Origin: Manis javanica | Lineage: Eukaryota; Chordata; Mammalia; Pholidota; Manidae | Direction: 5' to 3' | DNA: 64,000 nucleotides | NCBI RefSeq assembly: GCF_040802235.1 | Contig: NC_133157.1 | Span: 23,267,501 to 23,331,500 of the forward strand | In this document: positions 1 through 64,000 of the stretch, in pieces | Position numbering within the stretch: the first letter of the stretch is position 1 | Layout of the letters: each line of letters opens with the position of its first letter | Program-made: the position numbers and the translations under genes | The notes under the pieces: model-generated | Told to the model about the DNA's origin: nothing | What the model saw: only the letters and a program-made list of their open reading frames with translations | The model's database searches: none

Positions 1-204
1 AGAGAAGGACTTTATTTTCATGGGGCCTATTAGCAGAGTTGTAGTGGTAGTAAGGCCTTTACAGGTACCAGTGCCTGGATTGGGTAGACCCAGCCATCAT
101 TTATAGTTAACACGGTGGTGCCCAGAGTAGGGTGCGGAGGAAGTGGAATCCCAGATCAGCAGCATGTTCTTTATTTGAAAGAGTGGGCACTGAGTGCTCA
201 GACT

Positions 205-335
205 GGGCGGAATTCCAGCTTCTCTGTGTGCAAGCTGTGTGATCTTGAGTAGGACATTTCACATCTCTGTGATTTGGGTTCCTCATCTCTAAAATGGCAG
301 TGACAATCCCTGCTTTACCAGATTCTTGTGAAAAA
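205..335 (+). repeat. MIR SINE
   Basis: caagctgtgtgatcttgagt and cctcatctctaaaatggcag are the MIR core in sense orientation. Confidence 0.65.
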
Positions 336-3034
336 ATAAATACAAAAACAAGGACAAAGAATAGAGTAGTGTCCCTGACACATAGTTCCCTTTTCCTTCT
401 TGCCTTCCTAAACTGTGCCTGCCTAGACCCTAGCTCTGTTGGGTGCATCATTCTTTGCACATGCATACATGTGCATATATACATATGAACACATCACATT
501 TGGGAAGACCACAGCTGGAAGGACATTGATTGATGCTTAAGGCACATTACTCAGTGTTGACACCTGCTGTTCACTCTAGTAATGAGGGTATACTTGGAGG
601 CATGCCTACTGATAGTGTGTAGTCCCTTCCATATTTAATAGAGCAACCATTTACTCCTCCCACTCTAGAGACCTCTATGCTTAACCAACTTGATATCTGG
701 ACTAAGTATCCGGTAGCTTCTGACAAAGTGCACATGTGGACTTCTTAGGCCAAACCTATTATTTGATGTCAGCTTTAAACACTGTCGGCCATTGTTAGAT
801 TCTTTCCCACATTGTGGAGAAAATTAGAATAAACTAAGAGTTTTAGCACTTAATGACTTTTTCTTAAACTTCTACAAAGTATTTCTTAAACTTTTCTTAA
901 ATTCCATGGAAAGGAATTGCTTATGGGAGAGAATCTATGTACCATATAGACTAATGCTCATATACGATATAAATCTTAATACTGCCTTGGAGGTTAGCAG
1001 AGATTGGAGCAGTCTCTTGAGAGGGGTGATGATTCCAATGGGGCAAGCGATATATCCTGCTGCCCCATTTTTATAAACTTGTAATAAGGTGTCATTCCAT
1101 CTGGGTGAGATGGGTGTATGCTTTCTACCTTCTTTGACAGAGAATAACAATATGCTGGAATAACGATATGCTGACCTCGTCCTGATTTTTATTGTTTCAA
1201 ACTAAGAATGCCTCAGCAGGCAAGCCAATGCTGTCATCTAACGGCTGCCAGAAAGAGGTCACTGAAGATCAACTGTTCTACAACCAGTTTCCTGGTATTT
1301 GGTGGAAGTCCTGTGACACTTACCTAGCTTAGAGTCATGAATCCTATCCAGTTGTCACCTTGTAAACTTTTGCTTACATTTTGTAAGTAGTTTATCTTTG
1401 AGGGTTTACAAGGAAATGACATTTCCTAATATCTGATATTATACAGAGGCTCTTTTGATTCTTTTATGGTCATAGCTGGCTTTTAGATACAACCACTTTA
1501 AAATTTTTCCTGACTGAAATGAGCATAGCCATGCATATGATGTAGAACTTTGGGGTTTTGGTCCTTCCTTGTCTGTGCACTGGACAGACACACATCCTGA
1601 ACCTGTTATAGGTGTCTACCTTTCTTTCCCTCTGCCTAGTAGTGGGTTGGCCTTTAATCTATGGATAATTCTGTTTTAGCGGATTTCAGCTTCCTGTGGC
1701 AGCTTCTTATGGTTGCCCTGATCCACTTTCCCATTCTTCGTGAAAGCAATATCTCCTTGAGTTTTAGTAGATATGAGGCTGCCCAGGTGGAGATTCAATT
1801 TCCCAGTTTTTCCTGCTGGTAGGTGTGTCCATGTCACTAAATTTTGATCAGTGGGATGCAAACAGAATTTATAAGTGCAATTTTTAGATCCCTGTTCTAA
1901 AAGGAAGCTGTTTGCTGTTCACCCTCCATTTCTTCCTTTGGCTCTAAAATGGTGACAATCAGAGCATCTGCTACGGATTCAGAGGAGATTGCTTGTTGAG
2001 GGAAGGCAGAGGCATACTGCCAGCCTGGGTTCCTAGATGACCCTGTGGAGCAGAGCTGCCCACCTACCTTGGATGGGTGACCCTCCTCAGTTGGACTGTT
2101 AAATGAGAGAGAAATAAACTAGTTTGATCTAGGTCATTGTATTTTAAGTCTCTTTTTAACAGCATCTTAACCTGCATTCTAGCTAATCTACCCTTCTCCA
2201 GGTCACCAGATTGATAAATCATATGGAACTTTCCATACTTCCACAGATTGTTTGTGTTCAGGATGCTTTCACTTTTAATTCACCATTGCTTAATACTTAT
2301 TAGAAGTTCTTCTGTGAGAAGTAAAATTCGCAAAGCCCAGCATATGAAGGGTTTGCTGTTAAATGATTCCTCCAGAATCTCCAGATGTCCTTTTTGGATT
2401 AAGACAGACCATCAGAGATTCGGACACCTGGGCTGTCTTGATTCGGCTCCTTGAGGAATTGCTCTGTGGATCTGAGACTTGGTCTCATGCCATCAGCCCA
2501 CACTGAGGAATGCTTGCAAACAATCCTGTGGGCCCCACTGCTGTATGTCCTGGAGGATATGAGTGAGGATGTGGTTTGCTACCCTTTGTGAGGGCCCAAG
2601 GGAGAAGTTTCTTTCAGTCCTTGGACCAGGAATGGTTGTGCTTGTCCTGAGGAACTGGCGTATTTTGTTTTTGTGGATACTCTAAATTGTGTAACTATGT
2701 CTTTCAAAGCCACCTCAGATCCTTTGGGAACAAGACAGGGTATAAAATAAAGCTATTCAGATTTGAGACCAGGCCCCCTGTGTAACTGGGGAGTTTTTGG
2801 AAAAGTCCCTTCATTTGCTTTTGGAAAAAGTCCCTTGACTTGGCTTAACTCTGTTTGCTTGTAAGTTAGAGAAAATGTGTTCTTCCTGTGAATGGAGGGT
2901 AAATTAGTATTTATAAAGCACTTAGAGTTCCCTCAACATAGTTCGTTATGGAAACGAACAATAATATTTAATTTTTATAAATGTCTGTTACTTTGTAATT
3001 CCCCATCTTTTTATGTCCTTCCTGAACTTGGCTT
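336..3034. other. No gene seen
   Basis: A+T-rich sequence with frequent stops in all frames. The longest frames are under 75 codons and not protein-like. A 25-bp-period imperfect duplication lies at 2794-2836. Confidence 0.6.
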
Positions 3035-3585
3035 GTTCCTTCATTTATTCAGCAAGTTTGAAGACATACTGATGCCCCAAACACCCTGGAATGATGCAAT
3101 TTAATCAGCCTGGATCCTTGCTGTCAAATAGCACAAGAAGTTGAGGATGTGTTTTCTACAAATTCAAGATTTAAGTAAGAAACGAATGAACAAATACCTT
3201 AATTATAAAATTCTGAGATTGCAGTGGAGAAAAGGAATAGGGAAGAGTAGGTTCTAGAGGTGGAGATGGAAGGCACCTCTAAGAAGGCAGCATTCAAGCA
3301 AAGCCTTGGAGATTAAAAGGAAACAGTTCTGGTAGGGTTGAGGAAGTAAGTGTGAAGGTGTGAAAGGCTTTGGCATGTTAATAGATGTGAGCGCAGACAG
3401 CGGTATGGCAGTCAGTAAGCTAGGGCAAAAGGGGGAGTTTGGAGAGAAGGTCAGGGGCCAGGTCATTTGAGGCCTTGAAGTCCAGAGCATGGGGCCTGGA
3501 TCTGCTCTTGCCTTCCATTAATGCCTCTTGAAGTACTTTATGGGACAGAGTGGTGTGATATGGATGACGTTTTAGGGAGGCATTT
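3035..3585 (-). repeat. L2 LINE fragment
   Basis: Antisense L2-like wording (tcatttattcagcaagtttg, gaaggcagcattcaagcaaa, ggtcatttgaggccttgaag). It is highly diverged and noncoding. Confidence 0.5.
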
Positions 3586-4934
3586 CTGTTTGTATCTCCA
3601 GTATGGGATCATCTGTACAAAGTAAGGAAATATTGAGGTGAGGTAAGCACTGGGTTTAGGGTAGGGCAGCACAGAGCGGGGGTCCTCTGGGTCTTCTTGG
3701 TCTGGATGTCAGGCAAGACTTTCTGAAGTACCTTGTAGTTGAGCTGAGTGGTGGAAGAATGAGTAAGTCAGCCAGAGGAAGGGACGGAGGGATGAGCCGG
3801 ACCGTGAACTGCAGGACCAAATGTAGAGAGGCAGGTGAGCATGGTGTGGATATTTTTGTATTTAAGCATCAAGTAAAACAGTATGAGGGGAGATGGAGCT
3901 AAAGACAAGGCTAGGAACTGGGTCGCGGAGAGGATCCTGGGTGCCTGATGCGTTCTTCTCCATTCCATAGCCTGTGGGTGGGAGGGAGCTGGGTTCCATC
4001 TCCTAATAATTTTAGGATGATTATTTGGGAAATGTCTTCGGTAAAAACTTACTTTTTTCTCCCCATCATTTCTTTGAAATAGGACTCTTAGAGGACATAT
4101 GTCCACAAGTGACTCTTCTGCAACCTGAGATAAAGCTGTTGGGAGATTAGTCGCCCTCGCTCTTGCCTGTAATTTGTCATCTCCTATCACCCTACTGTCT
4201 CTTTCCCTAGCTCTTGTTTTCCCCAGACTTCTGCAGGGGGAGTTACCGGTGGGGGCCCATCTCATTCCTAATGCATGTAGATGTGCTTAGTAAAATGCTC
4301 CACAAATATGAGGTATTATTTAGAGTCAGGGGCTGGTTCTGGGTCTTCTGCATAGTAGGTGAGTGACCTAGAGGAGTCCCGCCTACCACATCTTTCGGGA
4401 ATGAGGCAGCCCAGCTATCGCTGCTGAGCTCAGTAGTTGGATGGGAAGAGCTTGTGGGGGCTGTGGCCTCAGCACAAGGAAATGATGGTTTTCAGAGCAG
4501 CAGATGGGGCCCTTGTTAATTCTGCTCCCTGTAGTTGATATGTTCTCATGGCCACTTTTGCATGATGGACATTTTGCATGATGAAGAAGTTATTTTCTTA
4601 ACAGGAGAAGCTGTTGTTTGCAACTAAGACTGTTTATTCTGATTTCCCCTGGTATGTAAGAGCACTTGTCCTGGTAAGTCTGATGCAGCCGTCCTTCCAT
4701 TGAAGGTCAACAAATAGCATGTAATGCTCTGATAATGAGCTAAAGGAACTTGTGAGCACAGCACTGCTTTAACTCTAAGTGGATCCTTAGAAGAGTTAAT
4801 GGGATTGGGTTAGTGTTCTCTCTTAGAGCTAGTACCTTTTCTTTCTTGATACAAAATAAAGTTTATTAATAATGACTTCTACATCCATTGACTTTAAAGA
4901 GAAATGAAAAGCACACCCCTTTTAAACAATTACG

Positions 4935-5125
4935 CATGCTTGTAAAGTCCTTCACATTTTACACACTTTCCTATGTGTTCTTAAGTGATTGTCACAAAAA
5001 TCTTGAGGCGTAAGAACTCCCATTTTAGAGGGATCAGAGTGAGGGTCAGAAGGGTTAAACCACGTGTGTGAAGCAAGGGCTCATAAGTAGCTAAGTGGGG
5101 ACTGGACACCCTGCTATAATACTTC
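4935..5125 (-). repeat. MIR SINE
   Basis: Antisense MIR: ttaagtgattgtcacaaaaa, ctcccattttagagggatca, ctcataagtagctaagtggg. Confidence 0.5.
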
Positions 5126-5551
5126 GAGCTATTGTCTCTGTACATGGTTTACAAGCACCTCTAATTTAATGAGAAATAAATGTTTTGAATGTCTCTTATC
5201 ATTGTTCCCAGTTTGAATGTCCTCATTATATAAATAATAAAAATCTGGAGAGGCTCCACAGAAATGCATCAGACATTTTAAAATGGGTCCTTGGAGGAGC
5301 ATTGAAGGGAGTTGGAGTCACTCACTCTGGAAAAGAGAAAGCTGAGGATTGACTTCAGGACTCACTTTACAGCCGTAAGGGGTTATTATGAGGTAGGGAT
5401 GGACAAATTGCTCTCCATATCCAGAAACATTAAGATGCCAGGAAATAGGGCTTAACATGGAGGCAGAACTTTCTGGTTGTCAGGGTATCAGACTTTAATT
5501 AAACCACCAAGACCATGAGGAAAAGCTTGAATAGTTTTACAGATAAGAATG

Positions 5552-5552
<1 letters not shown>

Positions 5553-5597
<45 letters not shown>
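5553..5597. repeat. (AC)n microsatellite
   Basis: About 22 uninterrupted AC units, then interrupted AC/AAAC to about 5608. Likely length-variable. Confidence 0.95.
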
Positions 5598-5603
<6 letters not shown>

Positions 5604-5847
5604 AACAGACTTAAAGAATGAACACAACTGTCTGGTTGATTTCCTACCTGCTTACATGGAGGAGGGAAGGAGCTGGGGTCTACCTTCTACCCTCTGTACC
5701 ATGTGGGAGCTGTAATTCTTTGACCTCAGAACAGAGACTTCTGAGCCTACTTTTAGCATCATAATGTGATGACTTAAATCATGTGAGAACCCTGACATAG
5801 CTCAGTCAGCCCTGAAGCTGGTGTTAACAAAAAGCTCACTGTAATTT

Positions 5848-6275
5848 TGTCTATTCATTCACTCAACAAATATTTATTGAATGCCTACTATTTTCCAGGC
5901 ACTATACTAGGTGCTAAGGATCTTTATAATGCTGAGTAGATAAGGCCCCTGCCTCTACCATTCTATGTCTTAGTGGGTGGAGGCAGACAATTAAACAAAT
6001 AAATGAATAACAGATTCAAACAGTGTTAAGTTCTATGGAAACAATAAAACAGTGTGATGTGGCAGAAAGACTCAGGCTACTTTAGACTCAGGAGTCTGGG
6101 AAAATCTCTATAAAGAGGTGCCATTTGATCTTGTAGGACTCAGCTCTGCAAAGATTTAGGGAGGGAGCATAGCAGAGAGAGGGAAAACCAAGAGAGAAGG
6201 TATATTAGCAAATGATTGTGAAACACTTTCTGGGAACCATGGTTGGTATAGTTTGGCTGGAGGTAGTTGGTGTAG
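5848..6275 (-). repeat. L2 LINE fragment
   Basis: Clear antisense L2 3' wording: caacaaatatttattgaatg, tccaggcactatactaggtg, ggcagacaattaaacaaata, continuing to the hAT relic at 6279. Confidence 0.65.
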
Positions 6276-6278
6276 AGC

Positions 6279-6467
6279 CATGGTTCTCAAACTTGAGTGT
6301 ACTTCGGAATCACCAGGAGGCCTTGTTGAAACCCAGATTTCTTGGCCTCAAACTCCAGAGTTTCTAATTCATTTGGTCTGCTGTGAGGTCTGAGCATTTG
6401 CATTTCTAATAAGTTTCCAGATAGTGTTGCTGGCATGGTCCTAGCACTATGCTTGGAGAACCACTAG
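6279..6467 (+). mobile_element. MER5A-type hAT (Charlie) relic
   Basis: A nonautonomous DNA transposon with hAT-type inverted ends: tggttctcaaacttgag at the left and ttggagaaccacta at the right. The interior (aatcaccaggaggccttgtt, catttctaataagtttccag) matches the MER5A pattern. Its 8-bp duplication is no longer recognisable. Confidence 0.75.
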
Positions 6468-6509
6468 AAAGACCAATCTCAACTTATGTCCAATGAGCTA
6501 TTAATACTA

Positions 6510-6712
6510 ATAAGAAACCTAGTATTTGCTAAGCCACATATGTTGGGTACTGCATGGACTGTCTTAGGGAATCCATATGATAGCCCCATGTTGTAGGAAT
6601 TATGACGACCTCATTTTATTGCTGTGGGGACAGGCACAGAGAGATCAAATAATATACTGATGATCATAAAGCTTCTTCAAAGAGGAAGAAATTGGCAGAC
6701 CTAGGGGCTGAC
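6510..6712 (-). repeat. MIR SINE
   Basis: Antisense MIR: gcaccgtat-type 5' part lost; gccccatgttgtaggaatta and cattttattgctgtggggac then cacagagagatcaaataa are recognisable. Confidence 0.5.
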
Positions 6713-9700
6713 CATGATCTTGGGAGTCCAGAGCACTTCACCGTCATGCTGTAATTCAACTACAAAACCCAGAGAGGTGGGGAGGAGCAGATGGCTGTGT
6801 AATATAAGAAGCATGAACAAAGGTATCATGTAAGGAAAATGCGGCACGGGTGTATCTGATCCAGTTGGTTTCCTCCTCAGCATGCCTTCCCTTTTGCTCT
6901 TCCCTAATAAACCCTGATTTTATTTAGATACACCTTCCCAGTTCTGGGGGTAAAACTTAATTGCTCTGAGTCTAGGTCTATCAGCATATGGCATTTTCCT
7001 GGCAACTGATATTAGTTTTGAGAAGAAGGTGTATCCTCAATTGGTCATACCAGACTACACGGAAGATTTAATAGTCCCATGGCTGGGAGAGCAATTCTCT
7101 CCTTCTCTGTCCTTGGACATAGACATGGAGAAGTTCCTGGTTGCTCATCTGACATGCAAACAGGCAATGTCTGCATGAAGCTGATATCCTGAGGCTGCAG
7201 AGTGGGAAGATGGATGGAAGCTTTTGATGACACAGACCTGTCATTGAAGCAAGAGAACCCAGATGTCTGGATGACTTCTGGACTTCGTTATCTGAGTAAC
7301 CGATTTCCATAGCGCTTGAGCCAACCTGAGTCTGGGTAACAGACAGCCGAGTGCTTCATGACTTATAGAATGGGCACTGTAATATGAAAGAAAATGTTTG
7401 GAATATATAACCTTTAAAATAACAATGAGAAATAAATGTTCTTAATTTGTAGGGTCTTGGGGGACATATTGCAGCTGTCTAATCTGGGATGCTGTCTGAA
7501 AAGGGTGTGTGTATAAGAATATAGAGGGGGAGAAGTGAGATTTCTCTGTCATGCCCATGGTCCTCACACTGTCAAGAATGCTCTCAATACATTTGGATGA
7601 CTTCAAAGTAACAGTGGTCTCAACATGTCTCTTTATTCTTTCACTCTTCAAGCTCTTTTATCCTGGTCTCTGCTTCTCCTCAAAATGAGTATGTAAGTCA
7701 TACATCAGGCTTGTGGGTGATATGGCCAAAAACATTTTGAAAATGAAAATTTTATGATCTTTTATTCTCACAATAATTCTAATATTTGTGCATCCATGAG
7801 GATGACTTTATATTTCCTGTGCTTCTCTGTTGTGAAAGGGAATAGCTGATTTGTTGGAAAAATTAACCAGTAACAGAGGATTAGCTGGAGAAATTAAGTG
7901 GCAAAAATGGGAGATTAGTTGAAAGAAATTAAATGTCCTTTACACTCCCCACAAAAATAAAGTCTTAGCCAAGTAACAGAGTATGCGTAATTGAATGAGA
8001 AAGGATTATAGAAATTTTAAGGAGGAAAAATGAATTTCCAAGCTCATAAAATACCAAATTTCAGATCCTCTTTTTTAAATTGTTATTTATTTTTATACCT
8101 ACTTACTACAGAAATATCAGAAATATCAGAAATATAAACAACAAAAAAGAGCATAGTCTCGTATCCTGCTTGCTCAGAAATAAACACTGCCAACATTTGA
8201 TTTCTTTCTTTCCAAATTTTGAATGCAGAGTTAATGCTATCACTTACGTGTCTCTACTTGGATACAATATACATGTTTATATATTAGTATTGTTCTAAGT
8301 AACATATGTGTACATGTTGGTATTTTTCTATAAATAGTATTTATTTTGTTGGCATAAAGCAAAATGTGTGTTAACTGGACAGTAATTTTTTAAGCGTTCT
8401 ATCACATTGTCCACTAAAGTGATCCCAAAATTTCTCTTAAAATCATGGAAGGAAAGGAGTAATTTTTGAAAATGAACTAGAAAAAGAGCAGGAAAATATT
8501 TAAAAAAATAAATATGTTTAAAGAAGCCTAAAATGTTTGCCAAAGTGTCCTATTGCGCATTCAAATGAACAATACTTGGAGAAATCAATGATCTGTGATC
8601 TTTACTTTTGAACGTGATTGTGATTAACCTTTTGTGCTGATTATCTGTTTTGATCATTCTGTAGCTGGGAATAACTGCTAGAGTGAACCGGAAGAGACAT
8701 GGCATTTCAACCAGGAAGCACTAGGTTGACTAACTTGACCTTGATTACATGGGACTGTCTGGTTTTAAAACTAAATAAAACAGTTACCTCTGTTGGTCCT
8801 GGATAACCTCCATCAGTCCTGGGCAAACCAGGACGGTTGGCTGTCCTATTAAATCTCTTTCCTTGAAAGGCTGGGGAGTAAGTTTCTTACCTAGAAGACT
8901 GAAGGCATTCTGAAGAGCTGTCTGTGGGTCTAGAAGGTAAAGCATATTTGATGTGTCTCTTGCATTTGCAAGGGACAGTGCATCAGTGACCAGGTAAAAG
9001 AAATCAGTAGAGGACCACAGACTAATTTAAGTGTTGAACTTTGGGTGACTCATAGGAGAGCAGCAAAGGCTCAGCCTTTCCATCTACCATACTCCCGTGT
9101 CCTCTCCTCTGCTCCTTTTGAGCTCATTTCTTCACTTAGGGAGTTGGAGATTTCCCGAGTCACTCTATGAGCCAAGGAATTCAGAAATCAACCAGATGTA
9201 GACGAGGATGATTCCCTGGAGAGGAAACCAGGGTAGACCTCCTAAGGAGCAAGACTTGGAAAGAGGAAAGCCGAGAAGACAGAATCCGTAGAATGGGTGA
9301 TGTCTCTACTCATTGGTGTAAATGAGAGATTTCATACTAATACAATTAAGAACACATCATACTATTTAAAAAGAGCCAGAATATCAGCAAAAGGAGGACA
9401 ATAAAGAATAATTTCCAAGTAAAAACAGGAAAGGAAAAACAAAACAAAAGCAAAACCCAATAAGCACAAGACTCAGCCTTACGAACAGTCTTCGAGGTGG
9501 TGGTTCTCTGCCAAGAAAGCGGAACACCCAGGAGGAACATAAAAAGCACCTGAAAGAATGAGGAGGAGAATGAAGAATAGGCTAGGCAATCACACGGAGT
9601 GGGTGCCGTTGCATTTTGGATCTCGTGAGGGTGTTTGTGATTCTCTTAGGTTGGAAAAGATGTTCGAGTCATTGGCCATCAGTGAGAAGACTTAAGGATG

Positions 9701-9924
9701 ATTTACTTTATTAAACAATTTATATTTTGTTGTATTTAAGGAGGAAGTTGGTGTCAAGCAAAGATCAACCTGGTAATTATCTCCCCAAATCAATATCAAA
9801 ATGTAAAGATATCTTGCAAGGTGTATCTAATCTCATTCTATCATCTGTGCGTCTGTCAATCTGTCTGTCTATCAAGCATGTAGTTTGTTTTGTTTGTTTT
9901 ATCTTGTTTGGGATTTGATTTTAA
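6713..9924. other. No gene seen
   Basis: Apart from a possible L1M fragment near 8060-8400 I see no named element, RNA gene or exon. Confidence 0.55.
8060..8400 (-). mobile_element. Possible decayed L1M-type fragment
   Basis: A+T-rich wording (agaaataaacactgccaaca, tttctttctttccaaatttt) suggests an antisense old L1 3' region. No tail or duplication was found. Confidence 0.3.
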
Positions 9925-10480
9925 AAGTGAACAGAGGACTTCTGGTTCTAGCCAAGCTGGAGTAAAAGCACTGGGTTTATCCTCCTTCACAAAATGACCC
10001 CCTAGAACCAGGCAAAAGATATGAAACAATGATTTCAAGATACCAGATATCAGGCAATGAAATACTTTTAATCTCTGAGAGATGTGAAGCAAGGGAAGTG
10101 AGTCCTATGAATGTCCTAGTTTACTGCCTGGAGAAATTTCCAGGCCATGAGGAGGGATTGGTACAGAGGAGCCCAGAAAATGCCATGGCAGTATTACTGA
10201 GTCTTTAAAAAAATATGAGAAACTAAACTGAAAACAAGTGCAGACAGGACACAGAGACTCTCTGTAAGACCTCTGTCAACTACTGTACAGACTCAAACTC
10301 TGTGGAGGTACACCAGCAGGGGACAAAGAGGAGGGTCAGCAGATGAAAAGATGCTAAGGGCTCCATGAATTTTCTAGTAAGGAGGGATCTGTAGTTAATA
10401 CCAGAACCACAGTGTGGCCTGGCTGGTAAATTATTTGGAGCTTGTTTTGTGGTTTTTATACTTAAGAACATAATGAACTC
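9925..10480 (+). mobile_element. Possible ancient L1M-type 5' end
   Basis: The stretch starts gaacagaggacttctggttc, then gccaagctggagtaaaagc, which resembles the start of old mammalian L1 5' UTRs. The following several hundred bases (tctctgagagatgtgaag) fit as well. No ORF1 follows. The class is judged from memory of such elements and the right boundary is uncertain. Confidence 0.4.
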
Positions 10481-10767
10481 TAAGCAATTCATTTAACAGG
10501 ATGGACTTCTTTTCTCTCGAGTTCCCCTTCTGTTTTAAAAAGTCCTGACCAAAAGCCTCCTTCATTAACTTACAAGGAAAGGGTGTGAACAGAGTGTGAC
10601 CTGATGGGCGTGGGTAGTGGGTGGTCTCTTATCCTGGTGCCCCGGATATGCTGTCTTACCCAGGACAGTAGCCCAAGGAGGACTCATTCTTACTTGATTC
10701 TATCTTGACCTTCATATTTCTAGTGATAAGAATTAAGGGGGCAAAAGTGGAGTGAAAGGGAAAACAT

Positions 10768-10840
10768 AAAAAAAAAAAAAAAAAAAAGGACAAGGTGAAA
10801 TTCATGGGTGGCTTTCTGTGTGTGTGTGTGCATGTGTGTG
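10768..10840. repeat. A20 tract and nearby (TG)n microsatellite
   Basis: An A run at 10768-10787 is followed, after 29 bp, by a TG-rich run at 10817-10840. No SINE body was identified upstream of the A run. Confidence 0.85.
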
Positions 10841-13261
10841 TTCTTTCCTAAAATGAAGCGGGATTTTTCTGGAAGATTTCACATCAGATATTTTCTAGTA
10901 GTTGGATTACTTTTATTTTCACATATGTAATGATAGTATGATAGCTAGTCTTATAATGAGGTTACTCTTTCAATCTTTATATTCTTTTTTAAGCAAAGAG
11001 CTTGAATCAGTCAAATAATTAATGTGAGTTGAACTACACCGTGTACGTCATAGAGATGGAAAAAGGTGAGTTCTGTGTTTGAGGTCTCTCACAGTCTGGG
11101 AGTGTGGGACTGGGGTGGCAGGGTGCTGGGTGGGGACCGAGTTGAGGGAGGCCAGCCGACGGGCACACACACCAGATGGAATGTGGTGACTGGAGCCACA
11201 GCTGTTCTTCAGAGGTTCTGTGAATGAGGCAATTTTCTGACTTACAGGAAGCAAAGAAGGCCTTACTTGGATTTATACTCAAGTGAAAAAAAATCATACC
11301 CACAAATCATGTGGAGATCTGCAGGCACGTGAGCTGTCTTCTGTGAAATGAATGTGACATGTCCTCTGTGGCGTTAATTTAAAAAGAAAGTCACCAAATT
11401 GTAGGACAGGCGTTTTCTGAAATGCCACGATTATACCTTAACGTAAATAGCTGGGAACATCATAAAATTATTTTGGTGTCTTATGTGTGATGTTAGTGAT
11501 TAGTTCTGAGTGAAAAGTCATGTTCCTAGGGTTGGTATGTCAGGCCCACACCCCAAATTCCCATCAAGTTTGGTCCTGTGGTTGGGGAAGTTTGCTTTCG
11601 AGTTCGGGTTGAGTCACCGTCATGAGGACTCTCCATCCAAGAACAGTGGCATTTTTTTGGGGGGCCCCAGAATCAGAAGCAAGTGTGAACTGGTATTTCT
11701 GAGATTTCCCAACTAGCAGCAGTAGCTGAGGTGGGTAAACAGAGAGGGGAGGATTTGGAATAGAGATGGCAGGAGGTGGAATGGCAGACGCCATGCCACG
11801 CCACGCCACACTCAGCTGTGCTCGGAAAATGAAACAGCAGCCCTGGAGCACGGGTCAGAGGAGGGCTAATGGGGAGGTTTTGTTGGAGGGAAAAATTTAA
11901 AAAGCCATAAAAGCCAAAAGGCAGGCTTGTAGACAGCATCAGCTTTATGATTAAGGTATGTAGCTACTAATTATTCATGGGAAGGTTGTCTGTTTGTCCA
12001 GAGTTACATGTTAAAGGCAGCGCTGTGAGTCACAGCGGATTTAGTTGTTACAACCAGAAAAACCAGAATAGGTTTTAGGTGCAGAATCCCATGGGATTAG
12101 CAGAGACCTTACTAAAATAGCTTAAACATCCAAGGGTTTATTTTCTTATGTAAGTCAGTCCAGGAGTAGGTTGTCCAATGCTGGCATGGCAGCCCCACAA
12201 AGTCGTGAGGGGCTTAGACTCCTTTAGGCTTACAGAATTTCCATCCCTAGGGTGTGACCAGTCCAGGATGGTAGCTGCAGGTCTACCTGTTACATTCCAG
12301 ACAGACGGAAGGTGGGACACTTCCTGTTCCTTTTAAGGAAACTTACTAAAAGTACCACACAATTCTTAAATCTCATTGGTCACCCTTAGTCACAAGGCCA
12401 TACCTACCTTTAAGGGAGGCTGGAAAATATATTCCTTTAACCAGGTATGCAGTTGTTTTGAATAAATTCAGGAATTCAGGATTTTGTTCCTGAGGAGACA
12501 GGAGAACAGATTTTTGGAGATTCCTGGAATCTTTGCCAAGAAAGCTTGGAATTAATTTTGAAAATGGACAGAACCAACGTGCACAGAACATATATCACAA
12601 GTGGTGGAAACTAATTACCATTTATTAGTCATTCACCTTATTCATTCATCTTTTGATAAGCATATGTATGTGGCAGTCCTGGGGATACAGGATGACTCTA
12701 GACTCTATGTGGAGGCCTGGAGAGCTCTGTCAGTCTTGAAGGGAAAAACCATGCCCTTTAATGGGAACAATCTTTTGTGGGGATTTGACAAAGAGGCCAT
12801 CACAGGCTTACATTACACAGCTGAGTAGATTCTTAGCTCTTACTGTACTTGCAGAAGAGTTTTAAGTTGTCCTTTTGAAATGATCAAGTTTTTCTGCCAG
12901 TGCTAATGAACAGAATTATTTGTAAGGTCATAACTTGTAGATGAAGAATGACTTTCCTTAGAAAACTTTCAGAGCAGCTGAGTATTAGAAAGTTCTGTGC
13001 TGTGATGGGACAACTTTTATACCTCCCCCATCCTTACCCTCATCCCCCAACCTGAAACTTTTTATCCATCCAGTTTTACTTCTGTTGTTTGAGGACCACT
13101 TCAGATAATTCTTGGGCCTGTCCTCTCCTTCACTCACCATCTTTCTGTTATTCTCTGAGGCTTCATTTTTCCAGAATAAGAAGCCCTTGTACTCCTTTAA
13201 CTGTTTCCCAAACAACACGATTTGGACAAAGGCCTAAGGGGGAAAATAAGATTTTTGTGGG
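10841..13261. other. No gene seen
   Basis: Only a doubtful L2 piece near 12628-12765. Overlapping 68-95-codon frames at 11034-11939 lie on both strands of low-complexity GC-rich text and look like chance. Confidence 0.5.
12628..12765 (-). repeat. L2 LINE fragment, small
   Basis: Degenerate antisense L2 3' wording (ttcattcatcttttgataag, tcctggggatacaggatga). Confidence 0.35.
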
Positions 13262-13370
13262 AGCTTGCTATGTGTTGGATTCAGTACTAGGGTTTTATAT
13301 ATGTTATCTTATTTCGACTTTCACAGAACCCTGGGAGATACAATACATTTTGCAAGGAAGGACCCAGGTC
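13262..13370 (-). repeat. MIR SINE, partial
   Basis: gcttgctatgtgttggattc and ttatcttatttcgactttca fit antisense MIR. Confidence 0.4.
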
Positions 13371-14144
13371 CCATGGAGGTTGCCTTCGCCAGTCATCACT
13401 TTAGGTTCCTACAATCAGCCAATGTGCAGGCAGAATTTGGTCCTGACCTGTTGGGGGACGAGACCATACTTTTTCACCATTCCTTGCTGGTCCATTTTCC
13501 TGTCACTTGATTCTGAGGACATTCAGTTTCCTCAGCTACAAAATAGGACTCATTCCTTACCTAACCGCAGTAGGAGACTTTAGATGCGACTAATGTACCT
13601 GGAAATTGACCTTCCTGTCCTGTACTTGGGATGGTAAGTACAGAGAATGTGTGCTGTTTTTGTGCCCGTTTCTGCACAGGTAGGCAGGCAGACATGGAGT
13701 CAGAATCCCCAAAACAATAGAGCAGGCCAAAGTGGGTCTCAACTCTTGTGTAGGAATGCCAGTGGGAATTTCCTCAAGTGCAGTTCTGTCAGCTACTATT
13801 AGCAACAGCAGGTAGCTTTATGGAGACTCGGAGGCTGTGGAAGCTCCAGTGGGATGACGCAGCTGAGCCTCTTCCTGTACACAGTTTTGTTATTGCACCC
13901 TTTATCAACATTTAAGGAATCTACGCCCACTGCCTGTGACTGTGGTATTTTTTGGTTGGTCATCATTGCACCGTCAAAATGTTCTCTGTCCCCACGAAGT
14001 AGTTTGCAAGAATTAATAGCAATTAATGAGAAACCTGTTGGAAACTGCTTCCTTCAAATACCGATGCTCTAATGGAAACGTTGGTTTTTATGATGTACTT
14101 TTCACAAACCACTTGTCCAGAGGCGGAACCATCCAGCGTTTCTC

Positions 14145-14460
14145 CATAATTTTATAAAGAATGAAACTGAGGCACAGAGCAGGGCCACACAGCTAGCTGG
14201 TCCTAGGAGTTTGCTTAGGGCCCCAAATCGGAACATGTCACTGTAGGTGCAATTTAGGTTTTAGAGAAAATTCAGTGATCGGTAAAGCATAGTACCTGAG
14301 AGTGCCCATTGTCTGTGGGGCTTTTGGTTACTTAGCTTCTTGAAGCTTCTGTTTCCCCATCTTAAAATGGGGATGAGAGAAGTACTTACAAAGACCGGAG
14401 GGATTGCTGTTACAAACGACTAGGTTGGTGAGTGGCATATAAGTGGTTTAAAAATGAAAG
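14145..14460. repeat. Two MIR SINE pieces in opposite orientation
   Basis: Positions 14145-14225 are antisense (gaaactgaggcacagagcag, cacacagctagctgg). Positions 14285-14460 are sense (tttccccatcttaaaatggg followed by gatgagag). Confidence 0.55.
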
Positions 14461-14554
14461 TAAATTTTTACTAGAAGAGAAGATGACCCACGGGCCTGTG
14501 AGATTGGAATTTTCTTATTCTACCCCTTTTTGTCACTCATAATAACATTTTATA

Positions 14555-15005
14555 GGGCCTGAGTATTTTATAGCTTATTGAATAATTTTATGTGTATTAT
14601 ATAAATTGGCCTGCACAGAATCCTGTGAGCTATATCCTGTCAGCTCCTTTTTAAAATAAAGATGCTGAGGGTCAGAGAGGCAAAGTGATATGTTTAATCA
14701 CACAACTAGCAAGTAACAGAGCCTAATGTACTTTCCTACTAGTCCTATTAATTGTCACCATTTTTATAGGACTTACTGTGAACCAAGCAGTGTGCTAGAG
14801 TTTTTTTATTTTTCTTAATGTTAACTTTAACCCTCCAAGCAAGCCTGTAAGTTATTATTTCCATTGTATAGGTGGCAAAAGTGAGGCCCAGGGGAGTTAA
14901 ATAACTTGCCTCCGGTCCCATAACTAATGAATGGAGTTATCAGAATTCAAAACCAGGTCTGCTTGAGACCAAAACCCTTGTCCTTTTTGCTCCAACACAC
15001 TAACT
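14555..15005 (-). repeat. Two adjacent MIR SINEs
   Basis: Positions 14555-14735 (gatgctgagggtcagagagg, cacacaactagcaagtaaca) and 14755-15005 (gaaccaagcagtgtgctaga, aaagtgaggcccaggggagt, ataacttgcctccggtccca) both read as antisense MIR. Confidence 0.6.
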
Positions 15006-17124
15006 CTTGATACCATCTTCCAGAAGAAAGATGGCTTGTTGGGTCCTTGGCCGTGAAGGCTTTGATGACAATGATGGTGTCCTTTCATCTTTATATTCCC
15101 TGATCACAGTGCCTGGCCCTGAGCCCAGGTGGCTGTGAACTGAGTTAAATGGACCTGGCCCCTTATTGGCTGTCTCCTCTTCTTCCAGCTAGGTAAGAAG
15201 ATGAGTGGCTGGAAACCTGGACCTCGTCTCGGCTGCAGCGTGGTGCCAGGTGTCTACCGAGTATAGTTTCTAAAGTTGTTCAGTTTCTTCTTGATCACTG
15301 TATGTCATCAGATAATCACTTCCTTTGCATTTTTTTTGGCTCTTCATTGGGAAACTGCTCAATGTTATGATTTCGCTCTTCCATAGCAGAACAAGCGTTC
15401 AGTAATACAATGATAATTGAATTGTTAATGAAAACAGGCTTTGATGAAATGGAAACCTTACTAATTTGCCAGTTGGGAACATTCAGAACCGGGGCCGTGG
15501 GGAGCTGGTGGATGGATTCAGCTGTGCTATCAGTGATGAAAAAGAATGGTCGGGAGACCTGGGATGGACAGTATTTGCAGGAGAGGGGGACTCTAAATTT
15601 TAAAGTAAACAATTCTTAGGCCCTGGAAAGACAGGTAGGGCCTGGAAGGCAATGACTTAGGTGGATTGTACCAAAGGGAGGGCTGCGCTCACTCATTCTT
15701 TAATCCTCAGTTGTACAGGTAAGGATGCTGTGACTTGGATATGGCAGTGGCTTATATAAAGTCATCAAACAAGTTGGTAGCCAGTCCAAGCCAGACTCTT
15801 CGTTCTCCATCTAGGGCTCTTTTCATACAAGATTTGTGATTGATTGTTGTTCGTGTATGTGGGGGTGACTAGAACAACTTGGATATGATCCTCAGGCTTC
15901 CAGTTCAAGCCAGGGTGTTATTGTGACAAGTTTACTCATGCAGAAAGTGAGATGTTGGTTTTTATTGTCAGGCTATCAGTGTACCTCAAGGGTGATACCT
16001 CATGGAGTCTTTAGGGGAACCGTATGGTAATGGGTTACAGGGCAACGGGAACTGAGGTAGTAAAGACAACTAGTGCAGATTGCACTTTCAGTGTGTTTGG
16101 TGAAGGGAAGAATCGAGAGGTAGTGTGGGAACTGGAAGGGGAAAATAAGGGTTTGTTTGTTTCAGGATTTCCGAGGCTGAAGATAGTTTGTAGGCTGAGG
16201 GGAAGAAGCCAGAGTGGAGGTGATTGAAGACAGGCACTAGAGGGAATGGCTGATGGAGCACAGTTCTGGAAGAAGACGGAGGGGAAGGAATCTGACCTAT
16301 GGGGCAGTGGGCTACCTTTGGGGGTGAAGAAGGGAAGGCAGCAAGGGAGGAGAGGCAATAAGAAGGGAGGGGTTTGTTATATTTAAATTTAGAGGAGGAG
16401 GAGCATGTGGTTCTAGTATTGAAAGCCTTTCATGCTCTCTGTGAAGTAAGAAATAATCATTTGTAAATTGGGCTGGACTTTAATATGTTTTGCATCTCTC
16501 ATAGGGGAGTTAAGATCAGACAACACTTTCAAATAAGAACATCAAGATAAAGGAATAATATATAAGTTAGACCAGTTACCATTTGTCTTTTAGAAATGCA
16601 CGAACAGAAGGGCTGTTGCCTGGCTTTGCTAATTGTTTTGTCTTATTTGGGAACAGAAGTGGGCAGCTGAGCTTCAGCCAGGATGCTTATGGGTATGTAC
16701 GTGTAACTGATGTTTTTGCATGCTTGTTAAACCTACTAGAAAACTGCTTCCTGCCAGATCATTACCATCCCCTGATCAATCTTGGGCTCCTAATCGGTCT
16801 AGAGCACTGTGATGAATTCTGGTTCTCTTCCCACTTTCTGCTGAAACGTAGCCATCTTGAGATGGAGCGTGAAACCGATTATGACAGAGCTGGGGAGTTG
16901 TCTCCCCCTGGAAAGGATGAGGCTGATGAAACTGGTGTTTCCGGGCCAGAATCTCTATCTCCTCCAGGACTGAGGAGCGTGTGGACTTCCAGTTACTCTT
17001 TTCTGAGCCCTCTGTCCCACCGCCCAGTGATTTCAGCCACATGTCACAAGGTGTCCAGTCAGATTTAAAGTCCCTTCTGTGAGACTCATAAAGCCTAGGT
17101 GCTGCAGTAGAGTTTCTGTTTGGA
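15006..17124. other. No gene recognised; one 161-codon frame
   Basis: A plus-strand frame at 16583-17068 is the longest outside L1. It has no domain that I recognise, lacks repeats or a signal, and could be chance or part of an old transposon. Confidence 0.45.
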
Positions 17125-17490
17125 GACACATGTGCCTGGGTTTAAGTTCTGTCTCCATCACTGAAGACCTGACCCTGTAGTGGAGACTCATTTGACCTCA
17201 ATAGGTCAGCATGCTTCTCAGTAAAAGGAGATGATAATGTCTCCCTTGGTTACCACAAAAGTTCATCGAGATGATTACATAGGTCAATGAACAAAAGAAG
17301 TGCTTATAAGATAAGGTGTTGTTATTAAGAAATAGGGGGAGGGATCTGTCACTTACTGAATACCATTTGTGTGCCAGATGTCGCACTAAGTGCTTTGCCT
17401 TCAGGGTTATGTTTCATTCTGTTGAAAACCTGTGAGGTTAGTATTACTAACCCCACTTTACAGATGATGAAATGTATCCAAAGGCAGGAC
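17125..17490. repeat. Two MIR SINE pieces, opposite orientation
   Basis: Positions 17125-17315 are sense (tgggtttaagttctgtctcc, agtaaaaggagatgataatg). Positions 17343-17490 are antisense (tgtgccagatgtcgcactaa, ccactttacagatgatgaaa). Confidence 0.55.
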
Positions 17491-17875
17491 GACCCCTTGT
17501 CCCTTTTTGCTTTGGGCTGTTCTGGGTAATACCTATTGTCCCAGAGTAATCATTAATGAACCTCTGTTTCTCTGTCAAAAAAATGGCATACAAATTATAT
17601 GGTCATGCTATATGAGGGTAAGGGCTTAAATTTAGGTAAAATCCTATCTTTCTTCCTCTGAAGGTGTGGGAGGGATTTCCTGGTGCAGTTTATTTTGGTT
17701 CCATTTCTGTCCTGCAGCAAGGCTGTACTGGTCTGCCTCAAAAGCAAAAGAGAGATTTGCTGCGAATCTGCTGTGTCCTGCCTGGGATCCTCTTAGCAAG
17801 GCTAGTTCATCTAAGAATAAAGGTCAAGAAATGCAGCTATAGTAGGAGAGAACCATTTGGCTATATGTTTGTTGG

Positions 17876-18260
17876 ATTCATTTATCATTCATTCATTCAT
17901 TCATGCATGTCAATCGTTTACTCATTTACTGACTGCTCACTACTTTTAAGCCCCACAGGCAGGTATGAGAGTAGGAGATGGGGAGGAATTGAACACTGTA
18001 CAAATCCTATAATCAAGAAGCTTGCAGTCCAAAGGGCAGATGCCATGAATGAAGATACAACAGGGCTGAAAGTGCAGAGTTCGAGCAGTCAGGGAATGCA
18101 TTATTTGGGAAGAGTCCACTTCCTGCTTAGAGTAATTTGGGAAAGTTTCTGTAAGAGGTAGCCTTAGGACTAACTTTGAAGATTTGGTAGGATGTGAACC
18201 CAAGCAAAGCTGGGGAAAGATGGTTCACCGAAAGCAAGGAAGGACATCTTAAAGTCAGGT
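17876..18260 (-). repeat. L2 LINE fragment
   Basis: It begins in an ATTC tetranucleotide run, then antisense L2-like wording (atcaagaagcttgcagtcca, ggtagccttaggactaactt). Confidence 0.5.
17884..17904. repeat. (ATTC)n tetranucleotide run
   Basis: About five units at the edge of an L2 fragment. Confidence 0.85.
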
Positions 18261-20300
18261 ACCACGAGCACTTCAGTTTTACTAAAATGAAGACTATATA
18301 AAAGGGAATGGGAGGAAAAAAAAAGTGAGAATATTTAGTTGGATTTACACCATGGATGGCATGTGTACTAGACTAAAAAAATTAAATTCCAATCTGTGTG
18401 TAGTAGATAAACATATAAGACAGATTACCTAATTCATTTATTTATCTATTTGTAGCAGGAGAGTGAAATGATCAAATCTGGTAGTTCAGTGGGAATGCAC
18501 CCAGAGCAAGAGAGCCCAAAGACATGGAGACTGTTCTGTGTGTTGTCTTAATAAAATTTATCTTTAAAAAGGTAATAGTAAAATTAATCCTAATTCTAAT
18601 GTTTTGCAGGGTATTTCAATTTTTGTTTCTATCCACATGAACCATGAAATATTGGGTTTGATGTGACTGTCATGGCTGCTGAGGAGTTTAGTGGTGTGAC
18701 CCAAGAAGTAACATGAAGCTGTAAATGGAGATTGTTTTCGATTCAGACTCTTGAGTAGGAAGGGACTTTTTGAACCAAAAGGGAATTAAGCTCCTTCACA
18801 TCATCCACAGTATAGGGAACACTGATTACAGCAGAGGGATGGCAACTGTTAGAGGGACACGAACAGAATTCTCAGGTCAAAGAGAGAGAGAGCTGTAGTT
18901 TCACCCAGCCATTCTAACAAGCTGAGCAGTGGTTTTCAAAAACTGCATGTCAGTGGCAAAAACTTCCTAATAGTGAAAATGGTAGCACTGCAGTTTCTCA
19001 AGAGCTGAGTGAACACAGAAAGAGAACCTAACAGTATTTCTATAGAATTATTAAAGTAAGAGCAAATGTAACTGAAGACCATGATCAACCTAATATCCCA
19101 ATAAAGAAGCTCTAGAAACAACACGTTCTTTCTGAAAATTGTCAAAATTCCAGCCATCTGAGATTGTACGTACACACAAGAGCTTTGTGTTATATAGAAA
19201 TAGCCAGACTTTTTTGGTAACCACTGAATTAAAGAATTCAGTACATTTTAGCAATGTACTAATTTTAATACCCAGTTTTAGTAATCTTTCATCGTTCTGC
19301 AGGTAATAACTGGTATGTAGTCCTTAGATATACATGGATATGGAAATCTATGGAATAGTTAAATATTTGCCAAGTAGAAACAGTTCATTGCTCATTAGGG
19401 GCCACTTTGGAAAAAAATCATGCTGCCAACATTTTTTACAGCAATTTAGAGGGAAGTGCTGCCTTCACAGAAATCAATTGTAAACAGTCAATCTTTTGAT
19501 CAAGAATTTAAGAGTATAAGGCTTACAAATGAGAGTTGCAGAGATTTAAAAAAAAAATCACTCATCCAAACTAGACCAAATGGTATGAGAAACATAATCA
19601 TTGTCAACCAAAGAACTGACACCAGAAAGCACCCGGACCTGAAGGGCATCACCATGTCCCTGCAGCCAGTCAGGGTGGGGGTCTTCTCTAGTCCCTGTAC
19701 AGAGGCCTGGGGGACTGAGAGCAGAGCCCATTATCTGCACCGTTAACAGAGGAACCAAATGTAGTTCATTTTGGAGCATGGCTTGGCCATGCTCAACAAA
19801 TATCTTGCCATTTTTCTAAAACTAAAATCTGGAAAAAAACCCCACAAAACAGTAAATCTGCTCTTGTAATATAGTAGAAGTTCTCTTATCAGATATATTT
19901 GGACTATTTGGATATATTTGTTTTTTAAAAAAAGTCATTTAGACTGGGATAAAATGATACATTTATACCACAAACATTTTGTTGTAATGTGGAGAACATA
20001 CATGTATGTGCTGTTGCCAGTTTTTTTATTTTAGGTCAAAGCTTTTCTTTGGAAATGGTTCACTGACTCTAGTCAGTCTTCTTTCATAAACCATGGCCAT
20101 GAGGCACAATCTACAATTTCAGTTCTGCTTAACATGGATTAAGAATTTAACATTTGTCAAGAAAATTGGGCATAGAATCATTTTAGATTTAAAAAAATTT
20201 TCCCCTCAATTATTGACAGTCATCTCACTCTTTTTCTAAAGCATTTATATAGCGGTTCATTCTTTTTGAGTTTTTTCCAAAATATTTAAATTTTTTTCAT
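18261..20300. other. No gene seen
   Basis: A+T-rich, stop-dense sequence leading to the truncated L1. No element named. Confidence 0.55.
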
Positions 20301-20311
20301 AGAAGCAACTC
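20301..20311. repeat. TSD of truncated L1, left copy
   Basis: The 11 bp agaagcaactc repeat exactly at 21550-21560. Confidence 0.85.
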
Positions 20312-21549
20312 ATATTTTTAAATTTAAGTATCATTGATACACAGTCTTATGTTGGTTTCAAGTATACAACACAGTGGTTCAACAGTTACCTATATTACTA
20401 AATCCTTACCCCCACTACTGCAGCTACTATCCGTCAACATAGGAAGATGTTACAGAATCATTGACTATATTCTCTATGCTGTACTACTATCCCCGTGACC
20501 AACTGACATTATGATTGAAAATTTTTGTACCCTTTTATCCCCCTCACCTTCCCCAGTGACTCATTCCAACCTCTTTCCCATGGTAAGCACCAGTCACCTC
20601 TCGGTGTCTGAGTTTACTGCTATTTTGTTTGGTTTTGCTCTTAGATTCCACACGTAAGTGAAATCATATGGTATTTGTCTTTCTCTGCCTGGCTTGTTTC
20701 ACTTAGCATAATACCTCCTGTATATCCACGTTGTTGCAAATGGCAGGATATATTTTTTCTTTTTAATGGCTGAATAATATTTCCTGGTGTATATATACCA
20801 GATCTTCTTTATCCATTCATCTATTGATAGACACTTTGGTTGCTTCCATACCTTGGCCATTGTAAATAATGTGGCAATAAACATAGGGATGTGCATATCT
20901 TTTTGAATCAGGGATTTCTTTTTTCTCTCGGTAAATTCCTAGCGGGGAATTACTGGGTTAGATAGTATCTCTATTTTTAATTTTTTGAGGAACCTCCATA
21001 CTGCTCTCCACAGTGGCTGCACAAATTGACATTCCCACCAAAAGTGTAGGAGGGCTCCCTTTTCTCCACATCCTCTCCAACACTGTTAGTTCTTGTCTTT
21101 TGGATAGTGGCCTTATGACTGGTGTGAGGTGATATCTCATTGTGGTTTTGATTTGCGTTTCCCTGATGATTAGCCACGTGGAGCATCTTTTCATGTGCCT
21201 GTTGGGCATTTGTATTTCTTCTTTGGAGAAATGTCTGTTCAGGTCCTCTGCCCATTTTTTAATCAGGTTATTTGTTTTTGGTGTTGAGGCATATGAGTTC
21301 TTTATATATTTTGAATGTTAACCCCTTATTTGGTAAATCATTATTTACCAATGTATTCTCCCATACTGTAGGTCACCTTTTTGTTCTACTGATGATGTCC
21401 TTTGATGTACAGAGCTTTTTGGTTTGATGTAGTCCCACCTGTTCATTTTTTATTTTGTTTCCCTTGCCTGAGGGGATGTGTCCAGGAAAAAATTGCTCAT
21501 GCTTAGGTTAAGAGATTTTTGCCTGTTTTTTCCTAAGAGTTTTATGGTT
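20312..21549 (-). mobile_element. 5'-truncated L1 (ORF2 3' end plus 3' UTR) with 11-bp TSD
   Basis: The plus strand is the reverse complement of L1 ORF2's last 300 or so codons and the 3' UTR. Broken frames read [22 protein letters not shown] (in part) and WIKKIWYIYTRKYYSAIKK, matching the C-terminus of the two large L1s but with many stops and frameshifts. It is flanked by agaagcaactc at 20301-20311 and 21550-21560. Divergence places it well before L1-A and L1-B. It lacks the env/CTE module: its 3' UTR ends directly in a short degenerate tail. Confidence 0.9.
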
Positions 21550-21560
21550 AGAAGCAACTC
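21550..21560. repeat. TSD of truncated L1, right copy
   Basis: This matches 20301-20311 exactly and bounds the truncated L1. Confidence 0.85.
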
Positions 21561-22284
21561 TTTATGCATCATATTTTATTGGATTCCAGAAGATATTTAA
21601 ATTGTCATTTTACTAGTAAGTACAGTTGGCATAAACACATTTGGATGCAGTCCCAGATGCTTCTTGATAAGCCAATAACAGAGTGGTGCAGGGTTCTGGA
21701 GAATAGCCTGCTGTTTGTTCTGTGCACTTTGGGTGTCTGTCTGTATGTTTTACAGAAAGATTGGTGAGTGTGATTAACTTAGCAAGGAGGTCAGATGGAG
21801 GGCACTCAAGACAGGTGCTCAGTCCATATACTCAGTATGCTCCTCTGCTTAGGATCTTAAAGATCCTAGTACCTGGAGTGAGCAATGCAGATGAGTACTC
21901 CCTCCACCACCTTACAGAATTCTTTGGGAGTGTGTATTATTCCTGTCTGGGTTAATGGCATGTTACAAACACTGTGGTTTTTAGCTGCTAAATAGGACGT
22001 TTCTTGAGGTCTTACTATTCCCTTTATATCCTTAGCTCCTGGCTGAGGGCTCTGTAAATTGTAGGTGCTGGATATGTGTTGGTTTGATGGTTGACTTCCA
22101 AATACCTCTGCTTAAAAGTAAATTTTCAAAGCTTTTTCCATATCTTTCAGGATTGTAGTGAAAGTCTATATGTCCCCATGTTATAGGTGAAAATCAGAGG
22201 CTGAGTATTCTTCAGCAGAGCCTCTTTCTCTCCGTAGCGTAAGTCTCATGGAGCTCACCCTGGTTTTGAACCTGGCACTGTCAG

Positions 22285-22465
22285 GCACTCTCTGTGTGAC
22301 TCCAGGCAAGTAACATGCTATAGAGTGGGTCTGAGCTTCACTTCATCCATGATGTGGACTAGAGGTAAAAAATACTTGCCTTGCAATGTTGTGAAGACTA
22401 AATGGAATAATGTAGGCAGTCTCAGCACTCTTCCTTGGCACAGACTAGATGCTCAGTAATGGGTG
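22285..22465 (+). repeat. MIR SINE
   Basis: Sense MIR: tgtgtgactccaggcaagta, ttgccttgcaatgttgtgaa, cttggcacagactagatgct. Confidence 0.55.
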
Positions 22466-23358
22466 ATATTCTTTGGCAATTGATAAATAGCAATGTTTCA
22501 GCACTGACCTCAAAGGGAGAGGACTTCACACTAACAGTGATTATCAAGTCTTTCTGAGACACATCAGTGCTTCACTAGATCATAGACCACTGTCCTGCTC
22601 TGTCTCTGTCCCAGGCCATTTTGAAGTTGTGCTGTTTTTGAGTGAGCTAAGCATAAATTTTCTTTAAGTCTACACATTGCAAAGAGCTGGAACTTTCCTT
22701 TATTTCTGAACAGCCAGAGCCTCCTTAATGGCCATTGGCCGGTCTGCAAGCACTGTAGTGCCTACCAGAAAAACAAGGTTCACTGTAGCCTGAAACGGTT
22801 AGGTTGAAGTAGTTGTTTGGGCTGAGTAGAGAGACTGCAGTTGAATTAAACTTTGCTCCTTATGTTTTTCTGGGGCAGTGTGAAAACAGAAACCGAGGAT
22901 GTTGTGCAATGAGATAATACAAGCATGAAGCTGAAGCAGGAAGTCAGTTAAAAGACAATGAAAACACCAGCTCTCATTCCCTTCCCTGGGAAAACAGGCA
23001 ACATGTACATCAACCACTACTGGGAAGCCTTAGATGCACCCAAGGAAATGCTTGCCTGTGGACAAAGCCCAAGCCCCTCCGAACTATGCGGCAGGCCCTT
23101 CAGGCTCCATGCTTCTCATATATCATAGTCAGCCATCCCTTCTCACTCTACCTCCTTTCCAAACCAAACCATTATCCTCAAAACCCCCCTTGAGCTTTCA
23201 AGCCTCCATGAGGTTATGTTTTTCTATCCCAAATATCGGATTTTCTATCTGGTGAACACCCCTCACTCTTTTGCATCTTTTCCTAAATACCTGCACCCTG
23301 ACCCTCAAACATTTCAATGAAAAGTTGGTCATTACATGATCAATAATCCATAGCTCAT

Positions 23359-23375
23359 TATATATATATATATAT
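23359..23375. repeat. (TA)n microsatellite
   Basis: A short alternating TA run of 17 bases. Confidence 0.85.
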
Positions 23376-23465
23376 GTATACTTACCATCATATTCACCAT
23401 ACTCTATTCTCTTCCTCTCCTTTTCTTTCTCCTGTCCTTCTTCTTCTAGTACCTGTTTTTAGTGT

Positions 23466-23659
23466 AGAGCTGTGCTGTAGGGTAGCCACCACCCATATGT
23501 GGCTATTTAACTTTAAATTAATTAAATAAATGGAAGATTCCATCCCATGTCACACTTCAAATGTATAACAGCTGCACCTTGCTAGGGGCTACTCTGCTGG
23601 ATGGCGCACATGTAGAATATTTCCATCATTGCCCAAAGTTCCATTGAATGAAGCTGTGT
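23466..23659. mobile_element. Small hAT-type relic with terminal inverted repeats
   Basis: The ends (gctgtgctgtagggtagcca; aaagttccattgaatgaagc) and the centre (ccatatgtggctatttaact, ttaattaaataaatggaag) match a common short hAT nonautonomous family whose name I am unsure of. An L2 sense 3' end follows directly (23660-23760). Confidence 0.55.
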
Positions 23660-24518
23660 AGAATGGAAACTCCCTGAAGGCGGGGACCATGTCAAATACA
23701 CTTCTCCTGCAGAAACTAGCAAAATGTCTGGAGGTTATTGAAGGCTTGAGAGAATGACTGAAATTTAGCTAAGATTGTGGACTCTCATCAGTAGATTTGT
23801 TTGAATTCCTAGTGCCTGTGCTTTTCAAGAAAAATACTAAAATCCATTTCCCTTCTTTCTTCACAAAATGTATCAAATTCTACATATTTCCAGGATAGAA
23901 GCAGAAAAAATGATGTGGATAGGTTCTTGCATTCCTATGTTAATCCTACTTTAATACATTTTCCAAAGATGATAGAATCTTGAGCAAAATAAGAGTGAAG
24001 GGAAGGGAAAACGAAGGCAGGTTTTTACCTTAGATGGATGTTATTTGTAATCCCTCATCAGTTCTAAGAGGCTCATTTGTGGGGAGAAGCTTTTGAAATC
24101 CCAAAACCTTGTTTTGACAGTTGGTCACTGAGGTGGCTGAGTTTATCTTTGCCAAAATTCTCATAATTTTTGAGGGAAGTGAAATATGCCTTCATTCCCT
24201 GAAGGCGGCCAAACATTAAATGGATTCATTCTAAGCTTTTGAGACAAAGTCTTTAGAATCCTTTGCAGAGGTAGTGAGATCAGGATCGGTGTAGCATATG
24301 CTGTCGTTAAGAATCAGCTTCCATGTCAGCTCATGCTAGGCTGTTTAAAAATACGGTTCTTCTTTCCAAGAGTACTTTCTTCCTTCCCTTGATGCCAAAG
24401 TCATGGGACTTAAGAAGATCACATAACTCACCAGGGTCTAGAACCAATTAGCTGTCATCTCCAGTTGGAACCCAGGTCTTCTAACACCAAGTTCTGGGCT
24501 CTTTACATTATATAAAAA

Positions 24519-24655
24519 ATTTCTAAACTCATCTGAATTACCTAGGATCTCTTGTTAAAAGTAGCCTAATTTACTGAATCAGAATCTCCAGACTGGGACT
24601 TTGAGAATTTGTATTTTTACCAGGTGCTCAAGGTGATTTCAATGTGTATTAAAAT
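24519..24655 (+). mobile_element. MER5A-type hAT relic, partial
   Basis: gaatcagaatctccagactg, gagaatttgtatttttacca and caggtgctcaaggtgatttc fit MER5A. Terminal repeats are lost. Confidence 0.6.
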
Positions 24656-25104
24656 AGAATGCGTCAGTTCCCTTTGGGATTAAAATCTTATTTTAATATA
24701 TGTGGATCTTGCATAAAAGATCTTCCTATTTAATTACGTGGTTGGGATTTAGAGTTGGGTCTGGTTATTTCCCAAAGGCACAAAGTCACAGACTCTGCAT
24801 TAAAAGGGATGTTGAGGTAATTTATTCTCATCTTCACTGGACCCAGGAATTATTACTGTAGCACCCCTGGCAGAGGTCAAGTAACTGTTGATTGAGTGCT
24901 CCATTACTCTGTGGGTAAACTGCTTATGTTTCCTCTTCTGTGGAAACACTTTCTTCTCCACTGCCCCCTTGGTCTGGGTAGAACTCTCAGAGCATCAAGG
25001 AATGTGATTCAGTATCTTAAGGAGTTGGCTGTCCTGGCAGGAGGGAGGACCTTAGAAATGACATGGTTGAATCCCCTCTTTGTTCAGGTGAGGAAACTGA
25101 TGCA

Positions 25105-25880
25105 CATTCTTCCAACATTCATTTAACAAATGTTTATTGTGCACTTACTCTTTGCCAAGCACCACTACCATGTCCTGGACACACAGGGACAAACGTACCC
25201 CTGGATTCTGCTGTCTTGTAGGATGTAGCCTGTGAAGAAGGCAGATGGATACTGGTTAAGTTAGCACAGCCATATGTTGTTTGTCAACACATTGATAAGG
25301 GCTACGAGGAAAAGAGAGTGGACAACGAGGGTGTCTAATGGGAGCCTATCTGAACCAGGGGGCAGGGAAGGCATCTCCAGTGAAGCAATCTCTGAGGTAA
25401 TCAAGAGTTGAGAGTTGATAAGGGGAGGGAGGTTGAGGAACATTTGCAAAGGGTAAGAGGAGGGAGGGACTTTGAGAAATGGAAAGGCTGGAGCGCAGGG
25501 AACAGTGTGGGGGAGAAGTGGGATGAAATGAGTGGAGAGCAGAGGCCTGTGTGCCATGTTAAGGGTTTGGTCTTTATCCTGAGGATAAATGGGGAGCCAT
25601 GGTAAGCTTGTATTTGTGAGGCTCAGTCTGGCTGTAGCACACATCTCGGATTGGAGGCCAGTCTGAGCGCGTGGGAGAACACCAGTGATGAGTTAAGAAC
25701 TTACTGCACAAGTTCAGGTTTGGACTAGGGTTTTGATGGTGGAGTTGGAGAGAGGTGGTCGGATTTGAGGCATACCCAGGAGCTGGAAGAAGTAAAACCT
25801 GTGATGGATTGGATATACAAAGGGTAAGAGAGAGTTCTGAGAAAGGACTGGTTAAGAGATCCAGAAAAAGGAGAAATGAC
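25105..25880 (-). repeat. L2 LINE fragment, longest in window
   Basis: Long antisense L2 alignment by eye: aacaaatgtttattgtgcac, ggtctttatcctgaggataa, agaggtggtcggatttgagg, gtgatggattggatatacaa. Open frames in it (for example 127 and 105 codons) are chance. Confidence 0.65.
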
Positions 25881-25954
25881 ACATCTACCAAGCAAGGTAA
25901 TTATAAGCAGAACAAAGACCAGTGATCCTCAAGTCAGGATGTGGATCAGGATGC

Positions 25955-26155
25955 TGCAGTGTGAAGGGACTGGGCTTTGGCAGTAGGCAGAGCAGCTTTG
26001 GACACTGGCCTTGCCACTGAGAGGCTTCGGGATATTGAGTAGTTTCTTTTACTTCTTTGAGATGGGGATGAGGATGGTCGACATACCTCTTTCATAGGGA
26101 CTTGCAGGGAATTAAATGAGATGTTTGTTAATTAACTGGTATTATGCCTCACATG
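25955..26155 (+). repeat. MIR SINE
   Basis: Sense MIR: ggccttgccactgagaggct, cttctttgagatggggatga, agggaattaaatgagatg. Confidence 0.55.
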
Positions 26156-26464
26156 ACTAGATATCCAAATATTAATCTAGCTGAAGGTTATTGTTAGTAT
26201 TACTAAGAGCTATTATAAAATAACTTCTTTGAGTATTCTTCAGGCCCAGTTCCTTCACCTCTTTTTCATGCCTTACTTTCCAGAATCACTCCACTTTCCC
26301 AAATACTAATGGAACATAGTCATTGTATCAGATATTCTGCTCTGCTCCAGCCACAGAAGGTTAAAAACCATGTGGTACTTAAAACAGATACAGTACTGAC
26401 ATGTGTAATAGTTGGATGTCATGTAGCCACTGAGTGAGACCTGGAAATACTTCCTAAGCTAATG

Positions 26465-26815
26465 TTTAGCTCAGCTTTGAAGGGTGAGTAAATATTTTCC
26501 AGATGGAGAAGCAGCAGGAGATGGCAATAGTGGTGGCAAAGGTGTTGTGGGGCATTTCATTAAGTAAGAGCACCAAGCAGAAAGCCTCTCCTTCCCTGAA
26601 GCCTCTCCTTCCTGCAGGAAGGTCAGCGAGGCTGAACTGATGACTTCTTGGGGCTGAGTGGCAGAATATGTCATGAGAAAGATGGGCAGGGGCTAGACTG
26701 TACAAGGATCTGTAGGTCAAGCCAAAGATCTTGAACCTTATTCTCTAGACAGTTGGGAGACACTGAAGCTTTTTAAGCTGAGTGACACAACCAGAACCAT
26801 ATGTAAAGGGCGTTT
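26465..26815 (-). repeat. L2 LINE fragment
   Basis: Antisense L2 wording (agctcagctttgaagggtga, ctgagtggcagaatatgtca, gatcttgaaccttattctct). Confidence 0.5.
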
Positions 26816-27382
26816 TTCAAGAGATTGAGTTCATATTTTTTTCTCTGGTGAGTCATTGGGATTAGTCCCTCTAGAAGGATTGACGTTGGAATTACTAGGG
26901 ACGCAGTGCTTAGAAGGAGGTAGCCTTCCTCACAAAGGTGTCTAGGAAAAGGGAATATAGTGTGATCCTCTGCATTTTGGAGTATTTCAGTGAAACAACT
27001 GCCCAGTCCCTTGGGGTTGATTTCCGGGAAGGAGAGAATGGTGGGTGTGGGTCCCTGCGGTGGTGGATGCTGGGACCAGCACTGACCAGTACAGATGGAG
27101 CTCAGGCAGTTAACTAGGGACAGGAACATGACCATATGTGTGCCCAGGTTTGAGGATAAATGCACACTGGGTAAAAGTGTTTGTCCAGATCAAGATTATC
27201 TGGTTGTATTTCCCAGAAATCTAGCAAGAACAGAGGAGAGATGACCCTCCAACTGCTCATAGCATCTGAAAGAAGGTGTGTTTATCCCACTTGATGATGT
27301 TTCTTCTTGAAACAAAATCTATGTGACGAATTTAAGAATAAGTCTTGTTAAGAGAGTGTTCCTTATCTGGCTTTGTTCTTTT

Positions 27383-27723
27383 TATTTTTTAATTAAAATT
27401 TTTTATTGGAATATAGTTGATATACAATATTATATTGGTTTCAGATGTACAACACAGTGACTCGATGATTATATACATTACTAAATGCTCACCACAGTAA
27501 GTATAGTTACCCACTGCTACCATACCGAGATATTACAATATTATTGTTATGTTCTCTATGCTGTACTCCCATTTCTGTGTCTAACTTATTTTACAATTTG
27601 AGGTTTGTACCTCTGTATCCCCTTCACCTACTTCACCCATGGTAACTAATCCCTCCCCCATGGTAACCAGCAATCTGTAAAAATCTGCTAAAGATCTAAA
27701 TAGAAGACCTGAAACTACCTAGT
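27383..27723 (-). mobile_element. Short L1 3' end with inverted 5' piece (twin priming) and TSD
   Basis: Positions 27383 to about 27677 are the antisense of an old L1 3' UTR (ttggaatatagttgatatac ... cccatggtaaccag). Positions 27680-27723 read in the opposite sense as L1 ORF2 (aaagatctaaatagaagacc, matching the KDLN region upstream in a full L1). The 11-bp tttgttctttt occurs on both sides (27372-27382 and 27724-27734). Inverted 5' ends inside one TSD pair are the signature of twin priming. Confidence 0.75.
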
Positions 27724-28299
27724 TTTGTTCTTTTCTGAGCACCAGAATCTTGAGTGTAACCAGGTGTGTCCCATTCAAGTATTTGTATGTAACCATATTC
27801 AGAGGGGTGTTTTATGAAGAAGACAAAAAGATTTGTTGACAATGACTTAATCTGAAATAAGGACAGTTCATAAATACACAGTACAACCAATATACTTCAA
27901 AGAATGGAGACATTCCAATATGCACTTGATTCTTCTGCACTGAAGTTGCTTAGGAGATCATTCTGGTTTCATCTAGATTTTCCTCCAGCATGTCCCAGAT
28001 GGGTCCATTTCACCAATTCTGGTCTGGATGGTTTGGACTCTTCGTCATTTTTTCTTGTTAACCTTGAATGTCCTCATGATATCGGCTTGTGCTTTCCTGC
28101 TTTCAATTTTTTTCCCTTTCTTTGGTGGCTGGATTCTCTCTGTGTTCCTATCACAAGGATGTTTTAAAATCCCTTTGGTTGGAAATTGTTCTCTCTTTCT
28201 GGAGCTGGAACAGAATATGCATTCACCCAGTTGTGCCACACCTTGCAGTTCCTCCATACTGCTTAAAGGATCCTTCATACAACATGAACTTGGGATCAC

Positions 28300-31200
28300 T
28301 ATTTTTAAATTACTTCATTCCAAATTTAGGGCAGGATATACTTTTGTTCTTGTTTAGTATTGATTCAGTGGTCCCATCTTACTCAGTAAATTATTTATAT
28401 GAACCTTCTGTGCCACCCAACTTCCAAATGCTGAAATGAATTCTACTTTGCTACCTCATCTGTTAGGTAAACTTGTGTCCTATCATCTTTATCCTGGTCA
28501 TGAAATGTGATGCTCAAGCATATGAAGGAAGCCAAGGGGAAAATCATCTTGGTATTAATGATTATTTCCTTTAATATGCAGGACTTGACGACTCCAAATA
28601 ATGAGCTCAGTTAAGACAGTAAGAAAAAATGAAGAAGCTAAACCCTAAGTTGTTTTCTGGTGTCTAAATACATGCATTTGACACACAAAACAGAAATGCT
28701 TCTTTTATGTATAGTTTAACATTTCTGTTTAAAGACCAATGCTGGTATTGACATTTTCTAGATCAAGTACATACAGTGGTAAAGGGCATTGCTTAAATTT
28801 TGTGAGAAAATGGATATTTCTCAGTACATTGAGCAAACATGAGTTTTATTGTATTAGTTAATTTTTGAGAAGCATCCTGGTAAGGATGGCCAAATACCTA
28901 TCAGTGTTGGGAGCAATATTCTGGAATCCTCTTTGCTCATTTCTAGTCTGCTTTCTCTGTGATCCAGTGCTCTTTAGTCTTAAACTCTTTATGACTACTC
29001 TTTATGATCTTACTCTTATACTTGTAGAATTGATGCTTATATATGGTCCATATATTCTCTCCTGGGTTCTTCCCCTCTGTAACTCTTCTATAGTTTACCT
29101 TCCTTATCTGGTCCCTGTGGAGCCTAATTCTGGGCATTTCTAATCCCAATCTGGGGAGTAGAAGGGACTAAAATAGGATGTAAGTAAGGGGGATATTTGC
29201 TCAGTGGAGGATGGGCAGCTGGAACAAACAGGAGGGATATTTGAAGTGAGATGAAATTAAACACAGAAATCTAAAAATATTAGTTGACAATAATGCTCAG
29301 TTAACTGAAAGATCAATTAACCAGACTCCATCCCTCAAACATTTCCATTAACTTTGCAAAAATGCTAAACAAAGTCATTAAAAAACCAAAACAGATGGAT
29401 GAGATCTGGGACTTCAAAAGAGGCAAAGTTTAATACAAGATTTTAATGGGACCCACCTGACAAAACAAAGCCAGAACTTCAGTGTGTACTGTTGGAAATA
29501 CAGAGACAAAGAAATAGAGGCACACAGGACAATGTCTATTGGGCTGTAAGTGCTTAAGTTAACCTTTAATGCAACTTATAAAGCACCAAAGCATGCTTAG
29601 GACCTGCTTGGAATTAACTTCTGATGTTGCTGACTTCAAAGGCAATCAGGATGTAGACCCTAACAAGGCAAATCTTCCCACAATAATATAGGGGACATAT
29701 TTCATGGCCAAGGACCCAGCAAGAGAGTTCACTGATAAGGATCAGACAAGAAAAATGAGGTATTTCTCTGCAGTAGAGAAGACAATTTTCCAAATTAGTT
29801 TCCAGGTCCTAAGTAGAACATTCAGATCCCATATACTGGACATGAGGGTCAGAGGCTGTTGAAAGGAGGTGTTGTCATTTCCAAAAGGCAGCAGCCAAAT
29901 TACCTGGATTTTTACTGTCCTGTCTCACAGTTAATAAACCTTACAGCTTAACCGGTTATTGCACAGTTGATTATAAGACATAATAGAACCTCAGTGGGTA
30001 GAAGATTCAGGCTGTTGAGCTATGGCTGGAATCATAACAAGATTGTAGGGCTGTCCCAAAACACATTATCTGAAAATGCTTTCAACTTGTTTCCATCTGG
30101 GCTCAAATTGACAGCAGTGGTATTCAACCTGGTAGCAGAGCATGACAGCAAGTATTTCTGGCAAGTAGTTATTTTACTCAGTTCATGGGCATAGCTATGG
30201 TTATAGGTGGTCTATTGACTTTGGGTCACAATGTCAGCCAACCACTTGGAGAAGAATCAGGGACCAACCAATAGGAAGATGATACTGGCCATAATTAGGT
30301 AAGATGTCAAGGCCCTAGACCACAAGCTAGTGTTAAGAGCAGGGCTCCACTCTATAATAGTGAATATGAACAAAAAATTGGGACCCAGGGAAGAAGTTCA
30401 GTCGTAAAACTTAATAATTATGTAATAATCCTGATAGGGGGTGCCTTGTCGATACATTGTGTAATTGTCCTAGGCAGCAAGCCTAATTCCAGAACGTCCT
30501 TAGTGTGCTAACATAATGGCTGCCACAGTAAGCACTGGCTCAGGGACCAAATAGTGGAAGGCTCTTTACTGGCTGCAGCAGAGTAAGGGTTGGATGGGGG
30601 TTGGCCCAGTCCCAGACTTGGTATGAATAGATTCAGACAGCTGGGCTGCTTTGCAGCCATCTGGAACTCAGGCAGTGAAACTTTAGAGGTACTGGCCACA
30701 CAGTATTTATTTTAAAACTGCACAGCATTCATAGCTCTAACTTAGAAAGTTAAGCTCTAACTTAGAAAGGACATGAGCAAAGGCATTGAGTGAGTATTCT
30801 CTATTTGTCTCTCTAGATTCATCCAACACCTTCACCCTGCTCTGTGCCCTGGGCGGCTGAACTCAGTGGACTATATCAACCCAGCTCCCTGGCCTTCTCT
30901 CTGCTCGCTGGGTTCTGCTGATGGGAAGCCAGGTGGTCAGAGAGCAGGTAGAAAGAGAGGTCAGGGTGTTTTTTTCTCTGGTTCTCTCCCTACTGAGCCA
31001 TGGTTTGGGAGGGGCTGCCTTTCTTACCCAAGGCTGCATCCCCTGACAGGTGGCTCCCCCTCCTGCTACAGCTTCCACTGAGTTCCGGTAGCCACGCCCT
31101 CTCTTTGCTCCGACAGGCCTGGCTGGTGGTGGCTTCCCCACTGTTTCTAGTTCCAGCTGGTTTTGCTCACCATCATTGTCAATTTCACTTCAACCAACCA

Positions 31201-31309
31201 AATGCTTTTGTAAATACTGTCTTCATGGGAACTCCTTTTGCTCTGCCATCCTGCCCAGATCTGACCAATACAGGGGCATAGTCAGATTCAAGTATGAGGA
31301 TTTTTTTTG
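28300..31309. other. No gene seen; possibly decayed repeat
   Basis: Unassigned sequence. The stretch around 29230-30720 has the patchy look of a decayed repeat, but I could not support a class. Frames are short. Confidence 0.4.
30733..30769. repeat. 20-bp-period tandem duplication
   Basis: agctctaacttagaaag occurs at 30733-30749 and 30753-30769. Confidence 0.85.
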
Positions 31310-31690
31310 GCTACTTATACTAAAATGGAAAAGAAACCGAATTTCCATCAGTGGAGGATTGGTTAACTTAGTTTGATATATCCACATCATAAGGTGTTAC
31401 TTAGCCAATAAATAACAAATCATGTTATTAAAATATTTAATGTCATGGGATACTACTCTATATAATGCTAAGGAGAAAAATGGTATGTTTAGAATGGTGT
31501 CATGTATCCCAAAGTGCATGTATTTACAATGAATTGAAATCAACAGGGAGAAAATACAATAATTAAAAGTGGTTATTTATGGTATCATTGAAGGTAATTT
31601 TTGATTTCTTGTTCTTTCTGTATTTTCCAAACATAGTACAATGGACATATATTATTTTAATCAGAAGAAACATTATAAAAAACAAAATAG
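31310..31690 (+). mobile_element. Ancient L1M-type 3' end
   Basis: The plus strand carries typical wording of an old L1 3' end (ttccatcagtggaggattgg, tatttaatgtcatgggatac, gtattttccaaacatagtac) and finishes in a degenerate A-rich tail near 31690. It is strongly decayed, with no frame and no clear duplication. Confidence 0.65.
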
Positions 31691-33624
31691 AATTTCCTGT
31701 GATGTGGAAAGATACTCATTCACTTGCGGGGTACTCTTAATATTTTAGGAGTTGTCGTAGTATACTTGCGGGTGAGACATTGCTATCAAAATCCTTTATA
31801 TGATATGACTGGATGAATGTCCCTTCTCCCATCAAGTCCTATGGAGGCATGTTACTTTTTAAATAATATTTACCTTTATCAGCCCTTTAAGGATAAAGTG
31901 AGTCTAAATGTGTCACATGCCAAAAATTTTCTAGGGAGAATGCACGGATTCACGTCTTTGTGCTGCAGTACAGAGGACTAAACTTAACATATCTTATGAC
32001 AAATCACATAAATTACAACATGGAAGCAGAAATCAAATAACATATATGAAAGCAGAGGAAACTAAATATCATCTCTGATTTTTGAGTGTGTTGTGTTTCT
32101 GCTCTTTGAAATATTGGTCATCAGTTGCCTATGGGATATCCTACCCTCTAACCTGGGAATGTCCGGTGGGTGCTACCAGTTCAGCAAGTCTTATATCAAA
32201 CTCATTAATTTTTGTTTCACTCTATCCATGCTACTGTTTCTCTATCCTACCAAATTTACCATTATCAACTAAGTCTCAAAATGCTTTCAGGATGATATAT
32301 AGACTTAAAAATTCAAATCTGATTATTTCAAATTCCAGGGTCAGCTCCCATACGATCTATTGAGGTACAGGACTTGACCTCCTAAGAGTTGAAATTCATA
32401 TCCTTGTTCTTCCTGGGTGGTTCAACAGCCTTGAAATATCCTGAAAGCATCCGTGATGGGAAGGTGGCATACCAAAACTTGTGGGTTAAGGATATCACTG
32501 TGGTTCTCTGTCATGCCATTAAATGCCACATGAATGATACCTTCGTCAAGTTACATTGTTAACAATCCCATCGTTTCTTTCTTTTTAACGGTACTGACTT
32601 TGGTCCAAGAAGGAAGAATCTCAAGTGGTTAAACTGTAAGTGAGATTGAAAAAAAGCATTTTTCTCTATTTTAATGAACATAAATAGTCTGATATTTATT
32701 TAGGGACTTGTGTTTTCACTAAGTGGAAGGCAGTAAAATGGCAGGCATCTGTGCATGTGTAATAGTGGTATTCATATGGGTGATACCTCACTTCTTTGGG
32801 TCTGTGTCCACTATTTCACCTCCTAGAAGGCTGTTGGGCTGCCTGGAAGCTTTCTGCCAGGACTTCCTCAGGCCCCTTTAAACCTCCTCCGGGTCCTGCA
32901 TTGGAATTTGCACTTTGCAGCTTTCCAACTGAGGCTCATCTATAACATTTTAATGAGTGAGGCAATTACTCATGTGCATGAGAAAATCTCTTATAATGCT
33001 CACTTGAGTCCTGTCCAAGTTTGAGGTAAGAGATAATTGTGCCTCTGGTTGGGAACTCCATACTCTGTTTATGGTATTTGGGCTTTGTTTGTCTTTCAGT
33101 AACTGTGCGATTTCCCTCCCTCCCCCCCAACTTTTATGGAAATGATCTTCCTGCTGCCTAAAGTGTGTCATTCTGTATTTTGCCAAGAAGAAAACTTCTC
33201 CATAGAGAAAATGACCCATTTCTTTCCCTCTGCAACCATCTGACTTAATTATGCGCTCTGCTTGGCCCCTGGAGAGCCCAGTGAAGAACATGAGGAAGTC
33301 CTGGCTTGATCGCCAAGCCCTAGGGTCTTTGTCAATTATCATCTGGCACCCTCGAGTCTGGCCAAATTTACAGGCATGTCTGTCTTTCAAAACATGTCAG
33401 GCCTGAAGAGTGAATCACTTTTTTTTTTTGAGCCTCTATAAGTAGAACAATCTTTTCCATTAAAACCCACTTTACTCTCTTCTGTACACCCCAGAGCTTC
33501 TTGAGCACACCTTCTACTCCACGTGTGATGCCTGCGAGACTGCAGTTAAATAAACTTGCTTGTTTCCCAGGACTCATGGCAGGCACAGAGGGGTTGCAGT
33601 CTACAGGGAAGAGCGTGGGTTTGC
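31691..33624. other. No gene seen
   Basis: No named element. The 146-codon minus frame at 32950-33390 shows no recognisable domain. Confidence 0.5.
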
Positions 33625-33835
33625 TGGTGCTGGCAGCCAGAGGTGGACTGAAGTGGCTTCTTTTTCTCTAGGCTAGCTGTGAGTCCTCGAGAGCCATTTA
33701 CTGCTCTGACCCTCCATTTTCTTATGAGTATAATGGAGATAATAATATCTACCTCAGTATTGTTCTTAGGCAAAGTTAAGATAATACATGCAAAAGTAAT
33801 TTGAAAACTACACAATAAAATATTAATGAATTTAA
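33625..33835 (+). repeat. MIR SINE
   Basis: Sense MIR: tgaccctccattttcttatg, taatggagataataatatct, aagttaagataatacatgc. Confidence 0.55.
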
Positions 33836-34977
33836 TGAATAAGGAAAACAGCACTCATTACATATTCCTTATCTCTCCCAACATTACTCTCTAAGGAAAA
33901 AGAAAATAGCTTTGTTCTCCTCTCTCTTTAGCGTTTTGGGCCACAGAATTCAAGGATCCCATCCATGTTTTCCTATCAAGTTTTGAAGCCCAGATTCGCA
34001 GTGCTATACAAAATTGTCATACCTTCAGAGAGCCGCATCTTTTGAACTGATCTCCAGTATTTCAAATGAATGAGTGATTTTCTCATATTAATTTGAACCT
34101 TTCCATCTTTTTTGGGGGGGCGGAGGGGTGGCAGTAGAACAACTCCATTCATTCCAGTGCCTGTCATACTCCCTTTGGATTGTTGATTTTCTGGTCTCTC
34201 CTACTAGGCTCTATGATAAGACAGGAGCTGGGTTCCATACATCACAGTATCTCCAGGGGGTGGTGCAAAGGAGAAGGTCAGGATATGACTGTGAGAGGAG
34301 CAAAGAAGGAAGGAAGGGAAGCAAGAGAAAAAGGAAAGGAAGAGGTCCAGACTGAGTATTCTTAGAAGTATAATCAGGGAACACTTGTAACTCTGTGGAG
34401 GCAACCATACTGGGAAAACCTATTATTACACCCTGGCTTCAAATGCTGTTTTCTTATTTGAGGGGAAATACATTATTTGTGTTTTGGACTAGCCCCATCA
34501 ATATTGTCTCTCCATCCCTGTCCCTAGGCTTCCCTTGGAGTTGTGTGGGTGGAGTGAGGAGGTCCCTGGCTTGAATTGGTAGCTAAAGGCTAATGAATGT
34601 TTTCCTGCTCGGTGCCAGGGACTGTAGCCACTATGGGGAAGTGGGGAGGAAAGCCCTCCAAGTCAAAATTCTTGGGTTTCTGCCTTACTTTCAGCACTGC
34701 ATGTAGCTGCCTGTGTTATGGGAAAGCTCTGGGAGTTTGGAGATGACAGCCAAACACTGCTCCAGATGGGTCCATATATTTTTAAAGAAACATTATGTTT
34801 ATTGGGAGTTGTGTTGGTTTGATGTCAAATATCTGTTTTGATGCATTTCCCCATCAGAGTGAAAGAGCTGATCTGTTTCTTTGATTTTCATACGTGTCAC
34901 AGAGGTCACTTCTTCCTGTCTTCAGTAATCTTAGCTAAAATGTGCAACTTCAGCAGACACATGACAGTGACAGGAAA

Positions 34978-35160
34978 AGAGGAGCTGGGTTTTAATTCCA
35001 GCTCTGTCACTTACCGGTTGCGTGACTCTAAGCAACCTACTAAATCCCTCAGAGGCTCAGCTCTTTTTTATAGTGGGGACAATAATACTTTTCTAATTGG
35101 TTGTGAGGTTTTGGTGATTCAATGTAGTTAAAGCACAGTGCCTGGCCCACAGAAATTCCT
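34978..35160 (+). repeat. MIR SINE
   Basis: Sense MIR, well kept: agctctgtcacttaccggtt, gcgtgactctaagcaacct, aaagcacagtgcctggccca. Confidence 0.7.
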
Positions 35161-35727
35161 CACTATGTTTTTGGGAGTGGAGTGGGGGAGATGATAACCT
35201 CTTCGTCATCTTCGAGGGCTACAGGTAGCCTTGGCATGGGCTGCAGGTGTCTTCTCCTTGAGGAGAGACTGATAGTAATGCCAGCTGTACCAGAAACATG
35301 GGGCTCCTCCAGATGGCTAGTGCTCATGCGCAGGTGACCTTCAGGTGGACTTCAGGTCAGTTGGCTAATGGATATAGCCATATAATGTTTTATAAAAACA
35401 TGCAAACCAGTGAGGATAGTTTTTCTTCTCCCCAACGATGGGAACAAACAAATATAAGCTTATAGTCCCTCCATCCTGATACATAACCTGATCATATGTT
35501 TTAAGTTTCCTCCTAACCTCCACATGCAGATATTTATTTTGTGCATTAGCAAAACCACAATGCAGAGACTTTTAAACATTCTTCTTTTTAAAGCTGGATT
35601 GTCTGCTGAACTGACGGATAGCCTAAAGTCTGTGCAGAGCAGGTTCAGGACACCTGGCTGCTCTTAGGGCTGGACCCTCTGTGCACTGCTTGTGCAGTAA
35701 GGGCAGAGACAACCAATATCTCTCTAG

Positions 35728-35942
35728 AGGTTCTCAACTAGGGCAGTTTTGCCCCCAAGGGAACATTGAACAAAGTCCAGAGACATTTTTAGTTGTCACA
35801 GCTGGTGGAGGGTAGGATACTGGCATGTAGTGTGTAGAAGCCAGGGATGCTGCTAAACATCCTAGAAATGTAAAGGGCAGATCCCTACAACAAAGAATTA
35901 CTTAATCTCCAAGTGCAAATATTGCTGAGGTTGAGAACCCCA
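35728..35942 (+). mobile_element. hAT-Charlie relic (MER20-like)
   Basis: The ends aggttctcaacta and aggttgagaacccc are inverted repeats. The interior (agacatttttagttgtcaca, gggatgctgctaaacatcct) fits the MER20 pattern. The ctctag on both sides may be part of the duplication. Confidence 0.7.
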
Positions 35943-37779
35943 GCTCTAGAAAGAACTAGGGGCAATGAAATCAAAGAACCCCCTGAAAGTATATATAAAA
36001 TATGTGTGTTTATGGATTTCAGATAGTATATGGAGCTTCTGTGAATTTCTCAAAGAACAAGAATGGTTCAGAAGCCTGGCCTGGTGTGAGTGAATGGCTC
36101 CCAGGCGTGTTGAATTTCGCTATAATGAAGTGGATGGCGTTGCACGCATGTGCCCATCAGAAGTCAGTGTGAACATAGAAAAACTGAGTCATGGAAGCAA
36201 ACTTGGGGTCTCATCAGAGGAGTTTGTATTCTCACAAGAAAACAGCTATTTCGAGTCTTCCTGCCAGATATGTCTCTATGGTAGAGACCAACATTTATGT
36301 CTGTCAGAGTCTATGTTATTAAACATTCAAATCACTTTAACTAGACTGGCTCTGGATCTGTGCTCAATAAGGATTTTAATTTCTTTTCCATCTAGATCTG
36401 TCTGTGGTATTACTGTAAGTTTATCACTTGGCCCCCTATGGATTAGGGGCCAGATATCATTAATTTGTATCCCTATTTCTTAGAGGTAACTGCCAGAGTG
36501 TTAACAGTCAATAATTGTGTTCTATAGTGAGCAAGAGAGTTGAACTGATTTTGTCAACACAAGCACGCTGCTCCATGTCACAGGGATATTTCTTCCTATA
36601 AATTAACATATTGGTTTTCAGGCTTATGCTTCAAGCTTCTATAAGCTTGGTTAGTGTGAGTTATCCTCCCCAAATCTGACTGCCTTGGGGACAGTAACAA
36701 GATTCAGCCTCAAGGCTGGGAGGCAGACACAGGTATATTATACGTACATTAGAACAGTGCTGCCTTAAGGGACATCTTGGGAGAGGGAAAGCCGGATTAG
36801 CCTTCTCCTGGTAACACTCTTACAACTCTTTATACCTTCATTCAACCCTAACACTGGGCACCAAAGGGAGATTCAGTGAGGCTGATATGTGACTCCTTGG
36901 CTTGCCTGCTCTCGGATCTACTCCTTGTCTCTCCCCTCCTCTGCTCTGTATTAGAGGGAGGCTGACCCTGAGGTCTTTGTTCCCTAGGCTCCCATGCCAG
37001 CTGGCTTGTGACTGGGGTTGGTCCCTGGGAAATCCTGGCAGGAAACTGGAAGGCAGGCCAAAGAGACCAGCCAAGGGCTTTCTCCTCATCCCAGCTTTGG
37101 GCAACATTTTCAGCGCTGGCAGTGTTTTGGCCCTGGTTGGTGGAGGATCCAGGTTTTCTGAAGACTAAAGTTTATCCAATTTGGAGGATGCTTTTAAGGA
37201 AAAATATAAAAATTAGGTCCAGGGCCTTAGAAGGGACCCAGAAAGCCAGGAGTGCCCAAGTGTAAGCCTCATCAGCTTCATGGTAGCCCTGCCTCTGCCG
37301 AGGTCCAGCTTCCGGTCGGTGACTGGCCGTGGGCCCCCCTTTGTCCTCTGGCCCGGAAGGGATAGTAGCTTCCTGCTTCCTGGGTCACCTCACCATCATC
37401 TGCTTGTATATCTCATTTTTTCCATCACCTGAATTATTAAATAATCACTTATTTGTGTTAAATTCCTACTGTATTAAGTAGAGTGATTTCTTGTTTTTCT
37501 GTTTTGACCTTGGCTGATAAAACAAGTTAATTAAATTCTTTTGTTTCCCACAATACATGATGGGGAGACTTTTTGCTTGGTGTTGATATATACCAGTTAG
37601 AAGCAGATCAAAGCTATGGAAAGTTAAGGTAGGGCATCTACACTCCTAAAAATTTTGAGATACTTTGGTGGATTTTACCTAACTGTTCTGAAGGAGCCCT
37701 TAATCCTAAAGTAATCAGAGGAGGGCATTTTGATTTCAGAGAGCAGGTCTAGGTAAGCTTGGAGTCCTGACAGCCTGGA
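35943..37779. other. No gene recognised; one 129-codon frame
   Basis: A plus-strand frame at 36094-36483 begins with an ATG but shows no known domain, and no splice context could be assigned. Confidence 0.45.
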
Positions 37780-38260
37780 GATTCATTCATTTCTTCAAGT
37801 GTGTATTGAGTACCTACTAGAGAGCAGACTGCTGGGCACTCAGCCACTGAGGAATTTGTGTTCTAGAAGGAGAGACAAATCCCAAATACACGTTTCCACC
37901 ACTCTGCGGAGGAATGCTGGGTGCCATGCTAAGGAGGTAGTGTGGTGGGGATGCAGTGAGTGTTTTTGCCCTGAAGGTAGTATTCGTTGTGTTTTAAAAA
38001 TATAGCAGTGAGGAGGAGACTGAAAAGGAAAGAGAAGCAGGTGGGAAGACTGGCTATGAAGTGATGGCAAAAGGCCAGGCAAGAGCTTGGCCAGGAGCTG
38101 AGGCAAGAGGGCTGGAGGGAAGGGGCAGATGCAGCTCGATTCATGTGGGGTGACGCAGGAGGAGGAGGCAGGAATGGCTGAGCCTTTTGCCTGGGGTGGA
38201 GAGGATGGCAGGGCCACGGACCAGCAGGGCCGCAAGCCCTGGCAGATGAGCAGGTTTTGA
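37780..38260 (-). repeat. L2 LINE fragment
   Basis: It starts attcatttcttcaagtgtgt then attgagtacctactag and continues with purine-rich antisense L2 text. The 209-codon minus frame at 38141-38770 overlaps its end and has no protein-like features. Confidence 0.5.
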
Positions 38261-38380
38261 TGAGAAAGTCAAGTGTTTGGATTCGGACAGCTGTGCTTGA
38301 GGCCAGTGCAGGACAAGCAAGTGTGAGACTCCGCCAGGGGCCGACTCTGCTGCCCTAGACCGAGGAGAGGGAGAGAAAGT

Positions 38381-38440
38381 CAAAGAGTGAGCAAGAGTGA
38401 ACAAGAGCGAGCAAGGGTGAGCAAGAGGGAGCAAGAGCGA
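38381..38440. repeat. 10-bp minisatellite (six units)
   Basis: Six consecutive 10-bp units of the gcaagagcga/gcaagagtga type with one or two differences each. Confidence 0.85.
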
Positions 38441-40079
38441 GTCAATGTGTGCGTGCTGAGCTAGAATCAAAGAAGACACTGCATTCTTGTGGGAGTAGGA
38501 GACATCTGGAAACAGGTGGGCAGCTACAGCATCTCCTAGGAAGAGGAATGTGGAAAGAGAAGGGGCCCTGGGAAGAAAAGTCCATACCCAGAGAGGTCGG
38601 AGGAAGGGGGGTTGGCTCGTATGACCTGCAGGGAGCTGGCACAGGAGTGTGGCGGGGTGTGTCAGGAAGCCAAGAGAGTGGTGGCTTTTCAGAAGTGGCG
38701 GGTAGTCAAAGTGGAGAATGCTGAAGTAGGCCCCAGCAGGGTGAGACCCTGTTAGATTCAGAAAGGTCACTTGTGACCTGCCCAGAACATTCCAGTCTCC
38801 TGGGGAGGCAGAAAGAAATTTTCAGAGGCTAACGGGTGAGTACTATGTACATGTAGTAGCGGTGTGGGATGCTCTAAGCTACATACAGTAGTAGAGGGAA
38901 GGAGACGGCTGATGTCTGAATGGGGGCATGAGAAGTTTCCAGCATGTTTTCCAGTGAGAGGATGAGAGTCACAGGGTAGGAGGAAAGCTAACAGCTGGCA
39001 CTGAGCAACGGCTTCAGGCATGACCCCATTCACTCTCCAAGCAAGTGGTTTGGAGTGGGAGTCTCAGTCCTGTCTGAGTTGGGAGTATTGCAGTATTTGC
39101 AACCATGAGCCATGATTCTAGAAACAAAACCGTTCCTGAATGGTAGATTAGCTCTGCTGACTGTGGGAGCAACTTTTAGAACGTTGGACCATAAAGGTGG
39201 TGCTGTTGCTATTTCAAAGCAGTTAATTTAGCCTCTGGTGAGATAGCAAATAAGAAGATAATGCATGTGTGCTTAAAACATATATTGATTTCTCCATTCT
39301 GTACCATAACTACCCTCTTAGAAAGAGACCTAACTACCCTCTTAGAAAGAGAGAAATTGTCAAATAATCTCTGGGCCTTGTAGATTCTGATTGGAAGCTG
39401 GGCACTGGGCCAGTGCAGCTTGTCAAACCAGGTTATGTGGGAATGTGCCCAGGGCTGCTGAGAAGAGGCAGCTCTGATCGGTGTGTACGGGCTTGTTAGA
39501 CTCAGGCTGGTTTCTGCTTTCCATCAGAGGGACACCCGAGCCCTCCTGAAGGCACTAGCTCCAGGGTCATCCTCACCGCTCTGTTTGCTTTGGTTACTGG
39601 TACCAGCAGAGCAGGCCTCTGTCTTGGTGAATGGACCTTTTCTGAGAGCATTCTTGGCAAAATGCTTTTGCACTGCAATAATGGTGGCTGTCACTTACCC
39701 AGTGGCCTGCTCTGTGCCTGATGCTCTGCCAGGGACCTTGTGTGCCTCTTGTAGCAAACTGGCCAGTTTGACATTGTGTTTTCCATCTCGCAGGAAAGTG
39801 TGGCTCCCCAAGTGTGGCTGAGTTTCCTGGTTTCATACAAGTGATACGTCGCAGAGCTGGGGTTTTTGTTGGATCTTCCTCCCTCTGAGACCCCCACTCT
39901 GTGCCTGCCTCTCACTCAGCACTTTACCCAGATTCTCCGGTATGTGTCCATGTCCTTTTGCTAAATGGCTCCATAGTAGCCCACATGGAAGGTTATAAGG
40001 CCGCTGACTTATTCCTCTGTTGTTCCTTTCAGAACAGATATTGCACACAAAAATAGCAATAAAACTCCTCCTAAGTTGC
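38441..40079. other. No gene seen
   Basis: Moderately GC-rich unique-looking sequence. Frames on both strands overlap each other and are judged to be chance. Confidence 0.5.
39307..39353. repeat. 24-bp tandem duplication
   Basis: taactaccctcttagaaaga occurs at 39307 and again at 39331, back to back. Confidence 0.85.
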
Positions 40080-40590
40080 CTCCTTGCCTTTGTCTCTTCC
40101 CCAGCAACCTGCCCCAGAGGGAGTGCTCCTAGAGAGCACGTCACTCCTGTGTCTGAAGGTTCTCAGTGGCTCCCCGTGGCTATTGGATAAAGGCCAAGCA
40201 CTGGGGACGGTCCTTTATGAGTTGGCTCTTGCCCATATCTCTGGCTGCGTCCTCCACAATCTCTGCCTCCAGACAGCTCACGCTTTTTCAAACAAGAAAC
40301 TGAACAGGTTCCCATGCTCCTTTACTCCTCTGAGCCTTTGCTCAAGATATTCCTTCTGCCTGACATGTCCCTACTCCTTTCTCTGCTTGGTTACCCTCGT
40401 GGCATTTCCTCTGCAATGCCATCTCTGCCTGCCCCAGATGGAATTGTTCTAGAACATTCCATATTGAATTTTTCCTTGATTACATGTCGACTTGTCTTAA
40501 ATTGGTGAGCAAAGGAGCAAAGTTCTGCATACCATGCTCTACTTGAGGTGAGTTCTGGGCCTGGCACGCCAATGGCACTCAATCAGTGAA
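40080..40590 (+). repeat. L2 LINE fragment, sense orientation
   Basis: Sense L2 3' wording: ttctcagtggctccccgtgg, ctattggataaaggccaagc, cctttgctcaagatattcct, ending near gcctggcacgccaatggca. Confidence 0.65.
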
Positions 40591-43029
40591 GCTCCAGTGG
40601 GACCCAGTGTGTTTGCAGATGCCGTTGAGTTTGGTGGAGGCTGATAAGTCCCAGTGGGGATCCCAGTGTATCACGAGGCTTAGAACTGAAGCTGTCTGGA
40701 GATGGCTGGGGCAGAGGTGGGGTATCTATTTACCCTTTGAGCTGGACTAGGATCAGCCTGCTCATGAAGAGCTGTAATACCTTTTCTATTTCTCTCCTAC
40801 CTCCAAAGATGCCTTAGGAATCAGATTGAGAAAGTTTTATACAGGGAGCATTTTATGGTCTCCTGAAGGACAGCATGTACTTAATTATATGACCCTAATT
40901 AAGCCTCTGTGATTTAAGAGTTGATCATTGTTCTCATGGAGATGGGGCCCCAGCATTATTTCTCCCTTCCCCCTTGACTGTTACCATGGTGTTACACACG
41001 TGTCACATCAAATAGCTTACTCTGTATTTCAGGTGCTTTCTAAACCTTCATTGTATTGAAAAGTTCTGTTCCGATGAGGCAGGGCGTATTTTTCTTCCCA
41101 GTTTGGGGAGGAGGGAATTAAGGCTCCACTCAATTTTCACAGATCTTATCCTTTGTAAATAAAGCATCATTCTTTATCTTTCCACTTGTAGCACTAAATT
41201 TTATCATAGCCAGAGGTCCATGAAATGATCGTTTTTAGGTCCATTGGATATCACTCTCATCACAGTGTCACTAGCCAACCTCTGACACCCCCAGGAAGGC
41301 TAGATGGCCTCCTTCTCACACTCTGTGACCTCTGACCTTTATTTTAGGGGCTGTACACCCATCTGGGAGGGCTGGGGATTGAGTTGTTCCCTTTTGGTTT
41401 CCACATATGTCTGGTACATCCTAGGTGCTCGGTGCTGTGTCTCTTTCTTCCAGAGCTGCTTCACCTGACCTCTTTGTTGGGTTTCAAACTAAAATTTTTT
41501 TTTTACAAGTTAGCTTCTAGGATGTTCAATCTGCTCATGACGGGGCTTAGGAAAGTCCTTCAGTTAGGCATTCTGATGACTATGTCAAACAAGGAGGAGA
41601 AAGCACATCCTACAGTGAATGGAACATCCCTAAATGGCAAATGATTTGAGTGGCTCCAGTGCCCCCTGTTCTCCTTTCTTACAAATACGCAAATCTGGTA
41701 GGTGTGCCGCTACTTCTTGGCCTATCCACCCACACTGATGGTCTCTGCATGGATGGTGTCTTGGCATCATGTGACTTGTCAGTGCAGCCCAGCACTCAGA
41801 GGCTTGCTGTGGATGTCATGTTTCATCCACTCACAGTTTCAGACCTAGGAAGTCCCTGGAGTCTCTAGGGTCCAGTGCTTCCTCATTTTCAGCGAGCTTA
41901 CTGAGGCGCGGGTGGGGAGGACACTCTACAAGGTCCGTGGGAGTTAAAGCAGAGCAAGTGTGGACATTTCCTCTCACTCCAGCCCACAACCTGGTGCTAT
42001 TAGCATTCTTTTTACTTTCCTGAATTTAAGTTTATTACGATTCCCTTATTTATGTCAAGCCCTGGTGACTTCACAGTTAGCAAGCATACTTGCTAGGGTT
42101 TTGTCAGCACAGTTTCTGAAACTGTATTACATAAGTAATAGAAATCTTGTGCATGTCCAGCTCCCTCATTAACATCTCTGTCTTGTCTTTGATTCTGCCA
42201 AAAAGAAAATGTGATTTCCTTCAGGCATGGAAGTGGGGGACAGCTGTGTAATGGGAGAAGCTGGTCTGCTGTGCTAAATTGGAAGGGCACTAAACTGCAC
42301 ATACGCAGTTTGACTGAGGGACGTTACAAAATCTTGATGCTAATTGCAATGTGGCTTCATATGGCTACCTCTCGCACAAGACTGTGTTTGCACAAGCCCT
42401 GAAACACATGACATTGACAAGCAAAAAGCTGTCTTTTCTCTCTGTTCCAGCAAGACCTGTGTGCATATAATATGTCTTTCCAAACAACATAACCAGATAA
42501 TTAGTCATCAGAGTCTTTGGTTTTGATAAAACATTACCTGCAAAAGGATCTCTTGGGTTTCAGAAATGCAGCCAGCACAGAGTAGGTGGAACCCTACTAA
42601 ATGAGAGCATAGGAACAAGGTTTGCAGAACTAAAGTTTTGTTCTAGTCAAAGATACCAAACTTTGACTGAAAGTCTAACAGATCTGCAACTCACTTTCAT
42701 TTTTCATTATTTTTCCATTTCACTCATTTCTATATTTCTGGCTTCCAACTGTGACTAGGGAAAGTGCCAAAGTATCCGGCAAGGTATTCCCCCTGGAATT
42801 TAAATCTGACCAGAGGCTGAAAATATGAGAACTCCACCAAATGAAAGAAATCCAACTTCTAGGCTTGATGTGTACACCATGAGTTTAGGGGCATTTTCTC
42901 AGACTTTCTAAGCTTATTACATTTTTATGTTTCACCAAACTGTTTGAACATTTTCTGCTTCATTGACAGGTCTTAAAGTAGGGAAATTGGCCATCAAAAG
43001 AAGAGGTGTTGGAAGGCATAAGGAATGAC
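40591..43029. other. No gene seen
   Basis: Possibly a weak antisense MIR near 40995-41130. Nothing else named. Confidence 0.5.
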
Positions 43030-43235
43030 CACTTTGTTAGCCCTTATTGTATTTTAAATTATTTCATAGAATTCACGTAAAAGTTATATGAGTATTCATT
43101 TTGCAAGTGGGGAAATTGAGTGTGAGTTCATCACTGAGTATGAGTTTCCTATGGTCATACAACTAATAGGCATCAGGACTGGGATTCAAAACCCAAATGA
43201 TTTGATTCCAAAACCTTTGCTCTTTTCACATCTAA
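43030..43235 (-). repeat. MIR SINE
   Basis: Antisense MIR: ttgcaagtggggaaattgag, ggtcatacaactaataggca, aggactgggattcaaaaccc. Confidence 0.6.
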
Positions 43236-43544
43236 TTCCTGGTCACCTATTTGGGAAGAACACAACATGGTGGTCCTCTTTCTGTCTTCACTGTCTTGGT
43301 AATACCTGAGCTCTGTTAACTGAACTGGTTCTTCAAAGTAACAGTAATTTATTCTAGTTAAGCCAAAAACATTGGCCGAGACATGAGATTCTTAAGTACA
43401 TTGGGATGCTGACCTGTGGTCAGGACTGTGATCTCTGTGCCTCTGTGATTATTGATGATCTGTGGCACACCATGACTTCCCTTTAAGGTCATAGTATCAA
43501 ACATTCTCGAGCCATCTTAACCTAGGCAGGCTGGTTTGGGTGGA

Positions 43545-43830
43545 TAAGCACTGAATTTATGGTCAGGAAACTGGAGTTTAAATGCCAGCTTTGCTACGAG
43601 CTTGTGTGACCTTGGAGTTTCTTTCTTCTCTGTGGATCTGTATTTCTCCATCTAAATTTCTCCAATGAAAGGTTGAGCTGAGAGATTTATAAGGTAACTT
43701 TTGACTCTAAGATGCTGAGATTTTGTTGTACCTGATTTCAATGGAAGTTTCATGAAGGAAGGGACTTTATTTATTGCTGTAACTCCAGGACCCAGAACAT
43801 GTGCTAGCACATAGTTGTCTTTTTGTGTTC
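43545..43830 (+). repeat. L2/MIR 3' end fragment
   Basis: gctttgctacgagcttgtgt and gaccttgg wording is followed by the L2 3' signature region (ggttgagctgagagatttat, ctctaagatgctgagatttt). Confidence 0.5.
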
Positions 43831-43879
43831 ACTTATGAAGTATACAAATGAATCTGCTTCCTTTATAAACTCAGTATAG

Positions 43880-43965
43880 ATTAGCCAAATATTATTTGCT
43901 GAGTACATATTACGTGCCAGGCACTGTGCAGGGGACCAGACACCCTTGAAACTGCTGCTAACATG
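43880..43965 (-). repeat. L2/MIR antisense fragment
   Basis: gctgagtacatattacgtgc followed by caggcactgtgcag. Confidence 0.45.
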
Positions 43966-44429
43966 CCCGCATCACATGCTAGTAAGCATAAATGGATTTT
44001 GCATTTTCTATCAAGTCTTATTTTCCTTTTAGTTCATAAATGGTCTTTCAATATTCAGTATTATTTGAGCATCTATTAAGGATGGGTCGGGGATTCTAGT
44101 TGTCAGTTTTAGACAATTATGCTCCTACTGTTTAATTCCCAAGAGCTCTCCAATACTGTCCTTGTCTCCATTTGGAAGTCCTATGAAAGTATGTCAAGTG
44201 GTAGATGTCTCCAATATTACCACCTCTTCTAGGGTTGAAGCTAGGAGAAGGTGAAGATTAGTCAAAGTGGCAGCAAAAGTAAACTCTTCATGCTGCTAAG
44301 ATAATTCTAATATTGTCACTGCTTTTTAAGGTCTTCAAATGGCTTGTTTTAGGAAGATGAAAGAGAGAGAGAAACCAGCTTACCTGAGGTCCTACTGGGA
44401 AGGGTCACATCAGGAGCTCCTGCCAAACT

Positions 44430-44545
44430 CTTCTCCACTGAGTGGTATTTCCAAAACATACATATGACCACATTCCTTTTCTACTTACATTCTTCACTGT
44501 CTCTCCATTGTCCTCAGGGTACAAGTCCAGCTCCTTCATACTTCA
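44430..44545 (+). repeat. L2 LINE fragment, sense, short
   Basis: ctctccattgtcctcagggt and acaagtccagctccttcat match sense L2 text. Confidence 0.4.
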
Positions 44546-46159
44546 TTTGTAGAAAGAAAAATGGGAAGGTATATGTTTTTGTACACTGCTTGTGAGTGAT
44601 AAGTTTTGGTGCCATTTACTAGGAGACAGCCATTGCTACTTAAATTGTGGCACAACTGAGGGCCAACCTTCTCATTCATTTATGTACTTACTTGTTCATT
44701 TGCCTTGTTCTTCATTTCTTCTTTCTACTTTTTCGCTTCTTCATCTATTCCATTATCACCCACCTATCCATCCATGCACTTGTCCCTTTACTGATTTTCT
44801 CACTCACTCATGCAACCTTTATTGATTACTTATTTTTTCTCTCTTTTCATCATCCTTTTTTTCCCTCCCTGTTTGAGCCCTTTCTGGTTTGCCTCCTACC
44901 CGCATCACTTTGGATTTGCTCCTAAGATGCTCATTAGCACACTGGATTGGTGTGTGTGACCAGAAGGGTCCTCAGGGATGTCACTCAACCCAGAGCTATC
45001 CTATTTGCCTACTGAGGGGTCCCTAAGGGGTGGCCCACCTAGGAGCAGGAGGTGGGAGAGCTGGATCTTTACCCGGAAACTCAGTTTCTTCTCGAAACTT
45101 GAAGGGACGGACTAGGCCAGCTGTTACCAAACTGCTCTTATACTGAATACTCTCTGAGATTTGTAGATAATGCAGCACAAAAAGAGTTTGAGTAAAAGAA
45201 ATGGGAAACATTGGGCTGATTAAAAATGGATATTTGATTAATGAAGTTTAAAAAGATGTTTGTACTGCAGGGCTTCTTAGAGCCTCTAGAATGCTAATAC
45301 ATATTATGGCTCTCTAAGAGGGAGCTACAGCATGAAGTTTGGATGCCTTGAGAGTGTCTGAGCATTCAGAGCAGTTGGGTGTCTCTTAGTTTGTATAGCG
45401 CTTAAGGGTTTCAGATGGTGACTTGGTCCTTCCAGATCTAGAACTTTTGAATTTAATAAAATGCAGTAGTTCCCCTATAGAAGAAATGACATCATTAAAT
45501 GTTTAACTTTCTATGGAGAATAATTTGATACTCTGAGACCTGGCACTGGCAATGGAGGGGTGATAGGGTAGGTCTTCATGACTCAGTGGAGGGGGTCACT
45601 GAGTCTTTGTCTCTCTTCTTTGCATCATCTGTCTCTTACAAATTGCAAACAATTCATGATGTAGAGCTATTTCTAGAGGGTAAGTCACCTAATACTCAGT
45701 CTTTCCATCAGCAAGGGGGTTAAGAGGAGCCCAGAACTTTTCCAGCTCAAATGGTTGGTGATTTTGTGATTTGATCTCTGGTTAATCATCAAGAGCAGGC
45801 CTGACCTTGAATGCATATAGGAATTAATCGTGTCATGGGAAAGTGAAACAATATTTGTTTTGATTTTGCCACTGTTAATTAGGTAAGGTTTACCTTGACC
45901 TTGACTGAATGGTGCGGGCAGGGGCTTGTAATATGAGAAATTATGAGAAATGGATCCAAATGAAAATGCATTACTTGAGCAGGGAGTAGGAAGCACTTAA
46001 GTTCAGATTTTTTGAATTGGGATATGACTAGGACAGTTTCTGGAAGGGTGGGACCAACCCTAGTGAAGTACAGGCCTGCTGAGCAGGTGCTTCCATATTC
46101 TCATTTATGCTGTCATCTTTGCCATCAGCTCTTGTTTAATGCAATGCAAATAATAAAAC
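44546..46159. other. No gene seen
   Basis: Includes a pyrimidine-rich stretch (44680-44890) with CATT/CACT-like words. No element or exon recognised. Confidence 0.5.
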
Positions 46160-46345
46160 TAACATAATGGCTATCACTTAAAGAGTGCCTACTCAGTACC
46201 ATATGTTCTCCTAAGAATTCTATAAATAACACATCATTTAATCTTCATAATCCATTTATTTTATAGATATGAGGAAAATATGGCTCAAAGAAGTTAAGTA
46301 ATTTGTTTAAGATCCCACTTGATTGCATAAGGATTCAACCTTATT
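46160..46345 (-). repeat. MIR SINE
   Basis: Antisense MIR: acttaaagagtgcctactca, atcatttaatcttcataatc, gctcaaagaagttaagtaat. Confidence 0.6.
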
Positions 46346-46718
46346 CCCATGCTGGCAAATGCTAAACAACCAGCTTTCCATGGGGAAAAACAAAGCCTTG
46401 ATTTTTTGTGTTTGCTGATTTCTGTGGTGTAAACATTCCCATCACCAATTTCTTGTTACCAGGTAATTACAGAGCTGGGAAGAGATGTGCACAGTTGGCT
46501 CTACAGAGCTGATATGACCAACACCAACCCATCACTGCAGCAACTGTGCTTTTTCCCCTTTGCCCTGACCTGTTTGCTCCTATTCAGGGTCACTGAGGAG
46601 TTCTGCTCAGGTCCTGGGTTTATAAGTGAAGAGGTAGGGGCACACTGTCAGGCTTATCAGATTCAGGAATCTAGAATTTTCTCCTATGAACAAGAAAATA
46701 GTGTCTCTAGACATTAAC

Positions 46719-46751
46719 ATGATGATGGAGATGATACTGATGATGATGATA
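46719..46751. repeat. (GAT)n-rich trinucleotide stretch
   Basis: Interrupted GAT repeats at the left edge of the interrupted L2. Confidence 0.75.
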
Positions 46752-46769
46752 CATAATGTTAGTAGCAGT

Positions 46770-46918
46770 TAAAATGGTCACACAGGGAAAGCATGCTATA
46801 CAAGGGGAAAAGGTATGAAGATCTGGAGACAGTAATACGTCTGGCATGTTAGAGGAATAGTAAGTAGGTCTGTGTGGCTGGTGTGAAGGGAACCAGGGAG
46901 AGAATGGTAGTAATGATG
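46770..46918 (-). repeat. L2 LINE fragment (part 1, interrupted)
   Basis: The plus strand reads as antisense L2 (gtctggcatgttagaggaat, gtgtggctggtgtgaaggg). Two repeats interrupt it: the unassigned element at 46919 and then L1-A. Confidence 0.55.
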
Positions 46919-47385
46919 TTCCAGGTAGCTGTGGCTGTGTCACAGACTGTAACTTAGTGGATTCAACAGTCATCATTATCTGCTCCGCAGGTTCACTGGG
47001 CTTGGCTTCGTGGTTTTCCCTGAGGGTTGCTCATGTGATTACAGCCAAATAGCATTTGGGGATGGATACATCTGAGGGCTTGACTGGGCTGGGAGCACAA
47101 GCTGGCTGACTTAAATGACCGCAGTTGTGCTGTTACCCAGGAGCTCAGCTGCAGCTGTTGACTGGAGGGCCTGCCCGCGGCCTTGTTGCTACCATCTTGT
47201 CTGGGTTCCTAACTGCACGGTGACCTGAGAGCACGGGGCTTCTTACATGGTGGCTCAGGATTCCTGGATGCCAAGATACCTGTCAGAGCTACTGGTTCTC
47301 TGAAAGGCCGGGCCCGCAGCTGGCATGGGGTCACCCCCATCATTGGGCTCTTGTACTCAGTTTCAAGGGCCACCTCTCAGTGGCA
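46919..47385. mobile_element. Ancient interspersed repeat, class not assigned, inserted in L2
   Basis: This 0.47-kb stretch (for example aacttagtggattcaacag and tcttacatggtggctcagg) resembles a widespread mammalian repeat that I recognise but cannot confidently name. The L2-like alignment on its left (to 46918) appears to continue on its right (47386-47481), which makes it an insertion into L2. No terminal structure was verified. Confidence 0.45.
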
Positions 47386-47481
47386 AGTGGCCAGGTTTCC
47401 TGTGTCACAGAGGAGATTAGAAAAGTATTAAGGGGTCAGATCATATGGGGCATTACAGGCCATGGGGAAGACTTTGGATGT
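47386..47481 (-). repeat. L2 LINE fragment (part 2), target of L1-A
   Basis: The antisense L2 wording resumes (gggtcagatcatatggggca, ccatggggaagactttgga), then the L1-A tail begins. Any continuation lies beyond the window. Confidence 0.55.
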
Positions 47482-47484
47482 TTC

Positions 47485-47501
47485 TTTTTTTTTTTTTTTT
47501 T
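47485..47501 (-). terminator. Terminal poly(A) tail of L1-A (T run), preceded by AATAAA
   Basis: A 17-base T run ends L1-A, with the same AATAAA and GAGAGATGCC context as in L1-B. Left of it the older L2 sequence resumes. Confidence 0.9.
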
Positions 47502-47835
47502 GAGAGGGCATCTCTCATATTTATTGATGAAATGGTTGTTAACAACAATAAAATTCAGTATAGGGGGGTCAATGCTCAATGTACAATCATTAATCCATCT
47601 CAAGTCTAATTCTCATCAGTCTCCAATCTTCTGAAGCATAACGAACAAGTTCTTACATGGTGAACGAATTCTTACATAGTGAATAAGTTCTTACATGGTG
47701 AACAGTACAAGGGCATTCATCACAGAAACTTTCGGTTTTGATCACGCATTATGACCTATAAACAATCAGGTCAAATATGAATATTCGTTTGATTTTTGTA
47801 CTTGATTTATATGTGGATCCCACTTTTCTCCCTTT
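47502..47835 (-). other. Purine tract and LTR-like (U3-R) end of the L1-A 3' module
   Basis: In the sense orientation a purine tract (plus-strand ttttctcccttt, 47824-47835) is followed by about 320 bp. This ends in AATAAA (near 47519) and then poly(A) about 18 bp later. Order and length fit a retroviral polypurine tract followed by the U3-R part of a 3' LTR, with U5 missing, as expected for a sequence copied from polyadenylated RNA. The possible LTR start is a TG just after the purines. No second LTR or integration repeat exists to confirm it. Confidence 0.45.
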
Positions 47836-48090
47836 ATTATTATTATTATTTTTATTTTTAATAAAATGCTGAAGTGGTAGGTAGATGCAAGATAAAGGTA
47901 GAAAACATAGTTTAGTGCTGTAAGAGGGCAAATGTAGATGATCAGGTGATCAGGTGTGTGCCTATGGACTAATTATTAATCCAGGCTAGACAAGGGCAGC
48001 AAAACATCCACAGATGCAGAAGATTTCTCTCAAAGCAGGGGGGGTGAGGTTCTGAGCCTCACCTCTGTTGATACCCAAATTCTCACCTGA

Positions 48091-48179
48091 TGGCCCCCCT
48101 GCGACTGTGCCTGTCTTAGGTTGTTCCTCCCTTGAGGAATCTTACCCGTCTCTGGCTAACCAGTCATCTTCCGGGGCCA
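48091..48179 (-). promoter_or_regulatory. CTE-like RNA export element in the L1-A 3' module
   Basis: On the minus strand an 89-nt segment is bounded by complementary ends (TGGCCCC ... GGGGCCA). Inside is a perfect 6-bp hairpin (TTCCTC/GAGGAA, 48124-48139) flanked by GACGGGTAAGA (48140-48150) and CCTAAGACAGG (48110-48120). Such paired loop motifs are the hallmark of the constitutive transport element of type-D retroviruses, which binds NXF1/TAP and exports unspliced RNA. In those viruses it sits between env and the 3' LTR, as here. Only one loop is evident, not the two of the viral prototype. The assignment is by motif and position; the function is inferred. Confidence 0.6.
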
Positions 48180-48465
48180 TACAGGGAAATGTAAAGTTGG
48201 TAAGTGAGAGAGAAGCCATATTGTTTGCAAAGGTTAGCTTTTTACTTCTTTGCAGATTTATGCCCTGTGGCTTCTATGCCCAGCACTTGTCTCGAGGTAT
48301 CTTTACCACCTGGAGGAATTATGATACTCGGTAAATTCGATATGAGGCACGAATTCTATTTAAGGTTTGTAATTAGGAAGAAAGAAGAAAAGCTACAGAT
48401 GTAGCATATGGAAGGAAACATGGAAGGATTGATTATTTCTTTGACATATCCTCTTGTAGAGTACC

Positions 48466-48918
48466 TTAAGTATGTATAGGTTTTAAACTACTAACTAATT
48501 TGCACACACATATTAACATAATAGGAATACGGTGACATAAACAAAGCAAATCTATAATTACCATACATCTCCAGTGAAGCCAAGAAAACCATTTAGGCAC
48601 CCTAGGCATTTGTGAAAATTTGTCTATGATATGATGGATATTGTCCAACTGTACTTGAACAGTCTGAGAGAAATCAGACAAATTAAAGCAGCCTATTTCT
48701 GGGATCTGTTCACATCCCATATGTTTTTTTAACCGTAGATAGTCTATAGTCATACGATTTTGGAGTGCTACACCTTGCACCCCTCCCACCTCCTGGTTGA
48801 GTTCCAACAGTACAGATCCGGTCAAATTCGTTGTCTCACTGTATGCACATGCCAGTGTAGACATCTCCCTCCTCATTCCTATGACAAGTCCAGGAGATGG
48901 TGGGCTGGATGCAGCCAC
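48466..48918 (-). pseudogene. Retroviral env transmembrane-subunit remnant in the L1-A 3' module
   Basis: A 150-residue open frame, without an ATG at its upstream edge, has the layout of the TM (fusion) subunit of gamma-type envelopes, as found in type-D and alpha-like retroviruses. A heptad-rich segment contains LQNR (residues 52-55). A cysteine pair follows at 69 and 77 (GCEQIPEIGC), with Gly where these families have the first Cys of a CX6CC motif. Next come an NLS glycosylation site (79-81), a Trp-rich membrane-proximal stretch (110-116), one membrane segment (about 118-139) and a short tail. The surface subunit is essentially absent: only about 240 bp separate this frame from the preceding A tract. 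It cannot encode a complete envelope. Family assignment rests on motif layout only. Confidence 0.75.
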
Positions 48919-49159
48919 AACCGCAGCATCATCCAGATCCCTGTGGAGGCTTTTTGATGATTATCCCCCAGAACAAGTCCTCCAGAGAGTGCTGATGCCG
49001 GAAGCTCCTCCTCATATCGTATCTTAGTTCATTTCCTGGGTATCCAAGCTAGGCCTTGATCTTCTGCATAGAAACAAACAGACCCTTTGCCCACACTTTG
49101 ACATGCCCTCTATACCACTGTGCAGGACTCATTGGAGGTCAGCACACAGGAACTGCTGC

Positions 49160-49698
49160 TTTTTTTTTTTTTTTTTTTTTCTTTTATTAAGAGAAAGGAA
49201 TATTGTCAGAAAAGAGTACCTCCATAGCTGATCATCTGACACCCTTTAAGTGATCAACATTAAGGATATTTAAAGCATGCGTTGATCTTTGATTTACCAA
49301 TAGTTTTATCCTATCAAGGAGTAATCCCCCTTTTCTTTCTTTCTTTCTTTCTTTTTTTTTTTTTTTTAATTTTTAATCTATACTTACATGAAGAATACTA
49401 TGTTTACTATGCTCTCCCCTATATCAGGTCCCCCCTAACAACCACCTTACGGTTACTGTCCATCAGCTTAGGAAAATGTTGTAGAGTCACTACTTGTCCT
49501 CTCTGTGTTATGCAGCCCACCCTCCCCTTTCTCCCTCCCCCCATGCATGCTAATCTTAATACCCCCCTTCTTCTTCCCCCCCCTTATCCCTCCCTGCCCA
49601 CCCATCCTCCCCAGTTCCTTTCCCTTTGGTACCTGTTAGTCCATTTTTGGGTTCTGTAATTCCGCTGCTGTTTTGTTCCTTCAGTTTTTCCTTTGTTC
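49160..49698 (-). other. L1-A native 3' UTR with G-rich tract, A tract and linker
   Basis: This has the same layout as in L1-B. C runs on the plus strand at 49537-49610 are G-rich in the sense orientation. The first A tract is at 49352-49367 (T on the plus strand) with GAAAG repeats next to it. A linker of about 170 bp ends in AATAAA, and a second A tract is at 49160-49180. The shared layout shows that the double tail was already in the common source element. Confidence 0.75.
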
Positions 49699-51948
49699 CT
49701 ATACTCCTCCGATGAGTGAAATCATTTGGTATTTCTCTTTCTCCGCTTGGCTTATTTCACTGAGCATAATACTCTCCAGCTCCATCCATGTTGCTGCAAA
49801 TGGTTGGATTTTTCCACTTCTTATGGCTGAGTAGTATTCCATTGTGTATATGTACCACATTTTCTTTATCCATTCATCTACCGATGGACATTTAGGTTGC
49901 TTCCGATTCTTGGCTATTGTAAATAGTGCTGCGATTAACATAGGAGTGCATCTGTCTTTCTCAAATTTGATTTCTGCGTTCTTAGGGTAAATTCCTAGGA
50001 GTGGAATTCCTGGGTCAAATGGTAGGTCTGTTTTGAGCATTTTGATGAACGTCCATACTGCTTTCCACAATGGTTGAACTAATTTACATTCCCACCAGCA
50101 GCGTAGGAGGGTTCCCCTTTCTCCACAGCCTCGCCAACATTTGTTGTTGTTTGTCTTTTGGATGGCAGCTATCCTTACTGGTGTGAGGTGATACCTCATT
50201 GTAGTTTTAATTTGCATTTCTCTGATAATTAGCGATGTGGAGCATCTTTTCATGTGTCTCTTGGCCATCTGTATTTCTTTTTTAGAGAACTGTCTGTTCA
50301 GTTCCTCTGCCCATTTTTTAATTGGGTTATTTGTTTTTTGTTTGTTGAGGTGTGTGAGCTCTTTATATATTCTCGACGTCAAGCCTTTATTGGATCTGTC
50401 ATTTTCAAATATATTCTCCCATACTGTAGGGTTCCTTTTTGTTCTATTGATGGTGTCTTTCGCTGTACAGAAGCTTTTCAGCTTAATGTAGTCCCACTTG
50501 CTCATTTTTGCTGTTGTTTTCCTTGCCCGGGGAGATATGTTCAAGAAGAGGTCACTCATGTTTATGTCTAAGAGGTTTTTGCCTATGTTTTTTTCCAAGA
50601 GTTTAATGGTTTCATGACTTACATTTAGGTCTTTGATCCATTTTGAGTTTACCTTTGTATATGGGGTTAGACAATGGTCCAGTTTCATTCTCCTACGTGT
50701 AGCTGTCCAGTTTTGCCAGCACCATCTGTTGAAGAGACTGTCATTTTGCCATTGTATGTCCATGGCTCCTTTATCAAATATTAATTGACCATATATGTTT
50801 GGGTTAATTTCTGGAGTCTCTAATCTGTTCCACTGGTCTGTGGCTCTGTTCTTGTGCCAGTACCAAATTGTCTTGATTACTACGGCTTTGTAGTAGAGCT
50901 TGAAGTTGGGGAGTGAGATCTCCCCTACTTTATTCTTCTTTTTCAGGATTGCTTTGGCTATTCGGGGTCTCTGGTGTTTCCATATGAATTTTTGAATTAT
51001 TTGTTCCAATTCATTGAAGAATGTTGCTGGTAATTTGAGAGGGATTGCATCAAATTTGTATATTGCTTTCGGCAGGATGGCCATTTTGACGATATTAATT
51101 CTTCCTAGCCATGAGCATGGGATGAGTTTCCATTTATTAGTGTCCCCTTTAATTTCTCTTAAGAGTGACTTGTAGTTTTCAGAGTATAAGTCTTTCACTT
51201 CTTTGGTTAGGTTTATTCCTAGGTATTTTATTCTTTTTGATGCAATGGTGAATGGAATTGTTTTCCTGATTTCTCTTTCTATTGATTCATTGTTAGTGTA
51301 TAGGAAAGCTACAGATTTCTGTGTGTTAATTTTGTATCCTGCAACTTTGCTGTATTCCGATATCAGTTCTAGTAGTTTTGGAGTGGAGTCTTTAGGGTAT
51401 TTTATGTACAGTATCATATCATCTGCAAATAGTGACAGTTTAACTTCTTCTTTACCAATCTGGATTCCTTGTATTTCTTTGTTTTGTCTGATTGCTGTGG
51501 CTAGGACCTCCAGTACTATGTTAAATAACAGTGGGGAGAGTGGGCATCCCTGTCTGGTTCCTGATCTCAGAGGGAATGCTTTCAGCTTCTCGCTGTTCAG
51601 TATAATGCTGGCTGTGGGTTTATCATATATGGCCTTTATTATGTTGAGGTACTTGCCCTCTATTCCCATTTTGCTGAGAGTTTTTATCATGAATGGATGT
51701 TGAATTTTGTCAAATGCTTTTTCAGCATCTATGGAGATGATCATGTGGTTTTTGTCTTTCTTTTTGTTGATGTGGTGGATGATGTTGATGGATTTTCGAA
51801 TGTTGTACCATCCTTGCATCCCTGGGATGAATCCCACTTGATCATGGTGTATGATCCTTTTGATATACTGTTGAATTCTGTTTGCTAATATTTTATTGAG
51901 TATTTTTGCATCTACATTCATCAGGGATATTGGTCTGTAATTTTCTTT
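49699..51948 (-). pseudogene. L1-A ORF2, 3' part (reverse transcriptase and C-terminal domain)
   Basis: This holds the distal 750 or so codons of L1-A ORF2, open without a stop from the insertion point to 49699. The reverse-transcriptase core ([20 protein letters not shown]), thumb region and cysteine-rich region (CWRGCGERG ... RCWWEC) are all present. One cysteine-region residue differs from L1-B (R for H before CWWEC). The C-terminus ends SLIGGV, three residues longer than in L1-B, because the L1-B stop codon is a sense codon here. It is separated from its 5' half by the 8.8-kb L1-B insertion. Confidence 0.93.
51936..51948. repeat. Target-site duplication of L1-B, left copy
   Basis: The 13-bp sequence tgtaattttcttt lies immediately before the T-rich tail of L1-B and matches the copy at 60725-60737. 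It belongs to ORF2 of L1-A (codons of the KENYRP region). Exact length is ambiguous by a few T because the repeat runs into the T tail. Confidence 0.93.
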
Positions 51949-51949
51949 C

Positions 51950-51973
51950 TTTTTTTTTTTTTTTTTTTTTTTT
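51950..51973 (-). terminator. Terminal poly(A) tail of L1-B (T run), preceded by AATAAA
   Basis: A 24-base T run on the plus strand is the element's poly(A) tail. The sense-strand AATAAA lies about 18 bases before it, followed by GAGAGATGCC. This is where the module's own cleavage/polyadenylation took place. Confidence 0.9.
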
Positions 51974-52305
51974 GAGAGGGCATCTCTCATATTTATTGAT
52001 CAAATGGTTGTTAACAACAATAAAATTCAGTATAGGGGGGTCAATGCTCAATGTACAATCATTAATCCATCTCAAGCCTAATTCTCGTCAGTCTCCAATC
52101 TTCTGAAGCATAACGAACAAGTTCTTACATGGTGAACGAATTCTTACAGAGTGAATAAATTCTTACATGGTGAACAGTACAAGGGCATTCATCACAGAAA
52201 CTTTCGGTTTTGATCATGCAATATGACCTATAAACCATCAGGTCAAATATGAATATTCATTTGATTTTTGTACTTGATTTATATGTTGATCCCACATTTC
52301 TCCTA
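51974..52305 (-). other. Purine tract and LTR-like (U3-R) end of the L1-B 3' module
   Basis: This is collinear with 47502-47835. The sense strand reads AGGAGAAA then TGTGGGATC (around 52290-52305), a good fit to a purine tract followed by an LTR start. It continues for about 320 bp to AATAAA (near 51990) and the terminal poly(A). The purine run is shorter than in L1-A. Confidence 0.45.
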
Positions 52306-52559
52306 TTATTATTATTATTTTTATTTTTAATAAAATGCTGAAGTGGTAGGTAGATGCAAGATAAAGGTAGAAAACATAGTTTAGTGCTGTAAGAAGGCAA
52401 ATGTAGATGATCAGATGATCAGGTGTGTGCCTATGGACTAAGTATTAATCCAGGCTAGACAAGGGCAGCAAGACATCCACGGATGCAGAAGATTTCTCTC
52501 AAAGCAGGGGGGGTGAGGTTCTGAGCCTCACCTCTGTTGATCCCCAAATTCTCACCTGA

Positions 52560-52648
52560 TGGCCCCCCTGCGACTGTGCCTGTCTTAGGTTGTTCCTCCC
52601 TTGAGGAATCTTACCCGTCTCTGGCTAACCAGTCATCTTCCGGGGCCA
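52560..52648 (-). promoter_or_regulatory. CTE-like RNA export element in the L1-B 3' module
   Basis: This is identical base for base to 48091-48179 of L1-A, including the outer GGCCCC stem, the inner TTCCTC hairpin and both loop motifs. It lies in the same place, between the env remnant and the purine tract/LTR-like end. Confidence 0.6.
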
Positions 52649-52933
52649 TACAGGGAAATGTAAAGTTGGTAAGTGAGAGAGAAGCCATATTGTTTGCAAA
52701 GGTTAGCTTTTTACTTCTTTGCAGATTTATGCCCTGTGGCTTCTATGCCCAGCACTTGTCTCGAGGTATCTTTACCACCTGGAGGAATTATGATACTCGG
52801 TAAATTCGATATGAGGCACGAATTCTATTTAAGGTTTGTAATTAGGAAGGAAGAAGAAAAGCTATAGATGTAGCATATGAAGGAAAGTTGGGAGGATTGA
52901 TTATTTCTTTGACATATCTTCTTGTATAGTACC

Positions 52934-53375
52934 TTAAGTATGTATAGGTTTTAAACTACTAACTAATTTGCACACACATATTAACATAATAGGAATACGG
53001 TGACATAAACAAAGCAAATCTATAATTACCAGCCATCTCCAGTGAAGCCAAGAAAACCATTTAGGCACCCTAGGCATTTGTGAAAATTTATCTATGATAT
53101 GATGGATATTTTCCAACTGTACTTGAACCATCAGACAAATTAAAGCAGCCCATTTCTGGGATCTGTTCACATCCCATATGTTCTTTTAACCATTGATAGT
53201 CTATAGTCATGAGATTTTGGGGTGCTACAACTTGCACCCCTCCCAACCCCTGGTTGAGTTCCAACAGTACAGATCCAGTCAAATTCGTTGTCTCACCGTA
53301 TGCACATGCCAGCCTAGACATCTCCCTCCTCCTTCTTATGGCAAGTCCAGGAGACGGTGGGCTGGATGCAGCCAC
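52934..53375 (-). pseudogene. Retroviral env transmembrane-subunit remnant in the L1-B 3' module, frameshifted
   Basis: This is the second copy of the same remnant, collinear with 48466-48918. A net 11-bp loss near 53127 shifts the frame between the cysteine pair (GCEQIPEMGC) and the following heptad (LENIHHIIDKFSQ). The two halves therefore lie in different frames (53375-53088 and 53170-52934). The LQNR motif seen in L1-A reads PQNL here. The Gly in place of the first Cys of a CX6CC motif is shared with L1-A, so it predates both insertions. The membrane segment and tail are retained. It is a fossil with no coding capacity for an envelope. Confidence 0.75.
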
Positions 53376-53613
53376 AACCGCAGCATCGTCCGGATCCCTG
53401 TGGAGGCTTTTTGATGATCATCCCCCGGCACGAGTCCTCCAGAGAGTGCTGATGCCGGGAGCTCCTCCTCATATCGTATCTTAGTTCATTTTCTGGGTAT
53501 CCAAGCTAGGCCTTGATCTTCTGCGTAGAAACAAACAGACCCTTTGCCCACACTTTGACATGCCCTCTATACCACTGTGCAGAACTCATTGGAGGTCAGC
53601 ACACAGGAACTGC

Positions 53614-54152
53614 TTTTTTTTTTTTTTTTTTTTAATTAAGAGAAAGGAATATTATCAGAAAAGAGTACCTCCATAGCTGATCATCTGACACCCTTTAAGT
53701 GATCAACATTAAGGATATTTAAAGCATGCGTTGATCTTTGATTTACCAATAGTTTTATCCTGTTAAGGAGTAATCCCCCTTTTCTTTCTTTCTTTCTTTT
53801 CTTTTTTTTTAAATTTTTAATCTACACTTACCTGAAGAATACTATGTTTACTATGCTCTCCCCTATATCAGGTCCCCCCTAACAACCACATTACGGTTAC
53901 TGTCCATCAGCTTAGCAAAATGTGGTAGAGTCACTACTTGTCCTCTCTGTGTTGTGCAGCCCACCCTCCCCTTTCTCCCTCCCCCCCATGCATGCTAATC
54001 TTAATACCCCCCTTCTTCTTCCCCCCCCTTATCCCTCCCTGCCCACCCATCCTCCCCAGTTCCTTTCCCTTTGGTACCTGTTAGTCCATTTTTGGGTTCT
54101 GTAATTCTGCTGCTGTTTTGTTCCTTCAGTTTTTCCTTTGTTCCTATACTCC
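53614..54152 (-). other. L1-B native 3' UTR with G-rich tract, A tract and about 170-bp linker
   Basis: Downstream of ORF2 the sense strand has the purine- and G-rich tract typical of L1 3' UTRs (54006-54045 and 53971-53990 on the plus strand as C runs). It then has an A/GAAAG tract (T run 53802-53810), a unique linker of about 170 bp, and a second long A tract (T run 53614-53633). The retroviral-like module starts right after that tract. The G runs could form a G-quadruplex, as proposed for other L1 3' UTRs. Confidence 0.75.
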
Positions 54153-57100
54153 TCAGATGGGTGAAATCATTTGGTATTTCTCTTTCTCCGCTTGGCTTAT
54201 TTCACTGAGCATAATACTCTCCAGCTCCATCCATGTTGCTGCAAATGGTTGGATTTTTCCACTTCTTATGGCTGAGTAGTATTCCATTGTGTATATGTAC
54301 CACATCTTCTTTATCCATTCATCTACAGGTGGACATTTAGGTTGCTTCCAATTCTTGGCTATTGTAAATAGTGCTGCGATTAACATAGGAGTGCATCTGT
54401 CTTTCTCAAACTTGATTGCTGCGTTCTTAGGGTAAATTCCTAGGAGTGGAATTCCTGGGTCAAATGGTAGGTCTGTTTTGAGCATTTTGATGTACCTCCA
54501 TACTGCTTTCCACAATGGTTGAACTAATTTACATTCCCACCAGCAGTGTAGGAGGGTTCCCCTTTCTCCACAGCCTCGCCAACATTTGTTGTTGTTTGTC
54601 TTTTGGATGGCAGCTATCCTTACTGGTGTGAGGTGATACCTCATTGTAGTTTTAATTTGCATTTCTCTGATAATTAGCGATGTGGAGCATCTTTTCATGT
54701 GTCTCTTGGCCATCTGTATTTCTTTTTTAGAGAACTGTCTGTTCAGTTCCTCTGCCCATTTTTTAATTGGGTTATTTGTTTTTTGTTTGTTGAGGCGTGT
54801 GAGCTCTTTATATATTCTCGACGTCAAGCCTTTATTGGATCTGTCATTTTCAAATATATTCTCCCATACTGTAGGGTTCCTTTTTGTTCTATTGATGGTG
54901 TCTTTCGCTGTACAGAAGCTTTTCAGCTTAATGTAGTCCCACTTGCTCATTTTTGCTGTTGTTTTCCTTGCCCTGGGAGATTTGTTCAAGAAGAGATCAC
55001 TCATGTTTATGTCTAAGAGGTTTTTGCCTATGTTTTTTTCCAAGAGTTTAATGGTTTCGTGACTTACATTCAGGTCTTTGATCCATTTTGAGTTTACCTT
55101 TGTATATGGGGTTAGACAATGGTCCAGTTTCATTCTCCTACATGTAGCTGTCCAGTTTTGCCAGCACCATCTGTTGAAGAGACTATCATTTTGCCATTGT
55201 ATGTCCATGGCTCCTTTATCAAATATTAATTGACCATATATGTTTGGGTTAATTTCTGGGGTCTCTAATCTGTTCCACTGGTCTGTGGCTCTGTTCTTGT
55301 GCCAGTACCAAATTGTCTTGATTACTATGGCTTTGTAGTAGAGCTTGAAGTTGGGGAGTGAGATCCCCCCTACTTTATTCTTCTTTTTCAGGATTGCTTT
55401 GGCTATTCGGGGTCTCTGGTGTTTCCATATGAATTTTTGAATTATTTGTTCCAATTCATTGAAGAATGTTGCTGGTAATTTGAGAGGGATTGCATCAAAT
55501 TTGTATATTGCTTTCGGCAGGATGGCCATTTTGACGATATTAATTCTTCCTAGCCATGAGCATGGGATGAGTTTCCATTTATTAGTGTCCCCTTTAATTT
55601 CTCTTAAGAGTGACTTGTAGTTTTCAGAGTATAAGTCTTTCACTTCCTTGGTTAGGTTTATTCCTAGGTATTTTATTCTTTTTGATGCAATGGTGAATGG
55701 AATTGTTTTCCTGATTTCTCTTTCTATTGATTCGTTGTTAGTGTATAGGAAAGCTACAGATTTCTGTGTGTTGATTTTGTATCCTGCAACTTTGCTGTAT
55801 TCCGATATCAGTTCTAGTAGTTTTGGAGTGGAGTCTTTAGGGTTTTTTATGTACAGTATCATATCATCTGCAAATAGTGACAGTTTAACTTCTTCTTTAC
55901 CAATCTGGATTCCTTGTATTTCTTTGTTTTGTCTGATTGCCGTGGCTAGGACCTCCAGTACTATGTTAAATAACAGTGGGGAGAGTGGGCATCCCTGTCT
56001 GGTTCCCGATCTCAGTGGAAATGCTTTCAGCTTCTCGCTGTTCAGTATAATGCTGGCTGTGGGTTTATCATATATGGCCTTTATTATGTTGAGGTACTTG
56101 CCCTCTATTCCCATTTTGCTGAGAGTTTTTATCATGAATGGATGTTGAATTTTGTCAAATGCTTTTTCAGCATCTATGGAGATGATCATGTGGTTTTTGT
56201 CTTTCTTTTTGTTGATGTGGTGGATGATGTTGATGGATTTTCGAATGTTATACCATCCTTGCATCCCTGGGATGAACCCCACTTGGTCATGGTGTATGAT
56301 CCTTTTGATATACTGTTGAATTCTGTTTGCTAGTATTTTATTGAGTATTTTTGCATCTACATTCATCAGGGATATTGGTCTGTAATTTTCTTTTTTGGTG
56401 GGGTCTTTTCCTGGTTTTGGTATTAGGGTGATGTTGGCTTCATAGAATGAGTTTGGGAGTATTCCCTCTTCTTCTATTTTGTGGAACACTTTAAGGAGAA
56501 TGGGTATTATGTCTTCTCTGTGTGTCTGATAAAATTCCGAGGTAAATTCGTCCGGCCCCGGGGTTTTGTTCTTGGGTAGTTTTTTGATTACTGTTTCAAT
56601 TTCTTTGCTTGTAATTGGTTTGTTTAACTTTTGTGTTTCTTCCTTGGTCAGTCTTGGGAGGTTGTATTTTTCTAGGAGGTTGTCCATTTCTTCTAGGTTT
56701 TCCAGCTTGTTGGCATATAGGTTTTCATAGTAGTCTTTAATAATTCTTTGTATTTCTGTGGAGTCTGTCGTGATTTTTCAATTCTCATTTCTGATTATGT
56801 TGATTTGTGTTGACTCTCTTTTTCTCTTAATAAGTTGGGCTAGAGGCTTACCTATTTTGTTTATTTTCTCAAAGAACCAGCTCTTGGTTTCGTTGATTTT
56901 TGCTATTGTTTTATTCTTCTCCATTTTGTTTATTTCTTCTCTGATCTTTATTATGTCCCTCCTTCTGCTGACTTTAGGCCTCATTTGTTCTTCTTTTTCC
57001 AGTTTTAATAATTGTGATGTTAGACTATTCATTTGGGATTGTTCTTCCTTCTTCAAGTGTGCCTGGATTGCTATATACTTTCCTCTTAAGACTGCTTTCG

Positions 57101-57968
57101 CTGCATCCCACAGAAGTTGGGGCTTAGTGTTGTTGTTGTCATTTGTTTCTATATATTCCTTGATCTCTATTTTGATTTGTTCATTGATCCATTGATTATT
57201 TAGTAGCATGTTGTTAAGCCTCCATGTGTTTGTGAGCCTTTTTGTTTTCTTTGTAGAATTTATTTCTACTTTCATACCTTTGTGGTCTGAAAAATTGGTT
57301 GGTAGAATTTCAATATTGTGGAATTTACTGAGGCTCTTTTTGTGAGCTAGTATGTGGTCTATTCTGGAGAATGTTCCATGTGCACTTGAGAAGAATGTAT
57401 ATCCTGTTGCTTTTGGATGTAGAGTTCTATAGATGTCTATTAGGTCCATCTGTTCTAGTGTGTTGTTCAGTGCCTGTGTGTCTTTACTTATTTTCTGCCC
57501 GGTGGATCTATCCTTTGGGGTGAGTGGTGTGTTGAAGTCTCCTACAATGAATGCATTGCAGTCTATTTCCCTCTTTAGTTCTGTTAGTATTTGCTTCACA
57601 TATGCTGGTGCTCCTGTATTGGGTGCATATATATTTAGAATGGTTATATCCTCTTGTTGGACTGAGCCCTTTATCATTATGTAGTGGCCTTCTTTATCTC
57701 TTGTTACTTTCTTTGTTTTGAAGTCTATTTTGTCTGATATTAGTACTGCAACCCCTGCTTTCTTCTCACTGTTGTTTGCCTGAAATATGTTTTTCCATCC
57801 CTTGACTTTTAGTCTATGCTTATCTTTGGGTTTAAGGTGAGTTTCTTGTAAGCAGCATATAGATGGGTCTTGCTTTTTTATCCATTCTATTACTCTATGT
57901 CTTTTGATTGGTGCATTAAGTCCATTTACATTTAGGGTGACTATTGAAAGATATGTACTTATTGCCAT
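54153..57968 (-). pseudogene. L1-B ORF2 (endonuclease/reverse transcriptase), one nonsense codon
   Basis: The L1 ORF2 product nicks target DNA and reverse-transcribes L1 RNA at the nick. From the ATG at 57968 the frame runs about 1271 codons, matching the usual length (about 1275). Endonuclease motifs are visible: TLNVNGLN (residues 11-18), CLQETHL with the catalytic Glu at 42, VGDFNTPL and FSDHKG. Reverse-transcriptase motifs include [10 protein letters not shown] and FADDM at residues 699-703, where human L1 has its catalytic pair. A cysteine-rich C-terminal region (CWRGCGERG to HCWWEC) follows. The single defect is TGA at 56778-56780 (codon 397), where L1-A has GGA. It cuts the protein between endonuclease and reverse transcriptase. 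The frame stays open afterwards to 54153. I chose the ATG at 57968 because upstream in-frame codons offer no ATG. Confidence 0.95.
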
Positions 57969-58163
57969 TGCAGGCTTTAGATTCGTGGTTACCAAAGGTT
58001 CAAGGTTAGCTTCTTTAGTATATTACTGCCTAACTTAGCTCGCTTATTGAGCTGTTATATACACTGTCTGGAGATTCTTTTCTTCTCTCCCTTCTTATTC
58101 CTCCTCCTCCATTCTTCATATGTTCTGTGTTTTGTTCTGTGCTCTTTTTAGGGGTGCTCCCAT

Positions 58164-59087
58164 CTAGAGCAGTCCCTGTAGGATGCCCTGTAGAGGTGGT
58201 TTGTGGGAAGCAAATTCCCTCAGCTTTTGCTTGTCTGGGAATTGTTTGATCCCACCATCATATTTAAATGATAGTCGTGCTGGATACAGTATCCTTGGTT
58301 CAAGGCCCTTCTGTTTCATTGCATTAAGTATATCATGCCATTCTCTTCTGGCCTGTAGGGTTTCTGTTGAGAAGTCTGATGTTAGCCTGATTGGTTTTCC
58401 TTTATAGGTGACCTTTTTCTCTCTAGCTGCCTTTAGAACTCTTTCCTTGTCCTTGATCCTTGCCATTTTAATTATTATGTGTCTTGGTGTTGTCCTCCTT
58501 GGATCCTTTCTGTTGGGGGTTCTGTATAATTCCATGGTCTGTTCGATTATTTCCTCCCCCAATTTGGGGAAGTTTTCAGCAATTATTTCTTCAAAGACAC
58601 TTTCTATCCCTTTTCCTCTTTCTTCCTCTTCTGGTATCCCTATAATACGAATGTTTTTCCTTTTGTATTGGTCACATATTTCTCTTAGTGTTGTTTCATT
58701 CCTGGAGATCCTTTTATCTCTCTCTATGTCAGCTTCTATACGTTCCTGTTCTCTGGCTTCTATTCCTTCAATGGCCTCTTGCATCTTATCCATTCTGCTT
58801 ATAAATCCTTCCAGGGATTGTTTCACTTCTGTGATCTCTTTCCTGACATCTGTGATCTCCTTCCAGACTTCATCCCACTGCTCTTGCATTTTTCTCTGCA
58901 TCTCATCCCACTGCTCTTGCATTTTTCTCTGCATCTCATCCCATTGCTCTTGCATTTTTCTCTGCATCTCTGTCAGCATGTTCATGATTTTTATTTTGAA
59001 TTCTTTTTCAGGAGGACTAGTTAGGTCTGTCTCCTTCTCAGGTGTTGTCTCTGTGATCTTTGTCTGCCTGTAGTTTTGCCTTTTCAT
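58164..59087 (-). CDS. L1-B ORF1 protein (RNA-binding chaperone), intact
   Basis: This 307-residue frame encodes the L1 ORF1 nucleic-acid chaperone that trimerises and coats L1 RNA. The basic N-terminus is followed by a coiled coil that contains three tandem copies of an 11-residue unit (MQRKMQEQWDE, near residues 40-75). An RRM-like region follows (IRIIGIPEEEERGKG, near residue 150), then the C-terminal domain (ARREWHDILNAMKQKG and SFKYDG). The frame is open from an ATG to its stop, of a length usual for mammalian ORF1p (about 300-370). ORF2 starts about 195 bp downstream. The copy in L1-A has only two of the 11-residue units, which accounts exactly for its 11-residue shorter length. Intactness suggests recent activity, but ORF2 in cis is broken. 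Confidence 0.95.
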   Translation of the reverse strand: MKRQNYRQTKITETTPEKETDLTSPPEKEFKIKIMNMLTEMQRKMQEQWDEMQRKMQEQWDEMQRKMQEQWDEVWKEITDVRKEITEVKQSLEGFISRMDKMQEAIEGIEAREQERIEADIERDKRISRNETTLREICDQYKRKNIRIIGIPEEEERGKGIESVFEEIIAENFPKLGEEIIEQTMELYRTPNRKDPRRTTPRHIIIKMARIKDKERVLKAAREKKVTYKGKPIRLTSDFSTETLQARREWHDILNAMKQKGLEPRILYPARLSFKYDGGIKQFPDKQKLREFASHKPPLQGILQGLL

Positions 59088-59301
59088 GGTGATAGAGAGA
59101 GTTTGCAGAGCTGGTACAAGTGACCGCTGGAAGAGCTTCCCTTCTTGTTGGTTTGTAGCCTTTTCTTGGGATAATAGCGACCTCTAGTGGCTTGTGCTGG
59201 GCAGCTGTGCGCAGACAGGGCTTCTGCTTCCTGCCCAGTTGCTTTGGGGTTTATCTCCGCTGTTGCTGTGGGCTTGGCCTGGCTGGGGCTGTTCCTCCAA
59301 A

Positions 59302-60633
59302 ATGGTGGAGCCCCGTTGGAGGGGGAGCAGCCAGGAGACTATTTATCTCCGTAAGGGGCCTCTGTGCTCCCTGCTGCCCAGGGGGTTAGAGTGCCCAGAG
59401 ATCCCCAGATTCCCTGCTTCTGGTCTAAGTGACCTGTCCTGCCCCTTTAAGATTTCCAAAAAGCACTCTCCAAACCAAAACAACAGCAGCAACAATGAGA
59501 GAGAGAACAGAAAGAAAGAGAAAAAAAAAAGGAAAAAAAAGGAAAAAACAAGCGATTTTTTTTTTTTTTTTTTTTTTGTCCTCAGGTGCCGGTCCCAGGC
59601 ACCCGCTCACTGGTCCTGCTGCCCTGTCTCCCTAGCACCAGGGTCCCTGTCCTTTCAAGGCTTCCAAAAAGCACCCACCCACCGGTCCCGCAGGGAAGGA
59701 ACGCTCAATATTCTTTGTCCTCAGGCACTGGTCCCACGCACCCGCTCACCAGTCCCGCCTCCCTGCCTCCCTAGCACCGGGGTCCTTGTCCCTTTAAGGC
59801 TTCCAAAAAGCACTCGGCAAAAAGAGAGAAAAAAAAGGGGAAAAACGCGCGATTTCTTCCGTCCTCAGGTGCTGGTCTCAGGCACCCACCCACCGGTCCC
59901 ACAGGGAAAAATGCGGGATATTCTTTGTCCTCAGGTGCCGGTCCCAGGCACCCGCTCACCAGTCCCGCCACCCTGCCTCCCTAGCACCGGGGTCCCTGTC
60001 CCTTTTAGGCTTCCAAAAAGCACTCGCAGAAAAGAGAAAAAAAAAAGGGGAAAAACGCGCGATTTCCTCTGTCCTCAAGTGCCGGTCTCAGGCACCCGCC
60101 CACCGGTCCCGCAGGGAAAAATGGGGGATATTCTTTGTCCTCAGGCGCCGGTCCCAGCCACCCGCTCACCAGTCCCGCCACCGTGCCTCCCTAGCACTGG
60201 GGTCCCCGTCCCTTCAAGGCTTCCAAAAAGCGCTCGCCAAAAAGAGAAAAAAAAAAAAAAAGGGAAAAAACGCGCGACCTCCTCCGTCCTCAGGCACCGG
60301 TCTCAGGCACCCGCCCCCAGGTCTCGCAGGGAGAAACGCGGGATATTCTTTGTCCTCCAGCGCTGTTCCCAAGCACCTCCTCACCGGTCCCGCCACCCTG
60401 CTTCCCCAGCAACGGGGGCCCGTCCCTCTAAGGCTTCCAAAAAGCGCTCGCCAAAAAAAAAAAAAAAAAAAAAAACCGCTCCGGTTTCTCTCCACCCGCC
60501 GGGAGCCGGGGGGAGGGGCGCTCGGGCCCCGCCGGGCCGGGGCTTGTATCTTACCCCCTTCACAAGGCGCTGGGTTCTTGCAGGTGTGGATGTGGTCTGG
60601 ATGTTGTCCTGTGTCCTGTGGTCTCTATTTTAG
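59302..60633 (+). other. Long antisense open frame across the L1-B 5' UTR (443 codons)
   Basis: From the ATG at 59302 the plus strand stays open to 60633, antisense to the L1 5' UTR, giving 443 residues. The conceptual protein is a repeat of about 70 residues rich in Pro, Arg and Lys (for example VPGTRSPVPPPCLPSTG), because the 210-bp monomer is a multiple of three. Primate L1 has a short antisense frame (ORF0) in this location, but I see no sequence relation. In L1-A the equivalent frame stops after the first A-rich tract (about 63858). A chance product of stop-poor GC-rich repeats is the likelier reading. Confidence 0.3.
59453..60470 (-). repeat. Tandem monomer array in L1-B 5' UTR (about 210-bp period)
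   Basis: The anchor cttccaaaaag recurs at about 59453, 59661, 59800, 60010, 60220 and 60434. That gives periods of 208, 139, 210, 210 and 214 bp, so there are about five units, one short by roughly 70 bp. Each full unit is itself two related halves. Both contain a version of cctcaggtgccggtcccagg followed by cacccgc and ccggtcccgc. One half has the A-rich linker and the other the gggatattctttg segment. Confidence 0.85.
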
Positions 60634-60704
60634 GAAGATTTTTCTTTGTTATATTTTCATAGCTCTATGTGTTTTTGGGAGGAGATTTCCACTGCTCTAC
60701 TCAC

Positions 60705-60718
60705 GCCGCCATCTTGGC
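60705..60718 (-). promoter_or_regulatory. YY1-type site at the 5' end of L1-B
   Basis: Read on the minus strand this is GCCAAGATGGCGGC, the classic YY1 core (AAGATGGCGG), only a few bases inside the element start. The same motif in the same place directs accurate transcription start in human L1. Confidence 0.8.
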
Positions 60719-60724
60719 TCCGCT

Positions 60725-60737
60725 TGTAATTTTCTTT
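60725..60737. repeat. Target-site duplication of L1-B, right copy
   Basis: The same 13 bp occur directly after the first bases of L1-B's 5' UTR, and L1-A ORF2 continues from here. Together with the left copy this shows target-primed insertion of L1-B into L1-A. Confidence 0.93.
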
Positions 60738-62312
60738 TTTTGTGGGGTCTTTGCCTGGTTTTGGTATTAGGGTGATGTTGGCTTCATAGAATGAGTTTGG
60801 GAGTATTCCCTCTTCTTCTATTTTTTGGAACACTTTAAGGAGAATGGGTATTATGTCTTCTCTGTGTGTCTGATAAAATTCCAAAGTAAATCCGTCTGGC
60901 CCAGGGGTTTTGTTCTTGGGTAGTTTTTTGATTACCGTTTCAATTTCTTTGCTCGTAATTGGTTTGTTTAACTTTTGTGTTTCTTCCTTGGTCAGTCTTG
61001 GGAGGTTGTATTTTTCTAGGAAGTTGTCCATTTCTTCTAGGTTTTCCAGCTTGTTGGCATATAGGTTTTCATAGTAGTCTTTAATAATTCTTTGTATTTC
61101 TGTGGAGTCTGTCATTATTTTTCCATTCTCATTTCTGATTATGTTGATTTGTGTTGATTCTCTTTTTCTCTTAATAAGTTGGGCTAGAGGCTTATCTATT
61201 TTGTTTATTTTCTCAAAGAACCAGCTCTTGGTTTCATTGATTTTTGCTATTGTTTTATTCTTCTCAATTTTGTTTATTTCTTCTCTGATCTTTATTATGT
61301 CCCTCCTTCTGCTGACTTTAGGCCTCATTTGTTCTTCTTTTTCCAGTTTTGATAATTGTGATGTTAGACTATTCATTTGGGATTGTTCTTCCTTCTTCAA
61401 GTGTGCCTGGATTGCTATATACTTTCCTCTTAAGACTGCTTTCGCTGCGTCCCACAGAAGTTGGGGCTTAGTGTTGGTGTTGTCATTTGTTTCTATATAT
61501 TCCTTGATCTCTATTTTGATTTGTTCATTGATCCATTGATTATTTAGTAGCATGTTGTTAAGCCTCCATGTGTTTGTGAGCCTTTTTGTTTTCTTGGTAG
61601 AATTTATTTCTAGTTTTATACCTTTGTGGTCTGAAAAATTGGTTGGTAGAATTTCAATATTTTGGAGTTTACTGAGGCTCTTTTTGTGAGCTAGTATGTG
61701 GTCTATTCTGGAGAATGTTCCATGTGCACTGGAGAAGAATGTATATCCTGTTGCTTTTGGATGTAGAGTTCTATAGATGTCTGTTAGGTCCATCTGTTCT
61801 AGTGTGTTGTTCAGTGCCTGTGTGTCCTTACTTATTTTCTGCCCGGTGGATCTATCCTTTGGGGTGAGTGGTGTGTTGAAGTCTCCTAAGATGAATGCAT
61901 TGCAGTGTATTTCCCCCTTTAGTTCTGTTAGTATTTGTTTCACATATGCTGGTGCTCCTGTGTTGGGTGCATATATATTTAGAATGGTTATATCCTCTTG
62001 TTGGACTGAGCCCTTTATCATTATGTGGTGTCCTTCTTTATCTCTTGTTACTTTCTTTGTTTTGAAGTCTATTTTGTCTATTATTAGTACTGCAACCCCT
62101 GCTTTCTTCTCACTGTTGTTTGCCTGAAATATGTTTTTCCATCCTTTGACTTTTAGTCTGTACTTGTCTTTGGGTTTGAGGTGAGTTTCTTATAAGCAGC
62201 ATATAGATGGGTCTTGCTTTTTTATCCATTCTATTACTCTGTGTCTTTTGATTGGTGCATTCAGTCCATTTACATTTAGGGTGACTATTGAGAGATATGT
62301 ACTTGTTGCCAT
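60725..62312 (-). pseudogene. L1-A ORF2, 5' part (endonuclease and start of RT), nonsense at codon 41
   Basis: ORF2 begins with the ATG at 62312 (protein starting MATSTYLS). TAA at 62190-62192 replaces the CAA present in L1-B, so codon 41 is a stop, one residue before the catalytic endonuclease glutamate. The rest of the endonuclease and the region up to residue 526 stays open ([22 protein letters not shown]). At 60737/60725 the frame breaks into L1-B. Read straight through, it would continue for 20-odd codons into L1-B's antisense-oriented 5' end, which is not biological. The other half is at 49699-51948. Confidence 0.93.
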
Positions 62313-62507
62313 TGCAGGCTTTAGATTCGTGGTTACCAAAGGTTCAAGGTTAGCTTCTTTAGTATCTTACTGCCTAACTTAGCTCGCTTATTGAGCTGTT
62401 ATATACACTGTCTGGAGATTCTTTTCTTCTCTCCCTTCTTATTCTTCCTCCTCCATTCTTCATATGTTGTGTGTTTTGTTCTGTGCTCTTTTTAGGGGTA
62501 CTTCCAT

Positions 62508-63398
62508 TTAGAGCAGTCCCTGTAGGATGCCCTGTAGAGGTGGTTTGTGGGAAGCAAATTCCCTCAGCTTTTGCTTTTCTGGGAATTGTTTAATCCCACC
62601 ATCATATTTAAATGATAGTCGTGCTGAATACAGTATCCTTTGTTCAAGGCCCTTCTGTTTCATTGCATTAAGTATATCATGCCATTCTCTTCTGGCCTGT
62701 AGGGTTTCTGTCGAGAAGTCTGATGTTAGCCTGATGGGTTTTCCTTTATAGGTGACCTTTTTCTCTCTAGCTGCCTTTAAAACTCTTTCCTTGTCCTTGA
62801 TCCTTGCCATTTTAATTACTATGTGTCTTGGTGTTGTTCTCCTTGGATCCTTTCTGTTGGAGGTTCTGTGTAATTCCATGGTCTGTTTGATTATTTCCTC
62901 CCCCAGTTTGGGGAAGTTTTCAGCAATTATTTCTTCAAAGAGACTTTCTATCCCTTTTCCTCTTTCTTCTTCTTCTGGTATCCCTATAATACGAATATTA
63001 TTCCTTTTGGCTTGGTCACATAGTTCTCTTATTGTTGTTTCATTCCTGGAGATCCTTTTATCTCTCTCTATGTCAGCTTCTATACGTTCCTGTTCTCTGG
63101 CTTCTATTCCTTCAATGGACTCTTGCATCTTATTCATTCTGCTTATAAATCCTTCCAGGGATTGTTTCACTTCTGTGATCTCCTTCCTGACATCTGTGAT
63201 CTCCATCTGGACTTCATCCCACTGCTCTTGCATTTTTCTCTGCATCTCATCCCATTGCTCTTGCATTTTTCTGTGCATCTCTGTCAGCATGTTCATGATT
63301 TTTATTTTGAATTCTTTTTCAGGACGACTGGTTAGGTCTTTCTCCTTCTCAGGTGTTGTCTCTGTGGTCTTTGTCTGCCTGTAGTTTTGTCTTTTCAT
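62508..63398 (-). CDS. L1-A ORF1 protein, intact
   Basis: This 296-residue open frame is the L1-A counterpart of the ORF1 RNA chaperone, collinear with L1-B ORF1 throughout. The coiled coil carries two 11-residue units (one as MHRKMQEQWDE, one as MQRKMQEQWDE) instead of three. The RRM-like segment (NNIRIIGIPEEEERGKG) and the C-terminal domain (STETLQARREWHD) are complete. It remains open even though L1-A is the older of the two elements and its ORF2 is destroyed. Its 5' UTR runs off the window. Confidence 0.93.
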   Translation of the reverse strand: MKRQNYRQTKTTETTPEKEKDLTSRPEKEFKIKIMNMLTEMHRKMQEQWDEMQRKMQEQWDEVQMEITDVRKEITEVKQSLEGFISRMNKMQESIEGIEAREQERIEADIERDKRISRNETTIRELCDQAKRNNIRIIGIPEEEERGKGIESLFEEIIAENFPKLGEEIIKQTMELHRTSNRKDPRRTTPRHIVIKMARIKDKERVLKAAREKKVTYKGKPIRLTSDFSTETLQARREWHDILNAMKQKGLEQRILYSARLSFKYDGGIKQFPEKQKLREFASHKPPLQGILQGLL

Positions 63399-64000
63399 GG
63401 TGATAGAGATAGTGTGCAGAGCTGGTACAAGTGACCGCTGGAAGAGCTTCCCTTCTTGTTGGTTTGTGGCCTTCCTCTCCTGGGAGAACAGCGACCTCTA
63501 GTGGCCTGTGCTGGGCAGCTGTGTGCAGACAGGGCTTCTGCTTCCTGCCCGGTTGCTATGGGGTTTATCTCCGCTGTTGCGGTGGGCATGGCCTGGCTGG
63601 GGCTGCTCCTCCAAAATAGTGGAGCCCCGTTGGAGGGAGAGCGGCTGGGAGGCTATTTATCTCCCTAAGGGGCCTCTGTGCTCCCTGCTGCCCAGGGGGT
63701 TAGAGTGCCCAGAGATCCCCAGATTCCCTGCCTCTGGTCTAAGTGACCTGTCCTACCCCTTTAAGACTTCCAAAAAGCACTCTCCAAACCAAAACAACAA
63801 CAGCAACAATGAGAGAGGGAACAGAAAAAAAAGAAAAAAGAAAAGAAAAAACACGTAATTTTTTTTTTTTTTCCTCAGGCGCCGGTCCCAGGCACCCGCT
63901 CACTAGTCCTGCTGCCCTGCCTCCCTAGCACCAGGGTCTCTGTCCCTTCAAGGCTTCCAAAAAGGACCCCCCCACTGGTCCCGCAGGGAAAAACGCGTGA
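63399..64000 (-). promoter_or_regulatory. L1-A 5' UTR, ORF1-proximal part, truncated by window end
   Basis: This is collinear with the ORF1-proximal part of the L1-B 5' UTR: the same leader, the A/T-rich segment near 63830-63870 and the first monomer anchors at 63767 and 63954 (187-bp spacing). The YY1-type start and most of the monomer array must lie beyond 64000. Confidence 0.85.

Follow-up and report, generated by a model that had tools for sequence, protein, structure and literature searches.

We analysed a 64,000-nt stretch of Manis javanica DNA (the window) in which two large L1 elements, L1-A and L1-B, lie on the minus strand, one nested within the other.

60738-64000, minus strand: 5′ part of L1-A (5′ UTR piece, ORF1 and start of ORF2), with its 5′ end beyond the window edge
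60725-60737, minus strand: 5′ copy of the L1-B TSD, AAAGAAAATTACA
51949-60724, minus strand: L1-B, ~8.8 kb, nested in L1-A, with the module at its end and a TSD on each side
51936-51948, minus strand: 3′ copy of the L1-B TSD, AAAGAAAATTACA
47485-51948, minus strand: 3′ part of L1-A (remaining ORF2, 3′ UTR, 150-nt segment, module and poly(A)), starting with the 3′ TSD copy

L1-B (8768 bases, 60724 to 51957) sits inside the ORF2 of L1-A, which is interrupted at 60725 and resumes at 51948, and the 13-bp TSD found on both sides bears out the initial annotation, which had described the two L1s as separate insertions and L1-B as having its own TSD within L1-A. This one TSD encloses L1-B from the start of its 5′ UTR to the poly(A) of the module, which directly adjoins the TSD copy, so L1 and module are bounded as a unit; this indicates that an RNA comprising the whole L1 plus the module was retrotransposed. 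The TSD evidence is that of L1-B, since the 5′ end of L1-A runs past the window edge and its own TSD lies outside view.

The open frames of L1-A are ORF1 (63497-62508) and ORF2 (from 62189). A Pfam search of four frames identified RVT_1 in the ORF2 of L1-A (9.3e-47) and, in L1-B, Exo_endo_phos (1.9e-24) and the L1 ORF1 RNA-binding domain (8.9e-26). The ORF2 of L1-B has a single in-frame stop at 56778 that divides it into 414 and 874 codons; L1-A is open at that position but has a stop of its own in the endonuclease part (about 62190) and is broken by L1-B. Each element thus now has a stop inside ORF2, and neither is itself shown to be active. Identity between the two is 97.0% across the 3′ 4473 columns of their alignment and 94.4% across the 5′ 3327 columns.

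The 5′ UTR of L1-B contains a tandem array of three 210-bp units (59708-60337), in which the second and third units are 91% and 62% similar to the first, and a related 5′ UTR unit lies in L1-A at 63859-63990, just before the window edge; the promoter of L1-B may be built from these repeats. L1-B starts with AGCGGAGCCAAGATGGCGGC (60724-60700), which resembles the YY1 site that opens human L1, a sign of a full-length insertion.

Stacked 3′ ends in both elements

The two L1s share one 3′ architecture, with the same junctions in the same order: L1, A(n), 150 nt, A(n), module, A(n).

49331-49377, minus strand: first internal A-rich tract of L1-A, with ATTAAA at its start; probable original L1 3′ end
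49181-49330, minus strand: 150-nt segment between the A-tracts, ending in AATAAAAG; present in L1-B too
49160-49180, minus strand: second internal A-tract, 21 A
47502-49159, minus strand: retrovirus-derived module, copy A, compared with copy B
47485-47501, minus strand: final poly(A) of L1-A, 17 A
51974-53613, minus strand: retrovirus-derived module, copy B, compared with copy A

Both module copies sit 3′ of an L1 ORF2 and 3′ UTR on the same strand. That both large L1s end in the same ~1.65-kb module, as initially annotated, is upheld by the alignment of copy A with copy B, which contains 57 substitutions in 1640 aligned columns (3.5%) and four gaps, one of them an extra GCA that opens copy A. 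BLAST aligned the two at 95.8% over 1673 columns and returned no further full match to the module within the 64-kb window, the remaining matches being 29-bp repeats inside both copies. An older L1 fragment in the window (20657-21549, ~80% identical) is without the module, as seen on inspection of its downstream sequence. The shared junctions and the TSD around L1-B plus module also support the earlier statement that the module was inherited from a common source and carried by at least two insertions.

The 150-nt segment, taken with part of the adjoining tract, differs between L1-A and L1-B by 5 substitutions in 177 columns, and the hexamer that precedes the second A-tract is AATAAA in L1-A and ATTAAA in L1-B. 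Because each A-tract comes with a poly(A) hexamer, the architecture has the form of stacked 3′ additions, with three ends in succession. The module had been described as part of the 3′ UTR of the L1 itself; it does belong to the L1 unit, but it lies 3′ of the L1's own end and of two A-tracts. As a separate observation, the 150-nt segment (49330-49181, with a counterpart in L1-B) looks like an earlier, distinct 3′ addition to the same lineage.

The module gave no match in a phage collection, phages saying little about mammal sequence, and its DNA patterns gave none in IMG/VR viral contigs and prokaryote genome contigs, which hold few or no mammal sequences. For the envelope ORF, 47 pattern matches were obtained in viral contigs, likewise with few or no mammal sequences, and 0 were confirmed. 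The first 250 nt of the module were suspected of encoding an integrase C-terminus, which is not claimed, as pieces between stops gave no relevant match in PDB (two pieces) or Pfam (four); these pieces were short (26 and 49 aa) and are weak evidence either way.

Retroviral features of the module

48466-48960, minus strand: envelope transmembrane (TM) remnant, 164 aa open in copy A, frame broken in copy B
48013-48380, minus strand: conserved block, consisting of a 307-nt identical run (48380-48074), one difference and 60 identical positions
48103-48161, minus strand: CTE-like half-site, a 59-nt hairpin that, folded alone, carries AAGACA (48117-48112) in an internal loop
47823-47835, minus strand: PPT-like purine tract directly before the TG of the LTR-like segment, AAAGGGAGAAAAG; by inspection
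47502-47822, minus strand: LTR-like segment running from TG to the poly(A) site, 321 nt; boundaries set by eye, U5 absent
47520-47525, minus strand: AATAAA, with 18 nt between it and the final poly(A) of L1-A

When the TM frame of copy A was compared with a library of solved structures (PDB), the best among the 27 matches listed was ASLV TM, with an E of 4.5e-9; weaker matches included Syncytin-2 (0.11) and, at 0.00085 for the best of them, several GP2 proteins, some labelled Ebola or RAVV. The frame of copy B is split by a gap; its first piece retains an ASLV TM match (2.9e-5), the second giving no relevant match. The reversed copy A sequence, run as a control, produced no envelope match and just beta-glucuronidase at 0.55; Pfam returned no envelope family for the TM frame. 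The motif named for retroviral TM proteins is CX6CC (PMC12584738), and where the retroviral TM has two adjacent cysteines, both copies have GC in the alignment to ASLV. The initial annotation had called the module type-D-like, which this comparison does not establish: the best match is an alpharetrovirus, and among the 27 matches listed none is named type D, several being labelled just 'Envelope glycoprotein'. The position of the module within the L1 unit would suit an ordinary long L1 3′ UTR whose retroviral features arose by chance, but this is hardly credible in view of the TM homology at 4.5e-9, a reversed control without an envelope match, and the L1's own 3′ UTR and A-tracts already present upstream of the module.

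The order of elements further downstream matches that of a retroviral 3′ end, namely a purine run, TG, 321 nt, AATAAA and poly(A), and in both copies AATAAA is followed by 18 nt and then by poly(A). The earlier proposal that a foreign, retroviral-style poly(A) site now ends the L1 is supported by this arrangement. The segment 47822-47502 would be an LTR, judged from anatomy alone; in the window it occurs at the ends of the two module copies, with L1 between them, and there is no gag-pol-flanking LTR pair. Type D virus LTRs are given as ~300 nt (PMC3621094) and those of pangolin betaretroviruses as 387 nt (PMC12584738), and 321 nt lacking U5 is compatible with both, kinship being unproved by length. 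Of the features initially annotated, the TM remnant, AATAAA and poly(A) are confirmed, the purine tract is PPT-like by inspection, and the LTR is a call from anatomy. In the U3-like part, three 29-nt repeats with one start per 19 nt (47703-47637) are possible enhancer repeats.

The hexamer AAGACA, which PMC4174252 reports as the loop motif bound by NXF1 in known transport elements, occurs once per module copy on the sense strand (copy A, 48117-48112; copy B, 52586-52581). In each it comes after a short hairpin, in the stretch that separates the TM from the purine tract. In type D viruses the CTE is described as lying just 3′ of env and the PPT just 3′ of the CTE (PMC3621094, PMC11379458), and the known CTE is reported to have two internal loops (PMC7551171). 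Folded alone, the 59-nt core places AAGACA in an internal loop, with a stem outside it and a hairpin within; in 86-nt and 368-nt context the minimum-energy fold differs and the AAGACA loop is not formed. For the 161-nt region the folding z-score is -1.66, an equally good fold being reached by 12 of 200 dinucleotide shuffles, and the 86-nt stretch folds in an ordinary way (96 of 500 shuffles as good); the 368-nt block folds better than 200 of 200 single-base shuffles, a weaker control. Rfam gave 0 matches at the gathering threshold over the whole window, and at E up to 10 it gave 8 in 47480-49400, all far below their cut-offs and 0 of them retroviral by name. The hexamer alone is non-significant (70 in the window against 59 expected); CCTAAGACAGG, allowing at most one mismatch, was found 3 times against 1.57 expected, and its two exact occurrences are one per module copy. 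Thus, what stands of the CTE-like hairpin initially annotated is the AAGACA region present in both copies, a plausible candidate for a CTE half-site; a CTE is not demonstrated by one half-site with a context-dependent fold and 0 Rfam matches above threshold, and on the same grounds the RNA export element that had been proposed is not shown. Directly 3′ of the half-site, and mostly in the conserved block, a strong hairpin of a G-run and a C-run with an inner stem is also seen (48102-48036).

Divergence between the copies and probable capture of the tail

Pairwise estimates between the copies gave dS 0.060, dN 0.012 and dN/dS 0.197 for ORF2 and dS 0.079, dN 0.033 and dN/dS 0.411 for ORF1; by region, the dS of ORF2 is 0.048 in the 3′ part and 0.079 in the 5′ part. 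Such a low dN/dS suggests that selection acted on protein function among the ancestors of the copies, which would therefore descend through coding-competent L1s. The divergence of the module (3.5%) is closer to the 4.8% dS of the 3′ part of ORF2, as expected if the two travelled together, and on these sequence comparisons the module was most likely inherited together with coding-competent L1s.

Divergence is uneven along the elements (7.6% in the 5′ UTR, 1.5% in the 3′ part of ORF2), which makes gene conversion between the nested neighbours possible and would weaken the argument from inheritance. One could go further and regard the module as an independent repeat outside the L1 lineage, shared through local gene conversion of the nested neighbours, a reading that fits the presence of two copies only, the uneven divergence and the identical runs of 280 nt and 307 nt. 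We consider it very unlikely, as the TSD bounds L1-B and the module jointly and the module poly(A) runs straight into the TSD copy.

Within the module, substitutions number 25 in the 483 columns of the TM and 13 in the 627 columns from the TM to the purine tract. The 307-nt run is the longest identical one in the whole 3′ alignment, the next being 280 nt in ORF2, and the AAGACA half-site falls within it. When the events in the module (61, over 1644 columns) were permuted, a run of 307 nt was reached in 2 of 20,000 cases, and permutation over the 3′ 4408 columns, with the slow ORF2 sequence included, gave P 0.029; the block was chosen after looking, and two sequences cannot separate constraint from gene conversion. 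Either of these may account for the 307-nt identity.

L1 3′ transduction is well known, and the most reasonable explanation of the locus, to which we give a probability of roughly 0.7, is that an L1 lineage of autonomous type now ends its transcripts at a poly(A) site captured from a retrovirus. Transcription begun at the promoter of an ancestral L1 would have passed the weak poly(A) hexamers of the L1 itself and entered an adjoining 5′-truncated piece of an endogenous retrovirus, comprising a TM remnant, an RNA element, a purine tract, U3 and R. The read-through RNA would have been polyadenylated at the AATAAA of the LTR, and the L1 ORF2 protein, priming on that poly(A) by target-primed reverse transcription, would have copied L1 and tail to a new place in the manner of a 3′ transduction; PMC6035798 describes this route, in which the transcript runs past the L1 signal to another farther downstream. 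The tail would then have been passed to at least two insertions, L1-A and L1-B. The lineage appears to have gained a foreign tail and to have kept copying with it, a reading that rests on two copies in one window.

A retroviral transcript inserted into the L1 tail, or template switching, would produce the same anatomy. With tail insertion, to which we give somewhat less than even odds, the L1 machinery placed a 5′-truncated retroviral transcript in an A-rich L1 tail and subsequent L1 RNAs used the new poly(A) signal, so that only the first step differs from transduction and the final lineage is the same. The module starts at an internal point and stops exactly at the poly(A) site, the 150-nt segment has the same form, and L1 endonuclease favours A/T-rich sites, all of which count in favour of such an insertion; a TSD inside an A-tract would be indistinguishable, however, and the data do not separate this route from transduction. 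The first capture could equally have occurred in this way. Template switching, in which the L1 reverse transcriptase jumped from retroviral RNA to L1 RNA in a single insertion and the chimera became a source, is a known origin of L1-RNA chimeras as described in PMC6500023 and PMC13174262, but two successive A-flanked segments would need two surviving events, and these two stacked segments make it an improbable account. Whichever the first step, the favoured reading is of an L1 lineage with a captured retroviral end.

Relation to known L1 tails and retroviral 3′ ends

Among the literature matches listed (titles and abstract starts, with few subscription papers or preprints), none concerned a lineage of L1 that ends in retroviral env-LTR sequence. 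PMC6500023 describes a mouse L1-ORF2/MaLR-LTR piece that was built as a chimera model and gives template switching or transduction as its possible origin, and PMC13174262 is a catalogue of chimeras in which L1 is joined to small RNAs, Alu or pieces of mRNA; the main text of the latter is without the words pangolin, Manis or ERV, and in the parts examined neither paper contains an L1 lineage with an env-LTR 3′ end. In Manis pentadactyla, ERV-Gamma.b9 is described as having an almost complete L1 between env and the 3′ LTR (PMC12584738). A neighbourhood of this sort therefore exists in that genome and, by its described layout alone, could lead to a transduction like the one proposed here; ERV-Gamma.b9 is a gamma-type element. 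The type D betaretrovirus 3′ end has an env-CTE-PPT order, a ~300-nt LTR (PMC3621094, PMC11379458) and AAGACA, to which the CTE-like half-site, purine tract and LTR-like segment of the module may correspond; in contrast, the module has its best TM match in ASLV, a single AAGACA half-site and no shown gag, pro or pol.

The 3′ region of human L1 is reported to hold an NXF1-binding element in its 3′ UTR, a constitutive transport element (PMC3045867), which is native L1 sequence, whereas the module in the window appears foreign. Restoring that element to a synthetic L1 gave values of 1.1-1.3 against 2.0-2.8 without it and did not raise retrotransposition (PMC3045867), a result that counts against a benefit from export. 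That the lineage uses the retroviral 3′ end as a working end, with the LTR poly(A) signal and a conserved RNA element, perhaps for NXF1-type export, is a doubtful proposition; if true, this would be an autonomous counterpart of the SVA SINE-R. A lineage that retains a large foreign tail over several insertions would raise the question of whether a retrotransposon can benefit from a poly(A) site or RNA element that it has captured, and the 307-nt conserved block makes that question directly testable through variation across genomic copies.

Like the L1 3′ transduction lineages of PMC6035798, the elements here have non-L1 sequence past the L1 signal, a second signal with poly(A) and more than one insertion; we found an A-tract-bounded non-L1 tail, a TSD around the whole unit (for L1-B) and two insertions. 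They differ from those lineages in that the carried piece looks retroviral and that there were apparently two successive additions. The SINE-R of SVA is described as likewise an env-3′ LTR piece (PMC12593883), the LTR here being called by anatomy only, and L1 proteins are reported to mobilise SVA (PMC7353768), a parallel that would suggest that retroviral 3′ ends make good tails for L1-driven copying. SVA is non-autonomous and has Alu-like and VNTR parts, whereas in the window an ORF-bearing L1 is fused to the retroviral end, with L1 ORF1 and ORF2 domains directly upstream of the module. Set beside the nearest known systems, in which 3′ transduction, L1 chimeras and SINE-R are already familiar, what would be new is an env-LTR-like 3′ end on an L1 lineage.
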